Shown here piece by piece: positions 1-64,000 of a DNA stretch of 64,000 nucleotides. The stretch comes from Pseudoselenomonas ruminantium. GTDB lineage: Bacteria > Bacillota > Negativicutes > Selenomonadales > Selenomonadaceae. The DNA lies in NCBI RefSeq assembly GCF_900113715.1, contig NZ_FOQK01000016.1:1-64000 (forward strand). Reading direction: 5' to 3'. Every line of letters starts with the position of its first letter. Position 1 is the first letter of the stretch. Made by a program: the position numbers and the translations under genes. Below the pieces are notes generated by a model that saw nothing but the letters and a program-made list of their open reading frames with translations, did no database searches and was not told the origin of the DNA.

Positions 1-420
1 CGGGCCATCCCTCACTGCGTTCGGGCAGTCGCTCCGTCTACGAAGAAAGTGTACCCACCCTCGCCCTCCGATATGTTGGAACAAGCCTGTTCCTTTCCGG
101 CGATAGGCAACGAATTACATCGATGTGCTTGCTGCGGGAGAAACGGTTCGTACCATCTCAGATTTCCATTACCAAAGGGGCGAACGGGGTAGTGCTTCTT
201 TCTGTCTGGAGCGACTGTCCTGCGCAGCAGGACTGGGCCGTAAGCGCATAAGCTAGACTCCGATGTGTACGCCGCGACCTGGTGACGGGAGCAGGTAACT
301 AAGTCCGCAGAACTAGGCATACGGTCCATTTAGCGGAAACAGAAAAAGTACTACCCCGAAAGCCCCAAGCTGCGTACTAACGGGTTTCCTTCCCGTTCGC
401 CCTGACAAACTGCCAGACAA
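1..420 (-). other. GC-rich structured-looking segment, possible large ncRNA cut by the window edge
   Basis: This segment is much richer in GC than the AT-rich 421-640 next to it and has many short GC-rich inverted pieces, for example the CAGTCCTGC/GCAGGACTG pair at 220-236. A 105-codon frame is open on the minus strand (12-329), but its translation has no recognisable domain and looks like read-through of structured RNA. On the minus strand it could be the 5' part of a group II intron, or a guide-RNA (HEARO/omega RNA) lying upstream of an ORF beyond the left edge. I cannot decide between these. The GC contrast and the hairpins are seen; the RNA class is inference. Confidence 0.3.
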
Positions 421-643
421 ACTGCAATTCATTATATTGTAGGAATCATACCTTGTTGTAATCGTAGAATAAACTGAAAATTACTACTTTTATAAAACAT
501 ATTGCATTATTTATAAAACACGCTATAATAATAGATAAAGAAATCGTTTTCTATTAGTTTGTGCGAAAAGAGCGGTTTCTGATGAAATTATTTTTTTTTT
601 GGAAATCCTAGAAAACGTTTACATTAACGGGGAGGAATTTTCT
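421..643. other. AT-rich intergenic region
   Basis: No gene is visible here. The stretch is AT-rich and carries several possible -10-like hexamers (for example TATAAT at 522-527), so it probably holds the promoter of the kinase-like gene that starts at 644. I could not pick one promoter with confidence. A run of ten or so T lies just before 601. Confidence 0.4.
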
Positions 644-1255
644 ATGAGTGATTATCCAGTCATTACGATCAGCCGCCAATATGGTGCTGGTGGGCGTGAG
701 CTGGCCGGTATCCTGGCGGAAAAGCTCGGGCTCAAGCTCTATGACCGGCAGATCGTCCATATCGCTGCTGCCAAGCTCGGCATCGACGATCTCAGTGAAG
801 AAGAGCTTTTGGAGATGGAGAACAAGGTCAAGCCGTTGTCGATGAGCTTCATTCCCTTTCATTCCTTTGGCACGCATATGGGGGAGAGCAGCCAGGGAAT
901 GTTCATGTCTGAGTCGGCAGCTATCCGCAAGATTGCGAAGGATGGCCCTTGTATATTCCTGGGCCGCAGTGCCGATTATGCTCTGCGCAAATATGATAAC
1001 GTTTTCTCTATTTTTGTCTGTGCTGATGATGCGTATCGTGAAGCACGCGGCAAGACGGTTTATGATGGCAAGTCGCTCAAGGAACTTGACCGTGAGGATG
1101 CGAAGCGGGCAAGATACTATAATTACTATACGGGACGTACCTGGGGCGAGGGAAAGAACTATGATATCGTTGTGAATACGAGCCATGATTCGCTGGAAGC
1201 TATTGCAGATGGCCTTATCGCCTATATCTGCAAGGTTAAGGGGATTCAGCAGTAA
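644..1255 (+). CDS. cytidylate kinase-like family protein
   Basis: A 203-residue protein of the cytidylate kinase-like family (Pfam Cytidylate_kin2 type). The N-terminus reads VITISRQYGAGGRELAG, the family's version of a nucleotide-binding P-loop, followed by LAEKLGLKLYDRQIV. Mid-protein FLGRSADYAL and the C-terminal R-rich lid region around YYNYYTGRTWG also fit. Proteins of this family resemble CMP kinase but true substrates are mostly untested, so I do not name it cmk. The start at 644 is chosen because GGGGAGG (629-635) sits eight bases upstream; an upstream in-frame extension to 599 lacks a ribosome site. The next gene, a transporter, follows after 52 bases and may be co-transcribed. Confidence 0.85.
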   Translation: MSDYPVITISRQYGAGGRELAGILAEKLGLKLYDRQIVHIAAAKLGIDDLSEEELLEMENKVKPLSMSFIPFHSFGTHMGESSQGMFMSESAAIRKIAKDGPCIFLGRSADYALRKYDNVFSIFVCADDAYREARGKTVYDGKSLKELDREDAKRARYYNYYTGRTWGEGKNYDIVVNTSHDSLEAIADGLIAYICKVKGIQQ

Positions 1256-1307
1256 TCGGTTGTTCGTTTTACTTTTTGTCAGAAAATATCAATGGGGGCT
1301 TTTGGTT

Positions 1308-2729
1308 ATGTCAGAGAAAAAAAGCGCTGTATGGTCGCGTATCGCGTATGCCTGCGGTACCTTTGGCCACGATGTATTCTATGCCATGTTGGGCACGTAT
1401 TTCATGATTTTCGTTACAAGCAATCTGTTCCGCTCCGATGATGCGACGCGTGATGCTTATATGATTGGTATTGTCACGACGATCATTCTCGTACTGCGTA
1501 TTGCAGAGCTCTTTATCGATCCGTTCATCGGCAATATCATCGATAAGACGAAGACACGTTGGGGCCGCTTCAAGCCTTGGGTCATCGTTGGTGCCTTCGT
1601 TGCTGCTATCACGTTGGCCTTGCTGTTTACGGATATGGGTGGTCTGGCTGTCACGAATCCGACGCTCTATCTTGTTCTCTTTGCTATTGTCTATTTCATT
1701 ATGGATGTATTCTATTCGGCCAAAGATGTCGCAATCTGGTCGATGATTCCGGCACTGTCCTTTGACTCGCATGAGCGCGAAGTTACGGCGACGATTGCCC
1801 GTATCGGTTCGGTTTTCGGTGGCCAGCTCATCACGGTCATTGTTATGCCGGTGGTCCTTTTCTTCTCGTTGAATCAGAATGGCGGCGCGGGCGACCCGAC
1901 GGGCTGGCTGGCGTTTGCCTGCATCGGTGGCGGCATTGCAACGCTCGGTGCTATTATCCTGGGCTTTGGTACCAAGGAGCAGGAGTCAGCGCTGCGTGAG
2001 AACAAGACCGATACGTCGGCTAAGGATGTCTTCAAGGTTCTGACGCAGAACGATCAGCTGCTTTGGATGGCAATTGCGTATCTCGTCTATGGTCTGGGCT
2101 CGAATATCGTCAACAATTTCAATCTCTACTATTTCATCTATGTCATTGGCGATGCTACGAAATTCTCGATCCTTGGTATCATCAATGTTGTCATTGGTCT
2201 GCTGGCCGTGGCTTTGTTCCCGGTTCTGACGACGAAGTTCAGCCGCCGCAAACTGTTCTTCTCTTCGATTATCATTATGGTAGCGGCTCTCGCTATTTAT
2301 TTCATGGCAGGCACGAATGTCACGCTGGCACTCGTAGGTGCTGGTCTCTTCGCTTTGCCGCAGCCGCTTATCTTCCTTGTTGTCCTGATGACGATTACGG
2401 ATTCGGTCGAGTATGGCCAGCTCAAGCTGGGGCATCGCGATGAAGCGGTCTGCCTCTGCGTGCGTCCGCTTATCGACAAGCTGGCTGGTGCAGTCACGAG
2501 CGGCATCATCGGCATGACGGCCATCTGGGTCGGCATGACTGGCAATGCTACGGCTGCTGATATCACAGCGCCGGATCTGCTCAAATTCCAGATCATCATG
2601 TTCGCAGCGCCCATCGTATTGCTGATTTTGGCAACGTTCATCTATCGGGCTAAGGTCACGCTGACGGAGAGCGAGCATGCGCGCATCGTCGAGGAACTCG
2701 AGGAGCGCTGGGAAGAGATCAATGTTTAA
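1308..2729 (+). CDS. GPH-family sugar:cation symporter (MFS)
   Basis: A 473-residue membrane protein with about twelve hydrophobic segments, of the glycoside-pentoside-hexuronide:cation symporter family (MelB/XylP/UidB relatives). The diagnostic loop DKTKTRWGRFKPWV follows the second to third membrane segment, and a late loop reads GQLKLGHRDEAVCLCVRP, close to the family's conserved region before the last helices. It should import a sugar or glycoside together with Na+ or H+ across the inner membrane. The substrate cannot be read from sequence, and no sugar enzyme lies beside it. The start at 1308 follows GGGGG at 1294-1298; the longer open frame to 1185 overlaps the preceding gene and is rejected. 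A strong terminator at 2780 ends the unit. Confidence 0.85.
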   Translation: MSEKKSAVWSRIAYACGTFGHDVFYAMLGTYFMIFVTSNLFRSDDATRDAYMIGIVTTIILVLRIAELFIDPFIGNIIDKTKTRWGRFKPWVIVGAFVAAITLALLFTDMGGLAVTNPTLYLVLFAIVYFIMDVFYSAKDVAIWSMIPALSFDSHEREVTATIARIGSVFGGQLITVIVMPVVLFFSLNQNGGAGDPTGWLAFACIGGGIATLGAIILGFGTKEQESALRENKTDTSAKDVFKVLTQNDQLLWMAIAYLVYGLGSNIVNNFNLYYFIYVIGDATKFSILGIINVVIGLLAVALFPVLTTKFSRRKLFFSSIIIMVAALAIYFMAGTNVTLALVGAGLFALPQPLIFLVVLMTITDSVEYGQLKLGHRDEAVCLCVRPLIDKLAGAVTSGIIGMTAIWVGMTGNATAADITAPDLLKFQIIMFAAPIVLLILATFIYRAKVTLTESEHARIVEELEERWEEINV

Positions 2730-2779
2730 GTTTCCCCTGAGGAATCCCCTTGGATTCTGATTACCTATAACCTAAGTAC

Positions 2780-2823
2780 AGAAAGAGACCCGAAAATGCG
2801 TTTGCTGTTTCGGGTCTCTTTCT
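2780..2823 (+). terminator. intrinsic terminator after the GPH symporter
   Basis: A 16-base arm AGAAAGAGACCCGAAA (2780-2795) pairs perfectly with TTTCGGGTCTCTTTCT (2808-2823). The U-run is embedded in the end of the stem. It separates the symporter from dinB. Confidence 0.85.
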
Positions 2824-2854
2824 ATATAATGGAAGCAAGGAAGGGGGCAGGGTT

Positions 2855-4018
2855 ATGGACCGGTTGGTCATGCATGTGGATATGGATGCTTTTTTTGCGT
2901 CGGTGGAACAGAACGACCATGAAGAGTATCGCGGCAAGCCGTTGATTGTTGGCGGCCTGGCGGGACGTGGCGTGGTATCGACCTGTTCCTATGAGGCGCG
3001 GCGGTTTGGTGTTCACTCAGCGATGCCGATGGTGCGTGCGCGGCAGCTATGCCCGCAGGGGATTTTCCTGGCGGGAAATTACCGGCGGTATGCGGAAGTG
3101 TCGGCCGCTATCTTTGCAATTTTTGCACGGTATTCGCCAGTCATTGAACCGTTGTCAATCGACGAGGCTTTTTTGGACCTTACAGGTATGGAATATATCA
3201 TGGGCACACCGATTGCCTATGCGCGCAGGCTTAAAGCAGAAATCAGGGCGGAGACAGGCATTGTGGCTTCGGTTGGCATCGCGCCGAACAAGTTCCTGGC
3301 CAAATTAGCTTCAGATCTCGATAAGCCCGACGGTCTGGTCATCATCACCCCGGAGGCGGTGCGTCAGGTGCTCGATCCGCTGCCGGTCAGCCGCATCTGG
3401 GGCGTGGGCCGCAAGCTGGATGCCCAGCTGGGAGAGATGGGCATCCGCACCATCGGGCAGCTCTATGGGACCAGCTATGAGAAGCTGTGCCACCATCTCG
3501 GGGAACACATGGCGCGACATCTCTATGAACTGGCTCGCGGACAGGACAGGCGCAGCGTTGCGCCGCGCGAGCGGGCCAAGTCCATCGGCAAGGAGGTCAC
3601 TTTTACCGAAGACCTCCAGTGTGCGGAAGATGCAGAGCGCGTCTTGCTCGACCTTGCCTGCAAGGTGGGCTGGCGTTTGCGCAAGGCTGGCGAAAAGGCG
3701 CGGACAATCCAGCTCAAGCTGCGGCTGTCACAGGGGTTCAAGACGTATACACGCAGCCGCACGCTGCCCGAGGCAACTTGTTACGATGAGGAGATCTACC
3801 ATACGGCTTGCGCGCTTTTCCGTGAGCTGCGGATCTTCCGCGGCATCCGTCTGCTCGGGGTCAGTACGGCAGGATTTGATGCGGGGGCCGAGCTCAACCT
3901 GTTCCATGATGAGGCCAAGAAGGAGAACCTCTATGCGGCCATAGACAAGATCCGTGCGAAGTTTGGCGAAGAGGGCATTACCAAGGCGCAGCTGCTGCGG
4001 AAAGATAAACGAAAATAA
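2855..4018 (+). CDS. dinB: DNA polymerase IV (Y family)
   Basis: A 387-residue translesion DNA polymerase. It shows the Y-family start VMHVDMDAFFASVE, the catalytic LSIDEAFLDLTG, the steric gate and finger region YEARRFGVHSAMPMVRARQL, and the DNA-binding helix-hairpin-helix area around VSRIWGVGRKLDAQL. The C-terminal little-finger domain is complete and the length is normal for DinB. It copies damaged templates without proofreading. The start at 2855 is preceded by AAGGAAGGGGGC. It stands alone between a terminator upstream and a riboswitch downstream. No SOS (LexA) box was recognised in the short upstream gap. Confidence 0.95.
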   Translation: MDRLVMHVDMDAFFASVEQNDHEEYRGKPLIVGGLAGRGVVSTCSYEARRFGVHSAMPMVRARQLCPQGIFLAGNYRRYAEVSAAIFAIFARYSPVIEPLSIDEAFLDLTGMEYIMGTPIAYARRLKAEIRAETGIVASVGIAPNKFLAKLASDLDKPDGLVIITPEAVRQVLDPLPVSRIWGVGRKLDAQLGEMGIRTIGQLYGTSYEKLCHHLGEHMARHLYELARGQDRRSVAPRERAKSIGKEVTFTEDLQCAEDAERVLLDLACKVGWRLRKAGEKARTIQLKLRLSQGFKTYTRSRTLPEATCYDEEIYHTACALFRELRIFRGIRLLGVSTAGFDAGAELNLFHDEAKKENLYAAIDKIRAKFGEEGITKAQLLRKDKRK

Positions 4019-4081
4019 TGGTTATAAGTATGATGCATAAGGAAGTGACAAAAATCATAAGCATTTTTGCTTGTTTTCGTG

Positions 4082-4087
4082 TATAAT
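4082..4087 (+). promoter_or_regulatory. possible -10 element for the molybdopterin operon
   Basis: TATAAT at 4082-4087 precedes the riboswitch leader by about 20 bases, the right place for a transcription start near 4095. No good -35 hexamer sits 16-18 bases upstream, so the call is tentative. Confidence 0.4.
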
Positions 4088-4104
4088 AATAGTAAGTAAA
4101 AGAA

Positions 4105-4262
4105 TACCGACTCCGAGCGAAAATATCTAAGGCATGAGCAGATACGCTATGATATTGAGCCGGGGCCCCGGGGGAAACGCCGGGACCTTCCCATTTTGAA
4201 AAGGAGTTCAATGCTGCAGCGCAGGTGGAGACTATCCTTTTCGTAGGGGATAGTCTTTTTTG
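4105..4262 (+). promoter_or_regulatory. Moco (molybdenum cofactor) riboswitch with intrinsic terminator
   Basis: The 240-base gap before the cofactor genes holds a GC-rich, strongly paired RNA. It begins CTCCGAGC at 4111, contains the hairpin CCCCGGGGGAAACGCCGGG near 4166-4184, and ends in GCGCAGGTGGAG. Directly after comes a terminator, GACTATCC (4230-4237) pairing with GGATAGTC (4248-4255), followed by a T-run. The shape and position fit the Moco RNA motif known upstream of moa/moe genes. An aptamer followed by a terminator suggests transcription attenuation when cofactor is plentiful. A tungsten-cofactor variant is possible. The class is judged from features and context, not from a covariance search. 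Confidence 0.7.
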
Positions 4263-4304
4263 TTGGCCGGAACTGTATGTGTAAGGGATAGGAGCGTAAG
4301 CCGT

Positions 4305-5336
4305 ATGAAGGAAATGAAAACCGTGGATGCCGTCGGACAGATTCTCTGCCATGATATCACGCAGATCATCAAAGGGGTGACGAAGGATGCCGTGTTCCGC
4401 AAGGGGCATGTGATCACCGAGGAGGATATCCCCGTGCTGCTGTCGGTGGGCAAGGACCATATCTATGTCTGGGAAAATGACGATACGGTCCTGCATGAAA
4501 ACGATGCCGCTGAAATCCTGCGGCAGCTCTGCCAGAACGAATACATGAAGGCGTCGGAGCCGAAGGAAGGCAAGATCGAGCTCACAGCGACGGTGGATGG
4601 CGTCTTCCAGGTTGACGAGTCAAGATTCGACGATGTCAATGAGCTCGACGATGTGACGATCGCGACCCTGCCCCAGAATATGCCAGTCAAGGCAGGGCAG
4701 AAACTTGCGGGCATGCGCGTGATTCCGCTGGTCATCAAGAAGGACAAGATGGAGCAGGTCAAAAAAGTTGCCGGGGATAAGCCGCTTTTGCGCTTGCGTC
4801 CGTATCAGAAGGATCTCAAGGTCGGGGTGGTGACGACGGGCACCGAGGTGTTCCTGGGACGCATCGAGGATACCTTCACGCCGGTCATCGCGGGCAAGTT
4901 GAAACCCTTTGGCTTGCAGATCGATGAGCACCGCATCACCGATGATGTGACGGAACATACCCGGGATGCGATCCGTGAGCTTGCCGGGCTCGGCATGGAT
5001 ATCATCATCTGCACGGGCGGCATGAGTGTCGACCCCGATGACCGCACGCCGGCCGCTATCCGTGATGCCGGTGCCGATATCATCACCTATGGGGCGCCGG
5101 TGCTTCCTGGCGCGATGTTCCTGCTGGGCTATCTGGAGCAGGAGGGCCGGACGATTCCGGTCATGGGCCTGCCAGGGTGTGTCATGTATGCCGCGCGCAC
5201 GGTCTTTGACCTCATCCTGCCGCGTGTCATGACCGGCGAGCGGCTGACGCGCCGTGAGATCCGTCATTTCGGTATCGGCGGTCTCTGCATGAACTGCAAG
5301 ACCTGCCATTTCCCGGTTTGTGGGTTCCAGCACTGA
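4305..5336 (+). CDS. molybdopterin-binding protein, MoeA/MogA-like, with Cys-rich tail
   Basis: A 343-residue protein with a MoCF_biosynth (MogA/MoeA domain III) fold. VVTTGTEVFLGRIED starts the domain, CTGGMSVDPDDRTPAAI carries the molybdopterin-binding TGG...D signature, and VMGLPGCVMYAARTVFDL closes it. The N-terminal 150 residues are unlike MoeA domains I/II. The last 25 residues are cysteine-rich (CMNCKTCHFPVCGF), which could bind a metal. It precedes a genuine moeA, so it is unlikely to be the main molybdotransferase; a role in cofactor handling or sensing is possible. The start at 4305 is chosen because GGATAGGAG lies upstream; the frame reaches back to 4260, into the terminator. It is the first gene after the riboswitch. 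Confidence 0.75.
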   Translation: MKEMKTVDAVGQILCHDITQIIKGVTKDAVFRKGHVITEEDIPVLLSVGKDHIYVWENDDTVLHENDAAEILRQLCQNEYMKASEPKEGKIELTATVDGVFQVDESRFDDVNELDDVTIATLPQNMPVKAGQKLAGMRVIPLVIKKDKMEQVKKVAGDKPLLRLRPYQKDLKVGVVTTGTEVFLGRIEDTFTPVIAGKLKPFGLQIDEHRITDDVTEHTRDAIRELAGLGMDIIICTGGMSVDPDDRTPAAIRDAGADIITYGAPVLPGAMFLLGYLEQEGRTIPVMGLPGCVMYAARTVFDLILPRVMTGERLTRREIRHFGIGGLCMNCKTCHFPVCGFQH

Positions 5337-5348
5337 GGAGGGAGTACG

Positions 5349-6548
5349 ATGCAGGATATTTCGTTGGAGAAAGCCGTTGCGGTGCTGCTGGCACAGGTCA
5401 GCAAGATCCGTGAAACCGAAGAGGTACCGCTGATGGCAGCACTGGGGCGCCGCCTGGCCGAGGACTATAGCGCTCCCTTTGACAATCCGCCCTTTGACCG
5501 GTCACCGCTTGATGGGTACACGTTTGCGTCAGAGGCGACAGCTGGTGCGGATAAAGAGCATCCCGCCCAGCTGACCATCATCGGTGAGGAGTGTGCTGGC
5601 CAGTATTTTGACCAGTCCGTGCCGGCTGGCTCAGCGGTGCGCATCATGACGGGCGGGGCGATCCCTGCGGGCTGCGACTGCGTCGTGCGGCAGGAAGATG
5701 TGACGACGGCTGGCGATACGCTCTATGTGCCGCAGGAGTTCCAGCCGCATGAGAATTACTGCTTTGCCGGCGAGGATATCCGCAAAGGCACACTGCTGGC
5801 CAAGGCAGGGACGCGGCTTACGGCGGCGCATCTTGGCGCGCTGGCCAGCATGGGCCTGGCGACCGTCAAGGTCATCCGCAAGGTGCGCATCGCCATTGCG
5901 AGCACGGGCGATGAACTTTTGCAGCCGGGGCAGCCTTTGGCACCGGGCAAGATTTATAACAGCAATCTCTACAGCCTTAGCGGGCGGCTGCGTGAGCTGG
6001 GCTTTGAGCCGGAGGTGATCGGCATCCTGCCCGATGATGTCACGGCGGCTGCGGCTGAGATCGCCAAGTGGCAGGACAAGGTCGACCTGTTCCTGACAAC
6101 TGGCGGAGTGTCGGTGGGCAAGAAGGATATCATGCATGGCGTGGTCGCCGAGATCGGGAAGCGGCTTTTCTGGCGTGTTTGCATGAAACCAGGCGGCCCC
6201 GCGATTGCCTATACCTTTGGCAAGACGCTCGGCATTGCGCTTTCGGGCAATCCTTTCGCTGCCTATGCGACCTTTGAGCTTCTGGCGCGGCCGGTGCTGG
6301 TGGAGCTGAGCGGTGAGGAGAAGCTGGCTGTGCGCCATGCGCAGGCTGTGCTTACCGATGCGTTCCCGAAGGCGAGCAAGGGCCGCCGGTTCATCCGTGC
6401 GTATCATGAGAATGGCAAAGTGCGCCTGCCCCAGCAGCATGCTTCGGGCAGCCTGTTCTCGGTGGTCGGCTGCAATGCTTTTGTGGCGATCCCGGCAGGG
6501 ACTGATCCGCTGCCGCCGGGGACGAAGGTTGACATTATCCTGTTGTGA
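5349..6548 (+). CDS. moeA: molybdopterin molybdenumtransferase MoeA
   Basis: A 399-residue protein of normal MoeA length. It inserts molybdate into adenylylated molybdopterin. Visible features are the N-terminal FDNPPFDRSPLDGYTF segment, IMTGGAIPAGCDCVVRQED, the domain III motifs IASTGDEL and LTTGGVSVGKKD, and the late KPGGPAIAYTFGKTLGIALSGNP, close to the family consensus. The C-terminal domain IV is present. GAGGAGGG sits just upstream of the ATG, and the gene follows the previous stop by 12 bases, so the two are in one transcript. Confidence 0.93.
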   Translation: MQDISLEKAVAVLLAQVSKIRETEEVPLMAALGRRLAEDYSAPFDNPPFDRSPLDGYTFASEATAGADKEHPAQLTIIGEECAGQYFDQSVPAGSAVRIMTGGAIPAGCDCVVRQEDVTTAGDTLYVPQEFQPHENYCFAGEDIRKGTLLAKAGTRLTAAHLGALASMGLATVKVIRKVRIAIASTGDELLQPGQPLAPGKIYNSNLYSLSGRLRELGFEPEVIGILPDDVTAAAAEIAKWQDKVDLFLTTGGVSVGKKDIMHGVVAEIGKRLFWRVCMKPGGPAIAYTFGKTLGIALSGNPFAAYATFELLARPVLVELSGEEKLAVRHAQAVLTDAFPKASKGRRFIRAYHENGKVRLPQQHASGSLFSVVGCNAFVAIPAGTDPLPPGTKVDIILL

Positions 6549-6575
6549 TTTTGACTATGGATTTGGGATGAGAGT

Positions 6576-7565
6576 ATGATCGATCAGTATCAACGCAAAA
6601 TCGAATATGTGCGCATCTCGCTGACAGACCGCTGCAATTTGCGCTGCCGTTATTGCATGCCTGCGGCCGGTATCGAGAAACTGCAGCATGAGGATATCCT
6701 GACGTTTGCGGAAATCCTGCGCATCGTGCAGGCGCTGGCGGCGCTTGGCGTCCGCAAGGTGCGGCTGACAGGAGGCGAGCCGCTGGTGCGTCGCGGGATT
6801 GTCGAGCTGGTGCGCGCGATTCGCGCGGTGCCGGGCATTGAGCAGGTCGTGCTGACGACCAATGGGGTGCTGCTGGCGGAACAGGCCGAGCCGCTGGTGG
6901 CAGCGGGCTTGTCGGGGGTGAATATCAGCCTCGACACATTGCGCCCCGACGTCTTTGCGTCAATCACGCGGCGGCCGCTCTATCCGCAGGTAGAGGAGGG
7001 CATCGCGAAGCTCCGGGCCCTGGGGATGGAGAATATCAAGTTCAACTGCGTGCCGATTGCGGGAGTCAATGAGGAAGAGATCCCTGCCTTGGTGGCCTTG
7101 GCCCGTGAGCAGGCTGTCAAGGTGCGGTTCATTGAGCTCATGCCGATTGGCTGTGCCTATGAGGTCGGCTATCAGGGGGTAGCAATGGCGAAGGTACGCA
7201 GCCTGATCGAGCGTGCCTACGGACCGCTGAAACCTGCGGGGCTGAAGGCCGGGACTGTGAATGGCCCGGCGGTATACTACCGGCTCGCAGGCTTCAAGGG
7301 CGAGGTAGGGTTCATCGATGCGATGGAGCATAAATTCTGTGCTTCGTGCAATCGCGTGCGGTTGACCGCTGAGGGCTTCCTGAAGCTCTGTCTCAATGCG
7401 AAGACAGGGCTCGATATCCGCCAGCTGCTGCGTGGCGGCATCAGTGATGACAATCTGCGCCTGGCTGTCCAGCAGGCCATCTATCATAAACCCGAGGAAC
7501 ATTTTTTTGACGATAAACATAACGCTGCCCGCGACAGCCGGGCCATGGTACAAGTAGGAGGCTAA
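6576..7565 (+). CDS. moaA: GTP 3',8-cyclase MoaA
   Basis: A 329-residue radical SAM enzyme that makes 3',8-cyclo-GTP, the first step of molybdopterin synthesis. The N-terminal cluster motif CNLRCRYCMP (CxxxCxxC) is at residues 17-24. The second, substrate-side [4Fe-4S] ligands appear as CASCNRVRLTAEGFLKLC near residues 256-273. The protein ends VQVGG, with the C-terminal double glycine needed by MoaA. KVRLTGGEPLVR is the SAM-binding GGE motif. MoaC, the partner enzyme, is not encoded anywhere in this window. Three bases separate its stop from the next ATG. Confidence 0.96.
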   Translation: MIDQYQRKIEYVRISLTDRCNLRCRYCMPAAGIEKLQHEDILTFAEILRIVQALAALGVRKVRLTGGEPLVRRGIVELVRAIRAVPGIEQVVLTTNGVLLAEQAEPLVAAGLSGVNISLDTLRPDVFASITRRPLYPQVEEGIAKLRALGMENIKFNCVPIAGVNEEEIPALVALAREQAVKVRFIELMPIGCAYEVGYQGVAMAKVRSLIERAYGPLKPAGLKAGTVNGPAVYYRLAGFKGEVGFIDAMEHKFCASCNRVRLTAEGFLKLCLNAKTGLDIRQLLRGGISDDNLRLAVQQAIYHKPEEHFFDDKHNAARDSRAMVQVGG

Positions 7566-7568
7566 AAC

Positions 7569-8501
7569 ATGGGAAAGATTCATGCGCTCTGTGTCAGTGA
7601 GAAAAAGGGAACGCTCAAGCATCCGGTTGCTGCTGTACAGTTTGAGACGGAATGGGGCATCAAAGGCGATGCCCATGCGGGACGCTGGCACCGCCAGGTA
7701 AGTTTCCTGGGCCTCAAGGAGATCGAGGATTTCCGCAAGCTCGGTGTCGATGTGAAACTGGGGTCATTCGGCGAGAATGTAGTCGCCGAGGGCTTCCGGT
7801 TCAAGGAACTGCCAGTTGGCACACGGCTGCGCGCTGGCGATGTGTGGTTCGAGATCACGCAGATCGGCAAGGAATGCCATAAGGGCTGTGCCATCCGCGA
7901 GCAGGTCGGCGACTGCATCATGCCGCGTGAAGGCGTTTTTGCGCGGGTGCTGCATGGCGGTGAGGTAAAGGAAGGCATGGAGCTTGAGCTCGTGCCCGCC
8001 GGCGAGAAGCTGCCGCTTGACGCAGCTGTCATCACGGCAAGTGATAAGGGCAGCCGCGGCGAGCGCGCCGATAAGAGCGGCCCGAAGGCCCAAGAGATGC
8101 TGGCGGCGGCCGGCTATGCGGTGGCGGATATGGCCATCCTGCCTGACGAGCAGGCAGCGCTCGAAGAAAAAATGCGGGAGTATGCTGCCCGTGGCATTGG
8201 TCTTATCGTCACGACGGGCGGCACGGGCTTTTCGCCGCGCGATATCACACCGGAAGCGACGCTGGCGGTCTGTGAGCGGCTGGCACCGGGCATCCCCGAG
8301 GCTATGCGGGCTTTGTCCATGAAAGTTACGGCCCGCGCGATGCTGAGCCGTGCGCAGGCTGGCATCTGCCGGCGCAGTCTCATCGTGAATCTGCCGGGCA
8401 GCGTCAAGGCGGTTGAGGAGTGCCTGGGCTTCATCCTGCCGCAGCTGCAGCATGGCATCGAGATCCTGCGCGGCGATGCAGGCGAATGCGGGCGGAAATG
8501 A
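7569..8501 (+). CDS. MOSC domain-MogA/MoaB fusion protein
   Basis: A 310-residue two-domain protein. Residues 1-145 form a MOSC domain, with GSFGENVVAEGF and the likely sulfur-carrying cysteine in KECHKGC. Residues 150-310 are a MogA/MoaB molybdopterin adenylyltransferase domain: AAVITASDKGSRGE, IVTTGGTGFSPRDITPEA and LIVNLPGSVKAVEECL. The fusion joins molybdopterin activation by adenylylation with a domain that in relatives handles sulfur or metal-sulfur cofactor. AGGAGGCTAAAAC precedes the ATG. The fusion is a known arrangement in anaerobes. It overlaps nothing, and the following mobA-mobB ATG starts two bases after its stop. Confidence 0.9.
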   Translation: MGKIHALCVSEKKGTLKHPVAAVQFETEWGIKGDAHAGRWHRQVSFLGLKEIEDFRKLGVDVKLGSFGENVVAEGFRFKELPVGTRLRAGDVWFEITQIGKECHKGCAIREQVGDCIMPREGVFARVLHGGEVKEGMELELVPAGEKLPLDAAVITASDKGSRGERADKSGPKAQEMLAAAGYAVADMAILPDEQAALEEKMREYAARGIGLIVTTGGTGFSPRDITPEATLAVCERLAPGIPEAMRALSMKVTARAMLSRAQAGICRRSLIVNLPGSVKAVEECLGFILPQLQHGIEILRGDAGECGRK

Positions 8502-8502
8502 T

Positions 8503-9609
8503 ATGGATAGGGAAGGATTGAGCCTGCTGGTCATTGCAGGGGGCAAGAGCTCGCGGATGGGACAGGACAAGCGCTGGCTCGAATACGATGGCGCGTCCAT
8601 GCTGGAGTGGCTGCTGCGCAAGGCGCAGCGGCAGGACTTTGCCTGCAAGTATCTATGCGTGGAGCGTGAGACAAAGCAGCTCCTGGCTTTGGCGCAGCAG
8701 TATGGTTTCCAGCTGCTGGCTGATGAGCAGGCAGGCATGGGGCCGCTGGAAGGTCTGCGCCGCGGGCTGTCAGCAATGCCTACGCAGTATGGGTTGGCGG
8801 TTTCCTGCGACATGCCCTTCTTTTCCTTTTCGGCAGTGAAGCCCCTGCTGGCGGAGCTGGACGGGGGGGAAGGCTCCGAGGCCGTGCTGGCTGAGACAGC
8901 TGGGCGGCGGCAGCCGCTGGCAGCAGTCTACCACAGGGACTGCGCCCGGCACTTTGCGCAGGCGCTGGCTGTTGGCCAGCGCAAAATCGGCACCGTGCTG
9001 GCCAAGGTGCGGCAGAAGCTGATCCCTGTGCCGCGCGTGAACTGCTTCTTCAATGCCAATACCCCGGCGGATATGCAGCTGGCGCGCGGCCGTCTGGCCA
9101 ACAGCCGGCGCGAGATTCCGCTGGTCACGGTCTCGGCCCCCGTGTCGAATACGGGCAAGACGACTTTCATCGAGCGGCTGATCCCGCGGCTGCGTGCGTG
9201 CGGCATCCGTGTCGGGGTCGTCAAGGGCGATTGCCATGGCTATCAGGTCGATGTCGCGGGCAAGGACAGCTGGCGCTTTGCGCGGGCTGGTGCCGATGCG
9301 GTCGCCGTCGTATCGCCGGCGGGATATTTCATCGAGCGGCGGACGGAAAAGCGGGCGTCGCTGCTCGCGGTGGCTGCAAAGCTTGAGGGAGTGGATCTCG
9401 TGCTGATCGAGAGCCGCAATCACGGAGCTATGCCCAAGCTGTCCCTGTGGCGGGGACTGGGAGAGCCTGTCATCGATGCGGAGACGGTGGCACTGTTTTC
9501 TAGTGACCTGGCGGTGCAGGCAGCTGATGGAGCGGTGCATCGCTATGCCATCGACGATATGGCGCAGGCAGAGAAAATCGTATGCTTCCTTATGGGACGC
9601 GACTTCTGA
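8503..9609 (+). CDS. mobAB: bifunctional MobA-MobB, molybdopterin guanine dinucleotide synthesis
   Basis: A 368-residue fusion. Residues 1-200 are the MobA guanylyltransferase, with LLVIAGGKSSRMGQDKRWL (GTP binding) and CDMPFFS. Residues 205-368 are MobB, with the P-loop SAPVSNTGKTTFIERLIPR. It attaches GMP to molybdopterin to make the dinucleotide form used by formate dehydrogenase. That agrees with the FDH operon downstream. The ATG at 8503 lies directly after the previous stop, so translation is likely coupled. A longer open frame from 8413 inside the preceding gene is rejected. A terminator follows at 9697. Confidence 0.92.
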   Translation: MDREGLSLLVIAGGKSSRMGQDKRWLEYDGASMLEWLLRKAQRQDFACKYLCVERETKQLLALAQQYGFQLLADEQAGMGPLEGLRRGLSAMPTQYGLAVSCDMPFFSFSAVKPLLAELDGGEGSEAVLAETAGRRQPLAAVYHRDCARHFAQALAVGQRKIGTVLAKVRQKLIPVPRVNCFFNANTPADMQLARGRLANSRREIPLVTVSAPVSNTGKTTFIERLIPRLRACGIRVGVVKGDCHGYQVDVAGKDSWRFARAGADAVAVVSPAGYFIERRTEKRASLLAVAAKLEGVDLVLIESRNHGAMPKLSLWRGLGEPVIDAETVALFSSDLAVQAADGAVHRYAIDDMAQAEKIVCFLMGRDF

Positions 9610-9696
9610 GGGATTTGTCAGATAATTTATGCCGCTTGGTTCGGCAGGGAGACAAAGTGGACAGAATTTGCTAATGATAAGATTATTTTTATTTAT

Positions 9697-9720
9697 AACC
9701 GGCCTATGGCCGGTTTTTTT
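9697..9720 (+). terminator. intrinsic terminator after mobAB
   Basis: AACCGGCC (9697-9704), loop TAT, GGCCGGTT, then seven T. It marks the end of the riboswitch-controlled cofactor operon. Confidence 0.85.
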
Positions 9721-9866
9721 GTCGTTTGCCAATGGACAAAAAGTCTGCTACCATGGCTATGGCGGCAGAGGATTTCATCTTGTTGTGACAAAAATCGTCG
9801 CCCAAAACAAGATGAAATGATAATCTGTTGCTCGTAGGAGACACAGCACATGGGGAGGCGTTTTTC

Positions 9867-10691
9867 ATGCAGCCAAGAGAACAAGAACTCATCGACTTTC
9901 CCGTTGTCCGCTATGATTCGCAGCAGGGCAGGATTGTCGAGGACCACAAGTACACATCCATCGAGCGTTATCTTGATGTCTATCTCAATGGCAGCTTGCT
10001 GACGACGGCATTCTGCTCGCCTGGCGACCTCCAGGACCTCGTGACGGGGATCTTGGCGCAGGGGGGCCATATCCGTACGGCTGCGGACATCAAGGTTCTC
10101 AGCATCGACGAGACGGCGTTTGCTGCCCATGTGGAGACCACGGCGGTTGCACAGGCATGGGCGGCCAAGGCGTCCGAGGACCCGCGCTATTATTCTGCCC
10201 GTGAAATCCTCGCCTGTGACCCTGCACGCATCTTCGCGCGGCCGCGGGCGGTGAAGTTTGCTGCTCAGGACATCCTGGCCTGTGCGGACAAGCTGCTGTC
10301 GGAGCTGGCGGCCACCCATGAGAAGACCAATGGCGTGCATAGCGGCATCCTCTACGACCAGAGGCAGCAACGCATCCTCGTCTTCCGCGAGGACATCGGC
10401 CGTCATAATGTCTTTGACAAGCTCTATGGCTGGGCCTTGCGAGAGGAGATCGATCTTGCGGACAAGATCATCATCTTCAGCGGCCGCTGCTCGTCGGAAA
10501 TGATGCTGAAACTCGGCCGCATGGGCATCGGTGCGGTAGCCGCCAAGTCGGTGCCGACGACTTTGTCATTGCGTCTGGCCAAAAAATTAGGGATTACTTT
10601 GGTGGCGCGGATGCGCCCGGGCAGTTTCTGCATCTATACGAATCCGGAACGGATTGTCGTGGCCGGTGAGCAGCTGGAAAAAGAAGCGTGA
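9867..10691 (+). CDS. fdhD: formate dehydrogenase accessory sulfurtransferase FdhD
   Basis: A 274-residue FdhD. In E. coli this protein passes sulfur from IscS to the molybdenum cofactor and is required for active formate dehydrogenase. Recognisable are FCSPGDLQDLVTGILAQGG, KTNGVHSGIL and FREDIGRHNVFDKLYG, plus the C-terminal PTTLSLRLAKKLGITLV. I find no CxxC pair between residues 100 and 150, where E. coli FdhD has its C-x-x-C loop. GGGGAGG lies 8 bases before the ATG at 9867; the frame opens further to 9828 without a better site. It is transcribed separately from the FDH operon, whose start is 150 bases further on. Confidence 0.9.
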   Translation: MQPREQELIDFPVVRYDSQQGRIVEDHKYTSIERYLDVYLNGSLLTTAFCSPGDLQDLVTGILAQGGHIRTAADIKVLSIDETAFAAHVETTAVAQAWAAKASEDPRYYSAREILACDPARIFARPRAVKFAAQDILACADKLLSELAATHEKTNGVHSGILYDQRQQRILVFREDIGRHNVFDKLYGWALREEIDLADKIIIFSGRCSSEMMLKLGRMGIGAVAAKSVPTTLSLRLAKKLGITLVARMRPGSFCIYTNPERIVVAGEQLEKEA

Positions 10692-10842
10692 AAAAACGAG
10701 ATATTATTTTTGCATAGAATCATAAATATCACATATGGAGTTTTCATAGTTTTCTACTATAACGAATAGATTTCTTTTATGAGATATAGATGATTTTATA
10801 GATACAAGAAATGGTTTTAGGAGACTAAAGGAGGAAGTTTTG

Positions 10843-13800
10843 ATGAATTTGAGCAGGCGTGACTTCTTGAAAGCCACAGGTCTCAGCGGTATCGGCCTTG
10901 CTATGGCCAGCCTGGGACTCGATATGCCGAAGGTCAAGGCTGCCGCGAAAGAATTCAAGCTCAAAGGGGCACGCGAGTTTACCTCGATTTGCCACTTCTG
11001 TGCTTGTGGTTGTGGCGTCATCGGCTACGTGAAGGATGATAAGCTCGTCCAACTCGAAGGCGCCGTTGACAGCCCGATCAACCGTGGTGCTCTCTGCAGC
11101 AAGGGATTGGGCTATGGCCATATCCCGAACTCGAAGGAGCGTGCGCAAAAGCCGCTGTACCGTGCACCGGGAAGCGATCACTGGGAGGAAATCAGCTGGG
11201 AGGAGGCCATCGACAAGGCCGCCCATGCCATGAAGAATGCGCGTGAGAAGGGCTGGAAGCAGACCGAGGAAATCGATGGCAAGACCTATGAGGTCCGCCG
11301 TACCGATGGCCTTTCCTTCATCGGCGGTTCCCAGATCAACAACGAGGAATGCTATCAGAATATCAAGATGGCCCGGGCGCTCGGTGTTGTCTATATCGAC
11401 AATCAGACCCGTGTCTGCCATGCCAATACGCCACCGGCTCTGGGCGCAGCCTTTGGCCGTGGCGCCATGACGAATCCGTGGGCGGATATCAAGAATACGC
11501 ACCTCATCTGGATTGAGGGCTCGAACCTCGCTGAGTGCCATCCGATGGGCCTCAAGAACGTTATGGCTGCCCGCGAAAAGAACGGCTCGAAAATCGTTCA
11601 TGTGGATACGCGTTTCACGCGCACGTCGAAGATTGCCGACGACTTCTTCCAGGTACGCCCGGGCACGGATATCGTCTTCATGGGCTACATCATTCATGAG
11701 ATGCTCGAATCTGGCAAGTTCAACAAGGAGTATGTCCTGCAGAACACCAATGGTGCCTGCCTGCTCCGCGATGACTTCAAATTCGACGACGGCCTGTTCT
11801 CTGGCTACGATGCCGAGAAGAAAGCCTATACGAATACAGAGACTTGGGGCTATGCTCTCGGTGCCGATGGCAAACCGCAGAAGGCAAAGGATCTCTTCGC
11901 TCCGAATACGGTTATGTCGCGCCTCAAGGAATTCTACAGCCGCTATACTCTCGAGATGGTCGAGAACATCACGGGTATGAAGGCTGAGGATGCCAAACGC
12001 GCTGCCAGCATCTGGATCGAAAACGACAAACCGGCCATCATCATGTATGCGCTCGGCATGACGCAGCACACGGTCGGCGTACAGAATATCCGCTGCTTTA
12101 CGATCATGCAGCTCTTGAAAGGCAATGTCGGCATCCCGGGCGCAGGCATCATCGCGATGCGCGGGCAGCCAAACGTACAGGCATCGACGGACTTTGGCAT
12201 CGAGTTCAATATGCAGCCGGGGTATCTCGTCCATCCGACGCATAAGACGCCGGACCTCAAGTCCTGGACCGAGGCTTATGGTACGTTCCGCCGCAAATGG
12301 TATGTCAATATGACGAAGGCCTGGTTCGGCGAGCATGCTACGCCGGAGAATGGCTATGGCTTCGATTATGGTGCTATCCGCAACGGCAATCATCCGGATT
12401 CCATCTATGCTATCTTTGAGGATGCCTGGAAGGGCACGATGCATGCGCTTTATCTCTGCGGCCAGAACCCGCAGATGACGAATGCGAACCTCACGATGGT
12501 CCATGATGGCCTCTGCAAGATGGATTCGCTTATCGTGCAGGATATTTTCGTTAACGAGACGGCGGAGTTCTGGAACCGCCCGGGCGACAACCCGAGCGAA
12601 ATCCAGACGGAAGTCATCTTCCTGCCGGCTTGTTCCTATCTCGAGCGTGAAGGCACGATTACGAACTCGATGCGCCTGATCCAGTGGCGTATGCAGGGAC
12701 CGAAACCGGTCGGCGATTCCAAGCCGGATTACCTGATCAACGATATGCTTTGGAAGCGTATCCGTGAACTCTACAAGGATTCCACGGAGAAGAAGGACGA
12801 GCCAATCAAGTACATGTCCTGGAACTACTCGCAGGACAACTACATCGAAGATGTCATGAAGGAAATCAGTGGTTACAACGTAGCTACGGGGGAACTCGTA
12901 AACGGCATCGGCGAGCTCAAGGACAATGGTGAGACGGCCTCGGGCATGTGGATTTATGCCGGCTACATCAGCCGCGAGGGCAACCGCACGAAACGCCGCG
13001 GCCAGGAAGATCCAGGCGATATCGGTATCTTCCCGCAGTTCGGCTGGGTATGGCCGGATAACATCCATATCCTCTACAACCGCGCTTCGTGCAATCCGGA
13101 CGGCACGCCGAAGGATAAAGAGCATCCGCTTGTCTGGTGGGATGCGGCTGCTGGCAAATGGACGGGCTACGATGTGCCGGATGTCGGCAACCGCACGGCT
13201 GGCCCGGATACGCCGGACGGCCAGAAACCGTTCCGCATGAACGGCGAGGGCATTGGCCGTCTCTTTGCTGCCACCTATAAGGACAAGAACCCTGATGGCA
13301 TGACGCGTGATGCGTCCTCGACGCCAGTCGATGGCCCGCTGCCGGAGTTCTACGAGCCGGTCGAAAGCCCGACACATAATGCACTGCATAAGAATGAGCT
13401 GGCGCAGTTCAACCCCTGTGTCAAATATCCGCGCGTTCCGGAAAAACAGCCGCTGGGCACGAAGGATAAATTCCCGTATGTGCTGACGAGTTCGGGCATT
13501 GCGGAGCACTGGTGCTCCGGTACGGTTACGCGCAACATCCCGTGGCTCAATGAGCTGGTCAAGGAACCGTTTGTCGAGATCAGCGAGCAGCTGGCCAAGA
13601 AACTCAGCATCAAAGAGGGCGACAAGGTAAAAGTAAGCTCGGCCCGTGGTGCTGTCGTGGTCAAAGCCATGGTCACGAAACGCGCGCAGCCGCTTACCGT
13701 CAACGGTGAAGAGACGCATATGGTCTGGATGCCGTACAGCTGGGGCTTCAAGGGCCTGGCAAAGGGACCTAGCACCAACTACCTGACCATCGATGCCCTC

Positions 13801-13860
13801 GACCCGAACACGCAGGAGCAGGAGTTCAAAGCCTGCCTGGTAAACATCGTGAAAGCATAA
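10843..13860 (+). CDS. fdnG: formate dehydrogenase-N catalytic subunit, Cys form, Tat-exported
   Basis: A 1005-residue molybdenum (or tungsten) bis-MGD enzyme that oxidises formate. The N-terminus has the twin-arginine signal SRRDFLK followed by a hydrophobic stretch, so it is exported folded. CHFCACGCG...C near residues 50-90 ligates a [4Fe-4S] cluster. The E. coli FdnG active-site motif TRVUHGP appears here as TRVCHANTP. The codon at 11416-11418 is TGC, so cysteine (about residue 192) replaces selenocysteine. FGRGAMTNPW and the long insert typical of FdnG are present. GGAGG precedes the ATG; a TTG three bases earlier is also possible. Together with the downstream genes it forms the periplasm-facing FdnGHI complex. 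Confidence 0.93.
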   Translation: MNLSRRDFLKATGLSGIGLAMASLGLDMPKVKAAAKEFKLKGAREFTSICHFCACGCGVIGYVKDDKLVQLEGAVDSPINRGALCSKGLGYGHIPNSKERAQKPLYRAPGSDHWEEISWEEAIDKAAHAMKNAREKGWKQTEEIDGKTYEVRRTDGLSFIGGSQINNEECYQNIKMARALGVVYIDNQTRVCHANTPPALGAAFGRGAMTNPWADIKNTHLIWIEGSNLAECHPMGLKNVMAAREKNGSKIVHVDTRFTRTSKIADDFFQVRPGTDIVFMGYIIHEMLESGKFNKEYVLQNTNGACLLRDDFKFDDGLFSGYDAEKKAYTNTETWGYALGADGKPQKAKDLFAPNTVMSRLKEFYSRYTLEMVENITGMKAEDAKRAASIWIENDKPAIIMYALGMTQHTVGVQNIRCFTIMQLLKGNVGIPGAGIIAMRGQPNVQASTDFGIEFNMQPGYLVHPTHKTPDLKSWTEAYGTFRRKWYVNMTKAWFGEHATPENGYGFDYGAIRNGNHPDSIYAIFEDAWKGTMHALYLCGQNPQMTNANLTMVHDGLCKMDSLIVQDIFVNETAEFWNRPGDNPSEIQTEVIFLPACSYLEREGTITNSMRLIQWRMQGPKPVGDSKPDYLINDMLWKRIRELYKDSTEKKDEPIKYMSWNYSQDNYIEDVMKEISGYNVATGELVNGIGELKDNGETASGMWIYAGYISREGNRTKRRGQEDPGDIGIFPQFGWVWPDNIHILYNRASCNPDGTPKDKEHPLVWWDAAAGKWTGYDVPDVGNRTAGPDTPDGQKPFRMNGEGIGRLFAATYKDKNPDGMTRDASSTPVDGPLPEFYEPVESPTHNALHKNELAQFNPCVKYPRVPEKQPLGTKDKFPYVLTSSGIAEHWCSGTVTRNIPWLNELVKEPFVEISEQLAKKLSIKEGDKVKVSSARGAVVVKAMVTKRAQPLTVNGEETHMVWMPYSWGFKGLAKGPSTNYLTIDALDPNTQEQEFKACLVNIVKA

Positions 13861-13884
13861 ACTGTATTATATTAGGAGACTTCT

Positions 13885-14745
13885 ATGAAACCAGCCAAGA
13901 AATCACCCATGGATGAATATCTGAAGAAACACCCTTTCCTGACGGAAACGGCCAACTTGCAGCTTGCGATGGAGAAAATCCTTACAGGTGCAGTCTCGCC
14001 GGTTTCCTTTCCCGCAAAGGATGACATCGTAAATCTCGTCAAGGACGGCATGCCGCTTTTGCAGCAGCCGCAGCTCCAGCGTACCATGGTCAAGGTGGCC
14101 GCAGTGTCGCTGGGGGATTGCCTCGAAGCACTCAAAGAGATAGAAGCGCCAGATATGATGAAAGCCGCGCTCAAGGCTTGGCAGAGCTGGACAGCTGAGG
14201 CTGAGCTTACGGAGATTCAGCAGTTCTTCGACTGCCTGCTGCGGCAGGAAGATGCAGAAATCCAGCAGTTTGCAGCGGACAACAAGCTCAATGAGGTGCT
14301 GGTTCGCACGCTGGGCTGGCAGCTGGTCGAAGTCTTGGTTCCCGCCGAGCTCAAAGACCCAGTTTTCTGGCAGGGGATCGGCTGGAAACGTAATTACTGC
14401 CCGGTCTGCGGGCGCCAGCCGGTGCTGGCGCAGCTGCGCAAGGAGCAGGAGGGCCGCGCCCGTGTGCTCGTCTGCGATGGCTGCCATACCGTCTGGCCCT
14501 ATGCTCGCATTGGCTGTGTCTACTGCGGCAATGAGGATCTCAAGGAAATGCATATCTTAGAGCCCGAGGGCGAAGAAGCTATGCGCCTCGATGTCTGCGA
14601 CAAATGCCATGCTTACCTCAAGACCTATAATGAGGAAGGCGAAGAAGATGTTTATTTGCGGGATTGGGCGACAATCCATCTTGATTTTCTCGGTGAGGAG
14701 AAAAGTCTCCAGAAAAAAGGAAGCGTAATGCTCGCTAATGCGTAA
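13885..14745 (+). CDS. fdhE: formate dehydrogenase accessory protein FdhE
   Basis: A 286-residue FdhE, a rubredoxin-like iron-binding chaperone needed for maturation of formate dehydrogenase-N/O. Four CxxC pairs sit in the C-terminal half: CPVCG, CDGC, CVYCG and CDKC. It lies between the catalytic and iron-sulfur subunit genes, whereas in E. coli fdhE follows the subunit genes. AGGAGACTTCT precedes the ATG, 25 bases after the fdnG stop. The N-terminal half is helical and poorly conserved, as is usual. Confidence 0.92.
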   Translation: MKPAKKSPMDEYLKKHPFLTETANLQLAMEKILTGAVSPVSFPAKDDIVNLVKDGMPLLQQPQLQRTMVKVAAVSLGDCLEALKEIEAPDMMKAALKAWQSWTAEAELTEIQQFFDCLLRQEDAEIQQFAADNKLNEVLVRTLGWQLVEVLVPAELKDPVFWQGIGWKRNYCPVCGRQPVLAQLRKEQEGRARVLVCDGCHTVWPYARIGCVYCGNEDLKEMHILEPEGEEAMRLDVCDKCHAYLKTYNEEGEEDVYLRDWATIHLDFLGEEKSLQKKGSVMLANA

Positions 14746-14780
14746 AACTGTGTATTTGCGAGTATGAAAGGAGAACTATA

Positions 14781-15566
14781 ATGGCACAAGAAATCGCTAT
14801 GCTGCATGATGTGGCACGCTGCAGCGCCTGCCGTGCCTGCATGGTCGCCTGCAAGCAGTGGCACGACCTGCCGGCCGATATGTCAACGCCCTTTGAAGGG
14901 CAGTATCAGTCCCATAAAGAGCTGACGCCGACGACTTGGAACCTCATCCAGATGAACGAGCGCGTGGATTCTGCGGGCAAATTCCACTGGGATTTCTTCA
15001 AGCGCCAGTGCATGCACTGTGCGGATCCGGCCTGCGCCAAAGGCTGCCCGGAAGAGGCCATCGAAAAACTCGAAAACGGTGCAGTAGTCATCGATGAGGA
15101 GAAATGTGTGGGCTGTGGTTATTGCACCCATAACTGCCCGTTCGATGTACCGAAGGTCAACAAGGAGACGAACAAGTCCACGAAATGCGATCTTTGCTTT
15201 GACCGCATTGCTGAGGGCATGGAGCCGGCCTGCTCGAAGACCTGCACGGCAGATGCGATCCGCTTCGGCACGAAGGAGGAAATGCTCAAGCGTGCTGAGG
15301 AGCGGGTGGCAATCCTGAAGCAGGAAGGCCATCAGGATGCCAATGTCTACAACCCGCAAGGCGTGGGCGGCATCCATATGCTCTATGTACTGCCGGAAAA
15401 ACCGTCGGTCTATAATCTGCCGGAAAATCCGCAGACGCCAGATTCCATCAATCTCTGGAAGGATGTCGTGCGTCCGCTCGGCAAGCTGGCCGGAGCTGGT
15501 GCCATCGTTGGCGTGCTCGGTATGGCCGCACTGAAAGGCATGACCAGCAAGAAGGAGGAAAAATAA
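14781..15566 (+). CDS. fdnH: formate dehydrogenase iron-sulfur (beta) subunit
   Basis: A 261-residue ferredoxin-type subunit with sixteen cluster cysteines in four groups: CSACRACMVAC, CMHCADPACAKGC, CVGCGYCTHNC and CDLC...CSKTC. These hold four [4Fe-4S] clusters that pass electrons from the catalytic subunit toward the membrane. A single C-terminal hydrophobic helix (about residues 236-254) anchors it, as in FdnH. AAAGGAG precedes the ATG. The next gene begins one base after its stop. Confidence 0.93.
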   Translation: MAQEIAMLHDVARCSACRACMVACKQWHDLPADMSTPFEGQYQSHKELTPTTWNLIQMNERVDSAGKFHWDFFKRQCMHCADPACAKGCPEEAIEKLENGAVVIDEEKCVGCGYCTHNCPFDVPKVNKETNKSTKCDLCFDRIAEGMEPACSKTCTADAIRFGTKEEMLKRAEERVAILKQEGHQDANVYNPQGVGGIHMLYVLPEKPSVYNLPENPQTPDSINLWKDVVRPLGKLAGAGAIVGVLGMAALKGMTSKKEEK

Positions 15567-15567
15567 G

Positions 15568-16257
15568 ATGCTCGTAAATAAGAAATACATCAAGCGTCAT
15601 AAGATGGGCTTTGTCTATTTTCACTGGATCAATGCCATCAGCTTCTTCCTGTTATTCCTGACGGCGCTGCCGCTCTATACGGATACCTTCCGGTTCTTGT
15701 ATGACATGTTCGGTGCCGCGACGCTGCAATACGCACATCGCGTTTTTGCAGTCATATTCATTGCTAATCCGATTATCGGCCTGGTAACGGCTCATGATGG
15801 CATTCGCCGTCTGGTCAAGGAAGTCCTGAGCTTTGGCCGCGATGATATCGTCTTCAACCAGAAATTCCCGGCTGAGCTCATCGGCAAGGAACCCGAGGGC
15901 ATCCCGCCCCAGAGCTTCTACAACGGCGGCGAGAAGATGAACATCCTGCTGCAGGCTGTCATCTGGGCGCTGCTCGTCATCTCGGGAGCTGTGCTCTGGT
16001 TTGGCGAAGGGCTTGTTAGCCCGGCCATCCGTACTTGGATGATTCCCTTGCACAGCATCTGCGCTGGCTTTGGTTTTGCTGCTGCTATCGGTCATATTTA
16101 TCTGGCGCTGGGCGTCAATCCCGATTCGATGCAGGGCATGTGCGATGGTACGGTCAAGGCCAGCTATGCGGCTAAGCATCATGGCAAATGGGTTGATGAA
16201 CTCGTGGCTGAGGGCAAAGTCACGCGTGAAGAAATCAAGCAAGCCGTGAAAAACTAA
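15568..16257 (+). CDS. fdnI: formate dehydrogenase cytochrome b (gamma) subunit
   Basis: A 229-residue membrane protein with four hydrophobic helices, of the FdnI cytochrome b556 family. Helix-borne histidines in FHWINAISFFLL, YAHRVFAVIF and LHSICAGFGFAAAIGHIYL are candidate haem ligands. It would take electrons from the beta subunit and reduce menaquinone. AAGGAGG overlaps the end of the preceding gene. A strong terminator 20 bases downstream ends the operon. Confidence 0.92.
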   Translation: MLVNKKYIKRHKMGFVYFHWINAISFFLLFLTALPLYTDTFRFLYDMFGAATLQYAHRVFAVIFIANPIIGLVTAHDGIRRLVKEVLSFGRDDIVFNQKFPAELIGKEPEGIPPQSFYNGGEKMNILLQAVIWALLVISGAVLWFGEGLVSPAIRTWMIPLHSICAGFGFAAAIGHIYLALGVNPDSMQGMCDGTVKASYAAKHHGKWVDELVAEGKVTREEIKQAVKN

Positions 16258-16276
16258 GAAGCGTAAGGAAACAGAA

Positions 16277-16327
16277 AATTCTCACACAGGCGTGATAAAA
16301 GTCACACCTGTGTGAGAATTTTTTTGT
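16277..16327 (+). terminator. intrinsic terminator of the formate dehydrogenase operon
   Basis: AATTCTCACACAGG-CGTGA pairs with TCACACCTGTGTGAGAATT, followed by seven T. This is a long, nearly perfect stem. Confidence 0.9.
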
Positions 16328-16381
16328 TATACTGTTGACAGGTATGACGAATGAGAGAACGGAAAAAGGAGAGTGAAGGAA

Positions 16382-17944
16382 TTGAATCAGCAAGAGACCA
16401 TTGCATATTTGATTCAGCGGCTGTTGGCACGGGTATTTGCCATTGCTGTTGGTGTGGTAGTTATCGTAGGGATAAGTTTGTACCTGTTTACGAGTTATGT
16501 TGCTGTGGTGAATGATGCCGGCGTTGTGCGCGGCGGTTCGCAGCGCATTGTCAAGCAGGTGCTGGCTGGGGCTGATGCCAGCCAGACAACGCAAAAAATC
16601 GAGGGACTGCTCAAGGATTTGGGCAGCCGGGTGCATCTTGGCAGTTTCCCTGGTAAGCGCGATGCGGCGGAAGCGTACTGGAATAGCGAGGTGAAGCCGG
16701 CGATTGCCGAGTATGAACAGACAAAGAACCCCGCGCATCTGCTTGAAGCCAGTGAGACGTATTTTGGTAAGACCAATGAGATGGTCGAGGCTGCGCAGAC
16801 TCTGGTCGATGTGATGGCAGTGCTTCTCTATGTGTTATTGGCTGGTTTTATTGCGGCAGTCGGGCTTGTACTGCGCCGTGTCTATTATACGTTCCAGGAG
16901 CGCGTCGTCAATCCGCTGGCGGCGCTTGAAGACAGTGTCAATAAGCTGGCCAACGGCCATATGACGCAGAAGTTCAGCTATCCGCGTCAGGATGAAATCG
17001 GTGCGCTGTATGAGCTTTTGAACAAGATGCGCACGGCAATCCTCGGCTATGTGCAGGATATCGAGAAGAATCTCAATACGATGGCTGCTGGTGATCTTGT
17101 GACGACCACCGATATGAAGTATATTGGCGACTATGAGCCGATCCAGCGCAATATCAATCACATCCGCCAGACACTTTGTGCGGAAATGGAAAGCATGGGT
17201 GATATGGCTGAGCAGGTAGCGGTAAGCTCTGGTGAAGTATCGAAGGTTTCCCAGAGCCTTGCCGAAGGCGCAATGTCGCAGAATGAAAGTGTGCAGAATC
17301 TGCAGGACAAGATTCATGCGACAATGGCGGAAAACGCCAAGGTGGAATCCTTTGTCGAGCAGGCCCGCCAGTCAAGCCGCTTGACGAATGACAGCATCGA
17401 GATGAGCCGCCGCCAGATGGATAATGTCGTGGCTGCCATGCGCGATATCAGCGCGGCTTCGGAGGAGATCCGCTCGATCCTTGGGACGCTCGATGAGATC
17501 ACGGGGCAGACGTCGCTCTTGTCACTCAATGCTTCGATTGAGGCCGCTCGCGCTGGCGAGGCTGGCCGCGGTTTTGCCGTGGTCGCAGAGGAGGTACGCA
17601 AGCTGGCCGAACAGTCGGCACTCAGCACGCAGAACATCCAGATGCTCATCAACAAGGCCCTGGCAGCCATCGAGAGTGGTACGAAAGTCGTCGGCACGGC
17701 GGCCGAGTCCCTGTCGGGGATCACGGAAAATACCGAGGCCGTCAATAAGGTCATCGAGCAGCTGCACCTGCAGAGCCTTGAGCAGCAGAAGATGATGGAG
17801 CAGGTGAACAACCTCTCCCGCGATATCCTCGGCGTTGTCACGGACAACTCGGCGGTTTCTGAGGAGTGTGCGGCATCGAGCAATGAATTGTCGACCTTCT
17901 CGGATTCGCTCAAGGACAGTGTTGGCAAATTCCGCACAAAATAA
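16382..17944 (+). CDS. methyl-accepting chemotaxis protein
   Basis: A roughly 520-residue chemoreceptor. The order is membrane helix (about 15-40), an extracytoplasmic helical sensor resembling the PilJ/type IV pili transducer N-terminal domain (NDAGVVRGGSQRIVKQ), a second membrane helix (about 140-163), a HAMP linker, then the MA signalling domain. Its hairpin tip reads TSLLSLNASIEAARAGEAG. It should signal to CheA/CheW and steer flagellar rotation. The start is uncertain: GTG at 16373 has the AAGGAGA directly against it, so the TTG at 16382, with nine bases of spacing, is preferred. It is flanked by terminators and stands alone. Confidence 0.88.
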   Translation: MNQQETIAYLIQRLLARVFAIAVGVVVIVGISLYLFTSYVAVVNDAGVVRGGSQRIVKQVLAGADASQTTQKIEGLLKDLGSRVHLGSFPGKRDAAEAYWNSEVKPAIAEYEQTKNPAHLLEASETYFGKTNEMVEAAQTLVDVMAVLLYVLLAGFIAAVGLVLRRVYYTFQERVVNPLAALEDSVNKLANGHMTQKFSYPRQDEIGALYELLNKMRTAILGYVQDIEKNLNTMAAGDLVTTTDMKYIGDYEPIQRNINHIRQTLCAEMESMGDMAEQVAVSSGEVSKVSQSLAEGAMSQNESVQNLQDKIHATMAENAKVESFVEQARQSSRLTNDSIEMSRRQMDNVVAAMRDISAASEEIRSILGTLDEITGQTSLLSLNASIEAARAGEAGRGFAVVAEEVRKLAEQSALSTQNIQMLINKALAAIESGTKVVGTAAESLSGITENTEAVNKVIEQLHLQSLEQQKMMEQVNNLSRDILGVVTDNSAVSEECAASSNELSTFSDSLKDSVGKFRTK

Positions 17945-17967
17945 GCGATTTATGTAGAAATATGTAA

Positions 17968-18001
17968 AAAAATCCCCTGCGAAAGCAGGGGATTTCGTTT
18001 T
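17968..18001 (+). terminator. intrinsic terminator after the chemoreceptor
   Basis: AATCCCCTGC-GAAA-GCAGGGGATT, a perfect ten-base stem with a GNRA loop and a T-rich tail. Confidence 0.88.
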
Positions 18002-18118
18002 GATAGCGAATATTATAAGTTACCAATAGAAGTACCATGAAGAAATTCAAATCGTTGATTTTTCCCAAAACTATTCAAGGAAGATAGTTGAATTATTATG
18101 AAGAAAGGAGGAAGAACG

Positions 18119-18718
18119 ATGATTTGCAGAAAGTGTGGCAAGGTATTGGATGAGGGCGTAAGATTATGTCCCTTCTGTGCAGAACCGGTTGATGATAAGG
18201 AAGAACAGCCGGCAAGCGAGAAAGTGAAGCTCAAAGAGCTGGCGGCGGTGCCTGCGGATAAGGCACGTCTGCTTCAGGAGCTGCAGCGGCTGCGTGAGTA
18301 TTTCCTGCATAACCGTGGCAAATATGGTGTCATGGAAGATCTCTGGCTCATGCAGATGAAATGGCAGGCACCATCGCTTATGCATTGGATGCTGGGCGGC
18401 TGCCTGGCTACCGTGGTGGTGTATATGATGCTCTATGGTGCAGGTCTTATGCCGCAGGTCGGCTGGTCGTTGTTCTTTGTCCTCTGGGGGATCATTACCT
18501 GTGGCGGCTATATCAGCTCGGGGCGTGATTACGAGGCGCGCCGGCTGAAGTTCCGCCAGGATTTGCAGGTGGTGGAAAATGATGTACGCCAGTATTATAA
18601 CAAGGCTGACTCCTGCTTCCTGCCGCTTGATTACTCAGATCCGCGGGTAATCGGTGAACTGATTGACGGCATCAAGGCCGGGACCATCCAATCGTTTCAA
18701 GATTATCGGATAAGCTGA
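18119..18718 (+). CDS. zinc-ribbon membrane protein of unknown function
   Basis: A 199-residue protein that I do not recognise beyond its parts. The N-terminus is a zinc ribbon (CRKCG...CPFC, residues 3-22). A charged helical segment follows, then two hydrophobic helices (about residues 91-135), and a helical C-terminal tail. This layout is common in small Firmicute membrane proteins of unknown role. AAAGGAGG lies eight bases before the ATG at 18119; an in-frame ATG at 18098 has no such site. It converges on thiED with only five bases between the stops. Confidence 0.7.
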   Translation: MICRKCGKVLDEGVRLCPFCAEPVDDKEEQPASEKVKLKELAAVPADKARLLQELQRLREYFLHNRGKYGVMEDLWLMQMKWQAPSLMHWMLGGCLATVVVYMMLYGAGLMPQVGWSLFFVLWGIITCGGYISSGRDYEARRLKFRQDLQVVENDVRQYYNKADSCFLPLDYSDPRVIGELIDGIKAGTIQSFQDYRIS

Positions 18719-18723
18719 AAATA

Positions 18724-20184
18724 TCAAGGGAATTTACAGAGTTGCCAGCCATGATGCAAAGGGCCAGCGCCATGGCCGAGATTGAGGCCGGCCGTTAGGG
18801 CTCCCGTTAGATAGTCCTTGGCTGCCTGTACGGCCTGGGGCAGGCTGTATCCCTTGGCTAAGTGGGCTGCGATGGCCGCAGACAGGGTGCAGCCAGTGCC
18901 ATGCGTGTTGGGATTGTCCACGCGCCGGCCGGGCAGCCATAAGGGGCCGTCAGCTGTATAGAGCAGATCGTCGGCATCGGTTGGGCGATGACCGCCTTTG
19001 CATAGTACGTTGCAACCATAAGCCGCCTGGAGTTTCCGGGCGGCTGTTTCCATATCTGCCTTGTTCGTGATCGAAAGTCCAGTCAGCGCTTCGGTTTCCT
19101 TAAGGTTCGGGGTTATCAGCGTCGCTAGAGGGAATAATTGTTCCTTTAAGGCGGTAATCGCATCTGTGGACAATAGACGGGCACCGCTGGTGGCAACCAT
19201 CACTGGGTCCACCACGATGTTTTTGGCTTGGCGCTGGCGGAGCCGGCCGGCAATCACAGCGATAAGGGGGGCGGAAAAGACCATGCCGGTTTTCACGGCG
19301 TCGGGGAAGATATCGTCAAAGATGCTGTCCAGCTGCGCGGAAAGAAAATCTGGAGTAGAGGGGGATACACTAGCTACTCCGGTGGTGTTTTGGGCCGTCA
19401 GGGCGGTGATGGCGCTCATGCCGTAGACGCCGCAGGCCAGCATGGTTTTCAGATCAGCCTGGATACCAGCGCCGCCGCTGGCATCGCTGCCGGCAATGGT
19501 CAAGGCAGTTTTGGTGAGGAGAGCGGAAAGACGCTGGCGGAGCCGGGTGGCTGCTGCTCGTATATCCGGGGCGGCAAAGATGGCGGAGATGACCGCAGCG
19601 CCGGATATGCTGCTATGCTGCAGCTTAGAGATATTTTTTTCATTTATACCGCCGATGGCCACTACGGGAATGGAGACGGCTGTGCAGATCCTTTGCAGTT
19701 CATCATGGCTTATTTCGCTGGCGTCAGCTTTGGAGTCGGTGGGAAAGACGGCCCCCACGCCTAAGTAGTCGGCGCCGTCGTTTTCGGCTGCTAAGGCTTG
19801 GGCGGTGGTTTTGGCGGAAACGCCTAAAATCTTATTCGGGCCTAGCAGTGCGCGGGCTTCTTTTACCGCCATGTCCTGCTGGCCAATATGTACGCCGTCG
19901 GCATCACAGGCCAGAGCTATGCCGATATTGTCGTTGACGATAAAGGGGACGTTAAAAGCATGGCATAGTGCTTTGATTCTCTGGGCCTCCAGCAGGAAGC
20001 GGTCAGCGTCCAGATTTTTTTCGCGCAGCTGGATCATGGTAACACCGCCCAGCAGGGCTTCTTTTACCGCCTGGGCAAGGGGCTTATCGCCCAGCCAGCG
20101 CCGGTCAGTGATGGCATAGAGGGGCAGGGACTTACGTAACGCACAGGCTTTGGTGATGTTGTTCTGGCAGAGACTTAGTGACAT
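18724..20184 (-). CDS. thiED: bifunctional thiamine-phosphate synthase/HMP-P kinase (ThiE-ThiD)
   Basis: A 486-residue fusion for thiamine synthesis. Residues 1-215 are ThiE, with LYAITDR, MIQLREKN, VHIGQQD and VVAIGGIN, joining the pyrimidine and thiazole halves. Residues 222-486 are ThiD, with IAGSDASGGAGIQADLKTM, DPVMVATSGARL and the catalytic NTHGTGCTLSAAIAA, phosphorylating HMP twice. AAAGGAGG precedes the ATG at 20184; the longer frame upstream runs into the leader terminator. A TPP riboswitch with terminator controls it. Thiazole genes are not in this window, so the pathway may rely on salvage or on genes elsewhere. Confidence 0.95.
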   Translation of the reverse strand: MSLSLCQNNITKACALRKSLPLYAITDRRWLGDKPLAQAVKEALLGGVTMIQLREKNLDADRFLLEAQRIKALCHAFNVPFIVNDNIGIALACDADGVHIGQQDMAVKEARALLGPNKILGVSAKTTAQALAAENDGADYLGVGAVFPTDSKADASEISHDELQRICTAVSIPVVAIGGINEKNISKLQHSSISGAAVISAIFAAPDIRAAATRLRQRLSALLTKTALTIAGSDASGGAGIQADLKTMLACGVYGMSAITALTAQNTTGVASVSPSTPDFLSAQLDSIFDDIFPDAVKTGMVFSAPLIAVIAGRLRQRQAKNIVVDPVMVATSGARLLSTDAITALKEQLFPLATLITPNLKETEALTGLSITNKADMETAARKLQAAYGCNVLCKGGHRPTDADDLLYTADGPLWLPGRRVDNPNTHGTGCTLSAAIAAHLAKGYSLPQAVQAAKDYLTGALTAGLNLGHGAGPLHHGWQLCKFP

Positions 20185-20206
20185 CGATATTCCTCCTTTG
20201 GGGCAA

Positions 20207-20242
20207 CAAAAACAGGGACTATCCATTTCGGATAGTCCCTGT
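20207..20242 (-). terminator. riboswitch terminator upstream of thiED
   Basis: On the minus strand ACAGGGACTATCC pairs with GGATAGTCCCTGT, followed by a T-run. It lies between the TPP aptamer and the thiED start, the usual expression platform for transcription termination. Confidence 0.88.
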
Positions 20243-20257
20243 GAATCTTTTTGCATA

Positions 20258-20342
20258 CTTTCCTACGTTGGCATTATCCAAATCAGGTGCGGTCGAAGTG
20301 CATAACTTCCTCTCAGCCTGTCTGCAGGCTCCCGTGTATCGT
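20258..20342 (-). promoter_or_regulatory. TPP riboswitch (THI element)
   Basis: Minus-strand sequence contains the conserved THI-box parts ACGGGAGCC, CAGGCTGAGAGGAAG, ACCTGATTTGGATAATGCC and AACGTAGGAAAGT in the right order. Bound thiamine pyrophosphate should favour the terminator at 20207-20242 and shut off thiED. Confidence 0.95.
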
Positions 20343-20560
20343 TTTGCCTCTACTTTACGCCGCGCGGGGATTTTTGTCAAGGCAGGCTTAGCCGACGTAT
20401 GTGTCAAGAAGTTCTCGGTAAAATTCCCCCGTATTATAAAGATATGCTTGTTATTTAATGATTAAAGATATAATTTAAGATTACTTCCGGGCCAAGATCA
20501 GATCCGACATATTGCCATTGGTGGAATTGATGGTTTATAACATGAATGACGTGTTTATGT

Positions 20561-20595
20561 AAAAAGGACTGCCGCATGAGCAGCAGTCCTTTTTG
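20561..20595 (-). terminator. terminator of the first small-peptide transcript
   Basis: AAAAAGGACTGC at 20561-20572 pairs with GCAGTCCTTTTT at 20583-20594, giving a T-run on either strand. For the minus-strand peptide gene at 20643-20726 it lies about 50 bases after the stop. A second hairpin (CCGCAGG/CCTGCGG, 20596-20618) sits in the 3' untranslated part. Confidence 0.75.
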
Positions 20596-20642
20596 CCGCA
20601 GGGTGAACAGTCCTGCGGCGCGGCTTTTACGTGGTGCGTTGG

Positions 20643-20726
20643 TTAGCTGTCAAGCCATTTGCAGAGGTAGTGGCTGACTATGCCTGCAAAAACAGAAACC
20701 ATGAAGTTTGCGAGATTTTGGTCCAA
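20643..20726 (-). CDS. small hydrophobic peptide, putative type I toxin (copy 1)
   Basis: A 27-residue ORF with a TTG start at 20726, preceded by GGGAGG eight bases away. The core VSVFAGIVSHYLCKWLD is a single membrane-spanning segment ending in charged residues. It matches the second copy at 26693-26773 in the pattern VSV-x-AG-(I/V)-x-S-x-Y-x-CKWLD. Tiny peptides ending in CKWLD-like sequence are common in Firmicutes, and some small single-helix peptides of this kind are type I toxins; that role is inferred here. The gene has its own promoter (20769-20798), terminator, and a divergent small RNA carrying sequence antisense to its start region. No similar annotated gene name is claimed. Confidence 0.7.
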   Translation of the reverse strand: MDQNLANFMVSVFAGIVSHYLCKWLDS

Positions 20727-20768
20727 ATGTAACACCTCCCTCTAGCCGGAGGTTCCGCACCGCGTATT

Positions 20769-20798
20769 AGTATAGCATGAATTGACGGCAAGCGTAAA
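20769..20798 (-). promoter_or_regulatory. promoter of small-peptide gene, copy 1
   Basis: On the minus strand TTTACG (20798-20793), an 18-base spacer, then TATACT (20774-20769). It interleaves with the oppositely oriented small-RNA promoter at 20782-20811. The second copy at 26826-26855 has the same arrangement. Confidence 0.6.
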
Positions 20799-20811
20799 TC
20801 CGAGGTATAAT
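20782..20811 (+). promoter_or_regulatory. promoter of antisense-type small RNA, copy 1
   Basis: TTGACG (20782-20787), an 18-base spacer, TATAAT (20806-20811). This is a near-consensus sigma-A promoter and stronger than the opposing peptide promoter, as expected if the RNA is made in excess. Confidence 0.75.
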
Positions 20812-20817
20812 AAAGGC

Positions 20818-20884
20818 AAGCTAATGGAGTTTGCGAGATTCCAAATGCACCGAAGCTGTGGCCTGAACAACCACAGCTTTTTTC
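20818..20884 (+). ncRNA. small RNA, putative antitoxin of copy 1
   Basis: About 65 bases from the start expected of the promoter above to a terminator AAGCTGTGG...CCACAGCTTTTTT (20853-20882). It contains AGTTTGCGAGATT (20828-20840) and CCAAATG (20841-20847). The same two blocks occur in the same order at 20705-20717 and 20723-20729, across the peptide gene's TTG start. The RNA could therefore pair with the peptide mRNA by 13 plus 7 bases and block its translation. No ORF is evident in it. Confidence 0.65.
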
Positions 20885-20896
20885 GTGGGAAAATAG

Positions 20897-20936
20897 GGGC
20901 TGTTGCACGTAATGTGACGTGCAGCAGTCCTTTTTC
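20897..20936 (+). terminator. terminator-like hairpin
   Basis: GGCTGTTGCACGT pairs, with G-U and one mismatch, with ACGTGCAGCAGTCC, then TTTTT. GCAGCAGTCCTTTTT is identical to bases 20581-20595, so this may be a duplicated terminator from a lost or scrambled module copy. Confidence 0.55.
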
Positions 20937-20944
20937 ATATACAA

Positions 20945-20980
20945 AAAGATAATCCCGAGGCTTGAGTGCCTCGGGATTAG
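20945..20980 (-). terminator. intrinsic terminator of the DASS transporter gene
   Basis: AATCCCGAGGC pairs with GCCTCGGGATT; on the minus strand it is followed by ATCTTTTTG. It lies about 80 bases after the transporter stop. Confidence 0.75.
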
Positions 20981-21057
20981 GTGTAGAATTTAGTGGTGTC
21001 CAGTAGTTCTACCTTTTTCTATTGCAAACAATTGACCGAGAAATATTTTACACTAAG

Positions 21058-22602
21058 TTAGCCGACGACCCAGCTGACGAAGTAGATAACCAGCGGAATC
21101 GTGACACAGGCGATGCCGACGACGTCGATGATGACACCTGTGTGGATCATCTTAGTGATGGGGATATAGCCTGAGGCATAGACAATTGCATTAGGCGGTG
21201 TCGATACTGGCAGCATGAAACCGAGTGATGCCGCCAGCGCAATGCCGACCGATACCGGAACGGGGCTAAGGCCAGCCGATACGGCTGCTGTGATGGCCAG
21301 TGGGCCAATCATGTTCGTAGCTGCTGTATGGCTCGTGAGCTCAGAGAGCAGCAAGGCCATGACGGAGAAGATCGCGACCATGCCAACCTGTGACGGAGCA
21401 CCGCCCATCGAGCTGACGATGAGGTCACCGACCCACTGCGAAAGGCCGGTCTTGTACATCATGCCACCCATGGCAAGACCACCGCCGAACAGGATCAGCG
21501 TGCCCCATTCGATACCTTCCATGGCCTCCTGCCATTTGAGCGTGAACTGGCGCTTTTCGAAGTTGACCGGCAGGACAAACAGGATAAGAGCACCGGCCAT
21601 GGCAGCGACGGCTTCCGGGAACAGCCTGTTGTACATCTTGAGTGTCGGATCGGTGCTGCCAAGGGCGATCGAGAGGATGCCCGGCGTTACCCAGAGGGTA
21701 ACGGCCACGATAAAGCAGAACAATGTGTTCTTCTGTGCGAGTGTCCAGCCGCCAAGCTCGGCAAGTTTGTTCTTGATGAAGGTATCCGCGCCATCGATGC
21801 GCTCGACATCAGCTGGGAACATGCGCGACAGTACGAAGGCTGCGATGACGAAATAGACGACCATCGCGATGAAGCCCCAGGTCATCCACTCAAAGAACGA
21901 TATATGGATGTCACACATTTGGTCAAGGAAACCGAGCATGATGAGGTTCGGCGGTGTGCCGATAGGCGTCAATACGCCGCCAATCGAGCAGGAGTAGGCC
22001 GTCATCAGCATGAGGCCCGTAGCGTATTTGTATTCGTGCAGGTCGATCTCACGGCCATTGGCGGCAAACATCTCCTTGATGGACGTCAAAAGGCCCAAGC
22101 AGATCGGGAACATCATGGCTGCCGTAGCCGTGTTGCTGACCCAGCCCGAGCAGAGCGCGGCGGCAAGGCCGACGGCCAGGAAGATACGCTTGGGGTTCGA
22201 GCCGACCCAGGAGCGCGAGAGCAGCCAATAGGCGAAGCGCTTGTCGAGGCCATGGGTCATCATGGCCTTGGCCAGGATGAATCCACCCATGAACAGGAAA
22301 ATCATCGGGTTCGCAAAGGCGGCAAACGCAGTGCCGACTGGCACGACGCCAGTCACGACCGCCAATGTCGGCCCGATGAGCGAGGTGACCGGAATGGGTA
22401 CGGGCTCTGTGATCCACCATATAGCCACGAGTACCATGATTGCCAGCAGCTTATGGGCTGGTACAGTCAGTCCTGCAATCGGGGTCAGAAAGACCAAGAG
22501 TGCGAGGATGGGTCCGCCGAACAGGCCGATAGTCCGGCGCTTGCGGTCAAAGGCCTGCTCGGCCCGCTTGACGGCAAGTGCTTCTTTACTCATCTTGTCC
22601 AA
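21058..22602 (-). CDS. DASS-family Na+:dicarboxylate symporter
   Basis: A 514-residue membrane protein of the divalent anion:Na+ symporter (SLC13/CitT) family, with eleven or more hydrophobic segments. Diagnostic features are TEPVPIPVTSLIGPTLAV, the SNT motif in GWVSNTATAAMMFP, TPIGTPPNLI, and the second SNT-like half-repeat SHTAATNMIGPLAI with FMLPVSTPPNAIVYASGY. The two half-repeats bind substrate and sodium. Likely substrates are succinate, malate or related C4 acids, suitable for a fermentative anaerobe. The TTG at 22602 is chosen because AAAGGAGG lies ten bases upstream; an ATG at 22593 is too far from it. A possible structured leader lies at 22800-22966. Confidence 0.88.
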   Translation of the reverse strand: MDKMSKEALAVKRAEQAFDRKRRTIGLFGGPILALLVFLTPIAGLTVPAHKLLAIMVLVAIWWITEPVPIPVTSLIGPTLAVVTGVVPVGTAFAAFANPMIFLFMGGFILAKAMMTHGLDKRFAYWLLSRSWVGSNPKRIFLAVGLAAALCSGWVSNTATAAMMFPICLGLLTSIKEMFAANGREIDLHEYKYATGLMLMTAYSCSIGGVLTPIGTPPNLIMLGFLDQMCDIHISFFEWMTWGFIAMVVYFVIAAFVLSRMFPADVERIDGADTFIKNKLAELGGWTLAQKNTLFCFIVAVTLWVTPGILSIALGSTDPTLKMYNRLFPEAVAAMAGALILFVLPVNFEKRQFTLKWQEAMEGIEWGTLILFGGGLAMGGMMYKTGLSQWVGDLIVSSMGGAPSQVGMVAIFSVMALLLSELTSHTAATNMIGPLAITAAVSAGLSPVPVSVGIALAASLGFMLPVSTPPNAIVYASGYIPITKMIHTGVIIDVVGIACVTIPLVIYFVSWVVG

Positions 22603-22799
22603 GATACATGCGCCTCCTTTTATGATATGAAGCAATAGAATGATTTCCACAAATTGTTATTACAATTTATTATATTTCTATCATAAATAAAATTCAGTAT
22701 TTTTTCAATAGCCCAGACTGATTGGTTCGATTCTATTTGGGCATAGTATGAAAATTAAGATAATTATTCAGCAATAATGAAAATAAGCAGAGGGGCATG

Positions 22800-22966
22800 A
22801 AAAGAGGAAGCCCGTGAAGTGGGATTGTACTTCACGGGCTTCCTGGGAAGGGATGATAAAAAATTTGAGAAATGGGAAGCAAGAAGGGTGGGATTAAAAC
22901 CTTCTTGTTTAGGGACGCCAATGAGATCGTACCCCTGGGGGATTACCAGGTATATCTCTCATCGAC
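22800..22966 (-). ncRNA. structured RNA, possible leader of the DASS gene or free sRNA
   Basis: The 500-base gap holds no gene but has strong RNA structure when read on the minus strand. First comes a hairpin in which GAGAGATATACCTGG pairs with CCAGGGGTACGATCTC (22923-22959). Next is AAGAAGG/CCTTCTT (22881-22907). Then comes a perfect 16-base stem, AGGAAGCCCGTGAAGT with ACTTCACGGGCTTCCT (22806-22845), followed by CTTTT. A TATAAT lies at 22978-22973. This could be a leader with a terminator 200 bases before the transporter start, or an independent small RNA. I recognise no known riboswitch. The rest of the gap, 22603-22799, is AT-rich and shows nothing further. Confidence 0.45.
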
Positions 22967-23115
22967 AAGTTTATTATAATCGGTCATTATGAAAAGAGTA
23001 TGTAACTCAGGTTACGGAAAAGACAAAAAGTAAAAGTTTTTTCTGTTTCTCACGATTTTTTCAAGCCGCCTGTGCTAAAATAAGGATAGATTCCAAAAGA
23101 GATGAGGTGATTTCT

Positions 23116-24960
23116 TTGCGTTATAGCAAGCGCTGGAAACGTTGCCTGACGGCTATGATTTTGTCAGGAGTTATGATGATTGGTATAGGAGGCACATCGC
23201 TGCCGAAAGCTGAGGCGGCAGATGCCTGGGCGATTGCGGCCCAGGCACTCGGTGTGCTGGGGGCATATCAGTCGAGCCTGTCGAGTATACTGGAGCTTGG
23301 CAACAATGCCCAGGCACAGATCCAGAGCCAGCGGCAGGATATCCAGCAAAATGGCATCGATCCCAATAGCAATGATGTACAGGTGGTCAATCGTGTCATG
23401 CGTCAGCTGGTGGATAAAGGCGACTATGTATTGAAGGCCAACAGTCTGCCTTTTTGCTGGACGGTCAACAATAGCAAGGATTTCAATGCGGCCTGCTATC
23501 CAACCAACTATGTGAGTATCAACAAGGCGCTCGTGCGCGGCTTGAATCTGGAGCCCGATGAGCTGGCGGCCGTGCTGGCGCATGAGATGACGCATGGCAT
23601 TGAGCAGCATAGCGCGCATAACTACGCCAAGGCTGTGGCCCAGTACTATGGCATGGCTTTCCTGAATATGGACACAGGCGTAGCGGATTGGAACAAGCTC
23701 AATGCACTGGCCAATTACTCGATTGCCAAGAATGTGACGCTGCCGACGGAGTACGATGCCGATGCGGGCGGCTTCTATATCATGACGAGTGCCGGTTTCA
23801 ATCCGGGCGGCGGCGCAGCGGCCATGGCCCGCATGGCCCGCTATCTGACCTATGAGACACAGAATGTCCTCGAATACCAGGACCCTGACCCGAAACTCAA
23901 GGAGCAGGAAAACTATAACGACCATCCCGATACGGATAAACGTGAGCAGAAGCTGGCGCAGATGATGACCGATTATGGCTGTGGTCATGTGACGGTCAAA
24001 GACCGCAAGGACATCTATATTGATGGCGAAAAACTGTTGAGCGTTGATTGGGACGGCGAGTATGACAATACCCTGGAGAATGCCTATTTTGTGGCCGGAG
24101 CGCTTGCCAAGGCCTTCCATGACTACGATTCGCCGGCGGGCTGGGAGTTCCGTTCCGATGGCGATGGCAATGTGACCTGCCTGGCAAAGACGCGAGTCAA
24201 CGAGGCTCTGCAGCGATTCCTGCGCACGGAGCGGGCTGGCGAGCGCTTGCAGGCGCTCGTGACAGCTGCCTATGCGGGGGAGAGCGCAAGCGGTGCCCGT
24301 ACGAAGATGAAAGCGGCTGCCCAGGCAAGGCAGCAGGCACTGCAGGGTGAACGCGAGGCCGTGCTGGCTGCCAACGCCAAGTTCGTCAAGAAGATGCGGG
24401 AAAATGGCGATACGTACAGTGACTATGGGCAGGGCGAGCGCGCCCTGTTCCAGATGCGCCGTGTCTTTGCTGCCCGCAATCCCGAGAATGAAGCGGAAAA
24501 TCATGCGATCCGCGGCCGCGCCAAGGCCGTTGCCGGGGATTTTACAGCGGGACTTCAAGATTTAGACAAAGCCGTAACTATGGATAGCAAGAATGTCTAT
24601 AACTATCTGAACCGGGCTGATGTCTACCATATGATGGGCAACACCGAAGCGGCACTGGCCGATCTGATGCAGGCTAAGGAAGTCGATAAGGCGAATCCCT
24701 ATGGCTGGCTCATGAGTGCGCAGATCTATGAGGAGCTTGGCCAGCAGGCTGAGGCTCTGGCGAACTATCAGGAATTCTACCGGCTGCGTCCGAAGGCTTT
24801 CCGCGTGATCCCCGAGGAATATCTGTCGCAGATCAGTGACAAGGACTACAAGACGCTGCAGAAAGAGAAGGCAGACGCCAGGAAGAAGTACGAACAACAA
24901 TGGAATAAGGACCACAAAGACAAAAAAGCTGCGGAAAAGAAATCCGCAGCCAAGTCTTAA
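23116..24960 (+). CDS. secreted M48-family metallopeptidase with TPR repeats
   Basis: A roughly 614-residue exported protease. A signal peptide (hydrophobic MILSGVMMIGIGGTS, cleavage near AEA-AD) is followed by an M48 peptidase domain with zinc motif AHEMTHGIEQHS (HExxH). A downstream EYDADAGGF supplies the third ligand, as in BepA/YfgC proteins. From about residue 450, TPR-like repeats appear (HAIRGRAKAVAGDFTAGLQD, YLNRADVYHMMGNTEAALAD). The C-terminus is a lysine-rich tail. BepA relatives act in the periplasm on outer-membrane protein assembly, which fits a diderm Firmicute; that role is inferred. The TTG at 23116 follows GAGGTGA by five bases; GTG at 23107 is the alternative. Confidence 0.85.
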   Translation: MRYSKRWKRCLTAMILSGVMMIGIGGTSLPKAEAADAWAIAAQALGVLGAYQSSLSSILELGNNAQAQIQSQRQDIQQNGIDPNSNDVQVVNRVMRQLVDKGDYVLKANSLPFCWTVNNSKDFNAACYPTNYVSINKALVRGLNLEPDELAAVLAHEMTHGIEQHSAHNYAKAVAQYYGMAFLNMDTGVADWNKLNALANYSIAKNVTLPTEYDADAGGFYIMTSAGFNPGGGAAAMARMARYLTYETQNVLEYQDPDPKLKEQENYNDHPDTDKREQKLAQMMTDYGCGHVTVKDRKDIYIDGEKLLSVDWDGEYDNTLENAYFVAGALAKAFHDYDSPAGWEFRSDGDGNVTCLAKTRVNEALQRFLRTERAGERLQALVTAAYAGESASGARTKMKAAAQARQQALQGEREAVLAANAKFVKKMRENGDTYSDYGQGERALFQMRRVFAARNPENEAENHAIRGRAKAVAGDFTAGLQDLDKAVTMDSKNVYNYLNRADVYHMMGNTEAALADLMQAKEVDKANPYGWLMSAQIYEELGQQAEALANYQEFYRLRPKAFRVIPEEYLSQISDKDYKTLQKEKADARKKYEQQWNKDHKDKKAAEKKSAAKS

Positions 24961-24980
24961 AGCGTTTCGTTTATCTCTAT

Positions 24981-25011
24981 GACCTCCACGCCGTTGGCGC
25001 GGAGGTTTTTT
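24981..25011 (+). terminator. intrinsic terminator after the M48 peptidase
   Basis: ACCTCCACGCC pairs with GGCGCGGAGGT (one G-U), followed by TTTTTAT. Confidence 0.8.
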
Positions 25012-25026
25012 ATTTCGTCCGCATTG

Positions 25027-25318
25027 GCGCCAGGGCAGGTAATCTACCTGCTCAAGACGCCGGGCGGCAACATCTACCATTCTGGTGATTCGCATTTCTC
25101 GATTTACTTTGCCAAACATGGCAAGGATTACGACATCGATGTTGCTTTTGGCTCGTTTGGCGAGAACCCAATCGGTATGCAGGACAAGATGACGTCCATC
25201 GATATCCTGCGTATGGCTGAAAACCTTCAGTGCAAGGTGGTTGTCCCGATTCACTGGGATGTTTGGACCGACTTCCAGGCGGACTGCAACGAAATCGAGC
25301 TCCTCTACAACTTAATGA
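25027..25318 (+). pseudogene. UlaG-like metallo-beta-lactamase fold lactonase, fragment
   Basis: The frame encodes [43 protein letters not shown] and [15 protein letters not shown]. This matches roughly residues 220-310 of L-ascorbate-6-phosphate lactonase UlaG. The N-terminal two thirds, including the HxHxDH metal site, is missing, and the homology stops at ELLYNL, where the frame continues as nonsense. The upstream part of the open frame overlaps the preceding terminator and is not coding. It is a remnant truncated at both ends and fused to the next remnant. Confidence 0.75.
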
Positions 25319-25874
25319 TGACAACCAACTCCAGCTTACGCCAATCAAGGACAATATGCTCAAGAGCCATGGCTATTACCGTCATATGGAAAAGGATGGC
25401 TCGACGAGCGGCATCGTATCCTTCGATGGCGGCGTGCTCCAGGTATTCCCGCCCCAAGCGGCAGGGGATGAGTGGCGCATCGAGGAGCTTATCACCGATG
25501 CGGCCAGCGATGCGGTGCTTATGGATCTCAATGGCGACGGTGAGGAGGAGCTATGTGCGATTGCGCCGTTCCATGGCGATACCGTGAACATCTATGAAAA
25601 AAAGAATGACAGATTCGAGCTGGCCTATACGCATCCGGAAAAACTCGAATTCCTCCATGCGATTTTCGGCGGCGATATTTGCGGCAAGCCGGCCTGGATC
25701 ATCGGCAACCGCAAGGGCGACTTTACCTATGGGAAAGATGGCTATGAGACTCAGGAGCTCGACCGTGGCCGCGGCGCAGCGAATGTGCTACACTATATTT
25801 ATGAAGGCAAGGACATTATCATCGGTGCGAACCGTGAGACCAATGAAATCGCGCGCTACGAGCTGACGGAATGA
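25314..25874 (+). pseudogene. FG-GAP/VCBS-like beta-propeller protein, C-terminal fragment
   Basis: About 185 residues in a different frame from the UlaG remnant. They begin at [12 protein letters not shown] and run to the stop just before the epimerase gene. [20 protein letters not shown] is a calcium-binding FG-GAP/VCBS-type blade, and further blades follow. No start with a good ribosome site is present, though an ATG at 25356 after AAGGACAAT could restart translation. The missing N-terminal half and the abrupt join suggest one deletion fused this gene to ulaG. The present frame is otherwise clean. Confidence 0.6.
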
Positions 25875-25890
25875 ACGGGGAGGAAATATA

Positions 25891-26592
25891 ATGCTCGAAG
25901 AACTCAAACAAAAAGTCTATGAAGCCAATATGCTGCTGCCAAAGCATCATCTGATTACCTTTACCTGGGGCAATGTCTCAGGCATCGACCGGGACAAGGG
26001 ACTGTTCGTCATCAAGCCGTCAGGCGTGGAGTACGATGTGCTGAAACCTGCGGATATGGTTGTCGTTGACCTTGAAGGCAACAAGGTCGAAGGAGAGCTC
26101 AATCCTTCCTCGGATACCGAGACCCACCGTATATTCTATAAAGAATTTCCCCATATCGGCGGTGTCGTGCATACCCATTCGCGTTGGGCGACAATCTTTG
26201 CCCAGGCAGGGCAGGGCGTGCGCGCCTATGGCACGACGCAGGGTGACTATTTCTATGGCGAGATTCCGTGTACCCGCGATATGACCGAGGAAGAGATCCG
26301 GGGCGAGTACGAATACAATACGGGTGTCGTAGCGGTGGAGCGCTTCAAGAAGTACGGCATCAATCCCGACTATGTACCCGCTGTCCTTGTCAAGAACCAC
26401 GGCCCCTTCTGCTGGGGCACGGACTGCATGAACGCCGTCCACAATGCCGTCGTGCTCGAAGAAGTAGCCATGATGGCATTCCACACGCAAATGCTCACCG
26501 GCGACCGTGACCCCATGCCCCAGGCCCTGCTCGACAAGCACTTCCTGCGTAAGCACGGCCCGAATGCCTACTACGGACAAAGGAAAAAATAA
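25891..26592 (+). CDS. L-ribulose-5-phosphate 4-epimerase (AraD/UlaF type)
   Basis: A 233-residue class II aldolase-family protein. Features are [11 protein letters not shown], the phosphate-binding [19 protein letters not shown], the zinc ligands in [18 protein letters not shown] and [12 protein letters not shown], and the C-terminal YYGQ. It interconverts L-ribulose 5-phosphate and D-xylulose 5-phosphate. Arabinose and ascorbate pathways both need this step. The UlaG remnant just upstream suggests it once served ascorbate use as UlaF, but AraD and UlaF cannot be told apart by eye. GGGGAGG precedes the ATG. Confidence 0.88.
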
Positions 26593-26594
26593 AA

Positions 26595-26640
26595 AAGGGG
26601 TTGTGACAAAATGCTTTCGCATTTTGTCACAACCCCTTCA
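26595..26640. terminator. bidirectional terminator between epimerase and small-peptide gene copy 2
   Basis: AAGGGGTTGTGACAAAATGC pairs perfectly with GCATTTTGTCACAACCCCTT, a 20-base stem. A-rich sequence lies on the left and the minus strand therefore gains a T-run. It serves both converging transcripts. A second hairpin (GAAGAG/CTCTTC near 26647-26670) is in the peptide mRNA's 3' part. Confidence 0.85.
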
Positions 26641-26692
26641 GTGCATGAGAAGAGTTGGTTAATTCTCTTCGGCACTGAGGCTGCCATGCGTA

Positions 26693-26773
26693 TTAGAGTC
26701 TCTTATCCAGCCATTTGCAGATGTAGTAGCTGGTTACGCCTGCCAGGACAGAGACTATAAATGATTCGAACAA
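26693..26773 (-). CDS. small hydrophobic peptide, putative type I toxin (copy 2)
   Basis: A 26-residue ORF with a TTG start at 26773 and a perfect AAAGGAGG six to seven bases upstream. It encodes VSVLAGVTSYYICKWLDKR after FESFI, a single hydrophobic helix with a basic end. It is a paralogue of the 27-residue peptide at 20643-20726: the same VSV-x-AG...Y-x-CKWLD pattern, the same TTG start, the same flanking promoters and small RNA. Outside the peptide core the two loci differ in DNA sequence, so this is not a recent duplication. The toxin role is inferred from this architecture. Confidence 0.7.
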   Translation of the reverse strand: MFESFIVSVLAGVTSYYICKWLDKRL

Positions 26774-26825
26774 GTCTATGCCTCCTTTCTCTTTTTTCTG
26801 GGAGAAAGGTACACACGGCAACGAT

Positions 26826-26855
26826 ATTATAGCATAGCTTGACTTTTGGTGTAAA
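26826..26855 (-). promoter_or_regulatory. promoter of small-peptide gene, copy 2
   Basis: On the minus strand TTTACA (26855-26850), an 18-base spacer, TATAAT (26831-26826). Spacing and overlap with the opposing promoter match copy 1. Confidence 0.65.
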
Positions 26856-26866
26856 ATTGATATACT
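26839..26866 (+). promoter_or_regulatory. promoter of antisense-type small RNA, copy 2
   Basis: TTGACT (26839-26844), a 16-base spacer, TATACT (26861-26866). The -35 of the opposing peptide promoter lies inside this spacer, exactly as in copy 1. Confidence 0.7.
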
Positions 26867-26872
26867 AAAACC

Positions 26873-26938
26873 AGCTAAATGATTCGAATAAAGCTATGCG
26901 AAAAAACCGTAGGGAGTGGTTACCCTGCGGTTTTTTCT
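26873..26938 (+). ncRNA. small RNA, putative antitoxin of copy 2
   Basis: About 65 bases ending in the terminator AAAAAACCGTAGGG...CCCTGCGGTTTTTT (26901-26934). It carries AAATGATTCGAA (26878-26889) and CTATGC (26894-26899). Both are found in the same order at 26759-26770 and 26776-26781, over the peptide's TTG start. It can thus pair with the peptide mRNA start region in trans. Its terminator also faces the end of proC. Confidence 0.65.
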
Positions 26939-26952
26939 GTATGCGAATATTT

Positions 26953-27735
26953 TCAGCGCTCCATAATAGCCTCAACAGATTTCACACAGGCATTGCGGAA
27001 GCCGTTTTCTTCCAGTGCCGTGACGCCGCGGATGGTAGTGCCGGCTGGGGAGCAGACGTTGTCTTTGAGTACGCCCGGATGCTCGCCAGTGGCAAGCTGC
27101 AGTTTGGCCGAGCCGAGAATCATCTGGGAAATCAGCCGATAGGCGTCGGCGCGTTTCATGCCGTATTTTACCGCAGCATCGCCATAGGCCTCGATCATGA
27201 GGTCGACGAAGGCCGGGCCGCAGCCTGTGACCGTGCCACCAATGCCCATAAGCGAACTCGGCAGTTCCTGGACAAGCCCGACGGCGGCAAAAAGCTGCAT
27301 GATTTTGGCACGCTCGCCAGCGTTTAGCGAATTTGTTTCCTCAAACAATAGCACCCCCTCGCCAACCATGGCGGGGGTATTCGGCATGATGAATTGCAGG
27401 CGTGTTGCGGTCTTTAGATGCTGCTGATATTTGGCGTAATCCCAGCCGGCAGCAATCGAAATCAGCGCCTTGCCATCGAGCTTATTGCCGAGCTCGGCAA
27501 GTACGGATTCGATCTGATACGGCTTGCATGCCATGATGAGCGTATCAGCTGCTGCGGCGAGCTCAGTGAGCGTCGCGCACGGCGTAAAGCCGATGCGCTC
27601 ACTGTTCTTTTTCAGTTTTGCCTGATTCGGTGCAAAGGCAAAGACCTTCGCTTTATCGATAGCCCCTGCCTTGATAAAACCTTCAGCCAGCGCCTGCGCC
27701 ATATTGCCCATGCCGATAAAACCGAGTTTATTCAT
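26953..27735 (-). CDS. proC: pyrroline-5-carboxylate reductase
   Basis: A 260-residue enzyme that makes proline from pyrroline-5-carboxylate with NAD(P)H. The N-terminal Rossmann motif is LGFIGMGNMAQALAEGF, mid-protein FIMPNTPAMVGEG is the family signature, and the C-terminus has PAGTTIRGVTALEENGFR, matching the P5CR signature. AGGAGG lies seven bases before the ATG at 27735; the longer frame upstream is hydrophobic nonsense. It is monocistronic. Confidence 0.95.
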   Translation of the reverse strand: MNKLGFIGMGNMAQALAEGFIKAGAIDKAKVFAFAPNQAKLKKNSERIGFTPCATLTELAAAADTLIMACKPYQIESVLAELGNKLDGKALISIAAGWDYAKYQQHLKTATRLQFIMPNTPAMVGEGVLLFEETNSLNAGERAKIMQLFAAVGLVQELPSSLMGIGGTVTGCGPAFVDLMIEAYGDAAVKYGMKRADAYRLISQMILGSAKLQLATGEHPGVLKDNVCSPAGTTIRGVTALEENGFRNACVKSVEAIMER

Positions 27736-27822
27736 TGCGATAACCTCCTGTATATAGCTGGTTGTTTTACTGTACAATACAATAGTTACAATTATATCAT
27801 AAACAAACCGTTTTAGGTAAAG

Positions 27823-27868
27823 AAAATAGGCATTTCGATGTTCATGCAATCGAAATGCCTATTTTTTG
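27823..27868 (-). terminator. terminator of the XRE regulator gene
   Basis: AAAATAGGCATTTCGAT pairs with ATCGAAATGCCTATTTT. It overlaps the last codons of the regulator gene and its T-run on the minus strand is formed by the left arm's A-run region. Confidence 0.7.
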
Positions 27869-28245
27869 TCTGTGTTTTTCTCGGCCACAGTATCGTATGA
27901 AGTTTTTGCTACACCAGCACCGGATTCAAGCTCCACATCTAGTGCCATATGCGCTGCGTAACGTTGCTGCATATGTTTCGATAGCTTATAGAAACTCTGC
28001 AGCATCTGCCGGGCAAGCGGTGGCAGTGTCATCTCGCTGGTTTGTTTCGCTTTGTGACCAACCAGGGCATCAAGCGTTATGCCATAGAAATCGGCCAGCT
28101 TCGTCAGCGTCTCGATATCTGGTGACCGCTTGCTTGCCTCGTAATTTGCATAGGTAGAACGGCTGACGCCAATCGCATCGGCAACCTGCTGTTGCTTCAA
28201 ATCGTGCAATTCGCGCCATTCCAGCAAATGTTTATTGATAACCAT
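27859..28245 (-). CDS. XRE-family helix-turn-helix regulator
   Basis: A 128-residue DNA-binding protein. Residues 8-62 are a Cro/CI-type HTH: LHDLKQQQVADAIGVSRSTY then ASKRSPDIETLTKLADFYG. The C-terminal half is helical without a recognised domain. It reads divergently from the wzz glycan operon with about 180 bases between the starts, so it may control that operon. This is proximity only. The start is GTG 28248 or ATG 28245; both sit weakly behind AAGG, and ATG is preferred. Confidence 0.8.
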   Translation of the reverse strand: MVINKHLLEWRELHDLKQQQVADAIGVSRSTYANYEASKRSPDIETLTKLADFYGITLDALVGHKAKQTSEMTLPPLARQMLQSFYKLSKHMQQRYAAHMALDVELESGAGVAKTSYDTVAEKNTDKK

Positions 28246-28427
28246 CACGACCTTATCCCAAAATCTTCCTATATTATATGAAATCTTTTCTGGAAAATAC
28301 GATTTTGCGCCGTATTGAAATGCAAATTATTGACTTGCTTCGGATTGAAACATATAATAGAAGTTGCGATACGACACGTAGTGCAAAATGAATTAACAAA
28401 ACGAAACTAAAGGAGCGACGTAACGAT

Positions 28428-29777
28428 ATGGAACACGAAGAGAGCATTGACCTGGAAAGACTCATGCAGATCATGCTGGAGCGGCGGAAGGTAGTAGGCG
28501 GTATCATTGCCGGTTGTACGGCACTGGCTATTGGTACGGCCTTTATCCTGCCAAAACAGTACGAGTCTATGACAATGGTGCAGACTCGTACGGCAGGCAA
28601 TGACCTTGGTGGTGCTGCTGCAATGGCTGCCGCGATGGGGATAAATATTGGTGGCAGCAGCTCGAATGCCTCGCCGCTCAACTATATCGAGCTGATGAAG
28701 TCACGCCGTGTCTTAGACCCGATTATCGACCAGATTGAGTGGCCCGATGAAAAGAAGAAGCCGGAAGCTAAAGATTTTGCCAAGAAGAATCTCAAAATCG
28801 AGAATACGAAGCAGACCAACCTTATCACGGTAACAGCTACAGGCCGTACGCCGGAGGAAGCACAGATGATTTCGCAGGGGGTGGTGGATAACTTCCTGCA
28901 GATGCAGACTGAAAACAGCCAGCAGACGCAGAGCCTCCTTGTCACGTTCCTTAACGACCGCATTGAAAATGCCAAAAAGGATGTTGATGATTCGGCGGCA
29001 AAGCTGGCTGCCTTCCAGCGTGAGCATAAGCTGTACAGTCCGAGTGACCAGGCAAAGGCCGCGATTGAGCAACTAGCAGCCTTTGACAAAACCATCGGCG
29101 AGATGCAGGTCATGCAGAAGTCGGCAGAGGCACAGTATGACGTCGCAACGCAGAAACTCGGCGAGCAGAAGGCTGGTGCACGCAGCTACAACATCAACGA
29201 CAACAGCACGGTACAGAATATCCGCGCCCAGATTGTAGCCAAGGAAGTCGAGCTCGTCGGCGCACGGCAGAAATATACAGATAATCACCCATCGGTAATC
29301 ACAGCACAGCAGCAGCTTTCCCAGCTTAATCAAGCACTAACAGACGAAGTCGGTGCCATCGTAAATTCCAATGCGGCCAGTCTCAATGCTGCGCAGATGG
29401 AATTGCTGAAGAACCAGGCAGTGGCGCAGGCTCAGTCGAGTGCGGCGAGTGCCAGTGAGAAGGCTATCCGCGAGAAAAAAGCGGAAAAAGAAGGTGAAAT
29501 CGCCAAGCTGCCAGAGGGCATGATGGATTATATAAAACTCGAAAGCGATGCCAAAATTAAGCAGCAGATCTATACGAGCCTTGTCCAGCAGTGTGAGCAG
29601 GATAAAATCCAGGAAGCCATGGAAAGCATGGATATTCAGGTCATCGATGCTGCCAATTTGCCGGATGAAGACAAACCAGCTGCACCGCATAAAGCACTCA
29701 TCGTTGCAATCGGCTTTGTCATTGGCTGCCTGCTAAGTTTTGGCTATGGTCTTGTCTGGTACAAACGAGAAGCATAA
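28428..29777 (+). CDS. Wzz/GumC-type polysaccharide chain-length regulator
   Basis: A 449-residue inner-membrane protein. The N-terminal Wzz segment has a membrane helix at about residues 23-45. Next comes a long periplasmic coiled-coil part, rich in Q, A, E and K between residues 160 and 370. A closing helix (IVAIGFVIGCLLSFGYGLVW) sits at the C-terminus. No Walker motifs follow, so it lacks a fused tyrosine kinase. It should set the length of the O-antigen or capsule made by the downstream genes. AAAGGAG lies upstream of the ATG. It is the first gene of the glycan locus. Confidence 0.88.
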   Translation: MEHEESIDLERLMQIMLERRKVVGGIIAGCTALAIGTAFILPKQYESMTMVQTRTAGNDLGGAAAMAAAMGINIGGSSSNASPLNYIELMKSRRVLDPIIDQIEWPDEKKKPEAKDFAKKNLKIENTKQTNLITVTATGRTPEEAQMISQGVVDNFLQMQTENSQQTQSLLVTFLNDRIENAKKDVDDSAAKLAAFQREHKLYSPSDQAKAAIEQLAAFDKTIGEMQVMQKSAEAQYDVATQKLGEQKAGARSYNINDNSTVQNIRAQIVAKEVELVGARQKYTDNHPSVITAQQQLSQLNQALTDEVGAIVNSNAASLNAAQMELLKNQAVAQAQSSAASASEKAIREKKAEKEGEIAKLPEGMMDYIKLESDAKIKQQIYTSLVQQCEQDKIQEAMESMDIQVIDAANLPDEDKPAAPHKALIVAIGFVIGCLLSFGYGLVWYKREA

Positions 29778-29814
29778 CAACAAGAGTACAAAAACGGGAA
29801 AAGAGAGGCATATT

Positions 29815-31644
29815 TTGAACTATCTGCAACAAATAAGAGACAAATTCAAATTAATCTTGATAGACGCAATCATTTTGGGAATCGTTCCGATATTGGCCTT
29901 GCTTTTGCGCTTTGAGGGGACGATTCCTGTTAAGGAGTTTGTTACCTTTCGCAGCTGTCTCCCATGGATGGTGCTGCTGAATTTGGTAATCTTCTATTTC
30001 TATGGGATGTATCATCGCATCTGGCATTATGCCCGCATGCGCGACTTGGTTGCCATTATTGGTGCAGTTACTTTATCGCAGGCGGCTGTTTTCATCATCA
30101 CGGTGATGTTATCGCTGGAAGTGCCACGCAGTGTCTTGATTTTAAACTGGCTGCTAAGCATTGGTGCTATCGGTGCCAGCCGGCTGATGTTTAAGATAAA
30201 TCTTGATTTGGTAACCGAATCCAAAGGGGAGAAAGAAAATCTTCTAATCGTAGGTGCTGGTGATGCCGGGGCGATGCTCGTAAGAGAGTTGGAGCAAAAT
30301 GATAATGCTACCACTAGAATCATTGGCTTTGTCGATGATGATGAGAAGAAACAAAAAGGCAGGCTGGCAGGGTTTCCTATACTTGGAACCATCAATGAAC
30401 TGTCAGATGTCGTCAAGAAAAATAAGATTGATGAAATAGTTATTGCTATTCCATCCGCAGATGGTGATACCATCCGTCATATTGACCTGCAATGCCGTAA
30501 TACGGGTGTCAAAGTCCGCATCATGCCAAGTATCTACGAAATGGTCAGTGATGAAGTCAGCATGGGCGAGATGCGCGAAATCCAGCTGGAAGACTTGCTG
30601 CGGCGTGATCCCATTCATTTGGACTTTGCCAAGATTACCAATTATATCGCAGGCAAAACGGTACTTATCACAGGTGCTGGCGGCTCCATTGGCTCGGAAA
30701 TCTCGCGGCAGATTAGCCGCGTAGGAGCTAGGGAAATCATCCTGCTTGGCCGTGGGGAAAACAGTATCTATGAAATCCATCAGGAGCTCAAACGCAAATT
30801 CCCTGAGCAAATCTATCATACGGTCATTGCCAATATCACGGACAAAGACCGCATGGCACGGGTATTTGAAAGATTCCAGCCACAGGTTGTATTCCATGCC
30901 GCAGCCCATAAGCATGTGCCGCTTATGGAAATCCAGCCGGATGAAGCCATCCGCAATAACGTCTTTGGTACCAAGAATGTAGCCGAATTAGCGGATCAGA
31001 ATCATGCAGAGATTTTCGTCCTTATATCGACGGATAAGGCCGTAAATCCGACAAGTGTCATGGGGGCTACCAAACGTACAGCTGAGCTTGTCCTGCAGGA
31101 AATCAATCAGCACAGCATGACAAAGTTCGTAACCGTCCGCTTCGGCAACGTTCTTGGCAGCCGTGGCAGTGTCGTGCCTCTCTTTGAAAAACAGATAGCT
31201 GCTGGTGGCCCCGTAACTGTCACGCACAAGGATATGACGCGCTTCTTCATGACGATTCCTGAGGCTGTGCAGCTTGTCCTGCAAGCGGGCAGTCAGGCCG
31301 AAGGGGGGGAAGTATTCCTCTTTGACATGGGCAAGCCCGTAAAAATCAAGGATATGGCAGAAGATTTGATCCGTCTCCATGGACTTACGCCAGGCAAAGA
31401 CATCAAGATCATCTACACGGGCCTCAGACCTGGTGAAAAGCTTTACGAAGAACTACTCACCAGTGAAGAAGGCACTACGAGCACCAAACACAAGAAAATC
31501 TTCAAGGCACAGATTCAGCCCTTGGATGAATCAGACTTGCAGCAAAGCTTGCAGACGTTGAAAGAAACGACGGACAAACAGGTTATTCTCAAAACCCTCA
31601 AACATATGATACCTACCTACAAAAGTAAACAATTAGAAGTGTGA
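29815..31644 (+). CDS. UDP-N-acetylglucosamine 4,6-dehydratase, membrane type (PglF/CapD-like)
   Basis: A 609-residue protein. Four membrane helices (about residues 15-125) precede a CoA-binding-like Rossmann domain (LLIVGAGDAGAML). The C-terminal short-chain dehydratase domain has the NAD motif TGAGGSIGSEISRQ, STDKAVNPTSVMGATKR and FGNVLGSRGSV. PglF, WbpM and FlaA1 relatives convert UDP-GlcNAc to the 4-keto-6-deoxy sugar. The aminotransferase two genes on fits the next step. The TTG at 29815 follows AAGAGAGG; the open frame further upstream overlaps wzz. Confidence 0.92.
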   Translation: MNYLQQIRDKFKLILIDAIILGIVPILALLLRFEGTIPVKEFVTFRSCLPWMVLLNLVIFYFYGMYHRIWHYARMRDLVAIIGAVTLSQAAVFIITVMLSLEVPRSVLILNWLLSIGAIGASRLMFKINLDLVTESKGEKENLLIVGAGDAGAMLVRELEQNDNATTRIIGFVDDDEKKQKGRLAGFPILGTINELSDVVKKNKIDEIVIAIPSADGDTIRHIDLQCRNTGVKVRIMPSIYEMVSDEVSMGEMREIQLEDLLRRDPIHLDFAKITNYIAGKTVLITGAGGSIGSEISRQISRVGAREIILLGRGENSIYEIHQELKRKFPEQIYHTVIANITDKDRMARVFERFQPQVVFHAAAHKHVPLMEIQPDEAIRNNVFGTKNVAELADQNHAEIFVLISTDKAVNPTSVMGATKRTAELVLQEINQHSMTKFVTVRFGNVLGSRGSVVPLFEKQIAAGGPVTVTHKDMTRFFMTIPEAVQLVLQAGSQAEGGEVFLFDMGKPVKIKDMAEDLIRLHGLTPGKDIKIIYTGLRPGEKLYEELLTSEEGTTSTKHKKIFKAQIQPLDESDLQQSLQTLKETTDKQVILKTLKHMIPTYKSKQLEV

Positions 31645-31650
31645 CGTATG

Positions 31651-31742
31651 AAAAGCCTTCCCCTATGGGGAAGGTGGCCCGTAGGGCCGGATGAGGTTCA
31701 AAGCTGTATCCGTTTCAAACAATTATGAAAGAAGGCTTTTTT
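31651..31742 (+). repeat. REP-like paired hairpins with long terminator-type stem
   Basis: CCTTCCCC-TAT-GGGGAAGG is followed by GGCCC-GTA-GGGCC. The whole is framed by AAAAGCCTTC (31651-31660) and GAAGGCTTTTTT (31731-31742). The outer arms form a terminator-like stem. The right arm also contains the only ribosome-site candidate (AAGAAGG) of the aminotransferase gene at 31747. The two inner hairpins look like a dispersed REP-type element; a related short form occurs at 61591-61612. Confidence 0.5.
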
Positions 31743-31746
31743 ACTA

Positions 31747-33015
31747 ATGTCAACCAACAAAATCTGGCTTTCCTCTCCCACGATGCACGGCGACGAGCAG
31801 AAATGGGTAGATGAAGCCATCCGTACCAACTGGGTATCTACTGTAGGTGCCAATATCAATGCCGTGGAAGAACAGATTGCCGAATATGTCGGCTGCAAAT
31901 ATGCGGTAGCCCTGTCTGCAGGCACGGCCGCCCTGCATTTAGCAACGAAACTCGCTGGCGAAAAGCTCTATGGACAGGCAAGACCGAATGCAGGCACCCT
32001 GCAGGGGCATAAAGTGTTCTGCTCTGACTGTACCTTTGATGCCAGCATCAATCCGGTAGCCTATGAAGACGGTGAGGCCGTATTTATCGATACGGAATAT
32101 GATACCTGGAATATGTGCCCCGAAGCTTTGGCTAAGGCTTTCGAAATGTACCCGGATGTGAAACTCGTGATTGTTGCGCATCTCTATGGTACGCCAGGCA
32201 AAATGCAGCAGATAAAAGAAATCTGTGATAAGCATGGTGCACTGATTGTAGAGGATGCGGCCGAATCTTTAGGCGCAAAATACAAGCTGAACGGCAAATG
32301 GGTAGAAACTGGTACACTGGGGAATTTCAATGCCATCAGCTTCAACGGCAACAAAATCATCACGGGTTCCTCCGGTGGTATGTTCCTGACCGACAGCAAA
32401 GAAGATGCCGACAAGGTACGAAAATGGTCGACGCAGAGCCGCGAGGCAGCACCGTGGTATCAGCATGAAGAAATCGGCTACAACTACCGCATGAGCAACA
32501 TCATTGCCGGTATCATTCGTGGCCAGATTCCGTATCTTGACGAGCATATTGCGCAGAAAAAAGCCATCTATGAACGCTATGAAAAAGGTCTTGCTGACCT
32601 GCCTGTCAAGATGAATCCCTGGGATAAAGAAAACAGCCAGCCGAACTTTTGGCTGTCCTGCCTGATTATCGACAAAGACGCAATGGCTCCGCAGGTCAGA
32701 GGCGAACAGGAATACCTTTACAAACACGAAAGCGGCAAAAGCTCACCGCAGGAAATCCTGGATGCTATGGCAGCAATCAATGCGGAGGGCCGCCCTATCT
32801 GGAAACCTATGCATATGCAGCCGATTTACCGGACAAATGCTTTTATCACCAAAGAAGGCAATGGCCGTGGCAGAAGTAATGCCTATATCGCCGGCAGCGG
32901 CATAGACGTGGGTGCAGATATCTTCCAGCGGGGATTGTGTCTGCCTAGTGACAATAAGATGACGATCGGACAACAGGACAGAATTATTGAAGTGATTCAT
33001 AAATGTTTTTTGTGA
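31747..33015 (+). CDS. DegT/DnrJ/EryC1/StrS-family sugar aminotransferase
   Basis: A 422-residue PLP enzyme. It has the ALSAGTAALHLA cofactor phosphate region, VEDAAESLGAKY, the lysine-bearing FNGNKIITGSSGGM (Schiff base lysine) and NYRMSNIIAGIIRGQ. With the 4,6-dehydratase upstream it would make a UDP-4-amino-4,6-dideoxy-N-acetyl sugar, as PglE does in bacillosamine synthesis. The third pathway enzyme, a PglD-type acetyltransferase, is not recognised in the window. Confidence 0.9.
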   Translation: MSTNKIWLSSPTMHGDEQKWVDEAIRTNWVSTVGANINAVEEQIAEYVGCKYAVALSAGTAALHLATKLAGEKLYGQARPNAGTLQGHKVFCSDCTFDASINPVAYEDGEAVFIDTEYDTWNMCPEALAKAFEMYPDVKLVIVAHLYGTPGKMQQIKEICDKHGALIVEDAAESLGAKYKLNGKWVETGTLGNFNAISFNGNKIITGSSGGMFLTDSKEDADKVRKWSTQSREAAPWYQHEEIGYNYRMSNIIAGIIRGQIPYLDEHIAQKKAIYERYEKGLADLPVKMNPWDKENSQPNFWLSCLIIDKDAMAPQVRGEQEYLYKHESGKSSPQEILDAMAAINAEGRPIWKPMHMQPIYRTNAFITKEGNGRGRSNAYIAGSGIDVGADIFQRGLCLPSDNKMTIGQQDRIIEVIHKCFL

Positions 33016-33032
33016 GCCTATGAGGTGATTAT

Positions 33033-33737
33033 TTGTATCAGAAATATGGCAAGCGGTTGTTTGACATAACAGCGTCAGCCTTAGCGCTAGTGCTATTAAG
33101 CCCCTTGTTGTTATGGTTGGCATGGAAGATTAAGAAAAATCTCGGCAGTCCTGTGATTTTCTCGCAGATAAGACCTGGGAAAAACAAAAAGCTCTTTCGC
33201 TTGTATAAATTCCGTTCCATGACGGATGACAAAGATGAAAAGGGGAATCTTTTGCCGGATGAAGAACGCATGACTGATTTTGGTCGCAAACTTCGTGCTA
33301 CTAGTTTGGACGAATTGCCGGAACTATGGAATATCCTTAAAGGAGATATGAGTATTGTCGGACCGCGTCCACAGTTGGTGCGTGATATGGTCTTTTTCAA
33401 TGAGGAGGAGATGCATCGACAGGACGTCACTCCAGGCCTCACTGGCCTTGCACAGATTAATGGGCGTAACAATAGCGGGTGGAAAGAGCGTTTTGCTTAC
33501 GATTTGGCCTACATCCAAAAGATTACTCTTTGTAAAGATCTATGCATCATCTGGAGAACTGTATTTAAGGTCAGCAGGCAGGAAGACATTGCCACTGATG
33601 GCATGGAAACAAGTGAGGATTATGGCGAGTGGTTGTTACGTCAGAACAAGGTCAGTCAGGCAGAATACAAAGCGAAGCAGGTACAGGCAAAGAAAATACT
33701 AGGTGAGTATATAAGGAGTAAGGTAAATGGGCAATAG
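33033..33737 (+). CDS. initiating sugar-1-phosphate transferase (PglC/WcaJ family)
   Basis: A 234-residue bacterial sugar transferase. One N-terminal membrane segment (ITASALALVLLSPLLLW) is followed by RPGKNKKLFRLYKFRSMT, SLDELPELWNILKGDMSIVG, PRP and PGLTGLAQINGRN, the usual monotopic phosphoglycosyltransferase motifs. It attaches the first sugar phosphate to undecaprenyl phosphate. Given the two genes before it, the first sugar is probably a bacillosamine-type sugar. The TTG at 33033 follows GAGGTGA. The C-terminal 40 residues are an extra charged helix. Confidence 0.9.
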   Translation: MYQKYGKRLFDITASALALVLLSPLLLWLAWKIKKNLGSPVIFSQIRPGKNKKLFRLYKFRSMTDDKDEKGNLLPDEERMTDFGRKLRATSLDELPELWNILKGDMSIVGPRPQLVRDMVFFNEEEMHRQDVTPGLTGLAQINGRNNSGWKERFAYDLAYIQKITLCKDLCIIWRTVFKVSRQEDIATDGMETSEDYGEWLLRQNKVSQAEYKAKQVQAKKILGEYIRSKVNGQ

Positions 33738-33984
33738 CTGGCAATATTATAAATATGTGTTTCTAGCAACTAGTAAACCTCATGAACCTATTAATATAGA
33801 AATGACAAAAATGGAGCAAATGTTTGATGACAAGCTTTACTTTGTGGATGGGGAACGGAATATAAATCATGCTACATGATTCCATGATTATTTAATTAAG
33901 TATTTTGGCTTTAGAAGAGCTTATTGTAAGTTGAATATAGCTTATAGGGCGTTTTCTTATAATGATAATATATGTACTATATAA
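33727..33984 (+). pseudogene. decayed ORF with in-frame stop in the glycan locus
   Basis: An ATG at 33727 overlapping the end of the sugar transferase opens a 50-codon frame (KYVFLATSKPHEPINIEM, then FVDGERNINHAT). TGA at 33877-33879 interrupts it. The same frame continues with HDYLIKYFGFRRAYCKLNIA up to a TAA at 33982. Codon content is protein-like on both sides of the stop, so I read it as a remnant of a surface-polysaccharide gene. I do not recognise the family. The 160 bases after it show nothing. Confidence 0.45.
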
Positions 33985-34143
33985 ATTTCGAGAAATAATA
34001 AAAGAATTTGATAATAATCGTATATTACATAAAGTAAATGTAGTATTAAGAATTGAATAAAAATCTAGAAGAAAGTAAAATGCTAGTTTTATCGTCAGAA
34101 TAAGATGATTTAAAAATATCCGTCAAAGAGAGCGTGAAATAGA

Positions 34144-34896
34144 ATGTGCATTCGTGGACTTGTGTCGGTTATTACACCTACATATAATTGTGCGAAGTTT
34201 ATTGCTGAAACAATTGAATCTGTACAAAATCAGTCCTATGAAAATTGGGAAATGATAATTGTGGATGATTGTTCGCAAGATGATACTAGAACGATAGTAA
34301 GAAATTATCTACAAAAGGATAATAGAATTAAATATTATTGCCTAGAAAAAAATAGCGGTGCTGCTATAGCCCGTACTAAGGCTATGGAATTGGCAAATGG
34401 TCAGTATATAGCTTTTTTGGATAGTGATGATTTGTGGCTGCCTGATAAACTGGAAAAGCAAATAAATTTTATGGAGAAAAATAAATATTACTTTACAAGT
34501 ACATCTTATCAACAAATGACAGAGGATGGTCATGATACTACAAAAATTTTGCATGCAATTCCTAAAACAGACTATAATCGTCTTTTATTAGATTGTCCTG
34601 TGGGAAATTCAACAGTTATGTATGATGTTAGTAAAATGGGGAAATTTCAAGTTCCGAATATTCGTAAGAGAAATGACGATGCCTTGTGGCTAGCTATGTT
34701 GAAAAAAGAAAATATATATGGATTTCCGGAAATACTAATGAAATATCGCTTGAGGAAAAATTCTATATCTAGCAATAAAATATCCCTATTGAAATATACG
34801 TGGATATTGTATAGAGATATAGAACATCTATCAATTTTTACATCAATTTGGCATATATGTTGGTGGGGAATAATAAAGATTTTTCATCTTAAATAG
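34144..34896 (+). CDS. glycosyltransferase family 2
   Basis: A 250-residue GT-A enzyme. VSVITPTYNCAKFIAETIES opens the nucleotide-binding fold, IIVDDCSQDDT carries the first acidic pair, and FLDSDDLWLPDKLEKQI has the DxD metal site. KRNDDALWLAML holds the likely catalytic acid. It adds one sugar to the lipid-linked repeat unit on the cytoplasmic face. Base composition is sharply AT-rich compared with the genes before 33700, a sign of a transferred segment. Confidence 0.88.
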   Translation: MCIRGLVSVITPTYNCAKFIAETIESVQNQSYENWEMIIVDDCSQDDTRTIVRNYLQKDNRIKYYCLEKNSGAAIARTKAMELANGQYIAFLDSDDLWLPDKLEKQINFMEKNKYYFTSTSYQQMTEDGHDTTKILHAIPKTDYNRLLLDCPVGNSTVMYDVSKMGKFQVPNIRKRNDDALWLAMLKKENIYGFPEILMKYRLRKNSISSNKISLLKYTWILYRDIEHLSIFTSIWHICWWGIIKIFHLK

Positions 34897-34947
34897 TAAA
34901 ATCGCTTTTATTGTATCTGTTACATTGGATGGGAGAATTATCTAGGT

Positions 34948-36048
34948 ATGATAGATAAAATGAACATTGTATTTTTAGCTCCAGCTAATAATTATCATAC
35001 TTTAAAATGGTGCAAATGGTTTTCGGAACGTGGACATAAAGTATCGGTAATTTCCTTGACACCAGCAGATGATAATATCATGGCTGACGTTTATTGCTTA
35101 CAGACTAGGGCAGATGTATCGTCGAGAGATATTAAAAAGATATTGTATTTCACTAGGGTGAAAAAAATAGAATCGATTATACAGGCGATTAACCCGGATA
35201 TAATAGCAGTACATTACGCATCTAGTTATGGAGCCATGGCTGCGCTATCGAGAATAAAAAAATATTTTCTGTTTGTATGGGGGTCAGACATATACTCGTT
35301 TCCTAATAAATCTTTTATACACAAAGCTTTGATAAAATTTATCCTTTATAGAGCTTGTTTTTTGTGCTCCACGAGTAAAGCAATGGCAATTGAAGCGTCT
35401 AAATATACATCGAGAGAATTTTCAATAGTACCATTTGGTGTAGACACGAATCTATTTAATGGTGGATTGCGGTATAGAGAGGATAAAGAAAAGTTCGTCA
35501 TAGGGACAGTTAAAACCTTATCGCCAGAATATGGAATAGATTATTTGTTGATGTCAGTAGCAATCATTAGGAAAAAATATCCATATATTCCCATAGAAGT
35601 AAGGATTGCAGGACGAGGATCTCATGAGACAGTGTATAAAAAAATGGCATTAGAGTTAGGGATTAGAGATTGTGTTAGTTGGTTAGGGTTTATTTCGCAG
35701 AAAGATGCTGCAAAAGAATGGGCTAATATGGATTGTGCGGTAATTCCATCTAGGTCAGAGTCATTTGGGGTTTCTGCAGTAGAGGCGCAAGCGTGTGAAT
35801 GTCCGGTGGTTATATCAGATTTGCCAGGGCTTATGGAAGCAACTTGTCCAGGTAAATCTAGTATAGTAGTAAAAAGTGGCGATGTAGAGGCGTTAGTAAA
35901 AGCCATAAAATACCTTTATGATTTCCCGTTAGTAAGAAAAAGAATGGGGGAAGAAGGACGAAAATATGTGATTGAAAAATATGACATAAATAAATGCTTT
36001 TCTGATGCTGAAAAAATGTTTTATGGTTGGAAAAATAGAAATGATTAG
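34948..36048 (+). CDS. glycosyltransferase family 4
   Basis: A 366-residue GT-B enzyme. The N-terminal domain starts NIVFLAPANNYHTLKWCKWF and the C-terminal domain has the Glycos_transf_1 core: IGTVKTLSPEYGIDYLL, WLGFISQKDAAKEWANMD and PSRSESFGVSAVEAQACECP, with the E-x7-E retaining motif. The start could also be ATG 34960. AT-rich, like its neighbours. Confidence 0.88.
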   Translation: MIDKMNIVFLAPANNYHTLKWCKWFSERGHKVSVISLTPADDNIMADVYCLQTRADVSSRDIKKILYFTRVKKIESIIQAINPDIIAVHYASSYGAMAALSRIKKYFLFVWGSDIYSFPNKSFIHKALIKFILYRACFLCSTSKAMAIEASKYTSREFSIVPFGVDTNLFNGGLRYREDKEKFVIGTVKTLSPEYGIDYLLMSVAIIRKKYPYIPIEVRIAGRGSHETVYKKMALELGIRDCVSWLGFISQKDAAKEWANMDCAVIPSRSESFGVSAVEAQACECPVVISDLPGLMEATCPGKSSIVVKSGDVEALVKAIKYLYDFPLVRKRMGEEGRKYVIEKYDINKCFSDAEKMFYGWKNRND

Positions 36049-36194
36049 ATTTGTAAATTCTAAAAAATAGTCGGGAGAATTGGTGTAGAATAATTGTCAA
36101 AGACAATAGTAGATAATGATAACGTTATTCAAAATGTAATGGTCTATCGAAGTCTATAAGAGACTTCTTTGATAAAAGGGTTAATATTATAGAT

Positions 36195-37328
36195 ATGAAA
36201 AAAATGATATTATATTCATCAGCACAATTGGGTAAAATAAAAGAAACTGGAGGTGTAAAAAGATTTAAAGAATTGGCAAGGGGCTTATGTCGATTATGTG
36301 ATTTGACCGTTATGTCTGGAGATGAAAGACTATCTTTTAGGGAACCAATAAGGCATATTTCTATGCATCATAGTAGATTTGCTAAAAATGAGTTGGGATA
36401 TGCGCTTTTAAATTGGAAATATTTACTAAGCTTAAAGAAGATTAAATATGATTATTTGATTTCGTTTGATGTACCTCCTACGTTATGGTTGGTGTTACTT
36501 AGAGTGCCACATATTTGTTTAATGGTCCGAAAAGATTTAATAGGTTATGAGAAAATTATATTAAATGGAAATAATAGAAATAAAGTAATAGCATACATAA
36601 AAATTAAATTATTATTATTTGCTGAGTTCATTACAATGATTGCTGCTGAAAGAATAATTGTTCAATGTGAATATGATAAAAAAATGATATTAAAAAGACA
36701 TAAATTCTTTATCCGTAAGTTAAAAGAAAAGATAAAAGTGCAAATAAACAATGTAAATCCATCTTGGGAAAAAGAATTACAAGTATCTGCTTGCAGTAAT
36801 CGAGAAAATGGTAATAGCTTTGTTATTGGTAGTATTAACGGTTTTGGAGATCTTCGAAAGGGGTGTGACCTTTTTTTGGAGGCAGCGTATAGGTTAATAA
36901 AACGTGGAGAAGATGTTATTGCATTTATAGCAGGGGATGGAGAACTTATTGAAAAATATAAAGAGAAATATAAGGGATGTAGTCGGATTATTTTCCTGGG
37001 TAGGATTAATGAACCTAATTCATTTTTATCAGAAGTTGATTTGTCGGTGGTACCATCGAGAGCAGATTCATGTCCTAATACAATAATGGAATCTTTATTT
37101 ATGGGAGTACCGGTTATTGCAAGCAAAAGTGGAGGGATTCCAGAGATATTACCATTAGAAGAAGCTTTGTTTGATCTAAGTGTAGATTCCTTAGAGAAGA
37201 AAATAAGTGAACTTATCTATGATAAGTCACAATATAACTCGTTGCTGGAAAAGGAATTGCTTAGAAAAAAAGAACTAGAATTTGATTGGTGTTATGCAAT
37301 GTTTAAAAAGATAATTGAAAGTGAATAA
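36195..37328 (+). CDS. glycosyltransferase family 4
   Basis: A 377-residue GT-B enzyme. The C-terminal half shows IGSINGFGDLRKGCDLFLEA, FLGRINEPNSFLSEVDLSV and PSRADSCPNTIMESLFMGVP, where the second acidic residue of the E-x7-E motif is changed to a P-N-T-I-M-E-S type core. The N-terminal half is divergent (KETGGVKRFKELARGLC). It belongs to the repeat-unit assembly set. No strong ribosome site is seen before the ATG. Confidence 0.85.
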   Translation: MKKMILYSSAQLGKIKETGGVKRFKELARGLCRLCDLTVMSGDERLSFREPIRHISMHHSRFAKNELGYALLNWKYLLSLKKIKYDYLISFDVPPTLWLVLLRVPHICLMVRKDLIGYEKIILNGNNRNKVIAYIKIKLLLFAEFITMIAAERIIVQCEYDKKMILKRHKFFIRKLKEKIKVQINNVNPSWEKELQVSACSNRENGNSFVIGSINGFGDLRKGCDLFLEAAYRLIKRGEDVIAFIAGDGELIEKYKEKYKGCSRIIFLGRINEPNSFLSEVDLSVVPSRADSCPNTIMESLFMGVPVIASKSGGIPEILPLEEALFDLSVDSLEKKISELIYDKSQYNSLLEKELLRKKELEFDWCYAMFKKIIESE

Positions 37329-37354
37329 TATCTTTCGATTGATGAGGGGATAAG

Positions 37355-38743
37355 ATGATCGGTCTTTTGTATTTATTGTTCACGATGATATTGATTATAT
37401 CAATTATATTTCGGAAAAGAACTCCTTTTGTCGATCCGAGATTTATGATTGATATGGGATTGCTGGTATACTATGCTATACCGGGGATTGTGTATACTTG
37501 TTTTGAAGAGTATGGTTCTAGATCGAAATATGCAATTTTTATTAATTTTAATGTATTTTCTAATGAAATTCTATATTACGCTTATTTATGTATAATTATA
37601 TTTTACGTTTCTTTTATAATAGGATCACAAATAAAACTTGGAAAAAGGAAAAAAGACAATGAGATTGATTGTGTAGTTCAATTTAAGAATGAGAGACGAT
37701 TCACAAAGAGGTTGTCTTTATCTATATCAATTATATGTTTGGTGTTGTTTTTGTTATATTGCTCTCTATTTGGGGGGCTTACGACTGTAATGCTTAATAT
37801 TGCCAATATAAGAGAAGGTCTAATACAAACAGAGACAGGAACATATGATTTTATTAATAAGTTGTATAATTGTGCACCATTTGCGGTTTATCTATTAATT
37901 GATAGATGTCGAAAAGAAAAAAGATATTCAATATTAGTATATTCATTAATTGTTTCATTGTTGATACTTATATCTAACGGTGGTAGAGGAATATTATTGA
38001 CGTTCTTTTTGACATTAATTATTGGCGATTATATAAGAAAAACAGATGTTGATCATTTAAGATATAATTATGTAAAAGTACTTCAGATTTTTGGTATTGT
38101 CATTTTTATGCTGGTGATGTACAGACCTCTGTTAGTTGCACTTGGTAGTTTTCAAGGTGGTGGATTTACGCAGGTGTATTCAGATTATATTGATTATTTG
38201 ATGTCATCATCTAGATATGATGCGAGTTCTCTAGATGGGATTTTTAGTAGTATTTTTCAGTCTACAACCCACTATTTCCTTTCGTTACATGTTAGTATTT
38301 TTAAAGTTGCAACAGATGAATATACTCCACGATATTTTTTAGAGCCAATTTGTATTTTGATGAATATTATCCCATCTAAATTATTAGATATAAGTAAGCC
38401 TCTAACATTAACATATTATAATTCTTTTTTTATAGCTGGTGTACCGGGTTTGATTCAAATACCTTCGGGGGTGGTCGGAGAAGCATTTTATAGTGGCGGT
38501 GTTTTTTTTGTATGTTTATATGGATTTATGATAGGTATGATTGGGAGGAAAATACTTAATATATATCACTCTATGAAAAAACGCGTCGTTTTCATTCCAA
38601 CATTCTATGTTGGTGTTCTATTTGTCTATTTTCATTTTGCTATTGGGGGAGATTATGCTTCGCAATTTGTGAAAGATTTTACTTCGTTACTTATTATATT
38701 TTTGGTAGTAAATAGAACTGCAAGGACAATGAAAAGATGTTAG
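37355..38743 (+). CDS. O-antigen polymerase-like membrane protein (Wzy)
   Basis: A 462-residue very hydrophobic protein with about eleven membrane helices and one longer extracytoplasmic loop near residues 270-340. Wzy proteins share little sequence, so the call rests on topology (RGILLTFFLTLIIGDYIRK, GDYASQFVKDF) and on lying between glycosyltransferases and Wzx. It would join repeat units in the periplasm. GAGGGGATAAG precedes the ATG. Confidence 0.75.
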   Translation: MIGLLYLLFTMILIISIIFRKRTPFVDPRFMIDMGLLVYYAIPGIVYTCFEEYGSRSKYAIFINFNVFSNEILYYAYLCIIIFYVSFIIGSQIKLGKRKKDNEIDCVVQFKNERRFTKRLSLSISIICLVLFLLYCSLFGGLTTVMLNIANIREGLIQTETGTYDFINKLYNCAPFAVYLLIDRCRKEKRYSILVYSLIVSLLILISNGGRGILLTFFLTLIIGDYIRKTDVDHLRYNYVKVLQIFGIVIFMLVMYRPLLVALGSFQGGGFTQVYSDYIDYLMSSSRYDASSLDGIFSSIFQSTTHYFLSLHVSIFKVATDEYTPRYFLEPICILMNIIPSKLLDISKPLTLTYYNSFFIAGVPGLIQIPSGVVGEAFYSGGVFFVCLYGFMIGMIGRKILNIYHSMKKRVVFIPTFYVGVLFVYFHFAIGGDYASQFVKDFTSLLIIFLVVNRTARTMKRC

Positions 38744-38760
38744 TATAGAGGCTATTTATA

Positions 38761-40206
38761 ATGTTATTCAGTATAATAAAAAAATATAAGATGATGTCAA
38801 TTGCAGTTAAAGCGTCAGTATGGTTTTTGCTATGCAGCATTATACAACGAAGTATTTCTTTTATAACTACACCTATATTTACAAGACTGATGACAATAGA
38901 AGAATATGGGTTATATATAATATACATATCATGGATGGAGATCTTATCCATATGTATAACATTTAAACTAACAGAGGCAGTATTTAATAAATCTATGATA
39001 TCTGTCAATAGTGAAGAGCGAAGATCGATTTTAGCATCGTATCAACTATTGGTATTATGTTTGTGGGGATGTTCCGTTTTTCTTTACATATTGTTTAGAA
39101 ATAGCATAAACTCGTTGTTAGGGATGAATACATATTTTATGATGTTGATGTTATTGGAGATATTACTAACAACGATTGTTTTATTGTGGTCTTCCTATCA
39201 AAGATTTGAGTATAAATATAAGCAGTTGGTTTTTGTTACTATTATCATAAGCGTAGTAAGTCAGTTATTAGGTGTGTTGATAATTACAATAAGAAATGAT
39301 GGCGCTATAGGAAGAGTGTTGGGGATAGTTTTAACACAAATGGTTGTTGTTATTGGGTTGTTGCCATATAATTTGAAATATATAAAAAGGAACATCATTT
39401 TTAGTAACTGGATTTATGCTTTAAGATTTAACTTGCCGTTAATCCCTCATTATTTATCACAAATAATATTAAGTCAGGCTGATAAAATTATGATTGGAGC
39501 ATTAGTTGGAACTCAAGAAGCTGCTTTATATGGGATAGGATATACAATTGGAATGTTGGGAATGATAGTAACTCAAAGTGTAAATAATGCATATATTCCT
39601 TGGATGTATAGAGAATTGAAACGGAAAAATTTTAATAATGTATTATCAATGGATGTTATAGTATTTGCATTTTTGGGAATATGTATAATAGTGATTTTTT
39701 TCATTGCACCAGAGGCGATGCTTATTGTTGGTGGAGAAAAATATTTAGAAGCAATAGATGTTGTTTATCCTGTGGCAGTTAGCATTGCGTTTATGCTCCT
39801 ATATGGTTTTTTTGCTAATATAGAATATTTTTTTGAAAAACGTATGTACGTTATGGTGTGTACATGCACATCTGCTGTGTTAAATATTGTTTTGAATTAT
39901 TATTTCATACAGTTGTACGGATATATTGCTGCAGCGTATACGACATTGTTTTGTTATTTTTGTTATGGATTCTTTCATATGATTGTCGTGGAAAGAGTTA
40001 TATATAATAATGAGAAAATAAAAATAAAAATGCCATATATTAAATTTTTAATTTTATGTGTGGCTTTAGCTTTTTTTTCACTTGTTGCGCAATTTTTAAT
40101 TCCGTATGTAGTTGTTAGATATCTAATTTTATTTATAATGATGTTAATGCTTTTTGCAAAGAAAAAAGTCTTATTGGCTTTTTATAAGAAAATACGAAGT
40201 GAATAA
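38761..40206 (+). CDS. polysaccharide flippase (Wzx/MATE-like)
   Basis: A 481-residue membrane protein with about fourteen helices. The N-terminus matches the polysaccharide-export family: FLLCSIIQRSISFITTPIFT, then RLMTIEEYGLYIIYISW. The central SQADKIMIGALVGTQEAALY is also typical. It moves lipid-linked repeat units across the inner membrane. It is AT-rich and starts 18 bases after the wzy stop. Confidence 0.88.
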   Translation: MLFSIIKKYKMMSIAVKASVWFLLCSIIQRSISFITTPIFTRLMTIEEYGLYIIYISWMEILSICITFKLTEAVFNKSMISVNSEERRSILASYQLLVLCLWGCSVFLYILFRNSINSLLGMNTYFMMLMLLEILLTTIVLLWSSYQRFEYKYKQLVFVTIIISVVSQLLGVLIITIRNDGAIGRVLGIVLTQMVVVIGLLPYNLKYIKRNIIFSNWIYALRFNLPLIPHYLSQIILSQADKIMIGALVGTQEAALYGIGYTIGMLGMIVTQSVNNAYIPWMYRELKRKNFNNVLSMDVIVFAFLGICIIVIFFIAPEAMLIVGGEKYLEAIDVVYPVAVSIAFMLLYGFFANIEYFFEKRMYVMVCTCTSAVLNIVLNYYFIQLYGYIAAAYTTLFCYFCYGFFHMIVVERVIYNNEKIKIKMPYIKFLILCVALAFFSLVAQFLIPYVVVRYLILFIMMLMLFAKKKVLLAFYKKIRSE

Positions 40207-40209
40207 TAT

Positions 40210-40788
40210 ATGAGGTCGTTTTATATGCAGGAAAAATATATAAACCAAATTAAAAAAGATTATTATCGCTTTTCGGGAAAGCATGGAGTTAACCTATATA
40301 GTATAATGTTTAAAATGCGAAAAAATCATGCATTTATGTCGTTGTTTTGGTTTAGAAAATCATAAGATGCTAAGTGCTCACTTTTAAAAAGAATATATCG
40401 GCATTATTATAGTATTCACGCAGGGAAGATGGGGATAGAAATCCCGGAAACTGTAAATATATCAGGCGGAATTCTAATGATTCACCCATATAATATTACC
40501 ATTAATTCACAAGTGATTGCTGGGAAAAATCTGACATTATTAAAAGGTTGCACAATCGGAAATATTAAGGGAGATAATGGTGGTGCACCGATAATTGGTA
40601 ATGACGTATATATTGGTTTGAACTCAACTGTTATTGGGAATATAAAAATTGGTAATGATGTATTGATTGCGGCTAATTCTTTTGTGAATTTTGATGTACC
40701 GGATCATTCTATTGTTATAGGAAATCCAGGGGTTGTACATAGGAAAGATAGAGCGACAGAATTATATATTACAAATAGGATAAAGTGA
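40210..40788 (+). pseudogene. hexapeptide (serine acetyltransferase-like) gene with a nonsense codon
   Basis: From ATG 40210 the frame reads 51 codons (YYRFSGKHGVNLYSIMFKMR...FWFRKS), then TAA at 40363-40365. It continues in the same frame (CSLLKRIYRHYYSIHAGKMG) through a left-handed beta-helix hexapeptide domain (APIIGNDVYIGLNSTVIGNI, PDHSIVIGNPG) to the stop at 40788. Without the TAA this would be a complete 192-codon capsule-type O-acetyltransferase. Restart at ATG 40429 would give 119 residues holding the catalytic repeats, so partial function is possible. A sequencing error is the other explanation. Confidence 0.8.
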
Positions 40789-41849
40789 TGGTTATGAAAA
40801 AAATAATATTTGTCATACGCTCTCTAGCAGGTGGCGGAGCAGAAAGAGTTATGTTAACTTTAGCAAAAAAGTTTTCTAAGGATGGACTGCATCCTATAAT
40901 TATTGTGTTTGAAAATATAGTTGCATATGATATTCCAGAAGGTTGTGATTTGATACTTTTGAAATCAAAGTTCAACAATAGAATTTTAAGAGATATTTGG
41001 TGGATGAAACAAATTCGGTCCTTTTGTAAACAATCTGGAGTAATTGCACTTATTTCGTTTTTACCAAAACCTAACATTTATAGTATTGTTTCTTCTGCAT
41101 TCTTAAAACACAAAGTAATCATATCAGAGAGAAATGATCCGCGAAGAAATGCTTCATTAAAAATTGATTTATTAAGAAAGTTTTTTTATCCATTTGCAGA
41201 TAAAATCGTTTTTCAGACGGAAGAAGCGAAAGACTATTTTAACTATATAAATCCTGGAAAGTGTTTGTGTATTCCAAATCCAATTAATAGTAATTTGATA
41301 GATCCTTATTTTGGCAAAAGAAGAAAAGAATTTGTGAATTTTTGCAGATTTAATAATCAAAAAAATTTATTTTTGCTAATCGATTCATTTAAAGATGTAT
41401 ATAAATATCACCCAGATTATCATTTGTCAATATATGGTGAAGGTGAATTGGAAGACAAGTTAAGACAATATATTGCTGAACATTCGTTAGAAAAATGTTG
41501 CATGATAAAAAAGTTTACAAAGAATATTCATGAGGTGATTAAAGATGCCACGTGTTATGTTTCTAGCTCAGATTACGAGGGGATTTCAAATTCTATGTTA
41601 GAAGCAATGGCTATAGGATTGCCTGTGATATGTACAGATTGTCCGTGTGGTGGCGCAAGAATGATTATACGATCTTATAAAAATGGAATTCTTGTAAAAG
41701 TTGGTTCTAAAACAGAACTAGTAAAAGCTATGCTGTGGGTTATTTCACATCAAGATGAGGCAAATAAAATTGCTATTGAGGCAATTAATATAAGAGAAAC
41801 ATTAAATGAAAATTCGATATACATTAAGTGGAAAAAAATTGTTTTTTAG
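40788..41849 (+). CDS. glycosyltransferase family 4
   Basis: A GT-B enzyme of about 353 residues. FVIRSLAGGGAERVMLTLAK at the N-terminus is the GT4 signature seen in many capsule enzymes, and SSDYEGISNSMLEAMAIGLP plus VICTDCPCGGARMII carry the sugar-nucleotide motif. Its ATG overlaps the preceding stop (TGATG), so translation is coupled; ATG 40794 is an alternative. Highly AT-rich. Confidence 0.88.
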   Translation: MVMKKIIFVIRSLAGGGAERVMLTLAKKFSKDGLHPIIIVFENIVAYDIPEGCDLILLKSKFNNRILRDIWWMKQIRSFCKQSGVIALISFLPKPNIYSIVSSAFLKHKVIISERNDPRRNASLKIDLLRKFFYPFADKIVFQTEEAKDYFNYINPGKCLCIPNPINSNLIDPYFGKRRKEFVNFCRFNNQKNLFLLIDSFKDVYKYHPDYHLSIYGEGELEDKLRQYIAEHSLEKCCMIKKFTKNIHEVIKDATCYVSSSDYEGISNSMLEAMAIGLPVICTDCPCGGARMIIRSYKNGILVKVGSKTELVKAMLWVISHQDEANKIAIEAINIRETLNENSIYIKWKKIVF

Positions 41850-41895
41850 TATGGTTTATTATGGGTAGTATGGTATTGTATATTATGGGGATTAT

Positions 41896-42924
41896 ATGAT
41901 AAATAAAAAATATTATTCGTATGTTGATATAATGAAATTATTTTTTTGCTTTTGTGTTGTAGGTATTCATACTCACTTGTTTTCAGAATATCCGAGTTTG
42001 TATTGGTGGATTAATCGTAGTGTATTTAGATTGGCTGTCCCTTTTTTTATGGTGGTAAGCATTTTTCTTCTTGAAAAAAAAATAGATAATGGAAAAGAAC
42101 GGAAATTGGCAATACTTGACTTCTCTAAGAGAATTGGAATGATGATTATTGTCTTTGAACCTATTGCAATCTTTATGAATATTATTCTGTGGTATTATCA
42201 GGGGATAGATATAACGCATATATTATTTCATTGTATTCAATCAGTATTTTTTTATCCGCTAGGTGCATTATGGTATCTTCAGGCTATTTTGCTAGCTGTA
42301 TGGTTGGATTTCTTTTTAGAATATAAATTAAAGTTGAGTGATAAATTTATTTGGGTTATAGCTATTGGCTTATATGCAATAGGATTATTAGGAAATTCAT
42401 ACTTTTTTATAGTTGAAGATACTCCGCTAGAGACATTATTTATACTATATTTGAGAGTGTTTTCTTCTTTTAGAAATGTTTTTCATTATGGGCTGATTAT
42501 GGTGTTAATAGGAAAATATGCTTGGAATGCTTATAAAAAAAGATGTTATAACCAAAGATCATTGTTTTATCGGTGTATTATTGTATATTTGTTATATTTG
42601 GTTGAGTTATTTGCACTTCGAGACAAATCATTTGTTGATGATGGTTCAATGTTTATTGTACTACCTATATTTATTGTTTTTTTTGTGCTGGCTCTGTTAC
42701 ACTATATTAGTGATATAGATAAATATAAATCATATAGAAATTTATCTACAGGTATATACTTAGTGCATAAAGATATTACTATATTATTGACACTTGTATG
42801 TATGTTATTTCTTGATTTTGATATAGGTAGCTTAAATAAATTTATTATAGTAAGTATTTTATCATTTGTTATATGCAGTTTATCATATCGCTTGGATTGG
42901 AAAATCGCTAAATACTTAAAATGA
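41896..42924 (+). CDS. acyltransferase family 3 membrane protein
   Basis: A 342-residue protein with about ten membrane helices of the acyltransferase-3 (OafA/WecH-like) family. The N-terminal SYVDIMKLFFCFCVVGIHTH has the conserved helix-1 histidine, and RLAVPFFMVVSIFLL is the next conserved stretch. The late region TGIYLVHKDITILLTL has the family's closing histidine motif. It probably adds O-acetyl groups to the surface glycan. Confidence 0.82.
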   Translation: MINKKYYSYVDIMKLFFCFCVVGIHTHLFSEYPSLYWWINRSVFRLAVPFFMVVSIFLLEKKIDNGKERKLAILDFSKRIGMMIIVFEPIAIFMNIILWYYQGIDITHILFHCIQSVFFYPLGALWYLQAILLAVWLDFFLEYKLKLSDKFIWVIAIGLYAIGLLGNSYFFIVEDTPLETLFILYLRVFSSFRNVFHYGLIMVLIGKYAWNAYKKRCYNQRSLFYRCIIVYLLYLVELFALRDKSFVDDGSMFIVLPIFIVFFVLALLHYISDIDKYKSYRNLSTGIYLVHKDITILLTLVCMLFLDFDIGSLNKFIIVSILSFVICSLSYRLDWKIAKYLK

Positions 42925-43126
42925 TGTGCAGTTATCGTACTATGTTGTTAGATTTATGGGTATTTAATTAGACATGTAGCTTTCATCAATAGATGATGAA
43001 ACAAATGACTGTTATTGATAGGTTGAGATGAGTAATAGTTTGGGAGATGTATATTGACAATCACGAAATATACATTTGGATATTCTTTAGTGAATAGTAT
43101 TAAATCGGAGGATGATCTAAAAGAAT

Positions 43127-44182
43127 ATGCGTTCTGTAGAGCTGCAACCAAAAAGAAATAAGTATCTTGATATTGTAAAATTCTTTGCGATCTTTTGTGT
43201 ATTGTGGGGGCATGTTGTCCAACAAACATGTTTACTTGTAAATCCTAATGATGATTATATATTTAGATTTATATATACATTTCATATGCCATTGTTTATG
43301 GGGATATGTGGTTACTTTTTTGCTAAATCGTTAAGAAAATATGGTAGAAAATACTATATAGATAATAAACTAAAAACACGATTGCTTGGGTTGATAATAC
43401 CGATGCTTTCTTTTGGAATATTGAAAATTTGTATTTCTGGGAAATTTGATTTATTGCATTATTTAGAAGCTGCACATGGCGTTTGGTTTTTAGGAGATTT
43501 AGCTATTAATACTGTAATGATTTTAGTTATATCGAAGTGGTGTAGTGGTTCGTTTTCACATGATGCTAAATGTTTTTTGTTGGGTATACCTTTTGTATCG
43601 ATACCTAAAATAGGATATGGTGCCCAAGGACTTTTTATGTATTTGTTTTTTGTGGGTGGTTATTGGTTGGCAGTTTATTATAAAAAAAGTTTTTCTACAA
43701 GTATTAGATATTGGAAGCTTGTATTAATGATATTTATTCTATCGTTTGTAGTGTTTGGGATTATTCCTTATGAACCGTCAGCCTTCACGTTTGATATAAA
43801 TAAATATGATTTTGTTGGGATTGTTTTGATAGATGTATTAAAAATTATAATGGGAATATCTGGATGTTTTTTAATATTGATGATTATTTATAAAATAATG
43901 CCTTGTTTAAAAGGTACTAGCTTGGAATGTTATGCAATAGAACAAGGACAATATACATTAGATATATATCTATTGAATATAATTATTTTGGAAAAGATTT
44001 GTGGCCCGTTATATCGTAATATAGTGAAATATTACCAGTTCAATATTTTGCATTCGTACGGTATTTTGTTTGAATTTATATCAACACTTATTGTGACTTG
44101 TTTAATTATGATTATTATTACGACTGTAGGAAAAATAATGAATAAGAATCATTATATAGCAAAAATATTCTTTTATCGCTGA
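43127..44182 (+). CDS. acyltransferase family 3 membrane protein
   Basis: A 351-residue membrane protein of the same broad family as its neighbour but not a close copy. KYLDIVKFFAIFCVLWGHVV carries the helix-1 histidine, FIYTFHMPLFMGICGYFFAK is the canonical second motif, and LDIYLLNIIILEKI lies near the end. A GGAGG at 43109 lies upstream at long spacing. It is probably an O-acetyltransferase decorating the glycan. The 200 bases before it hold no convincing gene. Confidence 0.85.
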   Translation: MRSVELQPKRNKYLDIVKFFAIFCVLWGHVVQQTCLLVNPNDDYIFRFIYTFHMPLFMGICGYFFAKSLRKYGRKYYIDNKLKTRLLGLIIPMLSFGILKICISGKFDLLHYLEAAHGVWFLGDLAINTVMILVISKWCSGSFSHDAKCFLLGIPFVSIPKIGYGAQGLFMYLFFVGGYWLAVYYKKSFSTSIRYWKLVLMIFILSFVVFGIIPYEPSAFTFDINKYDFVGIVLIDVLKIIMGISGCFLILMIIYKIMPCLKGTSLECYAIEQGQYTLDIYLLNIIILEKICGPLYRNIVKYYQFNILHSYGILFEFISTLIVTCLIMIIITTVGKIMNKNHYIAKIFFYR

Positions 44183-44276
44183 ATTTGTTATATTTATTTG
44201 AGACCGTAATATTCAGTCGAGTGAATACGCTATAGACAATTGTTTAGTTAAAACGCTAGAGTAATGAGGTGATATC

Positions 44277-44474
44277 ATGTTTGTAGTTAAGAAGAATTCT
44301 GAAATGATGAATAAGACATTTCGGTTGCCGGCGGATCTTTTAGAGCGGCTTACAGCGGTGGCGAAGGCACAGGATGTATCAGTAAATAATCTTGTGCAGC
44401 AGTGTTGCGAGTATGCGCTCGGGGAGATGCCGAAGTCGGATTCGGGGCGGAGTGTAGACAAATTGAGAAAATAA
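44277..44474 (+). CDS. ribbon-helix-helix (Arc/CopG-like) protein
   Basis: A 65-residue protein. NKTFRLPADLLERLTAVAKA forms the beta-strand and first helix and VSVNNLVQQCCEYAL the second helix of an Arc/CopG-type fold. Such proteins are DNA-binding repressors or antitoxins. No toxin partner is adjacent on this strand; the neighbour is a converging Rpn-type nuclease. GAGGTGATATC precedes the ATG. Confidence 0.78.
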   Translation: MFVVKKNSEMMNKTFRLPADLLERLTAVAKAQDVSVNNLVQQCCEYALGEMPKSDSGRSVDKLRK

Positions 44475-44507
44475 AAATGACGGGGCATTGTGTCCCGTCA
44501 TTTTGCA
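44473..44507. terminator. terminator between the RHH gene and the Rpn-type nuclease
   Basis: AAAATGACGGG pairs with CCCGTCATTTT. It has A and T runs on both sides, so it can serve both converging genes. Confidence 0.75.
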
Positions 44508-44523
44508 TGATGAAAAGTTGTTG

Positions 44524-45378
44524 TTATTCTGTGATTGGGATGTTGTTTTCTTTGGCGAAGGCGATGACACGTTCTTTAGACCAATCGACGGCATCGATGA
44601 TTTCGATTAATGGTTTATGTTTTAGGAGCATGCGTTTTACGATGGTCATTTCCATGTTGCGTTCGCCTTCAGCACGCCCTTCAGCACGCCCTTCAGCGCG
44701 TCCTTCGTTTAAGACCTCATTCATGATTTCGCACATTTTGCTCACTCCTTTGTCGTTGGTTTTGTAGAATTTTACTCGTTGCGCTAATTCAGGATAATAC
44801 ATGTCATCTGCATTGGTGCAGTGAAAATCATGCATTAAACGGCCGAGTGCATCGTCGGCTTGATGTGCTGCGTTTACGTAGATGATATCGGCATTGTCAT
44901 GGAAGGTGGAATTGTTCATTTCCTCGATTTTACGCCGGATGTGGTAGATTGGTTGGTTTCCTTGTAGCACATCATGTTCTGTGATGAATATGACGCAGGT
45001 TTTTGGTAGATCCTTCCAATTGGTGCTTTTTTGCACTTCCATGGCATCGAGCAGGCTGCTGTTGTAGCGGGCTCGGAGCGGAACAGCACCAGCATCACTG
45101 CGCTGGACTTCAAAGTCATACGCGGTTCCCTGTGAGTCTTTAGCAAAAACGTCGAAACGAACCTCGCGCCCATATAGGTTGGGAACTGTGTTTTGCGTAA
45201 CCATTTCCACGATTTGCAAATCGTCACGTCCTTGTATAATGCGCAGGAGCAATTCCATTCCTTGTGGGTATCCATCGAAACAACTGTTGAAAAAGGTATC
45301 GTCTAATAACTTGAATCTTTTGATTCGCGCCAGGTTTCTTTGCCGGCGCAGTTCCTCTTGCGTTGCCGTTTGAGTCAC
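44524..45378 (-). CDS. Rpn-family PD-(D/E)XK nuclease/putative transposase
   Basis: A 284-residue protein of the recombination-promoting nuclease family. Near residue 72 VRFDVFAKDSQGTAYDFEVQ gives the D...E-x-Q nuclease core. The C-terminal part has the repeated EGRAEGRAEGRAEGE segment often seen in this family, encoded by a 12-base tandem repeat. Rpn proteins stimulate RecA-independent recombination and occur as mobile multicopy genes. A short degraded copy of part of this gene lies upstream at 45516-45553. Confidence 0.88.
   Translation of the reverse strand: MTQTATQEELRRQRNLARIKRFKLLDDTFFNSCFDGYPQGMELLLRIIQGRDDLQIVEMVTQNTVPNLYGREVRFDVFAKDSQGTAYDFEVQRSDAGAVPLRARYNSSLLDAMEVQKSTNWKDLPKTCVIFITEHDVLQGNQPIYHIRRKIEEMNNSTFHDNADIIYVNAAHQADDALGRLMHDFHCTNADDMYYPELAQRVKFYKTNDKGVSKMCEIMNEVLNEGRAEGRAEGRAEGERNMEMTIVKRMLLKHKPLIEIIDAVDWSKERVIAFAKENNIPITE
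44670..44708. repeat. 12-base tandem repeat inside the Rpn-type gene
   Basis: Three consecutive units of GCACGCCCTTCA, the last slightly changed, encode the EGRA repeats. Copy-number change here would alter the linker length in frame. Confidence 0.8.
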
Positions 45379-45515
45379 CTTCCTTCTTCAATTATAAAAA
45401 AATGTAAGATGTGGTGCAAGTGATTTACTTTACAAACAAATGTTTCCACAAATATTATATCACAATAGGAACGTAGATTCTATATAAAGATAAGCGGTAC
45501 AACGTATGTTTTTCC

Positions 45516-45553
45516 GTTAAATGGCCGAGTGCATCGTCGTCTTGATATGGTGC
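45516..45553. repeat. partial duplicate of the Rpn-type gene
   Basis: GGCCGAGTGCATCGTCG followed by a diverged tail repeats bases 44834-44871 of the nuclease gene with a few differences over about 38 bases. It is a non-coding scar, perhaps from a lost tandem Rpn copy. Confidence 0.65.
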
Positions 45554-45585
45554 AAGTGCTTACGAAAGGTCTTGATACATGTAAT

Positions 45586-45641
45586 TTTTTGAGGTATAAT
45601 CCATACAAAACCTCAAAAAATACAGTTTTTGAGGTTTTGTA
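45586..45641 (+). promoter_or_regulatory. promoter/operator with a perfect 16-base inverted repeat before fic
   Basis: TACAAAACCTCAAAAA (45604-45619) and TTTTTGAGGTTTTGTA (45626-45641) are perfect inverses separated by six bases. The right arm ends on the ATG of the Fic gene. A third half-site, TTTTTGAGGT, lies at 45586-45595 and runs into TATAAT, a likely -10. The layout suggests an autorepressed promoter. The hairpin could also hide the GAGG ribosome site. Confidence 0.6.
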
Positions 45642-46885
45642 TGAGTCGATGTTTTAGTTTAGCAGGTAAGCATATGTATGAATCGTTATATAAAATCTAT
45701 TACAAGAGAAATACGGAGTGGCAGGGGGAGTATGAGCGTCGGATTAATAGTGTTGAGGCTCAGGTTCTGCCCTTGACGGTGTCGCAATATGGACATTCTG
45801 AGGAGTATCGGGCTTTTTTTTGTTATACGAAGGACGCTGCAATTTTGCAAGAGAGAATTCGTCAGGAGTTTTCTGAGTGTCAGAAGCTGATCTATAGGCT
45901 GCCTCACTCCGCGATAGCTTTTTTCTTGCGAGCAAGTATTGTCGATGAAGTGAAGTCTACAAACGATATCGAAGGGGTACATAGCACGCGTAGGGAAATC
46001 CGCCAGGCGTTGAGTATGACTGCTGATGAACGGAAGAGCCAGCGGATGGGGTCGATGGTAGACACATATCTACGCCTTTTAGTGCGGGAGGAGATTTGTT
46101 TTGCGGAGAGCCGGGATATTCGTGCGCTATACGATGCGTTCTTGGCAGACGAGATACGGTTGGAGGATGAGGATAATCTTTCGGATGGTACGATTTTTCG
46201 CCGGAATAGCGTGGATATTGTATCTGCTTCACAAAAGGTTGTACATCGCGGCTTGTATCCTGAGGCGAAGATTATTTCGTGTATGGATCAGGCTCTTATG
46301 GTTCTTCGGGACGAGGCGATACCTGTTTTTTACCGGGTGGCATTGTTTCATTACTTTTTTGGCTATATCCATCCGTTTTATGATGGCAATGGCCGGCTAT
46401 CGCGGTTTATCACGGCATATTTCCTGGCTAAAGAGTTAGATCCGGTGGTGGCTTTACAGTTATCGGTTTTGATAAAGCAGAATCGAAAGCGGTACTATGA
46501 GTTATTTTCTGTGACTGATGCATCTATAAATTGTGGCGATATGACAACGTTTATTATCGGGATGCTGGAGTTTATTGCGCAGACGGTATCGTATACGAGA
46601 GCAATATTGGAAGAAAAGGAGCGTTTGTATTTAAAAAATCGCGAAAAAATAAAAGATATTGCTGGAAAGAATAAGAAAGTATTTGTATTTTATGATTTGC
46701 TGCTGCAGGCGGCCTGCTTTTCGGATTGTGGAGCGACTATGCAGGATATCCGCAAGTTTACCGGTAAGTCGGAGAATACGGTATATGCGTATTTGGATAA
46801 GATACCAGCAGATATGTTATTGGTGGATAAAAAATATCGCCCCTATCATTATCGATTGGATTTGGGGAAGAATGGCTGTGAGTAA
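45641..46885 (+). CDS. Fic-family protein with N-terminal inhibitory motif and C-terminal HTH-like domain
   Basis: A roughly 414-residue protein. The Fic core is HPFYDGNGRLSR, matching HxFxDGNGRxxR, so AMP transfer to protein hydroxyls is expected. TNDIEG before the core matches the (S/T)xxxE(G/N) inhibitory helix of class II Fic proteins, which blocks the ATP site. The C-terminus (MQDIRKFTGKSENTVYAYLD) looks like a winged helix-turn-helix, so it may bind its own promoter repeats. The ATG at 45641 follows GAGG by six bases; ATG 45674 is an alternative. Confidence 0.88.
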   Translation: MSRCFSLAGKHMYESLYKIYYKRNTEWQGEYERRINSVEAQVLPLTVSQYGHSEEYRAFFCYTKDAAILQERIRQEFSECQKLIYRLPHSAIAFFLRASIVDEVKSTNDIEGVHSTRREIRQALSMTADERKSQRMGSMVDTYLRLLVREEICFAESRDIRALYDAFLADEIRLEDEDNLSDGTIFRRNSVDIVSASQKVVHRGLYPEAKIISCMDQALMVLRDEAIPVFYRVALFHYFFGYIHPFYDGNGRLSRFITAYFLAKELDPVVALQLSVLIKQNRKRYYELFSVTDASINCGDMTTFIIGMLEFIAQTVSYTRAILEEKERLYLKNREKIKDIAGKNKKVFVFYDLLLQAACFSDCGATMQDIRKFTGKSENTVYAYLDKIPADMLLVDKKYRPYHYRLDLGKNGCE

Positions 46886-46905
46886 TAATTGGGGGGTGTA
46901 CTGGT

Positions 46906-48240
46906 TCATAAATTTTTCTTTGCTATTCGAATGAGTCTATCTGTTTCGTCAACCATAAACAGAGGGATGTTGAGCACGCCGTCATCCATTCGTAAGTTAT
47001 TCATGGAGAAGCGTATCCTTAGTTTTGTCTGGGAAGCGAATATTTCTGCATATTTTTTGAGACTACGGCTCTTGATGTTGGTGTCTGATTTTACCTCGAT
47101 AGGTATAATATCATTTTCGTGTTGTACCACAAAGTCTACTTCGTAAGAAGGATTAAGTCGCGACCAATAATGTGGGGCTGCATCGAATTGTGGGACAAGG
47201 GACTGGAGTACGAAATTCTCCGTCAATGATCCTTTGAATTCAGTAAATAGGCGGTTTCCTTCACGAAATGCCACTGGGTCTAATTTTGCCAAACGGCGAA
47301 GGACACCTACATCTGACAGATAAATTTTGAAGGCACTTAAATCTTCATAACCGGATAGAGGGATGCCTGGTGCTGTAATGCGGAAGGTTTTATAGATTAA
47401 TGCTGCATTTACCAGCCATTCTAAGGCATCTTTATACTCTCTTGCTCGAGCTCCTTCTTTCACGACATTGTATAGGAATTTCTTGTTTTCTCGAGCTAGC
47501 TGTGAAGGCAATGAGTTCCAGATACGGGCAATCTTTGGATATTCTTTGGTTTCAGGATGTTTCATGAAATCCCGTTCATAGGCGTTGATGATATCTATCA
47601 GGACAGATTGGATTTGTCCTACAGACTGTGTTTTGACCCAGCGGTATACGACTTCGGGCATTCCGCCGGTTACAAAGTACATTTTCATTTTTTCAGCCAA
47701 AGGATTAAAAAAAGCCTCAGGTATTGGTGCAATTTCATCTATCTGGTTTAGATATGTGGCAAGATTGCTACTGCCCGTGGCCATTAGGAATTCTTGAAAA
47801 CTCATAGGGTATATGGTCAGAAAATCAACTTTGCCTACAGGAAAGGAGGAGGGGGTTGCTAAAGCGATGCCCAACAGGGAGCCTGCACTAGCTACATGGT
47901 ATTCTGGGGCATTTTCACAAAAATATTTCAGAGAGTTCAATACTTCGGGGCAATCCTGAATCTCATCAAAGACAATCAGGGTCTTACCAGCAACGATATC
48001 CTGTCCTCCGGCCATAGCCAAATTAGGAAGGATACGCTGTACATCCTTAGTGGTGGTAAAAAAATCTCGATATTCTGGGGTTTCATCAAAGTTGAAATAG
48101 GCAACATTATCATAGTAACGGCGGCCAAACTCTTTGAGCAGCCAAGTCTTACCTACCTGACGGACGCCCTTGACAATTAAGGGCTTGCGATAGGGGGATT
48201 CCTTCCATTCTATTAGTTGCTGCATAGCTATTCGTTTCAT
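46906..48240 (-). CDS. AAA-family ATPase with DUF4143 domain
   Basis: A 444-residue protein of the widespread AAA_14/DUF4143 family. The Walker A is VKGVRQVGKTWLLKEF and Walker B is LIVFDEIQDCPE. The C-terminal DUF4143 part has FKIYLSDVGVLRRL and a PD-(D/E)XK-like YEVDFVVQHENDIIPIEVK. The biological role of the family is not established. GAGGTGA lies just before the ATG inside a perfect inverted repeat. It converges on the fic gene with 20 bases between the stops. Confidence 0.88.
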   Translation of the reverse strand: MKRIAMQQLIEWKESPYRKPLIVKGVRQVGKTWLLKEFGRRYYDNVAYFNFDETPEYRDFFTTTKDVQRILPNLAMAGGQDIVAGKTLIVFDEIQDCPEVLNSLKYFCENAPEYHVASAGSLLGIALATPSSFPVGKVDFLTIYPMSFQEFLMATGSSNLATYLNQIDEIAPIPEAFFNPLAEKMKMYFVTGGMPEVVYRWVKTQSVGQIQSVLIDIINAYERDFMKHPETKEYPKIARIWNSLPSQLARENKKFLYNVVKEGARAREYKDALEWLVNAALIYKTFRITAPGIPLSGYEDLSAFKIYLSDVGVLRRLAKLDPVAFREGNRLFTEFKGSLTENFVLQSLVPQFDAAPHYWSRLNPSYEVDFVVQHENDIIPIEVKSDTNIKSRSLKKYAEIFASQTKLRIRFSMNNLRMDDGVLNIPLFMVDETDRLIRIAKKNL

Positions 48241-48244
48241 GTTA

Positions 48245-48302
48245 TCACCTCATTATATATAAAAATGTGATTTCTTACACATAATTATATATAATGAGGT
48301 GA
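48245..48302. promoter_or_regulatory. perfect 18-base inverted repeat upstream of the AAA ATPase gene
   Basis: TCACCTCATTATATATAA (48245-48262) and TTATATATAATGAGGTGA (48285-48302) are perfect inverses separated by 22 bases. Each arm includes a GAGGTGA ribosome site and a TATATAAT-like -10. The left arm serves the ATPase gene. The right arm points at a 21-codon ORF starting at 48312, which I do not call as a gene. Confidence 0.6.
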
Positions 48303-48383
48303 GGAATCGCAATGCATTTTTATCGAGCTAGTTCATTTTGTGTCGCCATTTTGGCATCATCCATCTTTAATGGATGAAATAAT

Positions 48384-48417
48384 AAATAGGGCTGACGTTT
48401 TGGTGTCAGCCCTATTT
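48384..48417 (-). terminator. intrinsic terminator of trpS
   Basis: AAATAGGGCTGAC pairs with GTCAGCCCTATTT, 17 bases after the trpS stop on the minus strand, with a T-rich tail. Confidence 0.85.
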
Positions 48418-48433
48418 GCATTGGTGGTAATAT

Positions 48434-49453
48434 TTATTTTTCGAGCAGCAGACCAACGCGTTTCTTGGCTTTGGTCAGTGTCTTGCGGGCGATGTAGGTG
48501 GCGCGTTCGGCACCTTCGCGCATTTTTTCTTCGAGGTATGGGCGGTCATTCATGAGCTCTGCGTATTTTTCGCGGATGGGTTTGAGCTCATCGGCTACGC
48601 ACTGGCCAACGACGGCTTTGAAGTCGCCATAGCCCTTGTCGTCGAATTCGGCTTCGATTTCGTCCATGGTCTTGCCAGTGATGGCCGAGTAGATGGTCAT
48701 GAGGTTGCTGACGCCTGGCTTATCTTCGCGGAAGCAGACTTTTGCTTCGCTGTCGGTGACGGCGCTCTTGAATTTCTTGAGGATGGTCTTTTCGTCGTCG
48801 AGGATTGAGATGGTAGCCTTCGGATTAGTGTCGGATTTGCTCATCTTGCTCGTCGGGTCCTGCAGGCTCATGACGCGTGCGCCTGCTTTCGGGAAGTAGC
48901 CTTCGGGCAGTTTGAAGATTTCGCCATAGGTGTGGTTGAAGCGCGTGGCGATGTCGCGCGTGAATTCGAGGTGCTGGGTCTGGTCGGCACCGACTGGTAC
49001 ATAGTCAGCCTGGTAGAGCAGGATGTCGCCAGCCATCAGGGCCGGATAGGTGAAGAGGCCGGCGTTGATGTTGTCGGGGTGTTTCGAGGATTTATCCTTG
49101 AACTGCGTCATGCGTGACAGTTCGCCGAACTGGGAGACGCAGTTCATGAGCCAGCCCATCTCGGCATGGCATTTGTTGTGGCTCTGGACGAAGACGAGGC
49201 TCTTGTCCGGGTCGATGCCGCAGGCCAGCAGCAGCGCGAATGCCTGCAACGTCTGCTGGCGGCGCTTGGCCGGATCGATATGGACGGTCAGCGAGTGCAG
49301 GTCGGCGATGAAGTAGTAGCACTGGTATTCTTCCTGCATCTTGCCCCAGTTGCGGACAGCGCCGAGGTAGTTGCCGAGCGTGAATTCGCCCGTCGGCTGG
49401 ATGCCTGATAGGATGATTTTCTTGGTTTCCTTAGTTTCCTGTGTCTGTTCCAT
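48434..49453 (-). CDS. trpS: tryptophan--tRNA ligase
   Basis: A 339-residue class I aminoacyl-tRNA synthetase. GIQPTGEFTLGNYLGAVRNW is the HIGH-region signature (HIGH replaced by LGNY, usual for TrpRS), YFIADLHSLT is the next conserved block, and KMSKSD is the KMSKS motif. The length is normal. GAGGAG precedes the ATG at 49453; a longer frame upstream reads through the T-box terminator and is rejected. A T-box leader controls expression. Confidence 0.96.
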   Translation of the reverse strand: MEQTQETKETKKIILSGIQPTGEFTLGNYLGAVRNWGKMQEEYQCYYFIADLHSLTVHIDPAKRRQQTLQAFALLLACGIDPDKSLVFVQSHNKCHAEMGWLMNCVSQFGELSRMTQFKDKSSKHPDNINAGLFTYPALMAGDILLYQADYVPVGADQTQHLEFTRDIATRFNHTYGEIFKLPEGYFPKAGARVMSLQDPTSKMSKSDTNPKATISILDDEKTILKKFKSAVTDSEAKVCFREDKPGVSNLMTIYSAITGKTMDEIEAEFDDKGYGDFKAVVGQCVADELKPIREKYAELMNDRPYLEEKMREGAERATYIARKTLTKAKKRVGLLLEK

Positions 49454-49485
49454 ATAGATACACTCCTCTTCTTGCGCCGGAGCAT

Positions 49486-49745
49486 GAAAAAAGTCCCCGG
49501 CAGTCAACACTGCCAGGGACGAAAATCTTCGCGGTGCCACCCTGATTCATGGCAACATTGCCATGCGCTTGATGGAGCACAACCATGCTCCTGGCAACTT
49601 ACGCGTGCCAGACGTCGCAGCCTACTGAGCTTCTGCTGTTCAGTGCGCCCTCAGCGACCCATTTGCCCGCTCGTTTTTCATCCGGCTCCCAGCTCCCCGG
49701 ACTCTCTGTGCAAGCGTGACGGACGTTATCCTCGCTTCAACGGTT
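49486..49745 (-). promoter_or_regulatory. T-box riboswitch of trpS
   Basis: The minus strand holds AGGGTGGCACCGCG (49530-49543), the conserved T-box that pairs with the tRNA acceptor end. It is followed by the terminator GTCCCTGGCAGT...ACTGCCGGGGAC with a T-run (49486-49520). The stem I region upstream contains a TGG within GAGCTGGGAGCC, a possible tryptophan specifier. Uncharged tRNA-Trp should switch the leader to antitermination. This leader fills the gap between trpS and the DUF815 gene. Confidence 0.93.
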
Positions 49746-49880
49746 TACATACTATGCCTACTATAGCACCGATGTGCGTCAGCTGTCAAGGTGACAGGGA
49801 CGCAAAAGAAGGATGAAAGTTTTGGACATTTGTGCTACACTGGAAGAAATGATTTACAGCTATAGCAAAGGGGCGAGTAT

Positions 49881-51188
49881 ATGTACCGATTGACCGCAAG
49901 ACTCATCATTTACCGCAAAATCGATAAGGATAGTATCCTGTTCCGGCTGGCAGGCATCTGCCGCCGTTTTCAGAGTGGCAGCTATGATGCGGAGGAGCTG
50001 TCGGGCGAAGTCTTGGATGAGATTTCGCGTCTTCTCGATGTGGCAACGCGCTATGGTTTTGATGGCAATCTCTGGCATAATTATCTGGCTTTCCTGCTGG
50101 CGACGACGGAGACACCGTTCACGCTGGTTTGTGAGAAGAAGGGGGCCAGCGATGGCAGTGTGCAGAAATTTGCCCGCAGTGATTTCGAGGTGTTCCGCCA
50201 GCTGCTTGCCTATGATTTCGGGCCGCTGGAGCAGGCTTTGGGACTCGACTGCTTCCATGTCATCGAGGATTATCAGGCGGTGGAGAAGAAGGAGCAGATC
50301 TATAACAAGAGCGTCAGCGAAAAGGTGCGGGAGCTCAGTGCGGCCATCGAGCGGGCTGAGGATGCTTATGATATGTACCAGATTGTCACATCGTTCTACA
50401 AGCGCTATGGTGTAGGCATGTTTGGACTCAATAAGGCGTTTCGCGTATCGCCGGATATCGAGGTCACGGGCCGGCTGCTCGAATCGATTACGACGACTGG
50501 CGATATGCGGCTTGATGATCTCGTGGGCTATGAGAGCCAGAAAAAGCGGCTGCAGGATAATACCGAGGCCTTTGTCAATGGCCGCAAAGCCAATAACGTC
50601 CTGCTCTATGGCGATGCCGGTACAGGTAAGTCTACAAGCATCAAGGCAATCCTCAATCAGTATTACGATCAGGGACTGCGCATGATTGAGGTCTACAAGC
50701 ATGAATTCAAGTACCTGCAGCGCATTATCGCCCAAATCAAGAATCGCAACTACAAATTCATCATTTATATGGATGATTTATCCTTTGAAGAATTCGAGAT
50801 TGAGTACAAGTATCTCAAGGCGGTCATTGAGGGCGGATTGGAGGTAAAGCCTGACAATGTGCTGATTTATGCGACGAGCAACCGCCGCCATCTGATCCGC
50901 GAGACCTGGAACGACCGCCCCGATTCGGTGGACCCCGATATGCATCAGACTGATACCGTGCAGGAGAAGCTGTCGCTTTCGGCGCGCTTTGGCTTGTCCA
51001 TTGGATTCTTTAGCCCGAGCCGGCAGGAGTATTACGATATCATCCGGGAATTGGCCCGCCGCCATCCTGAGATTACATTGAGCGACGAGGAACTCAAGGC
51101 TGGTGCGGTCAAATGGGAAATGTCCCATAGCGGCGTATCGGGACGCATTGCCCAGCAATATATCAATTCGCTATTGAGTGGCAAGTGA
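49881..51188 (+). CDS. DUF815-family AAA+ ATPase
   Basis: A 435-residue protein of the DUF815 ATP-binding family. Walker A is [18 protein letters not shown], Walker B is [12 protein letters not shown], and [13 protein letters not shown] carries the sensor region. The N-terminal 200 residues are helical and less conserved. Function in the family is unknown. It is monocistronic, with its own AAAGGGG site and a terminator shared with the converging hydrogenase operon. Confidence 0.85.
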
Positions 51189-51206
51189 CAATTGCATAGA
51201 GTAAAC

Positions 51207-51245
51207 AACAAACGGCCACCAGCTGAAGCTGGTGGCCGTTTGTTT
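51207..51245. terminator. bidirectional terminator between the DUF815 gene and the hydrogenase operon
   Basis: AACAAACGGCCACCAGCT pairs with AGCTGGTGGCCGTTTGTT, a perfect 18-base stem with A and T runs on the flanks. The hydrogenase stop codon overlaps its right end. Confidence 0.88.
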
Positions 51246-53007
51246 AGAATTCGTAGGGCTTGCTGACCTTGTGATAGGTGGTATGCAGGAGTTCGTGGGC
51301 TTTTTCGCCTAGTGGCTCGCCGAGGAATTCTTTGTAAAGGGTCTGGATTTCGGGGTTGTCGTGCGATTTGCGCAGCGGCAGGCTGCGGTCAATCTCGTAG
51401 AGGGCGGCCATGCGCTTTTTGCGGATGGCGTTGGTCGTACCGATGGGCTGGCCGCCGCCACCGATGCAGCCGCCTGGGCAGGCCATGATTTCGATGAAGT
51501 CATAGGGGCTGGTGCCCTGCTGGACTTGTTCCATGATGCGGCGGGCATTGCGCAGTGTATGGGCAACGCAGATGCGGATCTCACGCCCGTTGATGTTTAC
51601 GCTGCATTCCTTGATGCCTTCGAAGCCGCGGACTTCGTTGAACGCAAGTTTTTCGAGTGTCTGGCCAGTGAGTTTTTCGTAGACTGTGCGCAGGGCAGCT
51701 TCCATGACACCGCCAGTTGTGCCGAAGATAGCAGCGGCACCGGATGCAAGGCCTAGCGGGCTGTCAAAGTCACTTTCGGGCAGCTGGCGCAGCCGCAGAC
51801 CGACGTATTTGATGAGTTTGATGAGCTCGCGGGTTGTCAGCACGATGTCGACATCCTGCTGCCCGTTGCGGCCCATTTCGGGGCGTGCGGCCTCGAATTT
51901 CTTGGCCGTGCAGGGCATGACCGATACCGTGACGATGTCTTTGACATCGATGCCGGCTTTTTCAGCATAGTAGGTCTTGGCAATGGCACCGAACATGCTC
52001 ATTGGCGATTTTGCCGAGGAAAGATGACCGATGCAGTCGGGGAAATGCTTTTCCATATAGTTGACCCAGCCAGGGCTGCAGGAGGTCATCATCGGCAGAG
52101 TGCCGCCATTTTGCAGACGGTCAAGGAATTCGGCGCCCTCTTCCATGATGGTGAGGTCAGCGCCGAAGTTCGTATCGAATACGCGGTCAAAGCCGAGCAG
52201 CTTGAGCGCCGTGACCATCTGGCCCGTGACGATGGCACCAGGCTCAAGGCCAAAGGCATCGCCAAGGGCGACGCGTACCGAGGGGGCAACCTGCACGATG
52301 ACGTGTTTCTGCGGGTCCTGCAGGGCGTCGAGTACCTTTGTGGTATCGTCTTTTTCGACGATAGCGCCAGTCGGGCAGACGAGGCTGCACTGGCCGCAGA
52401 GGATGCAGTCCGTAGCTTCCATCGGCTTGTTGAAAGCCGTCGTGACGACGATGTCGCTGGAGCGGCCGGCATAGGTCAGCGCCGCAATGCCCTGTACGTC
52501 CTTGCAGGCGCGGATGCAGCGGCCGCAGCGGATGCATTTGGCTGGATCGCGTACGATGGAAGGATTGGTTTCGATGCGCGGCTCCTCCTTGACGACGCTG
52601 GGCAGCGGGGATTCAAGGATGTTGAAGCGGCTGCAGAGGCGCTGGAGGTCGCAGTTCTGGTTGCGCGGGCAGCTCAGGCAGTCCCTATGATGGTTGGCGA
52701 GCATAAGCTGCAGGATGGATACCTGGGTATCGCGGACAATCTGTGTGTCGGTATGGACTTCCATGCCTTCCCAGACCTCCGTCGAGCAGGCGGCGAGCAG
52801 GCGGCGCTTGCCGACGACTTCGACCGAGCAGAGACGGCAGTGAGCCTTGATGCGCTGGTCTTCGTGGTAGCAGAGATGCGGGATGTCGATGCCGAGCTTT
52901 GCCGCAGCCTGCATGATTTTCGTGCCCTGCGGCACTTCGATGGGGATATTGTTGATGGTCAGATGCACCATCGGGATTTCTTTGCTTTCGTTTTCAGCCG
53001 TCATCAT
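51244..53007 (-). CDS. hydA: [FeFe] hydrogenase catalytic subunit with N-terminal Fe-S domains
   Basis: A 587-residue NADH-linked [FeFe] hydrogenase. In order: a [2Fe-2S] domain (CHLCSVEV...C), the His-ligated [4Fe-4S] segment HHRDCLSCPRNQNCDLQRLC, two ferredoxin clusters (CIRCGRCIRAC, CILCGQCSLVC), then the H-cluster domain with L1 TSCSPGW, L2 MPCTAKKFEA and L3 MACPGGCIGGGGQP. It makes or uses H2. With the two following NuoF/NuoE-like proteins it forms an HydABC-type complex that can take electrons from NADH, possibly with ferredoxin (bifurcation). The ATG at 53007 overlaps the previous stop by four bases. Confidence 0.95.
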   Translation of the reverse strand: MMTAENESKEIPMVHLTINNIPIEVPQGTKIMQAAAKLGIDIPHLCYHEDQRIKAHCRLCSVEVVGKRRLLAACSTEVWEGMEVHTDTQIVRDTQVSILQLMLANHHRDCLSCPRNQNCDLQRLCSRFNILESPLPSVVKEEPRIETNPSIVRDPAKCIRCGRCIRACKDVQGIAALTYAGRSSDIVVTTAFNKPMEATDCILCGQCSLVCPTGAIVEKDDTTKVLDALQDPQKHVIVQVAPSVRVALGDAFGLEPGAIVTGQMVTALKLLGFDRVFDTNFGADLTIMEEGAEFLDRLQNGGTLPMMTSCSPGWVNYMEKHFPDCIGHLSSAKSPMSMFGAIAKTYYAEKAGIDVKDIVTVSVMPCTAKKFEAARPEMGRNGQQDVDIVLTTRELIKLIKYVGLRLRQLPESDFDSPLGLASGAAAIFGTTGGVMEAALRTVYEKLTGQTLEKLAFNEVRGFEGIKECSVNINGREIRICVAHTLRNARRIMEQVQQGTSPYDFIEIMACPGGCIGGGGQPIGTTNAIRKKRMAALYEIDRSLPLRKSHDNPEIQTLYKEFLGEPLGEKAHELLHTTYHKVSKPYEF

Positions 53008-54254
53008 GCGTTACCTCCGACGTCAAATACTTCTGGGAAAGTCAGCATGGCTGACTGCAGGGTGTTCTGCGCGGTTTCGCCAAGGCCGCAGAGCGAGGAC
53101 ATGCTCATGACGCGGGCAATCGTGGCCATGATACGGATGTCTTCAGCGGTAGCCGTGTGATTGGCAATCTTGTCGAGGATGATCTTGATGTGTAGATTGC
53201 CTTCACGGCAGGGCGTGCACTGACCGCAGCTCTCTTCGGAGAAGAATTCCTGGTTCATGCGCAAAAAATCGATGACGCTTGTGCGTTTGTCGATGACCAG
53301 CAGGCCACCAGAGCCGACCATGACGCCAGCGGCACGCAGATCGTCGTAGGTATAGGGCGTATCGAGAATCGAGGCGTCGGCAATCTTGCCCGAGGCACCG
53401 CCGAACTGGATCAGCTGGATCTCGCGATCGTGCTGTATGCCGCCAGCAAGATTGTAGATGATTTCGCGAATGGTCGTGCCGAAGGGAATCTCGAAGACCC
53501 CGGGATTGTTGACATTGCCGGCAACCGAAATCATCTTGGTGCCAATCGATTCGTCCGAGCCACAGGAGGCATAGACGCCGTCCTTGTCCATCAAGAGATG
53601 CGGGACGATTGAGAGGCTTTCGACGTTGTTGAGGCAGGTCGGGCGGGCAAACAGGCCGCTGACCTTGATGAAGGGCGGTTTCATGCGTGGGCGGCCAGCC
53701 TTGCCCTCGATGGAGCGTATCAGCGCCGTGCCTTCGCCGCAGACATAGGCACCGCCGCCAGAGTAGAGGTGCAGGTTGAAATTGAAGTCCTTGCCGAGAA
53801 TATTATCGCCGAGGAAACCGTAGTTCTTGGCTTGACGGATGGCGTTCAAGAGCAGCGGGCGCAGGCAGGCGTACTCTGCGCGCATATAGATATAGCCGTC
53901 AGTCGCGCCGCAGACGAAGCCTGCGATGATCAGCGCTTCGATGAGGTTAAACGGGTCGTTCTGGATTAGGGCGCGGTCCTTGAAGGTCGTTGTCTCGCCT
54001 TCGTCAGCATTGCAGACTACGACTTTGTTTTCGCCGCGTACCGCGCGGGCCTGATGCCATTTGCGGCCGAGCGGGTACTCGGCACCGCCACGGCCGCGTA
54101 TCTTGGCGTCCGAAAGCATCTCACAGATTTCCTCAGGGTCCATATTCACGGCCTGGCGCAGGGCCTCAAAGCCGCCAATCTTCATATAAGAGCCAATGGA
54201 TGAGGTATCGTACTGGCCAAAGTTCCTGGTCAGGAACCGGATTGTCTTGCTCAT
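53004..54254 (-). CDS. hydB: HydB/NuoF-like NADH-binding flavoprotein subunit
   Basis: A 416-residue NuoF-type subunit. GRGGAEYPLGRKW is the FMN-site glycine-rich motif, VVCNADEGETTTFKDR follows, GGGAYVCGEGTALIRSIEG is the NADH-binding stretch, and ESCGQCTPCREG with the later SSLCGLG holds a [4Fe-4S] cluster. Unlike many HydB proteins it has no extra C-terminal ferredoxin domain and no N-terminal thioredoxin-like domain. The ATG at 54254 follows GGAGGAAAA; a longer upstream frame overlaps the preceding gene. It is translated with hydA through an ATGA overlap. Confidence 0.93.
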   Translation of the reverse strand: MSKTIRFLTRNFGQYDTSSIGSYMKIGGFEALRQAVNMDPEEICEMLSDAKIRGRGGAEYPLGRKWHQARAVRGENKVVVCNADEGETTTFKDRALIQNDPFNLIEALIIAGFVCGATDGYIYMRAEYACLRPLLLNAIRQAKNYGFLGDNILGKDFNFNLHLYSGGGAYVCGEGTALIRSIEGKAGRPRMKPPFIKVSGLFARPTCLNNVESLSIVPHLLMDKDGVYASCGSDESIGTKMISVAGNVNNPGVFEIPFGTTIREIIYNLAGGIQHDREIQLIQFGGASGKIADASILDTPYTYDDLRAAGVMVGSGGLLVIDKRTSVIDFLRMNQEFFSEESCGQCTPCREGNLHIKIILDKIANHTATAEDIRIMATIARVMSMSSLCGLGETAQNTLQSAMLTFPEVFDVGGNA

Positions 54255-54270
54255 ATCATTTTCCTCCAGC

Positions 54271-54777
54271 TTAGGTAAGCGAACGCAGCAGGGCCTCGAT
54301 CTTTTCCTGCGAGTCGAGATGGTCATAAATCTGGCCGTTGATGCGTACGGATGGCGCGCGGTCGCAGGCGCCATAGCAGGTCGTTGTCTCGAGCGTGAAG
54401 CGTCCATCGTAGGTTGTCTCGCCAATCTTGATGTCGAGCAGGCGCTCAAGCGTCTCTAAAAGCCGCTTGGTGTCGATGACGTTGACACGGCAGGCCGGCG
54501 AACTGCAGACCTGGATCGGGTATTTGGCACGCGGCTTGGAGGAAAGCTCGCTGTAGAAGTTTAAGCAGTCAAATACATTCGTGACAGGCAGGCCGAGCCG
54601 GTCTGCCAGATAGTAGGCGGTGGACTCGGGGACGTAATGGCGTTCGTTGAGCTCTTGCACTTCAAGCAGGATGCCGACAATCTGGGTAGGGTCGTTGTCA
54701 TGCGACTCGAGTACCAGATCGATCTTGGCCTGCAGCTCGGCAGAGAGTGGATACTCTTGACTTTGTGCGGTCAGCAT
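54271..54777 (-). CDS. hydC: HydC/NuoE-like [2Fe-2S] subunit
   Basis: A 168-residue thioredoxin-fold protein. The four cluster ligands are in CSSPACRVN (the first two, spaced CxxxxC) and CYGACDRAP. The N-terminal helical part (DPTQIVGILLEVQELN) and YYLADRLGLP match NuoE. It is the first gene of the hydrogenase operon, with AGGAGG before the ATG at 54777. Confidence 0.93.
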   Translation of the reverse strand: MLTAQSQEYPLSAELQAKIDLVLESHDNDPTQIVGILLEVQELNERHYVPESTAYYLADRLGLPVTNVFDCLNFYSELSSKPRAKYPIQVCSSPACRVNVIDTKRLLETLERLLDIKIGETTYDGRFTLETTTCYGACDRAPSVRINGQIYDHLDSQEKIEALLRSLT

Positions 54778-55016
54778 AGATAAACCTCCTAAAAAAATAC
54801 TATACATGTAACAGTTATATTATATAATAAAAGCGAATAGAATCACAGTGCTTAGGGAAAAAACACTGCGCAGGACGGTTTCGAGCCGCATATAGTAGGA
54901 GAAAATCGGTTTTCCCCAAGATGTGGTATACAACTTTACATTTGTGTGTTATAATATAGGTGCCATTAGGGGAGCATGTAAATAGACTTCATACCAAAAC
55001 TATGGGGGGATTATTT

Positions 55017-55256
55017 ATGGCTATCAAGAACATTGAAATGGACCGTCGTGACAGCGCGAGTTATCGCAAAATCTTGAAACGAGGAGGTTTCCTTTCTGCA
55101 AGTTACTTGTCTGTCAATGGCTTTGACGTCAACCGGCTGCGCAAACTGGCGCTGGCAGGAGAACTTGACGCAGTACGCTGTGCTATTGGCAATTCAATCC
55201 GCTGGTATTACCGGGAACGGCAGGCGGAGAATGCGCACCTACGTGGCTTGGCATAA
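55017..55256 (+). CDS. small protein of unknown function
   Basis: A 79-residue protein with GGGGGGA ten bases before the ATG. It is charged and mostly helical; SVNGFDVNRLRKLALAGELD resembles the recognition part of small MerR/excisionase-like DNA-binding domains, but the match is weak. It stands alone between the hydrogenase operon and the phosphoesterase gene. I do not assign a function. Confidence 0.6.
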   Translation: MAIKNIEMDRRDSASYRKILKRGGFLSASYLSVNGFDVNRLRKLALAGELDAVRCAIGNSIRWYYRERQAENAHLRGLA

Positions 55257-55298
55257 TTTTATGTCGTGATTATATTGTAATGTTTTGTTGATGGTTAT

Positions 55299-55330
55299 GG
55301 AATCGGCCTTGCCGGTTCTATTTTTTTCTG
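55299..55330 (+). terminator. intrinsic terminator after the small protein gene
   Basis: GAATCGGCC-TTG-CCGGTTC, an imperfect hairpin followed by seven T. Confidence 0.65.
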
Positions 55331-55396
55331 CTTGTTTACAGGGGAATCGCGCATAATCGTAGTATATATAATAGTAGCAGAAAAAGGGGATAAGTT

Positions 55397-56332
55397 ATGA
55401 TAAAGATGTTTTGGGTCGTGTTCATCGGTGCGCTGGTGCTGGTATTGCTCGTGATACCGGGGGCCATCATCTGGCGGCGGGTGATGAAAATTCCGCTGGA
55501 TACCGACCGGCGCCGTTTCCTCAAAAAAGCGGCGGCTTATCCGGTCGGGCTCGTGGCGGCAGGCACGTATGGCAGCCAGTATGAGCGATGCCATACGGTG
55601 GACAACCGCTATACGATAAAGGCGGGAGCTGGCGGCTTTCCTGCCGGCTTTCGCCTGGCGCAAATCAGTGATGTGCATCTGGGGCGATTCTTCGATAATG
55701 AAGATTTGCGGCAGCTGCTTGCGCGCATAGCGGCTGATGGCCCTGACATGCTGGTGATTACAGGGGATCTCTTTGACGATGAGAGGCTGAATCCTGGTGC
55801 GGCTAGGGTGCTGGAGGATTTTGTGGATGCGTTTCCCGATGGCATCTGGTTTTGTCTGGGCAATCACGAACATTTCCGTGGCGTGGAGAAAATCCAGGCG
55901 GATTTGGCGAAGACGCGTGTCCATGCGCTCTACAACAAGGCGGTCAAGGTGCCGGGGCGTGATTTCTGGCTGGCAGGTGTGGACTATCCTATGCTGCGTG
56001 AGGAGAAGAAATTCCAGCAGCTCAAGGCAAAGTTTACGGAAAATGCGCTGGCGGATATCCCCGCAGAGGAGCGGCCGCGCACGATCCTGCTCGCCCATCA
56101 TCCCGAGTTCATCGATGATGCGGCTGCAGCTGGTGTGCTGCTGACGCTCACGGGACATACGCATGGCTGCCAGTTCGGTGTGCTGGGACTGCCACTGTTT
56201 CCCGTATTCAAGTACAATCGCGGACTGGTGGAGAAGGGGGCAAGCTACGGTTACGTGCATAGCGGCAACGGCAGCTGGTTCCCCTGCCGCATAGGCTGCC
56301 CACCAGAAATCGCATATTTTACGGTACAATAA
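55397..56332 (+). CDS. membrane-anchored metallophosphoesterase
   Basis: A 311-residue protein of the calcineurin-like phosphoesterase family (YkuE/YaeI group). One N-terminal membrane helix (residues 5-25) is followed by DRRRFLKKAAAYPVGLVA, a twin-arginine-like stretch. The metal motifs come in order: QISDVHLG, ITGDLFDD, LGNHEHFRG, LAHHPEF and LTGHTHGCQFG. YaeI relatives hydrolyse UDP-diacylglucosamine or similar lipids, but the substrate here is unknown. AAAAGGGGATAAG precedes the ATG. Confidence 0.88.
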   Translation: MIKMFWVVFIGALVLVLLVIPGAIIWRRVMKIPLDTDRRRFLKKAAAYPVGLVAAGTYGSQYERCHTVDNRYTIKAGAGGFPAGFRLAQISDVHLGRFFDNEDLRQLLARIAADGPDMLVITGDLFDDERLNPGAARVLEDFVDAFPDGIWFCLGNHEHFRGVEKIQADLAKTRVHALYNKAVKVPGRDFWLAGVDYPMLREEKKFQQLKAKFTENALADIPAEERPRTILLAHHPEFIDDAAAAGVLLTLTGHTHGCQFGVLGLPLFPVFKYNRGLVEKGASYGYVHSGNGSWFPCRIGCPPEIAYFTVQ

Positions 56333-56434
56333 AATGAGTTGCAGTTTGTCGGGCAATGTATGTGAATCAGAATCATAACCATAACCTTCCCGCGTACGAA
56401 TAGTCAAACTGCATTTTCTGGAAGGTGGATATAG

Positions 56435-57889
56435 ATGATGGGATTTTGGAAGACGCGGCTGGAGGAGATCCAGCAGATGTTGGCGCGCGGGCGGACGAGT
56501 GCGGCGCGGCAGGCACTGGATTCCCTGCGTGAGGAGGGGATGGTGCCGGACGAGGAGCTATGGCGTATCCATGAGCTCTATGGTGCGGTATTCCATGATC
56601 TTGCGGATGCCGAGGGCGCGGCGGCGGCTTATAACAATGCGGCGCAGGCCGATAAGTATCTGCGCAGCCAGCGCGAGCATTTCTCGAATTATCTGTTTGC
56701 GCTGCACTATCTGCCGGGCATTCCTGCCGACGATCTGTTTGCCCAGCATCAGGTCTATCAGGGGCTCTACCGTGATACAGAGCTTTTGCCACCACGGGAA
56801 AAAACAAATCATGCGCGGCTTCGCATTGGCTTTCTGGCTCCGGATTTCCGGGATTCTTCGTCGGCCAGGTTCTATGAATGCCTGCTGACGGGGCTTGATG
56901 CACGGCAGTTTGCTATTTATGCCTACGCCTTGCAGGATAGCGAGGACGACTTCACGCGTCATCTGCAGGCAACAGGGCTTACATACCGCTGCCTGGCAGG
57001 GCAGAGCCTGCGGCAGCAGGCGGAGATGATTCGTTGGGATGAGATTGATGTGCTTGTGGATTTAGGCGGTCATTCGGCTGGTGGCATGGGGCTTATGGTC
57101 TTAGCCCAGCGGCCAGCGCCTTGGCAGCTTTGCGGCATTGGCTGGTTCGATACCACAGGGCTTCCGGCTGTCGATGCGTTCCTGACTGATGCGGAGATGG
57201 ACCCTGTTGGTACGGACTACCGTTTTACCGAGCAGCTGTTGCGGCTGCCGAGCGGTTTTTGCTTCACTCCTGCGCCTGCCATGCAGCGCATTTGCCGTCT
57301 GCCACGGCAGCGGGCAGGCGTTGTCTTTGGCTGCTATCAGAATTTCATGAAAATCAACCGGCAGGTCATGGAATGCTGGCGGCATATCCTTGAAAATCTT
57401 CCGGGCAGCCGGCTGATCGTGCAGGATACGACGCGGCTGCCAGAGCGGCGGGCCGTGCTGGAAAGGCGGCTGGAAAACGCCGGCCTGCCGATGGAGCGCG
57501 TCGAAGTGCGCATAGGCAGTGACCGTTATCTTGAGGACTATCAGCAAATCGATATCATGCTCGATACTTTCCCCTATCCGGGCGGAGCGGCGGCAGCGAC
57601 GGCACTTTATATGGGCGTGCCGGTCATCGCGCTGCGCGGCGACCATCATAGTGCACGCCTGAGTGCCAGTATCCTGACTGCTGCTGGCCATGATGAGTGG
57701 ATAGCAGACAGTATGGATGCGTATATCAAGCTGGCTTTGCAGCTGGCTGTCGATTGCGAGGGGCTGGAGCGGCAGCAGCTGGCTTTGCGGGCGGAGCTGG
57801 AGCAGTCCAGGCTTATGGCTGCGCAGGCGTATTGCACGGCGTTTGCCGAAGCCATCCTGTGCGGAGGAGGAGAAATTCTTGAAGCATGA
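56435..57889 (+). CDS. O-GlcNAc-transferase-like (GT41/SPINDLY-type) glycosyltransferase
   Basis: A 484-residue protein. The first 110 residues are TPR-like helices (ARQALDSLREEG, GAAAAYNNAAQADKYL). The rest is a GT41 domain: LRIGFLAPDFRDSSSARF, IDVLVDLGGHSAGG, FGCYQNFMKINRQVMECW, DIMLDTFPYPGGAAAATALY and GVPVIALRGDHHSARLSASI. Bacterial members glycosylate proteins, among them flagellin and adhesins. Flagellin genes lie 4 kb downstream, so flagellin is a plausible target; this is inferred. The following gene overlaps its end and is probably its partner. Confidence 0.85.
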   Translation: MMGFWKTRLEEIQQMLARGRTSAARQALDSLREEGMVPDEELWRIHELYGAVFHDLADAEGAAAAYNNAAQADKYLRSQREHFSNYLFALHYLPGIPADDLFAQHQVYQGLYRDTELLPPREKTNHARLRIGFLAPDFRDSSSARFYECLLTGLDARQFAIYAYALQDSEDDFTRHLQATGLTYRCLAGQSLRQQAEMIRWDEIDVLVDLGGHSAGGMGLMVLAQRPAPWQLCGIGWFDTTGLPAVDAFLTDAEMDPVGTDYRFTEQLLRLPSGFCFTPAPAMQRICRLPRQRAGVVFGCYQNFMKINRQVMECWRHILENLPGSRLIVQDTTRLPERRAVLERRLENAGLPMERVEVRIGSDRYLEDYQQIDIMLDTFPYPGGAAAATALYMGVPVIALRGDHHSARLSASILTAAGHDEWIADSMDAYIKLALQLAVDCEGLERQQLALRAELEQSRLMAAQAYCTAFAEAILCGGGEILEA

Positions 57890-58733
57890 CATTACTGACT
57901 TGCTCGTGGGCAGCTTGGAGCCTTGCCGCTGGCTGGTCGTTGAAAGCCTTGAGCATCTTGCGAAGCTGCGGTCACTTTATCCGCAGGCAGCTATCACGGT
58001 GGTAACACGCCATGAGGAAGCGGCAGAGCTTTCTGCTTTGGCGGGACTTGGCATTGACTGGCATATCCTTGACTATCGTGAGCAGCATCTTCCCTTTGCT
58101 GAGGCGAGTTTTGACTTTATCCTGGCTGAGCCGGTGCTTACTGAGGCTTGGACGCTTTACGATACCATGATGGATATCAGCCGCAAGCTCACGGATACGG
58201 GCAAGCTCTATACGGCCTATCTGAACATCCGCTATCATGGCGTGCTCGCGCAGCTGCGTGAGGGAATCTTCCCTGTGCGCGATAAGCATCTGTATGCCAA
58301 GGCGGAGATTGTCCGTATCCTTGACGATGCTGTGTTCAAGGAAATCGACTTCCTGTCCGGCTGGCAGGATGATGATTTGACGGATGGCGAGGCTTGGGCG
58401 GCGCAGGGCTTTGCCAATTTCAGCCAGGATCTATCCACAAGCAAGTGGCTCGTCGAGGCCTGCCGCAGTACGGCGGCGGTGGCCAATCTCAAGGGGCTTT
58501 ACGACCGGGAAACGCGCAAACAGCTCGCACGTCTATTGCATCGCATCGAGTATGGCGTTGACACGAAAAAAAACCTCGCGGAGCTGAAAAAGCTCTGCGA
58601 GGTGCAGATGATATTTGCCGAATATCTTTCAGATTTTGTGCACGAGGCTTGTATGCATCCTGAGCGGGTGCTGGCCTTAGTGCATAGTGCCCAGGAAAAT
58701 CAAGCGGATACCGAGGGCGAACATCGCCAGTGA
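57879..58733 (+). CDS. methyltransferase-like protein downstream of the GT41 enzyme
   Basis: A 284-residue protein starting at TTG 57879 after GGAGGAGG and overlapping the preceding gene by 11 bases. The N-terminal 130 residues look like a class I SAM-methyltransferase fold: WLVVESLEHLAKL, then ITVVTRHEEA, DYREQHLPFAEASFDFILA. A glycine-rich SAM loop is not obvious, so activity is uncertain. The C-terminal half is helical. Gene order suggests it modifies or assists the same glycoprotein as the GT41 enzyme. Its last 57 bases overlap the converging TSUP gene. Confidence 0.65.
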   Translation: MKHDITDLLVGSLEPCRWLVVESLEHLAKLRSLYPQAAITVVTRHEEAAELSALAGLGIDWHILDYREQHLPFAEASFDFILAEPVLTEAWTLYDTMMDISRKLTDTGKLYTAYLNIRYHGVLAQLREGIFPVRDKHLYAKAEIVRILDDAVFKEIDFLSGWQDDDLTDGEAWAAQGFANFSQDLSTSKWLVEACRSTAAVANLKGLYDRETRKQLARLLHRIEYGVDTKKNLAELKKLCEVQMIFAEYLSDFVHEACMHPERVLALVHSAQENQADTEGEHRQ

Positions 58734-59468
58734 CAGCAGTCCCAGGATTACCTTGGACTTTGTTTTTTGCGAAATTTTCGCGCCAATCTGTGCGCCGATT
58801 GCGGCACCTATGGCGATGCAGATGGCTGGCAGCCAGATGATATGGTCGAGCAGGAAATGTGAGATGACGCCAAAGGCCGAAGAGCAGGCCAGCACGAAAT
58901 GTGAGGTGGCCGTGGCGACATGCACGGGAAAGCCCAGCAGGTAAATCATCAGCGGCACGTGGATGACGCCGCCGCCGATGCCAAAGATGCTCGAGACAAA
59001 GCCGACGCCGAAGCTGGAGAGTATGCCAATCCCCTGGCTGAACTGGAAGCCTTCCGGAATCTCGTGGATATCCGTCGGCGGTTTGTGGGTTGTATTCCAG
59101 AACATGATGCAGGCCATGCAGAGCATGAACAGACCGTAGTAGAGATCCAGCTGCGGAGCGCTGAACGAATTGACGATATATGAGCCAAAGAAGGCACCAG
59201 GAAGCGTAGCAAGTGCGAACGGCACAGCTGCACGGAAGAAGACTCGCTTCTGGCGGATATAGGCCAGTGTGCCCGAGACGGCGTTCGCAAGCACGACGAA
59301 AAGGGAAGTGCCCGTAATTTGGGCAGCCGTATGGAAGTACGGATAAATGCCGCCGTCGGACATAAAGAAGATGAAAACCGGTACGCAGATAAGGCCGCCG
59401 CCGATACCAACGAGCGTACCGAAGATGCCGACGAACAGGCCAAGCAGTAAAAATAAGAGAACAGCCAT
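58677..59468 (-). CDS. TSUP (TauE/SafE) family transporter
   Basis: A 263-residue membrane protein with about eight helices and two half-repeats: LLGLFVGIFGTLVGIGGGLI and VGFVSSIFGIGGGVIHVPLM, the paired glycine-rich motifs of the sulfite exporter TauE/SafE family. It probably exports or imports a sulfur-containing or organic anion. Its 3' end overlaps the 3' end of the converging methyltransferase-like gene. The ATG at 59468 follows AAAGGATTAACTT. Confidence 0.88.
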   Translation of the reverse strand: MAVLLFLLLGLFVGIFGTLVGIGGGLICVPVFIFFMSDGGIYPYFHTAAQITGTSLFVVLANAVSGTLAYIRQKRVFFRAAVPFALATLPGAFFGSYIVNSFSAPQLDLYYGLFMLCMACIMFWNTTHKPPTDIHEIPEGFQFSQGIGILSSFGVGFVSSIFGIGGGVIHVPLMIYLLGFPVHVATATSHFVLACSSAFGVISHFLLDHIIWLPAICIAIGAAIGAQIGAKISQKTKSKVILGLLSLAMFALGIRLIFLGTMH

Positions 59469-59648
59469 AAGTTAATCCTTTCGTGAATAATTTCTCAAGC
59501 TCATTATAGCACAGCTCACATGGATGCAGGAAAGAAAAATAGTTCAAATCTGTCTGAAAAATCTCGACAATTGTGACGAATCATGGTAAAATAAATAAAA
59601 AATAATAGTCATAGTTTTCAGTTATTTTACCACCAGAGGAGGATCGCA

Positions 59649-61055
59649 ATGAAAAAGTTTATGGATAAAGATTTCCTGCTCCAGACTGAAACGGCCAGCC
59701 GGCTCTATTACGAGCATGCAGCGGCACAGCCCGTTATTGACTATCGCAGCCATCTGTGTGCGGCCGATATTGCAAGTGATAAGAGCTACCGCAATATCAC
59801 GCGGCTTTTGCTTGGCAATGCTGATGCTGCCTGGCGGCTGCTGCGCGCGGCTGGCGTCGAGGAGAGATACATCACTGGCGATGCCAGCGACTATGAAAAG
59901 TTCCAGAAATTTGCCGAGACCATGCCAAAGGCTATCGGCAATCCGATGTTCCTGCGGTCACAGCTGGAGCTCAAACGGTTCTTTGATTGCGATATCCTGC
60001 TGAGTGGCGATACGGCGGCTGAGATCTGGACGCTCTGCAACGAGAAGCTGCAGCAGCCCGATTACACGATTCGCGGCCTGCTGGCTAAGGCGAATGTTGA
60101 AAGCGTCGATACGATTGCCGATCCTGCCGATGATCTCAAGTGGTTCCGCAAGATGCTGGAAGATGATGACTGCAAGACTTTGGTACGTCCGATTTTCTGC
60201 CCCGACAAGGTGCTGCATATCGAGTCGCCTGAGTGGGAAAACTATATGAAATACGAGCTTGGGACGGCAGCCGATATCGACATCAGCACGATGCAGGATG
60301 TCCGCGATGCACTGCACAAGCGGATGGATTACTTCGAGTCGCTGGGCTGCCGCACGGCGGATCATACCCTTGATGTGATGGATTTCTGCCTTGCCGAGGA
60401 ATTCGAGCTGGATGATATCGTCGGCCGCACCATCAATGGCAAGGGCAAACGGCAGTCGCAGACTGTCCGTGCGCAGTTCCAGACAGCTGTCATGGTATTC
60501 TTGGCGACGGAGTACGCGCGCCGTGGCTGGGTCATGCAGCTCGAGTATGCTGTGCTGCGTGACAACAACAGCCGTCTGCTGGCTGACGCTGGCATGGGCA
60601 AGGGCGGTGACTGCCTGACGGATGGCTGCTGCGGGGCAAAGTTTGCGCAGTTCCTCAATGCGCTCGATAAAGATGGACTGCTGCCCAAGACCATCGTAAG
60701 CTCGCGCAATCCCGCCGATGGGGCGATGATTGCCTCGGTCATCGGTGCGTTCCAGGGAAGTGAGGCCGCAGGCAAGCTCCAGCTGGGCGCATCGTGGAAC
60801 TTCCAAGGCGCTAAGAATGGCATCAAGGCGCAGCTGGCACACATGGCCAATCAGTCATTGCTCGGCTGTGCGGTCAACATGGCCAGCAATGCCCGCAGTG
60901 TGCTGTCATGCGCGCGCCATGAATATTACCGCCGTATCCTTTGCGATTTTATCGGCCGTCTCGTCGAAAACGGCGAGTATCCCGATGACGAAGCATTGCT
61001 CGGGCAGCTGGTCGAAGACATCTGCTACGGCAATGCGAAAAAATATTTTGGCTGA
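59649..61055 (+). CDS. UxaC-like (uronate isomerase family) protein with altered active site
   Basis: A 468-residue protein aligned end to end with uronate isomerase UxaC: TGDASDYEKFQKFAE, the LELKRFF block, ADHTLDVMDF and ARHEYYRRILCDFIGR. Several catalytic residues differ. The metal motif DYHCHL reads DYRSHL, so the first histidine is arginine. HWTHLEL reads RSQLEL, GSGWWFND reads GASWNFQG, and TDSRSFLS reads SNARSVLS, losing the aspartate. The reading frame is clean, so the protein is probably made but may not isomerise uronates. No other hexuronate gene is near. GAGGAGGATCGCA precedes the ATG. Confidence 0.8.
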   Translation: MKKFMDKDFLLQTETASRLYYEHAAAQPVIDYRSHLCAADIASDKSYRNITRLLLGNADAAWRLLRAAGVEERYITGDASDYEKFQKFAETMPKAIGNPMFLRSQLELKRFFDCDILLSGDTAAEIWTLCNEKLQQPDYTIRGLLAKANVESVDTIADPADDLKWFRKMLEDDDCKTLVRPIFCPDKVLHIESPEWENYMKYELGTAADIDISTMQDVRDALHKRMDYFESLGCRTADHTLDVMDFCLAEEFELDDIVGRTINGKGKRQSQTVRAQFQTAVMVFLATEYARRGWVMQLEYAVLRDNNSRLLADAGMGKGGDCLTDGCCGAKFAQFLNALDKDGLLPKTIVSSRNPADGAMIASVIGAFQGSEAAGKLQLGASWNFQGAKNGIKAQLAHMANQSLLGCAVNMASNARSVLSCARHEYYRRILCDFIGRLVENGEYPDDEALLGQLVEDICYGNAKKYFG

Positions 61056-61115
61056 TGACGCGGAGGGCTATGCTATAATAAGAAAAGATAATGCATAGAA
61101 ACGAGGGACAAGCAT

Positions 61116-61574
61116 ATGCCAAAGAAAAAAAGCAAAGGCGTCGAGAGCAACGAGAAAGCCTTGAAGTTCCAGGAGTTCCTGATTGAGAACAACATCGATG
61201 TATTCAGTACCGAGTCGGTTGAAGACGATTACTCCACAGTCATCTTCCGCTCACGCATCGAGGCCAAAGGCCAGATCCTGCCGATGGCCATACTGATTGA
61301 CACGAGCATCTTCACGGTCATCCGCACGCAGATCATCACGGGCATCACGGAGGAAAAGCGCAGCGAGCTCAAGGGATATCTCAACGAACTCAACACGCAG
61401 TACAAGATTTTCAAATACTACCTGCGCGACGACGGTACGGTCTATCTTGACATCTGCCTGCCGTTTGTCGATGAAACCTTCGACAGCAAGATGATCCAGC
61501 TCATGCTAAGCGTGCTTGTCCAGCACCTTGAGGCTGTCTATGAAGACATCATGGCGCATATCTGGCATAAGTAA
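61116..61574 (+). CDS. YbjN-like small protein
   Basis: A 152-residue acidic protein. Mixed alpha/beta sequence with STVIFRSRIEAKGQILPMAI, YLRDDGTVYLDICLPF and a long last helix (MIQLMLSVLVQHLEAVYEDI) fits the YbjN/type III chaperone-like fold. Members have no agreed function. It begins 60 bases after the UxaC-like gene and may share its transcript; a terminator follows. Confidence 0.6.
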   Translation: MPKKKSKGVESNEKALKFQEFLIENNIDVFSTESVEDDYSTVIFRSRIEAKGQILPMAILIDTSIFTVIRTQIITGITEEKRSELKGYLNELNTQYKIFKYYLRDDGTVYLDICLPFVDETFDSKMIQLMLSVLVQHLEAVYEDIMAHIWHK

Positions 61575-61587
61575 AAGCAGCTGCATA

Positions 61588-61617
61588 TATAGCCTTCCCT
61601 TTTGGGGAAGGCTTTTT
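61588..61617 (+). terminator. intrinsic terminator after the YbjN-like gene
   Basis: AGCCTTCCC-TTTT-GGGGAAGGCT followed by TTTTG. The CCTTCCC/GGGGAAGG arm resembles the hairpin at 31656-31673. Confidence 0.85.
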
Positions 61618-61642
61618 GTTAGCATTTTTTCGTGAATGTGCT

Positions 61643-61669
61643 TAAGTTTTTATCGCTTTTATTCGATTA
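61643..61669 (+). promoter_or_regulatory. sigma-28 (FliA/SigD) type flagellin promoter
   Basis: TAAGTTTT (61643-61650), exactly 11 bases, then TTCGATTA (61662-61669). This matches the late flagellar consensus TAAAGTTT-N11-GCCGATAA in spacing and in most positions. It lies about 100 bases before the flagellin start. Confidence 0.6.
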
Positions 61670-61770
61670 TATATACGTATAGAAAAAGACCCATTAAAAC
61701 GGAAATGCAGGGATGGCAGAGGGTAATCGGCAGGGTACTCTCGTTGATGTAGTTACATGGAGGAATAATC

Positions 61771-63552
61771 ATGGGAATGGTAATCAAGAACAACATGGCG
61801 GCGCAGAATACGCTGGGCACGCTGAATAAGAACAGCATGGCATTGTCCAAGAGCCTGCAGAAGGTGTCTTCGGGTATGAAAATCAACGGCGCGGCAGATG
61901 ATGCGTCAGGCTATGCGATTTCGGAGCGCATGCGCGTGCAGGTGCGCGGTCTCAATCAGGACATCGATAATACGCAGAGTGCTATCAGCATGATGAAAAC
62001 CGCGGAAGGTGCGATTTCCTCGACGGTCGATATCTTAAAGACCATGAAGGAAAAGGCCATTAACGCAGCCAATGACACGAATACTGATGCGGACCGCGCA
62101 ATCATTCAGAAAGAATTGAATCAGGCTATCGATCAGGTGGATGATAATGCCAGCGTCACCTTCAACAACAAGATTCTTTTTGATGGCTCAGCTGACGCCG
62201 GTACCACCGCCAAACAGCGCATCATCAAGGCCCTCAACAGCGAGTGGCTTGACAGTGCCCTGTCCATGGCGAAAGAAGCCTATGGCCTGTCCTTCCAGGA
62301 GGATGAGACAAGCGTCAGAGAGATGACCGTTTTTTTTGATGACGGCAGTACGGGAAATAATACTGGCGGTACAACGACGTTGGCTTATGTAAGGCATAGT
62401 TCTATTGGAGGAGTAGCAAATAAGTTGGAGCTCCATGTTAACATGGATGTCTATAATGCTTTAGCTGAACATGATGTAAACGGCAAGGCTGGTGGCTATC
62501 CCTATCTTGACCGTACGATTGCTCATGAGATGACCCATGCGGTTATGGCGGCCAATATAACGAATTTTTCTTCTATGCCGTTATATATCAAGGAAGGTGC
62601 GGCGGACTATATCCATGGTATCGATGACCAGTCAGATAGAAAGTCTATATTGCTTGGACTTAGCCCAAGCAATGTGTCAGATCAATTTGCCAGCCAGGAT
62701 GGTGTAACTCCCTATGCTATGGGCTATGCGTTCTTTCACTATTTAAACGCCAAGAGCGGTCATGACGGTCATATGATGACGCGGTTTATGAAAGTGCTAG
62801 ACGAAAAAGGCGGTAGTGCACTTGATGAAGCCGTAGCGGCGGCCTCGAAGGGCGGATTTTCCTCGGCAGCGGCGGCAATCGCTGGCTTCAAGCAGGACTT
62901 GACCGACTATACGGCCGCTGGTCATACGACCAAGGAGTTCCTCAAGGAATATTGCGATATTGATTTCGATAATAATTTTGATACGGGCTCAGCATTGGGA
63001 TCGAAAGCCTGGATGGGTGAGAGTGCCAATGCCGAGCAGGTGGTCATCGAAGGAAAATCACCGAACTTCTGGTACTATCCGGGCAGCGATGCCTCGGTAA
63101 TCCAAGGCCTTACGGTGAAATGGCCAAACTACACACGTCCCGATGGCGGTTTCCGCTTCCAGGTCGGTACGAAAGCCAACCAGAATATCCAGGCACAGTT
63201 CTCTGATATCCATGCGACGGCATTAGGCCTTCGCAGTGATGATGGCAAGAACCTCAGTGTTGAGACGCGCGCCGAGGCCAAGCGGACGATGACGGTTCTT
63301 GACCGCGCGTTAGAGAAGGCCCTCGATCAGCAGACGACGATCGGTGCTTTGCAGAGCCGTATGGAATATACGGCCAGCAACCTCACGACGGCCAGTGAGA
63401 ATGTACAGGCCAGTGAGTCGACGATTCGTGATGCCAATATGGCAAGGGAAATGACCGATTATACGAAGAATAATGTGCTGATGCAAGCGGCCCAGTCGAT
63501 GCTGGCGCAGGCTAATCAGAGCAGCAGCTCTGTCTTGAGTTTATTGCAATAA
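61771..63552 (+). CDS. flagellin with internal zinc peptidase domain (flagellinolysin type)
   Basis: A 593-residue flagellin. Residues 1-150 are the D0/D1 helices (MVIKNNMAAQNTLGTLNKN, GAADDASGYAISERMR, TIxFNNKILFDG-type end). Residues 500-593 are the C-terminal helices (YTASNLTTASENVQASES, MAREMTDYTKNNVLMQAA). The variable middle is an enzyme: AHEMTHAVMAANI gives HExxH at 252-256 and KEGAADYIHG supplies a glutamate at about 275, a gluzincin arrangement. Flagellins of this kind are known as flagellinolysins and make proteolytic filaments outside the cell. All zinc and catalytic residues are intact. GGAGG precedes the ATG. Confidence 0.93.
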   Translation: MGMVIKNNMAAQNTLGTLNKNSMALSKSLQKVSSGMKINGAADDASGYAISERMRVQVRGLNQDIDNTQSAISMMKTAEGAISSTVDILKTMKEKAINAANDTNTDADRAIIQKELNQAIDQVDDNASVTFNNKILFDGSADAGTTAKQRIIKALNSEWLDSALSMAKEAYGLSFQEDETSVREMTVFFDDGSTGNNTGGTTTLAYVRHSSIGGVANKLELHVNMDVYNALAEHDVNGKAGGYPYLDRTIAHEMTHAVMAANITNFSSMPLYIKEGAADYIHGIDDQSDRKSILLGLSPSNVSDQFASQDGVTPYAMGYAFFHYLNAKSGHDGHMMTRFMKVLDEKGGSALDEAVAAASKGGFSSAAAAIAGFKQDLTDYTAAGHTTKEFLKEYCDIDFDNNFDTGSALGSKAWMGESANAEQVVIEGKSPNFWYYPGSDASVIQGLTVKWPNYTRPDGGFRFQVGTKANQNIQAQFSDIHATALGLRSDDGKNLSVETRAEAKRTMTVLDRALEKALDQQTTIGALQSRMEYTASNLTTASENVQASESTIRDANMAREMTDYTKNNVLMQAAQSMLAQANQSSSSVLSLLQ

Positions 63553-63593
63553 CGCAATAGCGGGTGGTTACCGAAGGAAGAAGGGATTTTCCA

Positions 63594-64000
63594 ATGGCGA
63601 TGACAATCCGAAACAACAGAGGAGCAATGAAGGCCTTAGGCCAGCTCAAAAAAAACGATAGTGCCTTAGGCAAGCAATTGCAGAAGGTTTCTACAGGGAT
63701 GAAAACCAATAACGCTGGTGACGATGCCTCCGGGTATTCGATTTCCGAGCGAATGCGTGCCAAGATCCGGGCGCTCAGCCAGTGCAATGACAATGCCAGC
63801 AAGGGCAAGAATATGCTGGATTTGGCGTCGGCTACGGTCGATAAACAGGTAGAATTGATGCGCACGCTGTTTACCATAACGATGAAAGCTTCCGATGACA
63901 CCTATACCGATAGCGACAGGGCAATTCTGCAAAAGGAAGCTTCTCAGACCATGGATCAGATTGAGCTGTTGGCGCAGGATACGACCTATAATGGCATCCA
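63594..64000 (+). CDS. flagellin, N-terminal part (cut by the window edge)
   Basis: The frame opens at ATG 63594, 41 bases after the previous stop, and stays open to the edge (135 codons). AMTIRNNRGAMKALGQLKKN, QKVSTGMKTNNAGDDASGYS and ISERMRAKIRALSQCNDNAS are a flagellin D0/D1 domain. It differs from the first flagellin and has a cysteine (SQCNDN), uncommon in flagellins. Whether it is full length or a short minor flagellin cannot be seen here. Confidence 0.9.
   Translation, partial: MAMTIRNNRGAMKALGQLKKNDSALGKQLQKVSTGMKTNNAGDDASGYSISERMRAKIRALSQCNDNASKGKNMLDLASATVDKQVELMRTLFTITMKASDDTYTDSDRAILQKEASQTMDQIELLAQDTTYNGI

Follow-up and report, generated by a model that had tools for sequence, protein, structure and literature searches.

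The window, a stretch of 64,000 nucleotides of Pseudoselenomonas ruminantium (contig NZ_FOQK01000016.1, positions 1 to 64,000), carries a small module of two genes placed back to back: a putative toxin open reading frame (ORF) on the minus strand and, on the plus strand, the predicted gene of a small antitoxin RNA (sRNA). We refer to this module as copy 1 and to a second, similar module further along the window as copy 2; the parts of both are given in Table 1. All the elements named in the preliminary description, namely the 27-codon ORF with its TTG start, the terminators, the divergent promoter and the RNA of about 65 bases, lie where that description had placed them. The toxin and sRNA promoters of copy 1 overlap at 20782-20798.

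Table 1. Parts of the two modules and of the element that carries copy 1, in window coordinates.
Feature	Position	Strand	Remark
Element of 661 bp	20397-21057		Insertion sequence (IS) ends, no transposase gene; carries copy 1
Copy 1, toxin mRNA terminator	20561-20589	minus	
Copy 1, mRNA 3'-UTR hairpin	20595-20619	minus	Loop TGTTCA at 20609-20604
Copy 1, CGCACC directly 3' of stop codon	20633-20638	minus	Partner of mRNA 5' end
Copy 1, putative toxin ORF, 27 codons, TTG start	20643-20726	minus	MDQNLANFMVSVFAGIVSHYLCKWLDS
Copy 1, matching repeat across toxin start	20705-20729	plus	13 bases, 5 extra, 7 bases
Copy 1, strong Shine-Dalgarno ahead of toxin ORF	20733-20740	minus	GGGAGGTG
Copy 1, 5' hairpin ACCTCC...GGAGGT	20734-20753	minus	Covers Shine-Dalgarno; fold prediction
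Copy 1, toxin mRNA 5' end GGTGCG	20756-20761	minus	Predicted partner 20633-20638; fold prediction
Copy 1, best toxin promoter TTTACG-18-TATACT	20769-20798	minus	9/12; TG ahead of second hexamer
Copy 1, sRNA promoter TTGACG-18-TATAAT	20782-20811	plus	11/12, sigma70-like; TATAAT at 20806-20811
Copy 1, predicted antitoxin sRNA, about 65 nt	20818-20883	plus	Start placed from the promoter
Copy 1, sRNA pairing segment	20824-20851	plus	Both repeats and flanks
Copy 1, sRNA terminator	20853-20883	plus	
Copy 1, sRNA terminator loop TGAACA	20864-20869	plus	Putative kissing loop
Copy 2, putative toxin ORF, TTG start	26693-26773	minus	LFESFIVSVLAGVTSYYICKWLDKRL
Copy 2, repeat across toxin start	26758-26781	plus	
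Copy 2, sRNA promoter	26839-26866		
Copy 2, repeat inside its sRNA	26876-26899	plus	
Copy 2, sRNA terminator	26901-26936		

Exactly two copies of the 13-mer AGTTTGCGAGATT are present in the window, one at 20705-20717 and one at 20828-20840, and CCAAATG stands 3' of each (20723-20729 and 20841-20847), so that the earlier claim of a pairing over 13 + 7 bases between sRNA and mRNA is borne out; five extra bases separate the two blocks on the mRNA side only. Alignment of the start region with the upstream sequence extends the match by four pairs on one side and by three plus a G-U on the other, and gives copy 1 a repeat score of 35, against 29 at the 99.9th percentile of mispaired loci. Simpler counts, all of them weak controls, gave 4 matches to the 13-mer at up to two mismatches (2.18 expected) and, in a simple scan of 20400-21060, 3 promoter-like (1.3 expected) and 4 terminator-like sites (0.5 expected). 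No Rfam family attains its gathering score within the module or in any of 20 relative loci; elsewhere in the window a TPP riboswitch (20242-20345, minus strand) and a molybdenum/tungsten riboswitch (4099-4222, plus strand) exceed theirs.

Copy 2 has the anatomy of copy 1 but a different repeat sequence, its own two repeats being 88% alike. Elsewhere in the genome, contig 22 has another unit with its repeat upstream, and contig 10 has one that seems to have decayed; a peptide match on contig 39 was rejected, as it is weak, lies within a longer frame and has a score of 23 for its own repeat, below the 27 obtained with another locus. Three units of the genome are mutually specific by predicted interaction energy, the own sRNA-mRNA pairs reaching -40.5, -29.3 and -42.2 kcal/mol and the six foreign pairs -12.2 to -20.9 kcal/mol. 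Each copy has its own repeat, which would insulate the copies from one another.

Relatives were gathered with the peptide or its profile from the same genome, the genus, the family Selenomonadaceae (own family), public species genomes and viral contigs. The family profile matched in 81 of 121 own-family genomes (E 0.01), and the viral contigs yielded 46 loci with relatives. The public species genomes gave at least 593 matched stretches, of which 470 of those listed encode a relative and the best 80 were kept; another 80 own-family stretches were chosen by place. The collection came to 296 units, four of which were dropped for having fewer than 230 bases upstream; 260 were distinct, and the merging of near-copies left 208 clusters, 104 of them own-family, 67 from the public genomes (best 80 of at least 470) and 37 viral.

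Among the 104 own-family clusters, 28 have an upstream repeat of the locus's own start region (score of at least 24), where mispaired loci lead one to expect 1.0; the figures are 2 of the 67 public-genome clusters (0.65 expected; best 80 of at least 470) and 1 of the 37 viral clusters (0.36 expected). The spacing is constant in 27 of the 28 own-family loci, with L240 outside the usual range. Our list of divergent loci held 28 entries, 27 own-family and one viral (L168), and the viral one was later left out. Among the remaining 27, 13 have an sRNA-strand promoter of at least 10/12 (0.7 from shuffles) and 22 one of at least 9/12 (4.0 from shuffles), the -10 box lies 3-14 nt ahead of the repeat in 24, and a terminator-like hairpin follows by rule in 23. 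The repeat sequence varies from locus to locus, and each of the 27 sRNAs tested has its own mRNA as its best partner, with a mean energy of -37.3 against -18.0 kcal/mol; viewed from the mRNA side, only 13 of 27 have their own sRNA as the top partner. The enrichment of the upstream repeat, the promoters and the own-best pairing together argue for the earlier view that the locus is a type I toxin-antitoxin module whose RNA is divergent. By eye, a short AGCTA stretch recurs at the 5' end of divergent sRNAs, just before the pairing segment (L017, L013, L056).

The predicted toxin mRNA of copy 1 has a folding energy of -82.3 kcal/mol (z -4.96, with none of 200 shuffles as low). Within its Shine-Dalgarno hairpin, six of the seven bases examined have pairing probabilities of 0.94-1.0 and the first one of 0.02, and the 5' GGTGCG is predicted to pair with the CGCACC after the stop codon at a probability of 0.98-1.0. 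Of 204 clusters, 104 have an exact complement of at least six bases between the 5' end and the region past the stop codon, where 33.8 would be expected; among the 28 listed divergent loci (27 own-family and one viral) there are 18 such cases. In copy 2 this exact stem measures only four bases, and in energy the own and mispaired combinations differ only in the mean (-15.9 vs -14.1). Self-folding is likewise predicted for the 5' half of the sRNA, and this speaks against a simple open seed.

A second contact between the two RNAs is suggested by their loops. In copy 1 the sRNA terminator loop TGAACA is complementary to the TGTTCA loop of the mRNA 3'-UTR hairpin, and the predicted probability of being unpaired is 0.97-1.0 for the former and 0.99-1.0 for the latter. 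When hairpins were chosen automatically, a loop complement of at least six bases appeared in 7 of the 25 divergent loci used (2 of the 27 were skipped, having no hairpin) against 0.29 expected, and the mean complement was reached by none of 50,000 permutations; an earlier form of the test gave 6 of 27 against 0.35 expected. A looser test was weaker (23 loci, p 0.00035, the own pair being best in only 2), and it was this test that found the loops of copy 2, TGGTTA at 26917-26922 and TAACCA at 26661-26656 on the minus strand, which the automatic choice had missed; the automatic counts were retained as they stood. In par_pAD1, according to PMC7472228, complex formation begins at the complementary loops of a shared terminator. 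The divergent pair lacks a shared terminator, yet has a putative second RNA contact through a separate 3'-UTR hairpin.

In most relatives from Clostridia, viral contigs and plasmids the repeat lies downstream of the toxin, which corresponds to a convergent layout like that of par_pAD1/Fst. Among clusters without an upstream repeat, a downstream repeat (score of at least 26) is found in 59 of 65 public-genome clusters (0.88 expected; best 80 of at least 470), in 33 of 34 viral clusters (0.46 expected) and in 47 of the 75 other own-family clusters (1.0 expected); in all three groups the downstream stretch searched can extend into the next unit in tandem arrays, as it does for L205. Layout classes were assigned with a threshold of 24 on a tighter core. 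Of the 104 own-family clusters, 26 are divergent and 51 convergent on this basis, 26 have neither repeat, 1 is incomplete and none has both. The first unit of L264 is only provisionally among the convergent ones, since it matches the sRNA of the unit that follows it, in an array whose units are divergent. Seven genus codes of the family include divergent units. The 67 public-genome clusters (best 80 of at least 470) comprise 59 convergent, 1 both, 6 neither and 1 incomplete, and the 37 viral ones 34 convergent, 1 neither and 2 incomplete. Convergent sRNAs have promoters of at least 10/12 in 79 of 144 cases against 2 of 144 after shuffling, and the median distance from -10 box to repeat is 10 nt, like that of the divergent ones. 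Over both layouts the duplexes contain 143 gaps on the mRNA side, of which 44 fall at +4 or +5 relative to the start codon as assigned, and 66 on the sRNA side; 58 of 170 alignments have no mRNA-side gap.

The plasmid relatives of Waltera, Ligilactobacillus and Enterococcus faecium have downstream repeats scoring 37, 39 and 40 with upstream scores of 14-15, and the repeat of the Megamonas funiformis relative scores 36 downstream and 23 upstream. Across an evenly drawn set of genomes of the phylum the peptide occurs in 6 of 199 (E 1e-5), two of which belong to the same genus as the window; the loci examined in the other four were convergent in three cases (one an array of four), and the one locus examined in the fourth yielded no unit.

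The window peptide itself reaches no Pfam or NCBIfam cut-off; it does not match the NCBIfam Fst model (NF033608) and scores 14.6 bits against the Clostridioides difficile type I toxin model NF047374 (cut-off 60). Weak matches of its relatives point to Ldr, Fst and the C. difficile type I toxin. The best family member reaches 23.4 bits with Pfam Ldr_toxin (cut-off 27), and 9 of 16 members match NCBIfam CD_typeI_toxin at E up to 1 (best 9.9e-05, 22.7 bits, cut-off 60). The Megamonas relative, which ends in CKWLDSNKTKN and is annotated as Fst family, passes the Fst cut-off (29.2 vs 26). Weak Pfam matches to a holin (Phage_holin_3_3) and to other families were discarded, all being below cut-off, as was a relative of solved structure, for which the only two chains up to E 10 were both photosystem PsbX (E 1.6 and 1.9). 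The SVFAG of the copy 1 peptide is an instance of SxxxG (the P/D/S/TxxxG helix motif; some relatives have SxxxS), and Trp 24 is nearly invariant; the copy 1 tail consists only of LDS, and the tails of many relatives are more charged. The signature of the Fst/Ldr superfamily includes SxxxG and Trp (PMC7472228).

We suggest that copy 1 is very probably a chromosomal type I toxin-antitoxin module with the RNA logic of par_pAD1/Fst, in which the antitoxin gene is placed divergently. Like par_pAD1/Fst of the Enterococcus plasmid pAD1, as described in PMC7472228, the module has direct repeats common to mRNA and sRNA at the translation start, a Shine-Dalgarno within a 5' stem-loop (here by prediction), an mRNA 5' end sequestered by intramolecular pairing (predicted for copy 1) and the SxxxG motif in the hydrophobic helix of its peptide. 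A Trp stands after that helix, as in the family, ahead of a copy 1 tail of only LDS. The loop contact through the sRNA terminator is shared in modified form, seen here as complementarity and with a separate 3'-UTR hairpin as the mRNA partner. It differs from par_pAD1/Fst in its divergent, overlapping promoters, in its separate terminators without a shared bidirectional one, and in a peptide that stays below all model cut-offs. We call the module par/Fst-like, and not a canonical par locus, because the convergent order was looked for and is not the order found here. Ldr/Rdl of Escherichia coli also encodes a small peptide with a hydrophobic helix and a Trp, its regulation being described as hok/sok-like in PMC7472228, and the three characterised C. 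difficile type I pairs overlap convergently and have toxins of 34 to 59 residues (PMC6563280). Selenomonas, Veillonella and Lachnospir- are absent from the wording of the Fst/Ldr review (PMC7472228). Searches for type I systems in Negativicutes, Selenomonas or Lachnospiraceae, for bioinformatic surveys, for Ldr/Fst in Clostridia and for divergent promoters with Fst found no paper with such a module in its title or the beginning of its abstract, and the letters CKWLD nothing related, in a literature of which the subscription part is thinly covered; this is weak evidence of novelty.

Under this par/Fst-like reading, the two overlapping back-to-back promoters would produce a toxin mRNA of about 200 nt and an sRNA of about 65 nt. 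The mRNA would be inert at first, with the 5' hairpin covering the Shine-Dalgarno and the 5' end paired just past the stop codon. The two RNAs would probably first meet through the sRNA terminator loop and the 3'-UTR hairpin loop, after which the 5' half of the sRNA would pair with the end of the Shine-Dalgarno, the start codon and roughly codons 1-8, blocking translation and leaving a short mRNA bulge at codons 2-3. Were the sRNA lost faster than the mRNA, the 27-residue peptide would be made and would presumably be toxic through an action on the membrane. The anatomy of the module, the complementarity, the locus specificity and the existence of two layouts can be read from the sequences directly, and the mRNA fold is predicted. 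To the preliminary description we add the loop-loop complementarity, an mRNA predicted to block itself, and the relatives with a downstream repeat.

It is also conceivable, though unlikely, that the peptide is a small membrane protein with a benign role, held under sRNA control by the same RNA circuit. In favour of such a role, the only known deletion phenotype of Fst/Ldr systems is plasmid loss according to PMC7472228. The distribution of the relatives speaks against it, as they occur on plasmids (matches, a good many of them weak, in 117 of 72,556 records at E up to 1) and at the 46 viral-contig loci, and so does the fate of the module within the genus, where relics appear to lose toxin expression. 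At the copy 1 site of G015 (relic L323, contig 55) positions 20404-20705 are missing, including most of the toxin, and the sRNA sequence is kept, with three substitutions in 20706-20899; at the copy 2 site of G021 positions 26782-26939 are missing, including both promoters and the sRNA.

A 9-bp duplication, TTAGCCGAC, borders the 661-bp element that carries copy 1 on both sides (20388-20396 and 21058-21066), and genome G008 has the site without the element. The ends of the element resemble those of a 1,470-bp insertion sequence of G016 (93% over 54 and 81% over 58 bases), which encodes a UPF0236 protein (PF06782), a group that we take to be ISLre2-type transposases. Elsewhere in G008 and G018 the module recurs over 333 and 337 bp at 97.9 and 96.7% identity, and nothing around copy 1 in the window matches the remainder of these 3-kb loci. 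The preliminary description had held that relatives lacking a conserved RNA copy of the start region would count against it; these two copies in other genomes carry zero substitutions in the pairing segments or loops. Beside the module, at 20895-20993, lies a dispersed repeat of about 100 bp, which occurs at least five more times in G018 and is also present in many other genomes of the genus. At the copy 2 site of G015 (L328) and G008 (L329) a different small hydrophobic ORF, LFISKILLELLVSIIGSILGTLILQMLGL, replaces copy 2. It has no NCBIfam match, and in its G008 copy the start region recurs downstream with a score of 27; it may perhaps represent another toxin type with a convergent layout.

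In the E. coli systems ZorO/OrzO and DinQ/AgrB the sRNA gene is divergent and the complementarity in trans is short. The window module shares both properties, and to this extent the likeness to these systems drawn in the preliminary description stands, but the nearest known relative is par_pAD1/Fst; unlike in ZorO/OrzO and DinQ/AgrB, the pairing here spans the start codon and is joined by a putative second contact between loops. The shared gene order and short complementarity could be taken to mean that a system of this type, with its divergent trans-acting sRNA, arose independently of par/Fst, which we consider quite improbable, as the convergent relatives have the same peptide family, repeat position and promoter-to-repeat spacing, and one relative, that of Megamonas, exceeds the Fst cut-off. 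Least credible of all is the view that recombination left the upstream repeat behind as a scar with no function at the RNA level: duplication can create repeats, and relics do occur in the genus, but the geometry is constant in 27 loci of differing sequence, promoters exceed those of shuffles, a terminator-like hairpin follows by rule in 23 of 27, and there is a separate loop-loop complement.

Returning to the par/Fst-like reading, most relatives of the toxin have the RNA gene downstream and pointing back, and hence the circuit appears to have been rearranged in evolution. The distribution of the two layouts suggests that the divergent one is derived from the convergent one. A tree (118 columns, 170 rows) is poorly resolved, with 10 layout changes of which at least two are forced by well supported branches, and it was set aside as a judge between one and several origins of the divergent layout. 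One tandem array, L338 on contig 23 of G321, contains four convergent units spaced 392-402 nt from one another, and each of its sRNA genes is located between the toxin to which it belongs and the toxin that follows. Since a convergent tandem array holds a divergent pair between neighbouring units, the loss of its outer halves would yield the divergent layout, and this is perhaps how it arose. On balance we favour the view that in Selenomonadaceae the antitoxin gene of a par/Fst-type system switched from a convergent, terminator-sharing to a divergent, non-overlapping position, with both RNA contacts kept in sequence, and that the trans-acting antitoxins of the copies became fitted each to its own mRNA.

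If this proposal is correct, the layout described as conserved in par/Fst loci would be dispensable for the RNA mechanism, and the loop contact and the start-codon contact could persist once the two genes no longer overlap. Permutation of tandem arrays would then be a simple route by which the gene order of a module may change. Roughly two dozen distinct RNA-controlled toxin loci would be added in Selenomonadaceae, and these would form a natural collection in which to study the evolution of antisense specificity, the opening codons of each toxin serving at the same time as an address code. Trans-acting antitoxins fitted to their own mRNAs would let the copies diversify side by side in one genome.
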